DNA of 22,557 nucleotides from a virus, in IMG/VR virus record IMGVR_UViG_3300010148_000133, positions 1 to 22,557 of that record; one strand, written 5' to 3'. The translations under genes were made by a program, and so were the position numbers. Positions 1 through 22,557 of this stretch are shown piece after piece; position 1 is the stretch's first letter; each line of letters starts with the position of its first letter. The notes under the pieces are model-generated. The model was not told where the DNA came from and searched no databases. It worked only from the letters and a program-made list of their open reading frames with translations.

Positions 1-141
1 GAGACAGAAGCCGAACCGGTGGAAGTTATTGCCGAGGAACCAAAGGTTGAGGTAAAGAAAACAACAAGAAAACGAGCCCCTCGTAAAACTACGACAAGGG
101 CGAAAAAAACTAAGACGAAATCAATCTCCTCCGAAAAATAA
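1..141 (+). CDS. C-terminal end of an unidentified protein (5' partial)
   Basis: An open frame enters from the left edge and stops at TAA 139-141, leaving 46 visible residues. The first part is acidic and rich in Glu, Val and Pro. From about residue 19 it becomes strongly basic, with many Lys, Arg and Thr in short KKTTRKR-like and RAKKTKTK-like runs, then ends in SISSEK. Such low-complexity basic tails can bind nucleic acid, but no domain is visible, so no function is assigned. The frame closes directly before a strong terminator and lies just upstream of the neck gene gp13. The reading frame is well supported by the clean stop and terminator; the identity is unknown. Confidence 0.6.
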   Translation, partial: ETEAEPVEVIAEEPKVEVKKTTRKRAPRKTTTRAKKTKTKSISSEK

Positions 142-161
142 AATGTGTGTGTAATCCTTTT

Positions 162-194
162 CCTCCGGTGCTCTTCACCGGAGGTTTTCTTTTT
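162..194 (+). terminator. Rho-independent terminator
   Basis: A perfect 9-bp stem (CCTCCGGTG, 162-170, with CACCGGAGG, 176-184) closes a 5-base CTCTT loop and is followed by the T-rich run TTTTCTTTTT (185-194). It ends the transcript of the gene at the left edge and separates it from the neck-tail operon that starts at 230. Confidence 0.92.
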
Positions 195-229
195 ATGTTA
201 ACTAGTTAGATATAGCGGAGGATCCCCAA

Positions 230-1477
230 ATGTCATTTCCATCTTTAACGCCAGTCTCGACCAATTCGGCGATTGTGCTTCCTTCAACCGGATCACACTC
301 TGAAGTTGCTTCATCGTTGGCCATCGGTTATTATTCCGGAAGCGCTGCTTTTGTTACAGGCGCTGCTTCTCAGGTGGCGTACACATACAAAAGATTGGGA
401 GGGGATGTATTAGATATTGAACTTAAGGCCATAAACGTCTATAATCACTACGAGGAAGCCGTTCTAGAGTATTCTTATATCGTCAACCTACATCAAGCGA
501 GAAACTCCTTAGGGAGCGCCCTAGGAAGCCCTACGGGGTCCTTTAATAACAAGGGTGAATTAACCTCTGGTGATGATGCTGCTCTGAAATATCCTAAGTT
601 CAAATTTGATTATGCTTATCGGGCAGCCGATTCTTTTTCTACAGAAGCAGTTGTTGGAGGAACAACTCCAATATATTCTGCTTCTTTTGAGACGGTACCA
701 GATCAACAAGATTACGACCTACAGCAGGTAATATCAGCGAGTGCAGCAGCAGATAACACACTACCGTATGCTCCGGGATTCAAGAACAAGAGAATTAAAG
801 TTCGACAAGTGTACTATATAACCCCAAGACAGATGTGGAGGTTCTATGGTTACTACGGTGGACTAAATGTTGTCGGTGATTTTCATAATTATGGGCAATA
901 CGCAGATGAATCAACCTTTCAGGTTATCCCCACATTCCAGAATAAGTTGCAAGCAGTCATGTATGAGGATCATTTGTACACAAGGACATCTCACCACTCA
1001 TATGAATTAATTGACAACAAGTTGAGAATATATCCCGTTCCCGATGATGTGTCACCACAGAAGTTTTTCTTTAGGTTCACTGTAGAAGACACCGCTTTCT
1101 CATCAGGATCTTCAGATTCCGGAATGCTCGGTGTCAATAACATGAACACTTTACCGTTCCAAAATCTTCCTTTTGAAAGTATAAACTCAATGGGACAACA
1201 GTGGATTAGAAAATTTTCTTTGGCTCTTTCAAAAGAGACCTTAGGGCAGATTAGAGGTAAATTTGGAAACTCTGTTCCCATACCGGGCGATAACGTTTCT
1301 TTAAATGCAACAGAGTTACTAAGCCAAGCAAACACAGAGCAAACGACATTAAGGGAAGAACTCAATAAACAATTAGATGAGATGCTATACTCTAAATTAG
1401 CAGAGGTGGACAAAGCAATGGTCGACAACACTGACGCCATTGTACAGAAAGTTCCAATGAAAATATTTGTAGGATAA
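230..1477 (+). CDS. gp13: gp13-like neck (head-tail connector) protein
   Basis: A 415-residue protein resembling T4 gp13, which with gp14 completes the head neck so that the tail can attach. The best signal is the C-terminal part: an IRKFSLALSKETLGQIRGKF segment, a Pro-Gly stretch, a helix with TTLREEL, and a final KIFVG. As remembered, T4 gp13 has the same order (KDYATALAKELNGQI, then ALREEL, then GILVG). The N-terminal YKRLGGDVLDIEL followed by a Tyr/Glu-rich helix also fits the family. It is longer than T4 gp13 (about 309 residues), with extra sequence in the first 200 residues. The ATG at 230 has GGAGG at 217-221, 8 bases upstream. Next comes the gp14-like gene 4 bases downstream, as in T4. 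The match is from memory and unaligned. Confidence 0.82.
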   Translation: MSFPSLTPVSTNSAIVLPSTGSHSEVASSLAIGYYSGSAAFVTGAASQVAYTYKRLGGDVLDIELKAINVYNHYEEAVLEYSYIVNLHQARNSLGSALGSPTGSFNNKGELTSGDDAALKYPKFKFDYAYRAADSFSTEAVVGGTTPIYSASFETVPDQQDYDLQQVISASAAADNTLPYAPGFKNKRIKVRQVYYITPRQMWRFYGYYGGLNVVGDFHNYGQYADESTFQVIPTFQNKLQAVMYEDHLYTRTSHHSYELIDNKLRIYPVPDDVSPQKFFFRFTVEDTAFSSGSSDSGMLGVNNMNTLPFQNLPFESINSMGQQWIRKFSLALSKETLGQIRGKFGNSVPIPGDNVSLNATELLSQANTEQTTLREELNKQLDEMLYSKLAEVDKAMVDNTDAIVQKVPMKIFVG

Positions 1478-1481
1478 TTTT

Positions 1482-1967
1482 ATGTCAAAATGGGAAAGAC
1501 CAACTCAGCCTCCATCACCATTGTTTCTGGGCGAGAAAGAAAAGAACCTTGTAAAACAAATAAACGACGAAGTAATAGAGAGAGTTGTTGGTCAACAAAT
1601 ACTTTATTTTGCAATTGACATGGAGACAACAAACTTTCATTCCTTGTATGGAGAGGCCATAGAAAAAAACTTCTTACACCCCATCAGAGTCCACGCTTTA
1701 GTTGAGTATGGTGGCATTGAGACCGTTTTTCTGGACAGCGTAGGTATAGATAAGAAGACCAGTGCTACTGTCCATTTTCACAAGCGTAGATTGACTGAAG
1801 ATCAAAATTTATTTGTGAGAGAAGGGGATTTTATAAGATACGGTGATATCTACTATGAGATAGTTAAACTTAATGAGCCCAAACAACTGTTTGGTCAGAT
1901 TGAGTCTAAATTTGAAATTACTGCCGATTGTATTCGCGCAAGGGACGGATTATTCAATGGAGAATAA
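1482..1967 (+). CDS. gp14: gp14-like neck protein
   Basis: A 161-residue protein placed between the gp13-like and gp15-like genes, as gp14 is in T4. The second half carries the pattern expected of this neck protein: an F-x-KRRL segment, then REGDFIRYGDIYYEIVKL, then a Phe/Gly beta segment (LFGQIESKFEITADC) and a final acidic end. In T4 gp14 a similar REGD-Ile-Phe-Glu-Ile segment precedes the C-terminus. It would sit at the bottom of the portal and gate the head-tail channel. It is shorter than T4 gp14 (about 256 residues). The C-terminus overlaps the next start by 11 bases, which suggests coupled translation. The assignment rests on order plus motif similarity seen by eye. Confidence 0.75.
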   Translation: MSKWERPTQPPSPLFLGEKEKNLVKQINDEVIERVVGQQILYFAIDMETTNFHSLYGEAIEKNFLHPIRVHALVEYGGIETVFLDSVGIDKKTSATVHFHKRRLTEDQNLFVREGDFIRYGDIYYEIVKLNEPKQLFGQIESKFEITADCIRARDGLFNGE

Positions 1968-2796
1968 AGAAGTTACATTACAACCTTCTACTATCGAAAC
2001 GATAGATCAGGCCCTATATCATCTGATTAAGGATGAGTTTTTTTTGCATACAAAAACAAATTCAGGTTTTCGAGCAGTTCCAGTCCTATGGATATCGCCT
2101 GAAAGGTCTTTTCACGTCAAGAAGAAGGAAATAAGAGATGCTGTTGGCAAATTGAAACTCCCTCTAATAACTGTTGAGAGAACGTCTTTTGCAAAGGATC
2201 CAAACTTTAAAGGCGGTTGGCAAGCGAATATTTTTAACAACAAAGATGGACCTAGAGGATACAGAAAACACTCTAGATCAATAAAAAAACAAATAGTCAC
2301 AGAAAAAACAAGAGATTTTGCTGTGGCAGATTCTAAAAGGGAAAATGGCGACTTTTATCATCCGACAGACAACACAAGCGTTATCTACGAGGAAGTATAT
2401 GTGCCAATCCCTGTTTGGGTAACGGTAAATTACTCAATAACACTAAGAACAGAGTATCAACAACAAATGAATGATTTGATGACACCTTTCGTAACAAGAA
2501 CCGGTAACATCAATTCTTTGCTTATTAGAGACTCTGGTCATCAATACGAAGCGTTTATTCAACAAGACTTCGCTCAATCAAATAATATGTCAAATTTAGG
2601 TGAAGATGAACGAATGTTCCAAACCAAAATTGATATTAAAGTCCTAGGATTCCTCCTAGGGGACGGAGTAAACGAAGAGGCGCCAAAGATTGTTACAAAA
2701 GAAACAACCGTGCAAATAAAAATCAGCCGAGAGAGAGTAATTATCGGCGATGAAAAACCATGGAAAACCCGCGATAAGAAATACAGGGAGTTTTAA
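1957..2796 (+). CDS. gp15: gp15-like tail terminator / sheath stabiliser
   Basis: A 279-residue protein probably equivalent to T4 gp15, which caps the finished tail and joins it to the neck. It lies directly before the sheath gene. The central block (PVWVTVNYSITLRTEYQQQM, then a helix and PFVTRTGN) resembles the gp15 region in which a beta strand with LSIFTRYEDDM precedes a helix and the FQPHFN segment. A later acidic DERMFQTKIDIKVLGFLLG strand also fits. The ATG at 1957 is preferred over an in-frame ATG at 1873. AGGGACGG at 1941-1948 sits 8 bases before 1957, and the longer form would overlap the gp14 gene by almost 100 bases. The product is supported by order and motifs, not by alignment. 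Confidence 0.72.
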   Translation: MENKEVTLQPSTIETIDQALYHLIKDEFFLHTKTNSGFRAVPVLWISPERSFHVKKKEIRDAVGKLKLPLITVERTSFAKDPNFKGGWQANIFNNKDGPRGYRKHSRSIKKQIVTEKTRDFAVADSKRENGDFYHPTDNTSVIYEEVYVPIPVWVTVNYSITLRTEYQQQMNDLMTPFVTRTGNINSLLIRDSGHQYEAFIQQDFAQSNNMSNLGEDERMFQTKIDIKVLGFLLGDGVNEEAPKIVTKETTVQIKISRERVIIGDEKPWKTRDKKYREF

Positions 2797-2816
2797 TGAC
2801 TTTTGAATGCGGCGAA

Positions 2817-2824
2817 ACTATTTA
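2817..2824 (+). promoter_or_regulatory. ACTATTTA motif before the sheath gene (possible late promoter)
   Basis: The 61-base gap before the sheath gene holds AAACTATTTATT. The same ACTATTTA core recurs before the tail tube gene (6122) and the tape measure gene (8770), 30 to 41 bases before each ATG. Its reverse complement, TAAATAGT, resembles part of the T4 late -10 box (TATAAATA), but in the opposite orientation. A regulatory role is inference from recurrence alone. Confidence 0.3.
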
Positions 2825-2857
2825 TTAAGAATTATATATTATAAGGAGAGTTAGTCA

Positions 2858-5800
2858 ATGGCTAAAAAGTTTGATTTTCTATCACCCGGAATTTTGATCC
2901 GCGAGATTGACCAAAGTATTATCCCCCCAGAAAGGGACGAAGAAGGACCAATTATTATTGGTCGAGCCAGAAAAGGCCCCGGAAATAAACCAGTTAAAAT
3001 CAAGAATTTAGACGACTTTATTTCTATTTTTGGGAAGCCTGTTGCTGGCGGTGGCGAAGGTGGAGACATCTGGCGTGAAGGCAACACTGTTGGACCGACC
3101 TTTGGCGCTTACGCTGCACAAGCATGGCTTGCTTCTGGTGAAGCACCAATCACTTATGTGCGACTAGTCGGGGACCAACATCCCGGAGCCTCTGCTGCTG
3201 GTTATGCCGGTTGGCAACTAGGGTCGAATGGTATAACAACCAGTACTAGCACTAACTCAACTGCTTACGGATTATTTATAGCAGATAACACCACTGATCT
3301 TGGTCAAGGATTGGCATTTGCAACCCTCACTGTACAAGGTGGTCTACCTTCAAACAATGATACGGTTACCATCACAGAACAAGACGGCACAGCCCTGATT
3401 TTTGAACTAGATTCTGATGATACAGTTGCCGCTGGTAGAGTTGAGGTCAATATTGCCGGTGGCGCTAATGCAACTGCTCTAAATCTTGCCAATGCAATTC
3501 AGGGCGAGATAGAAAAAGGTAATCTAGTAAACTTTGTTGTGCAATATAATGCAACAATTGCGCCTGCTGTTGTCAATATCGCATTTACCGGGACAACTCT
3601 TGGAAGTGCAGCAGTAGCATCATCAAATGGTAGTGGTATTGCTCTTGCCGGAGAAACCCTAGCCCCTGCTGCCCAAGCGATTGGAGAAGGAGCACTGGCA
3701 GCCATTTTCTATGCTGATTCAGGACACTTAAAACTTGGAGGAGAAGAATATGGCTCTACTGCTGGATCTACTTTTCAATTCGGTGCTGGACGTCTTATCC
3801 AATCAATTGGTCAAGACAAGCATTTTGGTTTACAAGTGTTTAACGCTTCAGGTGTCGAAGTAGATAGGGTTGACTTTAATTTCAACAGAAACTCTTCTAG
3901 ATACATCCGTAACGTTTTTAACACAAATCCACAATTGGTTAATTCACAAATTACTCCGAGTGATGATCTTAAGTCGTATTGGCTTGGAGAGACTTTTACT
4001 CGACACCTAGAGACCTATGTTACCGGTACAGTTCAGCGTGGACAAAGCGCAGTATTGTTACCACTAGGATCTGCAACTGCTGGTACTGCTAACTGGGGAT
4101 ATCGTGCAACTGGTTCTGCTCCTGCTAAAACAGGATATGTCTTTTCTCAGAGAGCAACAAACCAACAACAATTATTTAGGTTTTGCGGATTATCTGATGG
4201 TGAAGATTTTCAAAAGAACCACATGATTTCAATTGAAGAAATTAGAGAACCAGCAAACCCAGTCGTTAATCCATACGGTACATTTGCAGTTTGCGTTAAA
4301 GACTTGGCTGGTAATTCAATTGAGAAATTTTCTAACTTAGACTTGAACCCGGCTTCTACAAACTATATTGCTAGAAGAATCGGTGATCAATATATGAGTT
4401 GGGACAACAGTAAAAGACGATATAGAACTTATGGAGATTTTCTAAATCTTTCAAACTATATCCGTGTTGAAGTTGCTTCCGGTATTGCTAATGGAGGCGC
4501 CGCTGGTGTACTACCTGCAGGTTTCCGAGGTCCCGTTAAACACAAAAGTATCGCTGCTACTTCCGGTTCATCAGTTATTCATTCTGTAGTATCTGGTGGT
4601 ATTGGTGGGGATTTCACTGCTGCCTTTGTGCAGCCCGGCAATTCTAGCACTGTCGTTGGTGGTCATGGTGGCTCATACGCTGTTGCCGCACACGGTGATC
4701 AAGACTTCGTCGTTAAGTACCACTTTCCATCTATTCCGTTGAGAAAATCAGGTTCTGACGGTGGAGCGGCGGATCCATATCGTGTTCATTGGGGTATTCG
4801 ACCAAAATTATCAGATACTTCTAATCAACACGACCCAGATTACGTTGATTACTTAAGGTTCTTGCCTGCAGGAATTGATAGTCATACACCTAATAGTGAT
4901 GCTTTTGAGTATTCATACAACTTTTCATTAGATGATCTTGTTATCAATAGTGCCTCAGGCTCGGCGATTTACAGATCAGGTTCGTACCATGCCACTAACA
5001 ACACAACAGCGAATTCTTTTACTTCGCCGGGTAACAATCAGTTGAATGCCAACGGTACTTTTGGAGATTTATTGGATCTTGGAGTTAGACAATTTATTAT
5101 GCCGATCTTTGGAGGTCGCGAAGGACTCAATATCAAAGAGGCAGAGCCATTTAGAAACATTGATGTTATTGGTACAACACTGAGTGAAACTACCAACTAT
5201 ACTCACTACTCTATAAACAAAGCGATCGATTCGATCAGAGATCCTGAGGTTGTTGCTGGTAATCTATTGTTGATGCCCGGTATCTATCAACCAATCATGA
5301 CTGATAAATTGATTAATACTGCCGAAACTCGTCAAGATGTTTTAGCAATTATTGACCTAGAGAGTGACTATACTCAAAGCACAGAAAACACTGACAATTC
5401 TACTCAGCGATTGGGATCTGTTACTACAGCAATTTCCAGCCTTAAGTCAAGAAACTTAAATTCTAGTTTTGCTTGTTCTTTTTATCCTGCTGTACAAGCA
5501 GTTGATAATCTGAGCCCGGGCGCACCTTATGTTTGGCTACCAGCCTCTGTTGCAGGACTTGGAGCGATGGCTTCATCTCAGCAAAGAACTGATGTGTGGT
5601 TTGCTCCAGCAGGATTTAATCGCGGTGGACTTGGCAACTTGGGAGGTCGTCGAGGCCCACGAGTTATTCAAGCAAGACAACGATTAGATTCTCGAGAAAG
5701 AGATGATTTGTATCAAGTTAACATTAACCCAATTGCTACATTCCCAGCCGAAGGGGTAGTTGTTTTCGGCCAAAAGACTCTTCAAGCAGATCAATCTGCT

Positions 5801-6118
5801 TTAGATAGAATCAATGTTCGACGATTACTACTTTTCTTGAAGTCTCGAGTTAGCACTGTTTCTAGAGGTCTTTTGTTTGATCCTAATGTACAAACAACTT
5901 GGAATCGTTTCAAAGGTTCAGTAGAGCCGGTCCTTTCTGATGTGAAAGCAAGATTTGGATTAACCGATTATCGTATTATTTTGGATGAGACTACAACTAC
6001 TGCTGATCTTATTGATCGCAATGTTATGTACGCCAAAATATTCATCAAACCAGCCAGAGCAATTGAATTCATTGTTGTCGACTTTGTAATTACAAGAACT
6101 GGTGCGGATTTCACTTAA
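2858..6118 (+). CDS. gp18: Tail sheath protein, enlarged
   Basis: A 1086-residue contractile tail sheath subunit, which polymerises around the tail tube and contracts at infection. The N-terminus (LSPGILIREIDQSIIPP, then EGPIIIGRARKGPGNKPVKI and a FISIFGKP segment) is typical of gp18-family sheaths. So is the C-terminal block, which has YRIILDET, then DRNVMYAKIFIKPARAIEFI and a final VITRTGADF. T4 gp18 has about 659 residues, so roughly 400 are extra. Residues about 153-265 look like a separate beta-rich, Thr/Val/Ala/Gly-rich domain of the type often inserted in phage surface proteins; residues about 370-800 hold further added Gly/Ser-rich sequence. AAGGAG lies just before the ATG. The order sheath, tube, tube paralogue supports the call. 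Confidence 0.95.
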   Translation: MAKKFDFLSPGILIREIDQSIIPPERDEEGPIIIGRARKGPGNKPVKIKNLDDFISIFGKPVAGGGEGGDIWREGNTVGPTFGAYAAQAWLASGEAPITYVRLVGDQHPGASAAGYAGWQLGSNGITTSTSTNSTAYGLFIADNTTDLGQGLAFATLTVQGGLPSNNDTVTITEQDGTALIFELDSDDTVAAGRVEVNIAGGANATALNLANAIQGEIEKGNLVNFVVQYNATIAPAVVNIAFTGTTLGSAAVASSNGSGIALAGETLAPAAQAIGEGALAAIFYADSGHLKLGGEEYGSTAGSTFQFGAGRLIQSIGQDKHFGLQVFNASGVEVDRVDFNFNRNSSRYIRNVFNTNPQLVNSQITPSDDLKSYWLGETFTRHLETYVTGTVQRGQSAVLLPLGSATAGTANWGYRATGSAPAKTGYVFSQRATNQQQLFRFCGLSDGEDFQKNHMISIEEIREPANPVVNPYGTFAVCVKDLAGNSIEKFSNLDLNPASTNYIARRIGDQYMSWDNSKRRYRTYGDFLNLSNYIRVEVASGIANGGAAGVLPAGFRGPVKHKSIAATSGSSVIHSVVSGGIGGDFTAAFVQPGNSSTVVGGHGGSYAVAAHGDQDFVVKYHFPSIPLRKSGSDGGAADPYRVHWGIRPKLSDTSNQHDPDYVDYLRFLPAGIDSHTPNSDAFEYSYNFSLDDLVINSASGSAIYRSGSYHATNNTTANSFTSPGNNQLNANGTFGDLLDLGVRQFIMPIFGGREGLNIKEAEPFRNIDVIGTTLSETTNYTHYSINKAIDSIRDPEVVAGNLLLMPGIYQPIMTDKLINTAETRQDVLAIIDLESDYTQSTENTDNSTQRLGSVTTAISSLKSRNLNSSFACSFYPAVQAVDNLSPGAPYVWLPASVAGLGAMASSQQRTDVWFAPAGFNRGGLGNLGGRRGPRVIQARQRLDSRERDDLYQVNINPIATFPAEGVVVFGQKTLQADQSALDRINVRRLLLFLKSRVSTVSRGLLFDPNVQTTWNRFKGSVEPVLSDVKARFGLTDYRIILDETTTTADLIDRNVMYAKIFIKPARAIEFIVVDFVITRTGADFT

Positions 6119-6121
6119 TAT

Positions 6122-6129
6122 ACTATTTA
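6122..6129 (+). promoter_or_regulatory. ACTATTTA motif before the tail tube gene (possible late promoter)
   Basis: The 33-base gap between sheath and tube genes contains TACTATTTAATTT, the second copy of the ACTATTTA core, 30 bases before the ATG and ahead of the AGGAG site. It may allow separate high-level transcription of the tube gene. The role is inferred from recurrence only. Confidence 0.28.
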
Positions 6130-6151
6130 ATTTAAACAGGAGAAAATAAAC

Positions 6152-6826
6152 ATGGCATTTTGGACACAAAATCATAGTGTAAACTCATCAGGGATTGGCA
6201 CTAAAGATCCAAAAAGGAAATATCGATTTAAAATAAGCATCAACTCGCTCAATGATAATGGCTGTGTTTGGTGGGCAAAAACTGTCGCGAAACCTTCATT
6301 TGAAATCACAGAGAGTGAGCACACCTTTTTGACTCATAAATTTTATTACCCGGGAAGAATTAGTTGGAATGAAATAGAAATGACATTAGTTGATCCTGTT
6401 TCACCCGGTGCTGTTGCAAACTTGAACGCAATGATTAGAGCACAGGGATACGCTGTTCCTTCTGAGGACTTATCTGGGACATCTTTTGAAACAATGTCTA
6501 AAGGTAAAGGCGCAAATGCATTGGGTGCTGTTTTAATTCAACAACTCGACGCTGCTGGTGATGTTATCGAAACTTGGGAACTTAAAAATCCTTTCATTAA
6601 AGGGGTTAAGTACGGAGACCTAGACTATACTTCTGATGACTTATTGGAAATTTCTCTTAGTCTCAGATACGATTGGGCTACTTGTACAATTGGATCAGGT
6701 GATGGTGTTGATTCATCTAACGACAGTATAGGAACTAATTTAGTTGCTGGTCAACCAAGTGATGTTAGAGGTGGACGTTCATTCTTTAACGCTGGGGACA
6801 CTGCATCTGACGGCTCTAGCGACTAG
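6152..6826 (+). CDS. gp19: Tail tube protein (first copy)
   Basis: A 224-residue tail tube subunit of the gp19 type, forming the inner channel for DNA. The family pattern is clear: N-terminal MAFWT, a strand with KYRFKISI, a Lys-Pro-Ser turn at residues 47-49, then FLTHKFYYPGRISWNEIEMT followed by LVDP. In the second half come ETWELKNPFIKGVKYGDLDY, TSDDLLEISLSLRYDWA and a Ser/Asp/Gly-rich end. T4 gp19 has about 163 residues, so this one has a longer C-terminal tail. The ATG at 6152 follows CAGGAG. It lies between the sheath gene and a paralogue that repeats all these motifs. The function is confident from position and motif order. Confidence 0.9.
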   Translation: MAFWTQNHSVNSSGIGTKDPKRKYRFKISINSLNDNGCVWWAKTVAKPSFEITESEHTFLTHKFYYPGRISWNEIEMTLVDPVSPGAVANLNAMIRAQGYAVPSEDLSGTSFETMSKGKGANALGAVLIQQLDAAGDVIETWELKNPFIKGVKYGDLDYTSDDLLEISLSLRYDWATCTIGSGDGVDSSNDSIGTNLVAGQPSDVRGGRSFFNAGDTASDGSSD

Positions 6827-6837
6827 TAGGATATGAA

Positions 6838-7656
6838 GTGGCCTTTTGGACAAAACAATTAGGGACAGGTAAAGGGCAGAGTCTACAGCCAAAATTTGGA
6901 GACAGGTTTATTGTGATGTTTGGGGGCACTAATTCCTCTTTCGCTAGTAACATAGTATTCACAGTAAAGAGTGTAGACAAGCCCTCTGTTCAAATAGATA
7001 CAAAAGAGTTTAAACTTGTTAACCACAAGTTTAAATATCCCGGTACCGTTACATGGCAACCTATTAAAATGACATTTGTTGACATGGCTGGTAGTTTTAA
7101 CGATGGGATAACAATACCTCAGTTTGAATATTTTAGTTCAGAGCACACTAACATCGGAGTAAAAGGTGAGAAGTTACTTACCCCAAATTTCCAAAACACT
7201 GCTATGGCTTTAGCGTATCTTTTGTATTCTAGTGGATATGATACGCCGGGGTTTGAAACCGTTAAGGGGATGAACACGGCTATACAAAAAAACCTTTCAA
7301 TCAATTCTTTTAATAAAATCACAATACAAATGCTTGACACCGATTATACTCCCGATTCTCCTAACAACATTAAAGTAGTTGAAAGTTGGGAATTGTTTAA
7401 TCCAATAGTTAGATCAATAAATTGGGGTAGTCTAGCCTACACTAGCGGAGATTTAGTAGAGTGCACATTAGATATTGACTATGATTTTGCTGAGATATCT
7501 TCTGGTCAATTGATGGGACAAGAAGGATTGAGGGTTGACGAATTCGTCGACGACGTAGAAGAAGCAGAAGACATCGCTACCAATGGTGAAGAAAACGGTG
7601 AAGAAGTAGAAGAAATAAACGTTCAGGACGATCCCAGCCTAAGAGCAGAAGAGTGA
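6838..7656 (+). CDS. Tail tube paralogue with acidic tail (GTG start)
   Basis: A 272-residue paralogue of the preceding tube protein. Shared signs are MAFWT at the N-terminus, the Lys-Pro-Ser turn at 48-50, HKFKYPGTVTWQPIKMTFVD, then ESWELFNPIVRSINWGSLAY and TSGDLVECTLDIDYDFA. Translation must start at GTG 6838 to keep MAFW. The nearby ATG at 6833 is in another frame and soon stops. AGTAGGA upstream is a modest binding site. An extra region of about 30 residues sits after the first WQP block, and residues about 232-272 are extremely acidic (repeated Glu/Asp). It could be a minor tube subunit, a tube initiator or terminator, or a second major tube protein; the sequence does not decide this. 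Confidence 0.85.
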   Translation: MAFWTKQLGTGKGQSLQPKFGDRFIVMFGGTNSSFASNIVFTVKSVDKPSVQIDTKEFKLVNHKFKYPGTVTWQPIKMTFVDMAGSFNDGITIPQFEYFSSEHTNIGVKGEKLLTPNFQNTAMALAYLLYSSGYDTPGFETVKGMNTAIQKNLSINSFNKITIQMLDTDYTPDSPNNIKVVESWELFNPIVRSINWGSLAYTSGDLVECTLDIDYDFAEISSGQLMGQEGLRVDEFVDDVEEAEDIATNGEENGEEVEEINVQDDPSLRAEE

Positions 7657-7724
7657 TATCTCGAGATAAAAATTTTTTTACAAATAATTATATAACAATT
7701 TCATATTAATTCATGAGGTGATAA

Positions 7725-8567
7725 ATGAAAAGAAGAAACAATGAGGATAGGATGGTTAAAGGTCACAAACCAGCCCAATCAGAAGATCCTCCCACAATGG
7801 CAAACCCATTGGACTTTATTAATCCAACGGAGTTTGTTGCTCTACCTTCTAAAGGTAGATACCCAACCGGTCATCCCCTTCAGGGACAAGATTCTATAGA
7901 AATAAGATATATGACCGCAAAAGATGAAGATATCTTAACATCAAAATCCCTATTAAAAGAAGGGATTGCCTTAGATAGGCTTATTCAAAATTTGATTGTT
8001 AACAACCAAATCAGTTCTAAAGACCTGTATATTGGAGATCGTAACGCAATCATTATTTATGCTCGAGCATCAGCATACGGTGACAAGTACAAAACCAAAG
8101 TGACTTGTCCAAACTGTAGTGAGGTCTCTAGCCATACTTTTGACTTAAACGAATATCATTCTTATGACGGTGCAGACTACGAAGAGTTTGATTTGGAAGA
8201 GACAGAACATGGAACCTTTATGGTTACTCTGCCTATGACCAATATTGTTGCCGAAATTAGACCCCTATTGGGTATCGATGAAGCCGACATCATAAAAGAC
8301 CTAAAGAAGGACAAGAAAGGCGAAAATGGATTAGTTACAAATCAAATTAAGAGATTTTGTATGTCTTTTAACGGATTTAAAGATAAAAAGACGATTAATC
8401 AAGTTGTTGATAGGTTAACCGCTGTGGACTCTAGATATTTGAGAAACGCATTTACGGCCATTTCACCTGACTTGAGTGTTAAAGGTAATTTCATCTGCAA
8501 AAGTTGCGAGTATGAAGAGGAGATGGTGGTTCCTTTTGGAACTGACTTTTTTTGGCCTGACAGATGA
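7725..8567 (+). CDS. gp26-type baseplate protein / probable tail assembly chaperone, N-terminal frame
   Basis: A 280-residue protein of the T4 gp26 baseplate type (Pfam T4_baseplate as remembered). Visible family signs are FVALPSKGRYP at 37-47, EIRYMTAKDEDILTS at 59-73, the IGDRNAIIIYARASAYGDKY block at 103-122 and two Cys-x2-Cys pairs (C128/C131 and C258/C261) that could bind zinc. It ends VPFGTDFFWPDR and stops at TGA 8565-8567. The ATG at 7725 has GAGGTG at 7713-7718. The next ORF, which encodes conserved-looking sequence up to the tape measure gene, overlaps this end in the +1 frame across a run of seven T (8547-8553). That position and overlap suggest a frameshifted chaperone pair like lambda G/GT; this is inference. 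Confidence 0.8.
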   Translation: MKRRNNEDRMVKGHKPAQSEDPPTMANPLDFINPTEFVALPSKGRYPTGHPLQGQDSIEIRYMTAKDEDILTSKSLLKEGIALDRLIQNLIVNNQISSKDLYIGDRNAIIIYARASAYGDKYKTKVTCPNCSEVSSHTFDLNEYHSYDGADYEEFDLEETEHGTFMVTLPMTNIVAEIRPLLGIDEADIIKDLKKDKKGENGLVTNQIKRFCMSFNGFKDKKTINQVVDRLTAVDSRYLRNAFTAISPDLSVKGNFICKSCEYEEEMVVPFGTDFFWPDR

Positions 8568-8736
8568 GTATTCTGAGCAGTTATACGAACAATTCTTTAC
8601 CCTTAAACATTATGGTGGTTGGTCTATGTTCGAACTATATAATTTACCGGTTGCATTAAGAAATTGGTGGCTTAAGAGAACAATAAAAGAATACGAAGAA
8701 GAAGCGAAAAAAATGAAAAACTCTTCTAGAAAGTAA
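8536..8736 (+). CDS. Out-of-frame extension of the gp26-type gene (frameshift product or separate small gene)
   Basis: Open sequence in the +1 frame relative to the gp26-type gene encodes TDEYSEQLYEQFFTLKHYGG, then WSMFELYNLPVALRNWWLKR and a Glu/Lys-rich end. The helical, aromatic, LPVALRNWW-type pattern looks like a real protein, but no good start exists: GTG 8476 and ATG 8512 lack a binding site. TTG 8536 has only GGAG at 13 bases or GGTGG at 6 bases upstream. The alternative is a +1 or -2 ribosomal frameshift at the T7 run (8547-8553), giving DFF-GLTDEY from the upstream frame. A 5-bp hairpin (GTTCC/GGAAC, 8529-8542) ends 4 bases before the run. I chose TTG 8536 only as a formal start. Confidence 0.6.
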   Translation: MELTFFGLTDEYSEQLYEQFFTLKHYGGWSMFELYNLPVALRNWWLKRTIKEYEEEAKKMKNSSRK

Positions 8737-8763
8737 TGCTCGTATAAAAACGAGCATTTTTTT
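8737..8763 (+). terminator. Rho-independent terminator before the tape measure gene
   Basis: TGCTCG (8737-8742) pairs with CGAGCA (8751-8756) around an A-rich 8-base loop, followed directly by seven T (8757-8763). One extra A-T pair can be added by the bases flanking the stem. It begins at the last base of the preceding stop codon. Together with the ACTATTTA motif just downstream, it suggests that the tape measure gene begins a new transcript. Confidence 0.82.
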
Positions 8764-8769
8764 CATAAA

Positions 8770-8777
8770 ACTATTTA
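8770..8777 (+). promoter_or_regulatory. ACTATTTA motif before the tape measure gene (possible late promoter)
   Basis: This is the third intergenic copy of ACTATTTA (here AAACTATTTATT, identical over 12 bases to the copy at 2815-2826). It lies between the terminator at 8737-8763 and the ATG at 8802, and is followed by ATAAGGAG as in the sheath leader. Placement after a terminator is what a promoter would need; activity is not shown. Confidence 0.35.
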
Positions 8778-8801
8778 TTTCGTATAAGGAGAAACTTTTT
8801 A

Positions 8802-11465
8802 ATGTCCGATCGCACTGAAGAAGAACAAAAAATTCATGAATTAATGATGGAGAATCTTGAACTCACGAGACAAACCACCGAAGCACGTCAAGATGGTATT
8901 GGGGCATTACGAACTATTGAAGAAGTAGAAAAGATGCGTAACGCAAGACAAAAAGAATCAATTAGGCTCGAAAAAGAAAAATTAGAACTTCTTAATGATC
9001 ACGCTGCTTTATTGGAAAATGAAACAAGATTAAGGATAGAGTCATTAGATCAAGCAATGGCAGGTCTAAAAGCGATACAGGATGAAGGAAAAAAGAATGC
9101 TGAAATTTTAAAGGCTTTTGAAGATTCAAGCGGAGCACTATACAAAGAAATGAACCAGATGGCCGCTAGTATGGGTATGACCATGAAAGAGTTCGCAGAA
9201 GAGGCTGCTGCGGCCAAATCGCCATTCGATTATATATCAAAACATGCTGGTATTACCAAGACTCGTCTAGAAAATAGCCAAAAAGTGTTGAAACAGACCA
9301 CTGAAGTTTCCGGAAAATTTGCAAACTCTATGGGTTTGGCTAGTAAAGCCAGTGCCACTACCTCTGGGAAGATTTTTGAAATGGGCATCGGTATGTATCA
9401 AGCAAATAGAGCCGGCTTGGGTTTTGGAAAAATACTGACCGCACAATTTAAAACTGTATTTAATGTCCAAGCGATACTTTTTCAAATAGTTGATTTGATG
9501 GGAAAATTTGTTTTACAGACGGATACAGTTGCAAGAAACTTCCAGAAAACCAGAGGCTTTTCTATGAGTTTTCGCGATACCATTCAAGATGTATCTAGCG
9601 ATCTCGTCGCCGCCGGAGTTTCTGCTGAAGATGCCGCTTCCGGACTTGGTGCATTAGCATCTAAGTTTAGTGCTTTTGGTAATTTATCGAAAGAACAAAC
9701 AACACAGTTAACCAAGACCGTGGTTATGCTGAATCAGTTTGGAGTAAGCGCAGAAGACAGTGCAAAATCAATGGATTTCTTTGTCAGATCTATGAATACC
9801 TCCCTAGAAGATGCGGAAAAATTGACAGTAGAGATTGCCACCATGGGAGACCAAATGGGAGTTTCTGCTAGTAAAATGATGTCTGATTTTAAATCAGTTT
9901 CCGGAACTTTGGCAATGTATGGCCCACGGGCAGTAGATGAGTTTGAAAAATTAGCAGCAGCATCAAGGGCTACTGGGATCGAAGTTAGTAGTTTACTCGC
10001 TTTGGGTCAAAAATTTGATACTTTCTCAGATGCTGCTGGTAATGCTGGGAAACTGAATGCTGTTTTGGGCACAAACATATCTGCTATGGAAATGATGAAC
10101 ATGACAGAGGCCGAACGTGTCCAGACACTTCGTGAACAAATTAAATTAAGAGTTGGTAACTTTGATAATCTCAATAAATATCAACAAATGTTCGTTAAAG
10201 AAACCTTAGGTTTGAAAGATGTTGCCGAGGCGCGAGCACTTGTCAACCAATCAGAAGAAGAATATTTAGACAACCTCTCTAAGCAAGAAGCATCCAAAAA
10301 AACTCAAGAAGAAGTCTTGAAATTACAACAAGAATTAGTTCCCGTTGCTCAACAACTTAAGTTAGCCTTTATGAAGGCCATATTGGGACTAAAACCTTTA
10401 ATGGCAAAGATGAATGGATTAATTGATTCATTTGTCAGTTTTGTGCAGTTTATATCGGGCCCTTTAGAGGTTGCTTTTAAGATATTAGCCGGGGCGTTTA
10501 AAGCAACAGTGGTTATATTAGAGGTTCTTATGTATGCCGTCGGTGGAGTAATGGCTATCCTTGGCGTCCTAGCAGTGGTTACCGCCGGGCCTATTGCCAT
10601 TGGTATCGGTGTTGCAGTGGCTGCAGTGACTGGTTTGCTTTACTATTTTGGTCAACTAGGTACGGTACTTAAATATGTAGGGGGGATGTTGCTATTAGTT
10701 GGAGCACTAATCGTCGCAGGAGTGAGCGCACCACTCACCGCTGCCATTGCCATCATTGGGGTGTTTGTGGCTTATTGGGACGATATAGTAGATGCGTTCC
10801 AAAGATTTTTTGATGTATCACACCTGAGTGGCTCTCCAATGCTTTATCAGATGTTCGGCTACATAGCAGAAAAAGCAGAGATGTTTGGCGGAGTTTTGAA
10901 ATTCTTGCTCAATCCTTTTAGTGCAATCACATCTGCTTTTGAAAAATTAATGCCGTTTTTGTCTGGTGCTTTTCATTCTTTTACTGATTTTTTGGTTAAT
11001 ATTCCAAGTCTTGGAGCAAATTTGTTATCTGCTGCAGGAGGAATGTTCAAGTTCGCTAGTAGTATAAAAGATGCTGCCGGTTCGTTGGACGGATTTAATC
11101 AATTTTTTCAAGAAATGTTCTCAGGAGACAATAACATAATAGAAGTGTCCACTTCATTAGGTAGTATAGGGGACGCATTTGGTTCATTAAGTGTACTTGT
11201 TGACGGCGGAGGGTTAACTTCGGCCGCTGAGTCGTTTAAGTCTCTAGTGGCAGATGCTGCGAACTTCACTGCCGAAGGTTTTGTGTCAGTAAGTCCCGAT
11301 GGCGGTCTAGTAGTGGGTGCTGGTGAGGTAATGCAACAAGTGTTTGATGGAAACTTAGCAGTTGAAGTTAAAATGCCTGATTTTCAATTGCCTGAGATTA
11401 CCTTAAATGTTAATATTGATAAAAACGGAAAAGTAAATATAGAGAAGATTATCGGAGGTTCTTAA
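8802..11465 (+). CDS. Tail tape measure protein
   Basis: An 887-residue tape measure protein, which sets tail length and is threaded inside the tube during assembly. Residues about 1-110 are highly charged and predicted by eye to be a long coiled coil. Then comes a helical Ala/Ser/Met-rich region. Residues about 540-665 form several hydrophobic segments (for example GGVMAILGVLAVVTAGPIAI and LLLVGALIVAGVSAPLTAAI) of the kind tape measures use to pass DNA through the inner membrane. The C-terminus is a Gly/Ser/Phe-rich domain ending in short beta strands. T4 gp29 has about 590 residues, and this one is more like siphovirus tape measures in style. The ATG follows AAGGAG. The position, after the frameshift-type gene and before tube-cap and LysM genes, supports the call. 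Confidence 0.9.
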   Translation: MSDRTEEEQKIHELMMENLELTRQTTEARQDGIGALRTIEEVEKMRNARQKESIRLEKEKLELLNDHAALLENETRLRIESLDQAMAGLKAIQDEGKKNAEILKAFEDSSGALYKEMNQMAASMGMTMKEFAEEAAAAKSPFDYISKHAGITKTRLENSQKVLKQTTEVSGKFANSMGLASKASATTSGKIFEMGIGMYQANRAGLGFGKILTAQFKTVFNVQAILFQIVDLMGKFVLQTDTVARNFQKTRGFSMSFRDTIQDVSSDLVAAGVSAEDAASGLGALASKFSAFGNLSKEQTTQLTKTVVMLNQFGVSAEDSAKSMDFFVRSMNTSLEDAEKLTVEIATMGDQMGVSASKMMSDFKSVSGTLAMYGPRAVDEFEKLAAASRATGIEVSSLLALGQKFDTFSDAAGNAGKLNAVLGTNISAMEMMNMTEAERVQTLREQIKLRVGNFDNLNKYQQMFVKETLGLKDVAEARALVNQSEEEYLDNLSKQEASKKTQEEVLKLQQELVPVAQQLKLAFMKAILGLKPLMAKMNGLIDSFVSFVQFISGPLEVAFKILAGAFKATVVILEVLMYAVGGVMAILGVLAVVTAGPIAIGIGVAVAAVTGLLYYFGQLGTVLKYVGGMLLLVGALIVAGVSAPLTAAIAIIGVFVAYWDDIVDAFQRFFDVSHLSGSPMLYQMFGYIAEKAEMFGGVLKFLLNPFSAITSAFEKLMPFLSGAFHSFTDFLVNIPSLGANLLSAAGGMFKFASSIKDAAGSLDGFNQFFQEMFSGDNNIIEVSTSLGSIGDAFGSLSVLVDGGGLTSAAESFKSLVADAANFTAEGFVSVSPDGGLVVGAGEVMQQVFDGNLAVEVKMPDFQLPEITLNVNIDKNGKVNIEKIIGGS

Positions 11466-11469
11466 AATT

Positions 11470-12807
11470 ATGTCAACTTATGTCGACTATAGAAAGAAGT
11501 ACGCCGATAGAAGAGATGCATATATCGAAATTGCTTCTGGTGAAGAATACGAACAAGCAACATCTAAGTTTCTTGCTTTTTTGAAGTCGTTCTCTATTAG
11601 TATGAATATCGATAGACAAGAAGAACTTCTGTCTGATACAAATGATATGACAATAAAGAAGGATAAGAATCTTTCTTTTACTTATGCATTCGCAATAGAT
11701 ATACCATGTGATAACATCAACGAATCAATCGAAAAAAGAACAGAAATCGATAGAGTCATAAAATATGCTCAACCGACGGTAGATAAAAGAAGTTATCAAT
11801 ATGTCTTTAAGGGTATCAAGGTTTTATTTAAAAATCTAATCAACAACGGCACTGGAGTTACCAACGTATTTGATCATGGTCTTCGCTGTGTAGTGCAGGA
11901 TATTAATGTAGATTATAATGCCGACTTTGGTTTCTTTGATGGAAAAGGTATTCATGCTAAAGTTTACTCAATCAGTTTTAATTTAAATGTCTTGATATCA
12001 AATGAGGGCGGAAACAAATATGTTTGCTTAGGTTATAACAAAAAAGGCGAATTTCACCCGTCGGATGTAAAACAATGGCCCTTCTTTTTACCACCGTTCA
12101 AAAGAATGAACTTGGTTACAAATGGAGCCAACGAATTTGAGATAAAGTATGCTGATAAGAGAAATGCTTACTTAACGTTTTCATATGGAGGCAAATCCGC
12201 TAAATTTTTCGCTTTTGTTGAGGGGTTCTCGGAAAGCAATTCCTTTGAGTTCGCCGAAACCAAATTGGGTGTAAGCATCTATAGTCCTGAATTTGTAAGA
12301 CAATTAGGTTATAAATTTGTACTAAATGTACCGGCCAACGATAAAAGTCAAGCCAAAACAAATATGAAAACCGTGCAGCACCTACTTAGAATACTGGCTC
12401 CTGTTAAGGGTTTCTCCGGAAACTCTAAGACTATTGGGGTTAATTTGCCCGGTCTACTTCCAAACTTGAGTTTATACGTAGATAGCGTAAGTATTAACTT
12501 TGATGTTGATATGGGATTTTTTGATGGTGATTTTTTATATTTTAAGAATTTTTCAATTGATTTTGCGACTCAAAGTTTAATCAAAGAAATAATACAAGCA
12601 GAGCCCGTAGAAGAAGAGGCGGAAGAGGAAGAAATAGATGCTAGTGGAGCACCAGAAGAGAACCTCAACGCTACCGGCCCAGCAACAAACCCAAGCACTA
12701 AACCCACCGATGCCGGTGATACATCTGGTCAGCCAACTCCAGTAGTAAAACCATCGAAGAATAATCCACAAAAAGTAACACCAACTTTAAGTTCAGACAA
12801 TTTTTAA
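11470..12807 (+). CDS. Tube-cap / baseplate tube-initiator-like protein with internal duplication
   Basis: A 445-residue protein built of two similar halves. KYADRRDAY at residues 10-18 is repeated as KYADKRNAY near 226. Each half then has a Phe-rich strand (FLAFLKSFS, FFAFVEGFS), a long strand with AFAIDIP or KFVLNVPAND, and a GFFDG turn at about 154 and 349 followed by an aromatic strand. The last 65 residues are acidic then Pro/Thr-rich, probably disordered. Position between the tape measure and the LysM gene matches proteins that start the tube on the baseplate (T4 gp48/gp54 role). The order and duplication are seen; the role is inference, and a hub function is an alternative. GGAGG at the end of the tape measure gene serves as the binding site. 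Confidence 0.7.
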   Translation: MSTYVDYRKKYADRRDAYIEIASGEEYEQATSKFLAFLKSFSISMNIDRQEELLSDTNDMTIKKDKNLSFTYAFAIDIPCDNINESIEKRTEIDRVIKYAQPTVDKRSYQYVFKGIKVLFKNLINNGTGVTNVFDHGLRCVVQDINVDYNADFGFFDGKGIHAKVYSISFNLNVLISNEGGNKYVCLGYNKKGEFHPSDVKQWPFFLPPFKRMNLVTNGANEFEIKYADKRNAYLTFSYGGKSAKFFAFVEGFSESNSFEFAETKLGVSIYSPEFVRQLGYKFVLNVPANDKSQAKTNMKTVQHLLRILAPVKGFSGNSKTIGVNLPGLLPNLSLYVDSVSINFDVDMGFFDGDFLYFKNFSIDFATQSLIKEIIQAEPVEEEAEEEEIDASGAPEENLNATGPATNPSTKPTDAGDTSGQPTPVVKPSKNNPQKVTPTLSSDNF

Positions 12808-12818
12808 GGAGATAAAAC

Positions 12819-13139
12819 ATGCCAAACTATTATGATGATGAAACCGGAGTCAATGATTCTGAAAATTATGAGAGTCTATTTGAACAAAGGGGTGTAAAGT
12901 CAATTAAGCAATTTAGAACCAAAACATTTGAAGACTTAGACTTAACCAGCGTGAAAGTAACTAGACATATTTGGGGACAAGGTGATACTTTGCACAGACT
13001 AGCCATCAGATATTATGGAGTACCAGATTATTGGTGGACCATTGCAATAATAAATGGCAAACCCACAGATGCTCATTACAAATTAGGCGACACGGTTTTT
13101 ATACCAAAATCACCAGACAATCTTAAGCGGAGAAACTAA
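12819..13139 (+). CDS. gp53: gp53-like LysM baseplate protein
   Basis: A 106-residue protein with a LysM-like domain over residues about 46-98: HIWGQGDTLHRLAIRYYGVP, then DYWWTIAIINGKP and LGDTVFIP. The pattern of Gly-Asp-Thr-Leu, a Tyr-Tyr-Gly turn, Trp-Trp and a final Phe-Ile-Pro is typical of baseplate LysM proteins such as T4 gp53 and small LysM proteins in other contractile tails. These help clamp hub and wedges, and may bind peptidoglycan. T4 gp53 has about 196 residues, so this is a short form with only an acidic N-terminal arm. The ATG follows AAGGAG at 7 bases. The stop TAA shares its last base with the next ATG, so translation is coupled to the large hub gene. Confidence 0.85.
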   Translation: MPNYYDDETGVNDSENYESLFEQRGVKSIKQFRTKTFEDLDLTSVKVTRHIWGQGDTLHRLAIRYYGVPDYWWTIAIINGKPTDAHYKLGDTVFIPKSPDNLKRRN

Positions 13140-16100
13140 TGGCTAGAAAAAAGTTTCAAGATTTAGTTGATGCTGGTACGAACGTCGGGTGGCAGAATAT
13201 ATGGAAAGTCTGGAAAGGTAAAGAACCCGGCCTGCTTGAAAGTATTGCCAACTGGTTCGCCGGTAACTCTTGGGGTGACCTCCCTCCGGGTGAAAGCGCA
13301 ACCGACCCAAAGATTACCACCGAGGAAGCAGCGCTTCTTAAAAAGGCTTTAGTAAATTGGCTCTCGAATACTAGTGGAGGAATGCAATACCAAGCAGATG
13401 TTAACATGAAATCTGTTGAAGCATTCAAAAGTAGACTTGAGGCGGTAGGTGTCGTAGGTGCAACACAATCAAAACTGGTCAATCAATTTAAAAACGATGA
13501 TTTCACAACAAAAGATGAAAACGCTCCACACAAAGGAGATGCCCTTTTAACACCATTACATAAAGCGGTTGGCACCTCCGTCGGAGACCAAAATGCTATT
13601 AATGCAGCATACGCTTCAACCGTTTCCCAGCCATTTGCCGGGGACGGTGTTTATGAATATATTCAAAAGTATGCCGGTATTGATGTTAATCCTCCGGGAG
13701 GAGATACTAGTGCAAAAGTCGAAGAAGCAAAATTAAAAGAATTAGATGCTGCTGTCAATCAAATGCAGAACAACCCTCAAAACAACAGTAATGATGGTAC
13801 CCCACTTGAGAAACAAAATAGAGAAAACACAACAGCAGACTACGTTAACGCGCTTCAGTGTGCTCTGATGTCTGAATTGACAAAGTTGGCCGATTTTAGA
13901 AAAAAAGGAGCCAAGGGTCAAGTTTCTGGTCAAAAAGGTTGGGCTGAGAAATATGCGTATGGCGCCAGAGTAGTTAATGTTGAAACAAACAACCCAGAAG
14001 GTGTTATAAACGATATGATGTTACCTAGGTACGTAGCCACGAAAGGAACCATTCCAAATGCATTTTTTGCTAATTTAGGCGGCTACGGACACGTATTTCT
14101 TGTTGATGAAGATGGAAAAGAGAGATTATTCCCAAACCAATTAGGTGTTGGATTGTCGAACGTGAACCCAATAGCATTCGCTCCAGATGGAGAAACAGAG
14201 GCAGACAAACAAGGTAATTCAAGTCAAAATGAACGCGACCATGTCACTGTTATTCCTGACTCTACTATGAGTCTCGAGAGTATGAAAGTAACATACGAAG
14301 GCGGAACACCTGCTACAGCCAGATCGGATGTCGCAGTTGCATTGACATACAAATTCAAAGGATTGGCTGTTCTGGAGATACCATTTGTGGTTCGTGATTA
14401 TGAAATTGATGAGGATACATTGGTAATAACTCCCGACATCAGCGGTAAAGTCTCTCACACCGTGAGGCCGATGGACTTAATAACTGTTCCTTTGGGCCTA
14501 GGAGATAGTTCTGGCAACGGTAAAATGATGAGAAGACAATACAACCCAGATTATGGTAGGCTTAGAATTAAGTACGGAACATTTTACTATGATTCATCAG
14601 ATAGTAACAAGATAACCAACAAGATAATAGAAATGCTTCGTGAAGATCAGCCAAATTTCCCTGCGAGTGGCGGAGAAGCGAGATTAAAAGAATACGGAAG
14701 AACAGAATATCACTTGGATCTTTGTATTGTTGATCATGAATTGTCTTCTACTGATGCGAAAAAGGATGAATGGACTTTAACCCTGAACTACAGAGGATAC
14801 ATACAACAATATTTAACAAGCCCAATATTTGATGCAATGCAAAGCAAAGAGGATCTTAAGGAACTACAAAAGAAAGAAGAGGAAATCAACAAAAAGGCTG
14901 CAGACGCCAACTGTAGTGCATCGCAAAGCAGAATTCTTCAAAGACAATTCAATGGAGAAATAGCCAGTAGACGAGTTGCTAAATATAGAAACATAATGAA
15001 AAGACTAATCAAACAAAATTTAACGCTATCAATTGATGTAAAAAATGAGACTTTAGACAACATATTGAGGCAAGAATTTGACTTTGAGACACAAAGTGCA
15101 CTTTCAGGTGATGGCAAGGAAGAGTTTAACACCGCTAGTATACAAACCGATAGCGGGTCAGACCCTGCGGGTAGTGATCCACCGGCATTAACTCCCGAGG
15201 AACAAAAGGCTCTTGACGACAAAAAAAATAAACAAGGACTTAAAGATGCCAAAAGTAGAGAAGGAAAAACCCCTATACCTTTCTTTTTTCTGGGTGATGT
15301 GCTGAGGGTCTCCGCAGATGCAATATTTGATGACACTGATGGCGGCATAGATCCAAATATTGAAGAATTAAACTATAATGACTTTCGATTCATTGCATGT
15401 CCATTTGCTTATAAGAACCCCAAAAAACCAAACTCAACAACTCAGTACATAAATATAACGGAAATACCAATATCTTCTGCTTTTTTTCAAAGTTGGTTCC
15501 ACGAAAACGTGGTAAAAAAGAATAAAGAGTTTTATCCCATAGGGACTTTTATACGTGACTTATGCGAAGTTGCTATGTCAAACTTGTTGTCTGAATATTG
15601 TTTTGGTGACTCATTGGAGCCAAAAATACATTACACAACAACTTTCCATAGAGCAAAAAAAATAACCCACAGTAAAAGCAGTTATAAAAAACCAAGATCA
15701 AGTGGTAACAGAGCGCTATTACAACCAGCAGCAACTGGTGAAGCCGCTTCATCCTTTTTTATAATACACCCTATGAATCAGAACTACTTCTCTTTGGTGG
15801 ATAATGAGGTTTTTAATCCAAAAGATCATAGAATCCCGTATCTCCCTTTTGGTCGAAGATGTACAACAGGTCCAGTTAAGTCTGCTAACTTTAATAAACA
15901 AAATGCGCCATACCAACGTGAAGCCAGATTCGCTAATTCTTCCCAATCGGGGCTTACTTTATTATCTAATGTGTATGATGTGACATTGAACCTAAATGGG
16001 GTATTTGATTATTACCCGGGATCAATTATATATATCGACCCTGTTGATTTAACAAAAGGAAAGCCGGCAGGTCAACCCTCCGAACCATATGAGGAAGGTT

Positions 16101-16399
16101 CTTTTTCATTTGTCACTGGTCTTGGTGGATATCACTGTGTTACCAGTTGCACTGTTGAAATCAAAGATCTGGATAAAGATAATGGGATCAGTATAGCCAC
16201 CACTGTAGTTGGTAAGTGGGTATATTCAGGTGTAGCCTCGGAGACTAGACCAAATCATAGTGGTAATAAATCACTCGGTATTCAATCTGATAAGAAAAAA
16301 GAATCTAAAGAATGCGAAAATCTGATTAATGCTGGTCGTGTTTCTTTATTGCAGGGAATTGATCCAGAGCCACCTGAAGAAGGAGAACCGACAGAATGA
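13139..16399 (+). CDS. Large baseplate hub-like structural protein
   Basis: A 1086-residue protein in the place of a baseplate hub. The N-terminal 350 residues are mixed, with a Gln/Asn-rich link near 200-225. Around residues 480-565 there is a beta-rich domain (YNPDYGRLRIKYGTFYYD, YHLDLCIVDHELSS, EWTLTLNYRGYIQQYL). Near 660-710 is an acidic, Pro-rich linker. The C-terminal third holds VYDVTLNLNGVFDYYPGSII, then GLGGYHCVTSCTVEIKD and TTVVGKWVYSG. That final set, a strand pair, a glycine turn and a Trp strand, recalls the end of hub proteins of contractile tails. No lysozyme residues were recognised, so it is not an obvious gp5. The start overlaps the LysM stop by one base, and the end overlaps the next start by 4. 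The product is inference from context. Confidence 0.62.
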   Translation: MARKKFQDLVDAGTNVGWQNIWKVWKGKEPGLLESIANWFAGNSWGDLPPGESATDPKITTEEAALLKKALVNWLSNTSGGMQYQADVNMKSVEAFKSRLEAVGVVGATQSKLVNQFKNDDFTTKDENAPHKGDALLTPLHKAVGTSVGDQNAINAAYASTVSQPFAGDGVYEYIQKYAGIDVNPPGGDTSAKVEEAKLKELDAAVNQMQNNPQNNSNDGTPLEKQNRENTTADYVNALQCALMSELTKLADFRKKGAKGQVSGQKGWAEKYAYGARVVNVETNNPEGVINDMMLPRYVATKGTIPNAFFANLGGYGHVFLVDEDGKERLFPNQLGVGLSNVNPIAFAPDGETEADKQGNSSQNERDHVTVIPDSTMSLESMKVTYEGGTPATARSDVAVALTYKFKGLAVLEIPFVVRDYEIDEDTLVITPDISGKVSHTVRPMDLITVPLGLGDSSGNGKMMRRQYNPDYGRLRIKYGTFYYDSSDSNKITNKIIEMLREDQPNFPASGGEARLKEYGRTEYHLDLCIVDHELSSTDAKKDEWTLTLNYRGYIQQYLTSPIFDAMQSKEDLKELQKKEEEINKKAADANCSASQSRILQRQFNGEIASRRVAKYRNIMKRLIKQNLTLSIDVKNETLDNILRQEFDFETQSALSGDGKEEFNTASIQTDSGSDPAGSDPPALTPEEQKALDDKKNKQGLKDAKSREGKTPIPFFFLGDVLRVSADAIFDDTDGGIDPNIEELNYNDFRFIACPFAYKNPKKPNSTTQYINITEIPISSAFFQSWFHENVVKKNKEFYPIGTFIRDLCEVAMSNLLSEYCFGDSLEPKIHYTTTFHRAKKITHSKSSYKKPRSSGNRALLQPAATGEAASSFFIIHPMNQNYFSLVDNEVFNPKDHRIPYLPFGRRCTTGPVKSANFNKQNAPYQREARFANSSQSGLTLLSNVYDVTLNLNGVFDYYPGSIIYIDPVDLTKGKPAGQPSEPYEEGSFSFVTGLGGYHCVTSCTVEIKDLDKDNGISIATTVVGKWVYSGVASETRPNHSGNKSLGIQSDKKKESKECENLINAGRVSLLQGIDPEPPEEGEPTE

Positions 16400-17691
16400 G
16401 TAGACAATTTAAGAAATCAAACAATCTTCCAACAGCCGCTTCTTGGTTTTTTAATGCAAAATGGAAAACCCAAGCGTATGGAAACATCATCCCACCAAAG
16501 GCAGTTAAAGATTTGAATTTTGTAGAAAGAATGTATTATGGAGTAATGGACCCCAGTAATTACAGTGTTGTTCCCAAAGAAGAACATTTAGTGCCTCTAC
16601 TTGGTTCAGACAATTCTGTTGGGCCTAGAGTTTTTGATTTTGTTGCTGATGCTTGGTCTGTCATGAATCTAAATTTCATGGTGGCCTGTCAGAAGGGGTT
16701 GATACAAAAAGAAGGAGCCGCTTTTGCAGAAATGAAAGCCATTCAGGCATATGAAAATCCTATTAGCAAATACACAAATTTCATAAGAAACGCTTTAAAT
16801 TATTATAATACAAATTATATTTTAAATGTAACCAGTGTAAACAATATAACATCTTATGATGACTATGTCAATCACTTTTTTAAAATGTTAGAAAATAATT
16901 CTGTTGGGAGACCAATAACTTTAAGTAGATGGCTTAAATCATACGGTTCCTCTGTGTTAGATACCGGATTGGCAATAAAGTATTTCGATATGCCAATTGG
17001 AAATGATCAATCAAAAATTGATCAAATATTAGATCACCCATCATTTGAATATTTTTCTAATTTATGTTTGAATATGGGATTTAGTATCTTAAGACATACT
17101 CCAAATATATTATTATTTGATATATCTTCTCCTGCTAGTAGACCTTATTTATCTAGAAAAGGATTAGTTAGATTAGATAATATATTTGAAAGAAGATATA
17201 ATAGATCTTATATATATGACATGAATCTATTATATAATAATATTAATATATACTATAATAAATTTGTAACTAGATATCCTAGTAGTCAAATAAAGAAAAT
17301 AGTATGTAAAAGAAGTACTCAAGTATGGATCTATAGAGAGCCTGTTTCATTAGATACAAGACCAGAAGAATTGAAACTTATAAGTGATTGTTTAAAAATA
17401 AAAAACCTAGAGCAAGGTTATCCTTTTTCAGAATCAAGAATACAACAAATTTATGATAAAGCAAAATACTTTCAGAAAAAATTTGACACAGACAAAGTAA
17501 TGGGTTATATTAGTAGTGAGTTCAAAGATCAGGTTTGGAACAAGGACCATGGCTTCCATGATTTGACTTTGCAAACTCAAAACACAACAAGAACAACAAC
17601 AGGAAACTTACAACCCGGAGAAACAAGTGCTCCAACAAGCAACACACCATCAGGTGGTTCAAGCGGAGGCTCAACATCTTCAGGTTATTAA
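16396..17691 (+). CDS. Unidentified protein downstream of the hub gene
   Basis: A 431-residue protein that I do not recognise. It starts with ATGA overlapping the hub stop by 4 bases, so it is probably co-translated with tail genes and may be structural. The N-terminal half is rich in Asn, Tyr and Phe, with SWFFNAKWKTQAYGNIIPP, an ERMYYGVMDP segment and a FDFVADAWSVMNLNFMVACQ helix. The middle has long Asn/Tyr/Ile-rich stretches, and the last 45 residues are Thr/Gly/Ser-rich and look disordered. From about 16800 to 17330 the DNA is unusually AT-rich, with many ATA and AGA codons, unlike the tail genes before it. There is no signal peptide or membrane segment. The reading frame is certain; the function is not. 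Confidence 0.8.
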   Translation: MSRQFKKSNNLPTAASWFFNAKWKTQAYGNIIPPKAVKDLNFVERMYYGVMDPSNYSVVPKEEHLVPLLGSDNSVGPRVFDFVADAWSVMNLNFMVACQKGLIQKEGAAFAEMKAIQAYENPISKYTNFIRNALNYYNTNYILNVTSVNNITSYDDYVNHFFKMLENNSVGRPITLSRWLKSYGSSVLDTGLAIKYFDMPIGNDQSKIDQILDHPSFEYFSNLCLNMGFSILRHTPNILLFDISSPASRPYLSRKGLVRLDNIFERRYNRSYIYDMNLLYNNINIYYNKFVTRYPSSQIKKIVCKRSTQVWIYREPVSLDTRPEELKLISDCLKIKNLEQGYPFSESRIQQIYDKAKYFQKKFDTDKVMGYISSEFKDQVWNKDHGFHDLTLQTQNTTRTTTGNLQPGETSAPTSNTPSGGSSGGSTSSGY

Positions 17692-17704
17692 AAAAGGAGG
17701 GCTC

Positions 17705-18904
17705 ATGATATTCCAAATTATGGATGATAAGAAAGATTGTATAGGTGTTTATGCAAAAAATAAATTTATATATGATAGAATACCAGCAAATATTAGCAAA
17801 ACTTGGGGTTTTTCAAGACACTTAGAAGATTATAATATTGAGTATGCATATTTGTGGTCAATGGGAAAAAATATAGGTAAAACCTGCCCAGAACACTTAG
17901 AGGCTAGATGGAAAACAGCAGAAAAGAAAATAAGATCTCACTTCAAGTCGATATATAAAACAAAAATTAATTTAGAAGATATATGTTTTTTTGATATAGT
18001 ACCCGAAAAGCAACTTATGCATTATTATCAAACAAAAAATGAAATTTGTGAATGGGTTTTTGAGAATTTCGAAAGACCAGAAAACTATTCTTTGCTTTTA
18101 GATACATATAAAACAATTAATTCAATATCTAAAAATAAAGTTAACATTAATTTGAATAAACTATATAGGCATTCAAAAATAGATAATAAGGCGAGACACT
18201 TACTTAAGTGGATCCAAGAAAATCCTAGCCCAATTGTTAATTATGATTTGTTTGGAAGCGTAACCGGTAGACTTACTACCAAAGTAGGGAGTTTTCCCAT
18301 AATGAATTTAAAAACAGAAATAAAAGACATTGTCGAACCTAAATGGGATTGCTTCGTTGAACTTGATTTTAATGCAGCAGAAATTAGAACAATGATTTCC
18401 CTAATGGGACAAGAACAACCACAGGAGGATATACATGAGTGGAACATCAAAAACATATTTAAAGAAGACATCAGCAGAGAGAAGGCAAAACAAAGATTTT
18501 TTGCTTGGTTATACAACTCGGAAGATAATTCAATCGATTCCGAGTATTACAGCAAGCAAATGTTGGTCGATAAATTCTACTGCGAGCAAAAAGAGGAAAT
18601 ACGGAACCCTTTTGGTAGAAGGACAGGTTGCGATAGATTTCACGCACTTAACTACCTCTTGCAATCCGCTTCCTCCGACAACTGTTTGGACAGGGTCAAC
18701 AAAATCGAAAGATTCTTAAGAGATAGGAGAAGTTATGTCGCCTTTACTATACACGATTGTGTTATTATCGACCTTCATAGGGATGATCGTGATCTCATTC
18801 CACATATCAAGCAGATTTTCGAAGATTCGAAATTAGGAAACTTCAAATCTGGCTGTAAAATAGGAAAAAATCTGAGAGATATGAGGAATTTTTCATGGCA
18901 ATAA
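17705..18904 (+). CDS. Minimal family-A (PolA-like) DNA polymerase
   Basis: A 399-residue protein with the polymerase motifs of DNA polymerase I but no recognisable 3'-5' or 5'-3' exonuclease domain. Seen in order are VTGRL at 186-190, motif A at 219-227 (ELDFNAAEI, with D221 and E226), and QEDIHEW at 240-246. The O-helix motif B REKAKQRFFAWLY at 258-270 gives R258, K262, F266 and Y270. QSASSDN at 320-326 and motif C IHDCVII at 349-355 follow. In E. coli Pol I motif C reads HDE; here it is HDC. The first 170 residues, possibly the thumb, are not recognisable. ATG 17705 has AAGGAGG at 17693-17699; an in-frame ATG at 17627 lies inside the previous gene. Activity is expected but the E to C change leaves doubt. 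Confidence 0.82.
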   Translation: MIFQIMDDKKDCIGVYAKNKFIYDRIPANISKTWGFSRHLEDYNIEYAYLWSMGKNIGKTCPEHLEARWKTAEKKIRSHFKSIYKTKINLEDICFFDIVPEKQLMHYYQTKNEICEWVFENFERPENYSLLLDTYKTINSISKNKVNINLNKLYRHSKIDNKARHLLKWIQENPSPIVNYDLFGSVTGRLTTKVGSFPIMNLKTEIKDIVEPKWDCFVELDFNAAEIRTMISLMGQEQPQEDIHEWNIKNIFKEDISREKAKQRFFAWLYNSEDNSIDSEYYSKQMLVDKFYCEQKEEIRNPFGRRTGCDRFHALNYLLQSASSDNCLDRVNKIERFLRDRRSYVAFTIHDCVIIDLHRDDRDLIPHIKQIFEDSKLGNFKSGCKIGKNLRDMRNFSWQ

Positions 18905-19098
18905 ATAACGGAGACCTAGTAATTACTTTGCCAAAAATTAAAGAAATTCAAAGTATTGTTAATTTAGAGGTGGGTCAAATGGGTTTTGTTGTCGAAATTG
19001 AGCATGGTACACAAAGTACTGTGTATGGTGTAATAATTGATGGTAAAAAATATTATTTATTTGATGATGAAATAAAAAAAGTGGAGGAAACATGTTAA
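18895..19098 (+). CDS. Small KOW/SH3-like barrel protein, unknown role
   Basis: A 67-residue protein made of short beta strands: GDLVITLPK, then a GQMGFVVEIEHG turn and VYGVIIDGKKYYLFDDEIKK. This is the usual look of a small SH3/KOW-type barrel, as in many phage hypothetical proteins. No catalytic residues are evident. Its start overlaps the polymerase gene by 10 bases and its end overlaps the next gene by 7, so the three are probably made together. ATGAGGA just upstream serves as the binding site. It could be an accessory to the polymerase or to the tubulin-like protein; nothing in the sequence settles this. Confidence 0.8.
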   Translation: MAINNGDLVITLPKIKEIQSIVNLEVGQMGFVVEIEHGTQSTVYGVIIDGKKYYLFDDEIKKVEETC

Positions 19099-19904
19099 TC
19101 ATCGGACTCGGAAATGCAGGATGCAATATATCTGAATTATTTAAAAAACATAAACAGTATCAAGTTGAACTGTTAGACGAAGATAAAGGAATCAAAAAAT
19201 GTGGTTCTGTTGAGGAATATGATGAGATCAATTATAAGCCTCGCAAGAAAGCCGTCAAATCTGCCACTGAGGGCATTCTATTTGTGTGCGGCAGTGGTAA
19301 GATATCTGGAGCCACTCTACGCGTCCTAGAGGGCCTCAAGCACGTTAAAATGACTGTTGTTTATATTGTGCCTGATTTAGAACAATGTTCAAATTTGGAA
19401 CACAGAAGGCACAAGGTTCACTTTGGAATCCTTCAACAATATGCTAGATGCGGCTCTATAGATGAACTATTAGTTCTGGATAACAAAAAGATCGCAGACT
19501 TTGTTGGATATGGAACTGTTTTGAAATATTATGATAATGTAAATCATTATATATATTCCGTGATACATACTTTAAATTATTGTAACAATGTAAAACCAGA
19601 TTTCGACACAAGACATAAAATAAAAGATATAAGTAAAATATCGACACTAGGATGGGGTATTTTTGGAGAAAAAGAAGAAAAAATGTTTTTTTCCCTTGAC
19701 AACATAACTGAGACGAGTTATATTATTAACATAAATGAGGATGAACTAAATAATGACATTACTGTAATGCCTACTGTTCAAGCGATGGTTAAAGATAACA
19801 AATCGTTGAATAGAGAAACTTCTTTCGGCATTTGGTCTACTGAAGAAGAAAAAAGTTACTTTTACATAAAACATTATACTCATATTATACAAGGGGAGGA
19901 ATGA
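19092..19904 (+). CDS. FtsZ/tubulin-like GTPase (divergent)
   Basis: A 270-residue protein whose motif order resembles FtsZ and tubulins, GTPases that form filaments. Seen: MLIIGLGNAGCNIS at the N-terminus, like the FtsZ G-rich G1 loop; FVCGSGKISGATLRVLE near 64-80, where FtsZ has GGGTGTG; a VVYIVPDLE strand near 89-97; LLVLDNKKI at 126-134, like the FtsZ PNDKL; and NNVKPDFDTRHKI at 165-177 followed by STLGWGIFGE. The last recalls the synergy loop NVDFADV and its MGSGVA strand. The distance from the G-rich loop to the synergy Asp (about 103 residues) equals that in E. coli FtsZ as remembered. It lacks the exact GGGTG[TS]G signature and the long FtsZ tail. TGGAGG precedes the ATG. Filament formation is inference. 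Confidence 0.68.
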   Translation: MLIIGLGNAGCNISELFKKHKQYQVELLDEDKGIKKCGSVEEYDEINYKPRKKAVKSATEGILFVCGSGKISGATLRVLEGLKHVKMTVVYIVPDLEQCSNLEHRRHKVHFGILQQYARCGSIDELLVLDNKKIADFVGYGTVLKYYDNVNHYIYSVIHTLNYCNNVKPDFDTRHKIKDISKISTLGWGIFGEKEEKMFFSLDNITETSYIININEDELNNDITVMPTVQAMVKDNKSLNRETSFGIWSTEEEKSYFYIKHYTHIIQGEE

Positions 19905-19907
19905 AAA

Positions 19908-19985
19908 ATGAAATTAATATTTGCAACTGTGCTGTTTGTTTTTTTATTCACTTGGTTGTGGATGACAGTTACAAAAAAAGTTTAA
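19908..19985 (+). CDS. 25-residue membrane peptide
   Basis: A short frame starts 3 bases after the tubulin-like gene, with GGGGAGGA 8 to 15 bases upstream. It encodes MKLIFATVLFVFLFTWLWMT followed by VTKKV: a single hydrophobic span with Lys at both ends, as in short phage membrane peptides. An ATG at 19901 in another frame would give 34 residues with no hydrophobic span and would run into the downstream promoter, so it is less likely. The strong binding site and the clean transmembrane pattern support a real gene, but it is very short. Confidence 0.5.
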   Translation: MKLIFATVLFVFLFTWLWMTVTKKV

Positions 19986-19993
19986 AAAAATAT

Positions 19994-20022
19994 TTGACAA
20001 GATAACCTCAACGGGTTATATT
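19994..20022 (+). promoter_or_regulatory. Host sigma70-type promoter P1
   Basis: TTGACA at 19994-19999 and TATATT at 20017-20022, with a 17-base spacer. A7 tracts at 19973-19979 and 19984-19990 look like UP elements. An inverted repeat ATAACC/GGTTAT lies within the spacer and start of the -10. The expected start is near 20029, about 24 bases before the lipoprotein ATG. Confidence 0.9.
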
Positions 20023-20052
20023 ATTATATAATACAAAGCAAGGAGATAAAAA

Positions 20053-20148
20053 ATGCTTAGTTTAATATTGCTCACCATTATTGGTTGCGGCGAAAAAGAA
20101 GAAGATTCTGCTTCAAAAGCAGTAGTCGAAGACCCTTCCGAGGGTTAA
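20053..20148 (+). CDS. Candidate 31-residue lipoprotein
   Basis: A frame of 31 residues beginning MLSLILLTIIGCGEKEEDSA and ending in VEDPSEG. AGGAG at 20041-20045 lies 7 bases before the ATG, and promoter P1 sits directly upstream. The hydrophobic start, IIGC as lipobox and a charged region after the Cys are what a minimal lipoprotein would show; the mature part would be about 20 acidic residues. The signal is short and has no Lys/Arg at its N-terminus, which is unusual. Small phage lipoproteins expressed early can block superinfection or, as Rz1-type spanins, act in lysis; no Rz gene is seen, so neither is assigned. The transcription unit of its own makes a real gene likely. Confidence 0.62.
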   Translation: MLSLILLTIIGCGEKEEDSASKAVVEDPSEG

Positions 20149-20167
20149 AAAAAGTTTGTAAAAAAAC

Positions 20168-20196
20168 TTGACAATGTAATCCTAACAGGTTATATT
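20168..20196 (+). promoter_or_regulatory. Host sigma70-type promoter P2
   Basis: TTGACA at 20168-20173 and TATATT at 20191-20196, with a 17-base spacer. A7 tracts at 20147-20153 and 20160-20166 mirror those of P1, the upstream tract at exactly the same distance from the -35. The inverted repeat TAACAGGTTA lies at 20183-20192. The start is expected near 20203, shortly before AAGGAG at 20213. Confidence 0.9.
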
Positions 20197-20223
20197 ATAT
20201 ATGTTCAACAAAAAGGAGTTATT

Positions 20224-20478
20224 ATGAGCATCACACAAAATTTCCCAGTACACACTGGAACATTCACTACACAAAAAGGCGAAAAGCGTACAATGAACTT
20301 CATCAAGACTTCAGACTTACCGTCCTCTATAACAAGTCTGCATTCGCGAGTTCGAAAACTTCAACCGGGGTTTGAGACAGTATATGATGTAGATAAGGGA
20401 CAATATCGTACCTTTAATTATAATACGTTAGTGGGCAATATTTCCATGAATCGTCAAAGTGTAACAATCCAAAGTTAG
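20224..20478 (+). CDS. Small WYL_2/DUF2693-like protein
   Basis: An 84-residue protein with its own promoter (P2) and binding site AAGGAG at 20213-20218. The pattern GTFTTQKGEKRTMNFIKTSD in the first part and YDVDKGQYRTFNYNTLVG in the second matches what I remember of the WYL_2 (DUF2693) family, a small Sm-like/SH3 barrel common in T4-like phages: a strand with KxGxxRTM and a later D-x-x-x-x-x-x-Arg-x-Phe strand. The role is not known. Early expression from a host promoter fits a host-takeover or regulatory role, but that is inference. A short hairpin with T run follows, so it is probably a single-gene transcript. Confidence 0.78.
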   Translation: MSITQNFPVHTGTFTTQKGEKRTMNFIKTSDLPSSITSLHSRVRKLQPGFETVYDVDKGQYRTFNYNTLVGNISMNRQSVTIQS

Positions 20479-20495
20479 TTTTTTGGGGTTTTGGG

Positions 20496-20525
20496 CGTTT
20501 TTCCTTAAAAACGTTCATTTTTTTC
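20496..20525 (+). terminator. Weak terminator between the small gene and P3
   Basis: CGTTTTT (20496-20502) pairs with AAAAACG (20507-20513) around CCTT, followed by TTCA and seven T ending at 20524. The stem is AT-rich, so strength is uncertain. Its position, just before promoter P3, fits a transcript end. Confidence 0.55.
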
Positions 20526-20554
20526 TTGACACGGTTTAAAATACGTGTTATATT
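20526..20554 (+). promoter_or_regulatory. Host sigma70-type promoter P3 for the ssDNA-binding protein gene
   Basis: TTGACA at 20526-20531 and TATATT at 20549-20554, with the same 17-base spacer as P1 and P2. ACACG/CGTGT flank an inverted repeat in the spacer. The start is expected near 20561, giving a leader of about 88 bases, far longer than those from P1 and P2. Confidence 0.9.
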
Positions 20555-20563
20555 ATAAGTACG

Positions 20564-20640
20564 AGTTGTGTTATACAACTTAAAATAAACCGGGGGTAAG
20601 GTTGAAACCCTGCTCACCTTAAAATTAGTAACAACAGGAG
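20564..20640 (+). promoter_or_regulatory. Structured leader of the gp32 gene (candidate autoregulatory operator)
   Basis: At the predicted transcript 5' end AGTTGT (20564-20569) pairs with ACAACT (20575-20580). Next, TAAGGT (20597-20602) pairs with ACCTTA (20616-20621). Directly 5' of that stem is GGGGG (20592-20596), and the loop holds CCC (20608-20610), so a pseudoknot is possible with one G as first loop. From 20622 to the binding site CAGGAG (20635-20640) the leader is A-rich and looks unstructured. T4 gene 32 mRNA has a pseudoknot followed by an unstructured tract to which gp32 binds to shut off its own translation. The analogy is inference; a simple hairpin is the alternative. Confidence 0.5.
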
Positions 20641-20648
20641 ATACTACT

Positions 20649-21416
20649 ATGGCTATAAATATTGAAGCGATGCGAGCCAAACTTAACGCATCTAAAACAG
20701 GCAGAAAAGGTCAAACTAATAATACGAAATGGCGACCAACTCAAGGAGACCAAACCATTCGTATTCTTCCTACAGCAGATGGAGATCCGTTTAAGGAATT
20801 CCACTTCCATTATAATGTAGGCAAAAACCCCGGCATTCTTTGTCCAAAGAAAAATCATGGTGAAGCATGCCCAATTTGTGATTTCGCATCAGAATTATGG
20901 AGACAAGGAGTAGAAAATGATGATAACACTCTAAAGTCTGAAGCGAAAAAACTATTTGTAAGAAAAAGATATTATTCCCCTATCATTGTCCGTGGCAATG
21001 AAGCGGAAGGTGTAAAGATTTGGTCTTATGGAAAGCAGGCTTATGAAACCTTACTAGGTTATGTTCTTGATGCTGATTATGGTGACATTACAGATCCAGA
21101 GACAGGAACCGACCTTGTATTGAATTATGATGTCCCCGGTACCCCCGGCTCTTTTCCTAAGACCACATTGAAACCTCGTCGACGCCCGAGTGTTCTTTGT
21201 GATGATGCAGTCGCTGACTGCGCTGAACTATTAGAATCAGTCCCAGAAATCGGTGGTCTTTTTGAAAGAAAAACCACAGAAGAAATTAAGTCTATACTTG
21301 ATGATTTCTTATCTACCGACACGTCCTCCGAAAGTAGATCTCGTGAAACATCAAAGTACAACAATGGAACCTCGGGTGTCGACAAGGCCTTCGATAAATT
21401 TATGAATGAAGAATAA
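20649..21416 (+). CDS. gp32: gp32-type single-stranded DNA-binding protein
   Basis: A 255-residue ssDNA-binding protein that coats DNA during replication and recombination. The core contains a zinc motif H52-x12-C65-x8-C74-x2-C77 (ending in ACPIC), close to T4 gp32 (H64, C77, C87, C90, with x12, x9, x2). Aromatic and basic residues around FVRKRYYSPIIVRG and IWSYGKQAYE fit the binding groove. The N-terminal segment LNASKTGRKG is basic, as in the cooperativity region. From about residue 200 the chain becomes acidic and Ser-rich and ends DKAFDKFMNEE, like the T4 acidic tail that recruits partners. T4 gp32 has about 301 residues. The gene has its own promoter P3, a structured leader and a following terminator, so it is a separate unit. 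Confidence 0.93.
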   Translation: MAINIEAMRAKLNASKTGRKGQTNNTKWRPTQGDQTIRILPTADGDPFKEFHFHYNVGKNPGILCPKKNHGEACPICDFASELWRQGVENDDNTLKSEAKKLFVRKRYYSPIIVRGNEAEGVKIWSYGKQAYETLLGYVLDADYGDITDPETGTDLVLNYDVPGTPGSFPKTTLKPRRRPSVLCDDAVADCAELLESVPEIGGLFERKTTEEIKSILDDFLSTDTSSESRSRETSKYNNGTSGVDKAFDKFMNEE

Positions 21417-21445
21417 TCCATAGTCCTCCTTGTTGTAGGGGTCGC

Positions 21446-21487
21446 GCCGTCCAGCCCTTGGTTAAAAAATTGGACGGCATTCTTTTT
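21446..21487 (+). terminator. Terminator after the ssDNA-binding protein gene
   Basis: A perfect 8-bp stem, GCCGTCCA (21446-21453) with TGGACGGC (21471-21478), closes a 17-base loop and is followed by ATTCTTTTT (21479-21487). The loop is large, but the GC-rich stem and T run support termination. The next gene's GGAGGT starts just after it. Confidence 0.8.
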
Positions 21488-21501
21488 AATGGAGGTGTGA
21501 T

Positions 21502-22053
21502 ATGTCAGCACAAGATGATTCACGAGAAAATAAACAAAAGAAAATCTTCGGCTTTGGAGATCACAGTCGTGGCCAAAAATATGATTTTATTATTAATGGC
21601 ATCAAAGGAGAACTTAAAACAAAAAAAACAGGAAAACCCTGTTCAACAAAAAGAAGGTTTACCCTAGAGACAGTTTCAGAATGGCTAACGACAGATTTTA
21701 TAGTATCAGAATATGATGAAAATGACTCTAAAGAACTTACAGGTGTACATTATTATTTACCAGCAGGATCCCTACAGTCTTGGCTAGAACAACAAAAGAC
21801 TAAACTGTTTAAAGGTACAGATAGTAGGCTAGGTTATTCAAATGTTGATTATATTGAAAAAATGATACCGAATGAATCTTCGGAAGAAGATATTCAACAA
21901 TTGCAAAAAATTCTTAAATTATGTAAAAAAAGTGTTTGTTTGAATTGTCCGACAATCCCACACAGTTACATAAAGAAGAATGGAATTTTACTAAAAGAAG
22001 AAAACTTTGAAAAACAAAAAAACTATTTAAAGGAGAATAAAAAAATTGGGTAA
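21502..22053 (+). CDS. Unidentified protein, possible PD-(D/E)XK nuclease
   Basis: A 183-residue protein between gp32 and the RecA/UvsX gene. I do not recognise the family, but residues 26-41 (KYDFIINGIKGELKTK) give the order Asp28, Glu37-x-Lys39 on two short strands, the pattern of a PD-(D/E)XK nuclease core. A helix (ETVSEWLTT) and strands DFIVSEYD and GVHYYLP follow, then a helix with SLQSWLEQQ, as in restriction-like folds. A Cys cluster (CKKSVCLNC at about 141-149) and a Lys-rich tail end the chain. The first 25 residues are charged. GGAGGT lies 6 bases before ATG 21502. The neighbours suggest a role in DNA processing. The motif is seen; the fold assignment is inference. Confidence 0.7.
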   Translation: MSAQDDSRENKQKKIFGFGDHSRGQKYDFIINGIKGELKTKKTGKPCSTKRRFTLETVSEWLTTDFIVSEYDENDSKELTGVHYYLPAGSLQSWLEQQKTKLFKGTDSRLGYSNVDYIEKMIPNESSEEDIQQLQKILKLCKKSVCLNCPTIPHSYIKKNGILLKEENFEKQKNYLKENKKIG

Positions 22054-22557
22054 AGTAATAAAAATGAGTAAAATAAAACCGGGTAAAATTGATATTGCTG
22101 CAATGAAAAAATTTGTTAACAAAAAAGTTGGAATTGACATTGCGCATGATCTCCGTCAGGATAACCCTACGGAAGTAAAGACTTGGATCCCCACGGGTTC
22201 AAGGTGGCTTGACTCTATTACAGTTAGAGGAAAGTATGGTGGTATTCCCGTTGGGAAAATCACTGAGATTGCTGGGCTGTCTTCAGCCGGTAAATCATTT
22301 ATGGCTGTCCAGATAGCCGCCAATGCTCAGAAGATGGGCCACACTGTGGTTTACTTCGATGCTGAAAGTGCTATCGATCCAATGTTCTTAACAAATGCTG
22401 GTGTAAACACGGATGAACTTCTGTATGTTCAAGCAGTATCAGTTGAGAAAACATTGGAAACCATTGAAGATCTTATGGGAGAATATCCAGAGACTCAATT
22501 CTTGTTTATTTGGGATAGCATCGCTGCTACCTCTTCTGAAAAAGAAATTGAATCTGA
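22046..22557 (+). CDS. uvsX: RecA/UvsX-like recombinase (3' partial)
   Basis: The start of a RecA-fold strand-exchange protein that runs off the right edge. After a basic N-terminal region come TGSRWLDSITVRGKYGGIPV, then GKITEIAGLSSAGKS with the Walker A loop (GLSSAGKS; RecA has GPESSGKT), QIAANAQKMGHTVVYFDAES, AIDPMFLTNAGVNTDELLYV, and the Walker B strand FLFIWDSIAA. The body is as close to bacterial RecA as to T4 UvsX. An ATG at 22064 would be 28 bases from the only good binding site (AGGAG, 22031-22035), while the in-frame TTG at 22046 is 10 bases from it, so I chose TTG; the ATG remains possible. The start overlaps the previous gene by 8 bases. It acts with gp32 in recombination and replication. 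Confidence 0.9.
   Translation, partial: MGKVIKMSKIKPGKIDIAAMKKFVNKKVGIDIAHDLRQDNPTEVKTWIPTGSRWLDSITVRGKYGGIPVGKITEIAGLSSAGKSFMAVQIAANAQKMGHTVVYFDAESAIDPMFLTNAGVNTDELLYVQAVSVEKTLETIEDLMGEYPETQFLFIWDSIAATSSEKEIES

Follow-up and report, generated by a model that had tools for sequence, protein, structure and literature searches.

A divergent tubulin/FtsZ-fold protein in the DNA replication block of an uncultured phage clade

The locus

The window, meaning the whole 22,557-nt stretch of viral DNA analysed, carries a replication block in which a PolA-like DNA polymerase gene is followed by a 67-aa ORF, a tubulin-like gene, a small ORF and the gene for a single-stranded DNA-binding protein (SSB). 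Leaving aside the 67-aa ORF, which only part of the family has, nearly all loci show the same order (Table 1). The tubulin-like gene, whose product is called P0001, lies exactly where the initial annotation placed it, encodes 270 residues and faces no long rival ORF on the opposite strand. The polymerase ORF begins mechanically at 17627, with its likely ATG at 17705, and the polymerase palm motifs DFNxAE and HDxxxxD are conserved. The start of the P0001 gene overlaps the 67-aa ORF by 7 nt, and the 67-aa ORF in turn overlaps the end of the polymerase gene by 10 nt. The 67-aa ORF begins MAINNGDLVITLPKIKE and looks like a small SH3/KOW-type beta-barrel. No tRNA and no Rfam match was found in the whole window. 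Farther upstream, two tandem genes (6152-6826 and 6838-7656) match the same tail tube family (phrog_4542).

Table 1. Genes and predicted regulatory features of the replication block (window coordinates)
Feature	Position	Strand	Remarks
431-aa ORF, no assigned function	16396..17691	+	Conserved upstream border of the block; promoter near 3' end
Promoter identical to that in the tubulin-like gene	17483..17511	+	Within the 431-aa ORF, upstream of the polymerase gene
PolA-like DNA polymerase domain protein	17705..18904	+	About 397-399 aa; phrog_17, E 9.7e-18; invariable upstream partner
67-aa ORF	18895..19098	+	Covers last 10 nt of the polymerase gene and first 7 nt of the tubulin-like gene; in part of the family only
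Tubulin/FtsZ-fold protein P0001	19092..19904	+	270 aa; AlphaFold2 model, Foldseek, family conservation
Promoter TTGACA-N17-TATATT	19696..19724	+	In codons 202-211 of the tubulin-like gene; exact match
Promoter copy, intergenic	19994..20022	+	Exact pattern match
Promoter copy, intergenic	20168..20196	+	Upstream of the 84-aa ORF; exact pattern match
84-aa ORF, phrog_1086 (function not assigned)	20224..20478	+	Usual downstream neighbour
Terminator-like hairpin	20492..20517	+	Between the 84-aa ORF and ssb; pattern match only
Promoter upstream of ssb	20526..20554	+	Exact pattern match
Single-stranded DNA-binding protein	20649..21416	+	phrog_1192, E 1.8e-26; conserved synteny

The FtsZ-like motifs quoted in the initial annotation all occur in P0001 and in the order given: GLGNAGCN (residues 5-12), CGSGKISGA (66-74), VPD (93-95), DNKKI (130-134), NNVKPDFDTRHKI (165-177) and STLGWGIFGE (184-193). 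The set goes beyond chance, because G5, G7 and G10 are invariant among 115 non-redundant homologues with identity down to 25% and N131, within DNK, is retained in 110 of them. The last two motifs had been matched to the FtsZ synergy loop region, which holds for residues 165-177, the equivalent of T7; STLGWGIFGE is instead the S7 strand that comes after it.

Fold and superfamily assignment

Checked against the alternative of a non-tubulin predicted fold, the proposed tubulin kinship is borne out by both structure prediction and fold search. A high-confidence AlphaFold2 model, built with 30 diverse homologues (pLDDT 93.6, pTM 0.91), has 330 Foldseek matches in the PDB at E<=1e-3. The 50 PDB matches listed are all FtsZ or TubZ chains, together with one chain of a doublet-microtubule entry. 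TubZ 2xka is the best of them (E 3.6e-11), FtsZ 1fsz aligns with a Foldseek TMq of 0.71, and sequence identity in the fold alignments with FtsZ is about 12%. A first model, from 22 close homologues (pLDDT 66, low TM-scores), is not relied on and points in the same fold direction; in a viral structure library its top match is the annotated phage FtsZ A0A6J5RW92 (E 7.7e-6), with PhuZ (Noxifer) at rank 5.

Sequence searches by themselves barely detect this kinship. The Pfam Tubulin profile is matched below threshold by 3 of 30 members (best E 0.0058), phmmer and hmmsearch of the PDB give no significant match, and PHROGs returns only weak matches to unknowns. The top Pfam matches are Rossmann families, namely TrkA_N (18 of 30 members, best E 7e-4) and saccharopine dehydrogenase (16 of 30), all below curated cut-offs. 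Profile-profile comparison reaches further: the 115-member family is collinear with a combined FtsZ and PhuZ profile over residues 2-162 (score 46.2, E 1.3e-5, probability 80.5%), against a maximum of 19.6 in 100 column shuffles and 18.3 for the reversed profile, and the match is weaker against FtsZ alone or PhuZ alone. The superfamily assignment is secure from the fold and profile evidence together, and the tubulin fold of P0001 is practically certain.

Anatomy and nucleotide site

Model, fold search and alignment place P0001 in the tubulin/FtsZ superfamily as a minimal and highly divergent member, with the entire N-terminal nucleotide domain, a central helix H7 and a C-terminal domain. The modelled elements run S1-H1-S2, a shortened S3-H3, S4-T4-H4-S5-H5-S6-H6-H7, and then a C-terminal sheet with helices. 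The stretch from H7 to S7 is short, helix H8 is absent from the model, and the chain ends with the last strand and a few residues, leaving no C-terminal tail. At 270 aa (family median 274), P0001 compares with 383 aa for E. coli FtsZ and 327 aa for phiKZ PhuZ, and is to our knowledge among the smallest members of the tubulin superfamily.

The nucleotide site is retained in part. The T1 loop GxGxAG is present, with all three glycines invariant in the 115 members. The T4 signature GGGTG[ST]G is absent, its place being taken by CGSGKISGA in P0001 and CGSGKIAG-like sequences in the family, with G67 retained in 112 of 115. N131 in T6, at the position of FtsZ IPN and tubulin DN, and N151 at the start of H7 are both asparagine in 110 of 115 members; these guanine-pocket positions were assigned by profile alignment, in which the H7 position is uncertain by one residue. 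Both asparagines are missing together in the same five members, which carry L or M plus Y instead (Fisher p 6.5e-9, relatedness ignored), and a quick tree places the five on two separate branches, giving two losses. Joint loss is as expected if both residues touch the same guanine base. It points to a single ligand common to the two residues and to nucleotide binding as something a lineage can dispense with; the gene is retained even where both guanine-pocket asparagines are gone.

Conservation of the T1 glycines and of both guanine-contacting asparagines makes it most likely that P0001 still binds GTP or GDP. At T7, only 6 of 115 members have acidic residues at both position 170 and position 172, a count that depends on the alignment of the shortened loop. 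With these acids not conserved, GTP hydrolysis by the usual T7-in-trans mechanism has probably been lost, and other acidic residues (176, 179, D203, E207) might compensate.

Family and distribution

The P0001 family comprises more than 200 IMG/VR loci, with identity to P0001 down to 25%. Scans of IMG/VR found 7 loci at first, 24 with a small alignment and 238 with a larger one (the best 80 of 238 were kept), and a scan with divergent members found 207, overlapping in part with the earlier set. All members are IMG/VR metagenome contigs, and the sample series and the known habitats of the nearest relatives are read as marine. Each of nine large contigs (120-192 kb) carries a single copy.

Cultured phages gave no counterpart. 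A tblastn search of 50,697 phage records with P0001 finds nothing, divergent members of two subclades have no match in cultured phages either, and GTDB genome contigs yielded no confirmed relative. Among cultured phages, Flavobacterium phage immuto (terminase 48% identity) and Microcystis phage Mel-JY01 stand closest to this one, and an HMM finds a tubulin-like copy in neither. Phage immuto has a PolA-family polymerase and an SSB and lacks the tubulin-like gene. An ORF beside the SSB gene of Mel-JY01 was considered as a polymerase, and alignment showed otherwise.

The T4-like label of the initial annotation fits the tail sheath and tube, terminase and portal PHROGs and fails on the nearest cultured relatives, which are not T4; the phage is T4-related only loosely, in the broad sense. 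A 187-kb relative encodes a T4-superfamily-type terminase and portal, a UvsX-like recombinase and a DnaB-like helicase. The same relative has two DNA polymerases, one of 1175 aa (phrog_405, L044:381-3908) and one PolA-like, of 400 aa, beside the tubulin-like gene (L042:13685-14887). Between its ssb and recA genes lies an ORF (L042:17620-18111) that resembles an FKBP-type peptidyl-prolyl isomerase, a name taken from sequence only. The openly searchable journal literature yielded no description of the tubulin-like family, which is classed as a new family within the tubulin superfamily whose genomic association is unusual.

Linkage to the polymerase

Loci were also picked by the polymerase alone, to avoid circularity; the query came from tubulin-carrying loci, and distant polymerase relatives may differ. 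The tubulin-like gene adjoins the polymerase gene in 78 of the 80 loci kept. In the other two the contig ends 2 and 460 nt past the polymerase, so that the association holds in 78 of 78 testable loci. Where no small ORF intervenes, the end of the polymerase gene and the start of the tubulin-like gene overlap by 1-13 nt in 98 of 149 loci (redundant contigs included). Protein distances of the two genes are strongly correlated (r=0.88), against a maximum of 0.04 in 999 permutations. The initial annotation had remarked that a tubulin beside tail and replication genes in a T4-like phage would be unusual. The gene is better described as a core replication-block gene across an uncultured clade. The linkage suggests that a cytoskeleton-type protein is now a standing part of the DNA-replication machinery of these phages.

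A promoter embedded in the gene

The window holds 15 matches to the promoter pattern with at most two mismatches, against 5.2 expected, and one exact match lies inside the tubulin-like gene. Synonymous sites there are unusually constrained. Across the 115 members, codon 202 is CTT in 108 of 111 that encode Leu and codon 203 is GAC in 108 of 109 that encode Asp, where GAC makes up 40% of GAC plus GAT over the whole gene. In a test of synonymous constraint both codons stand out above all others in the gene (G/df 32 and 24, median 1.5), and the same test flags the corresponding Asp codon of the 431-aa ORF upstream. Promoter score plotted by position has its sole peak at the embedded site (10.6, median 7.1). 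We infer a sigma-70-type promoter inside the gene, conserved at synonymous sites, which probably feeds the 84-aa ORF and ssb.

Synonymous constraint and the promoter-score peak bear on a protein motif as well. The nearly invariant LDNxxExxY stretch had been considered as a catalytic or interface motif, a reading set aside because much of the constraint is exerted by the promoter at the DNA level; part of its conservation reflects the promoter. A search for TubZ-like iterons ended likewise, in that the repeats near the gene proved to be promoter copies. Between 19675 and 20198, the intergenic promoter copies share flank and spacer with the coding copy (D1 repeats). In one related contig (G004, the contig of L006), C-terminal fragments of the tubulin-like protein, with stops, lie downstream of the gene. 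The arrangement looks as if pieces of the gene had been duplicated into tandem promoters.

Possible functions

The reading favoured here, given about an even chance of being right, is that P0001 is a replication scaffold that binds guanine nucleotide and is impaired in its hydrolysis. Its assembly would be slow or static, or it would be a dimer, with bound nucleotide as the switch. Such a scaffold would organise the phage polymerase and SSB, or hold replicating phage DNA in place, and would not act as a freely dynamic cytomotive spindle. The reading draws on gene order, since in essentially every locus examined the polymerase gene is overlapped or closely followed by the tubulin-like gene, with the SSB gene downstream. 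Operon linkage is no proof of physical contact, and partition genes can also neighbour replication genes. A stricter version, in which P0001 is an obligate replisome component beside (perhaps bound to) the PolA-like polymerase, hydrolyses no GTP and in some lineages binds no nucleotide, is less likely than not. The initial annotation had offered a non-GTPase relative or a new filament family, and either may apply, with the guanine contacts retained in most members and the catalytic T7 acids not conserved.

The main rival, a possible if tentative reading, is a cytomotive filament like PhuZ or TubZ, in which subunits polymerise when bound to GTP and either bring the replicating genome to the centre or segregate it. 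It accounts for the full-length tubulin fold, with TubZ protofilament structures among the best matches, for a guanine pocket retained in 110 of 115 members, and for a place in the replication block, which suits genome positioning. A fold search cannot separate polymerising from non-polymerising tubulins. The asparagines are missing from a minority of just five members, and nucleotide-dependent polymerisation may be the rule. The filament sits poorly with unconserved T7 acids, an altered T4 and the absence of H8, and with two lineages that hold the gene without both guanine-pocket residues. P0001 also lacks a C-terminal tail such as is used in PhuZ and TubZ assembly (PMC3678025, PMC5322520). 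Five large contigs show no sequence match to chimallin, with a positive phiKZ control, a search that divergent shell proteins could escape.

An antagonist of host division, a dominant-negative mimic of FtsZ capping the protofilaments of the host protein, is improbable. A catalytically defective protein of FtsZ-like fold could act as such a cap, but P0001 has no close similarity to host FtsZ. Host-takeover genes are usually small, early and patchily distributed, and strict adjacency to the polymerase and co-divergence with it would be unexpected of one. Least probable is a Rossmann NAD(P)-binding enzyme with GxGxxG motifs that mimic tubulin loops, a reading which takes its cue from the TrkA_N and saccharopine dehydrogenase matches and is already close to refuted, as those matches fall below curated cut-offs, the fold matches listed are all of the tubulin superfamily and none is Rossmann, and H7 and the C-terminal domain match tubulin too.

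A large uncultured clade of marine phages counts among its core genes one for a tubulin-fold protein that standard searches miss. The family displays stepwise loss of the GTPase site, and its gene is tied to that of a DNA polymerase. Whether DNA replication can recruit cytoskeletal proteins becomes a testable question, and the family supplies natural variants that either keep or lack the guanine pocket.

Comparison with known systems

Tubulins have been described in Chimalliviridae and in scattered large phages (PMC11835377, PMC9123017, PMC7824862), and structures of PhuZ and TubZ are published (PMC3678025). Outside the nucleus-forming jumbo phages, of which they are considered a hallmark, only a handful of phage tubulins is known (PMC11835377). 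A survey of phage tubulins applied tubulin HMMs at E<1e-5 (PMC11835377), a threshold that the P0001 family would probably miss.

P0001 appears to be neither PhuZ nor TubZ. TubZ provides the top structural match and is likewise tied to an extrachromosomal genome, whereas P0001 is much shorter, has no C-terminal tail and neighbours a polymerase and an SSB. No tubR or tubC was recognised near P0001, where the 67-aa ORF is patchy in the family and the nearby repeats are promoter copies. PhuZ is also a phage-encoded tubulin fold, and Noxifer PhuZ is among the best viral-library matches of the first model. The P0001 family, in contrast, occurs on contigs of up to about 192 kb from another clade, and its profile similarity to PhuZ alone is weak. 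The two are not linked by tblastn, as P0001 has 0 matches in the phage collection in which phiKZ PhuZ matches 179 records. The first model's best viral fold match, A0A6J5RW92, is a protein of 452 aa from an uncultured Caudovirales phage, annotated "FtsZ Cell division GTPase".

With FtsZ, P0001 shares the tubulin fold over its whole length, the T1 glycines, the S6 Asn and H7. It differs in its length, in a T4 signature and T7 acids that are not conserved, and in lacking H8 and the tail, and its gene lies in a phage replication operon, not among division genes. FtsZl1 and FtsZl2 offer a precedent for strongly diverged members of the superfamily outside cell division (Makarova and Koonin 2010, PMC2875224). 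These proteins are cellular, and FtsZl1 is found with VWA and membrane-remodelling genes and has a C-terminal part unlike that of FtsZ (PMC2875224), whereas P0001 retains the C-terminal domain.
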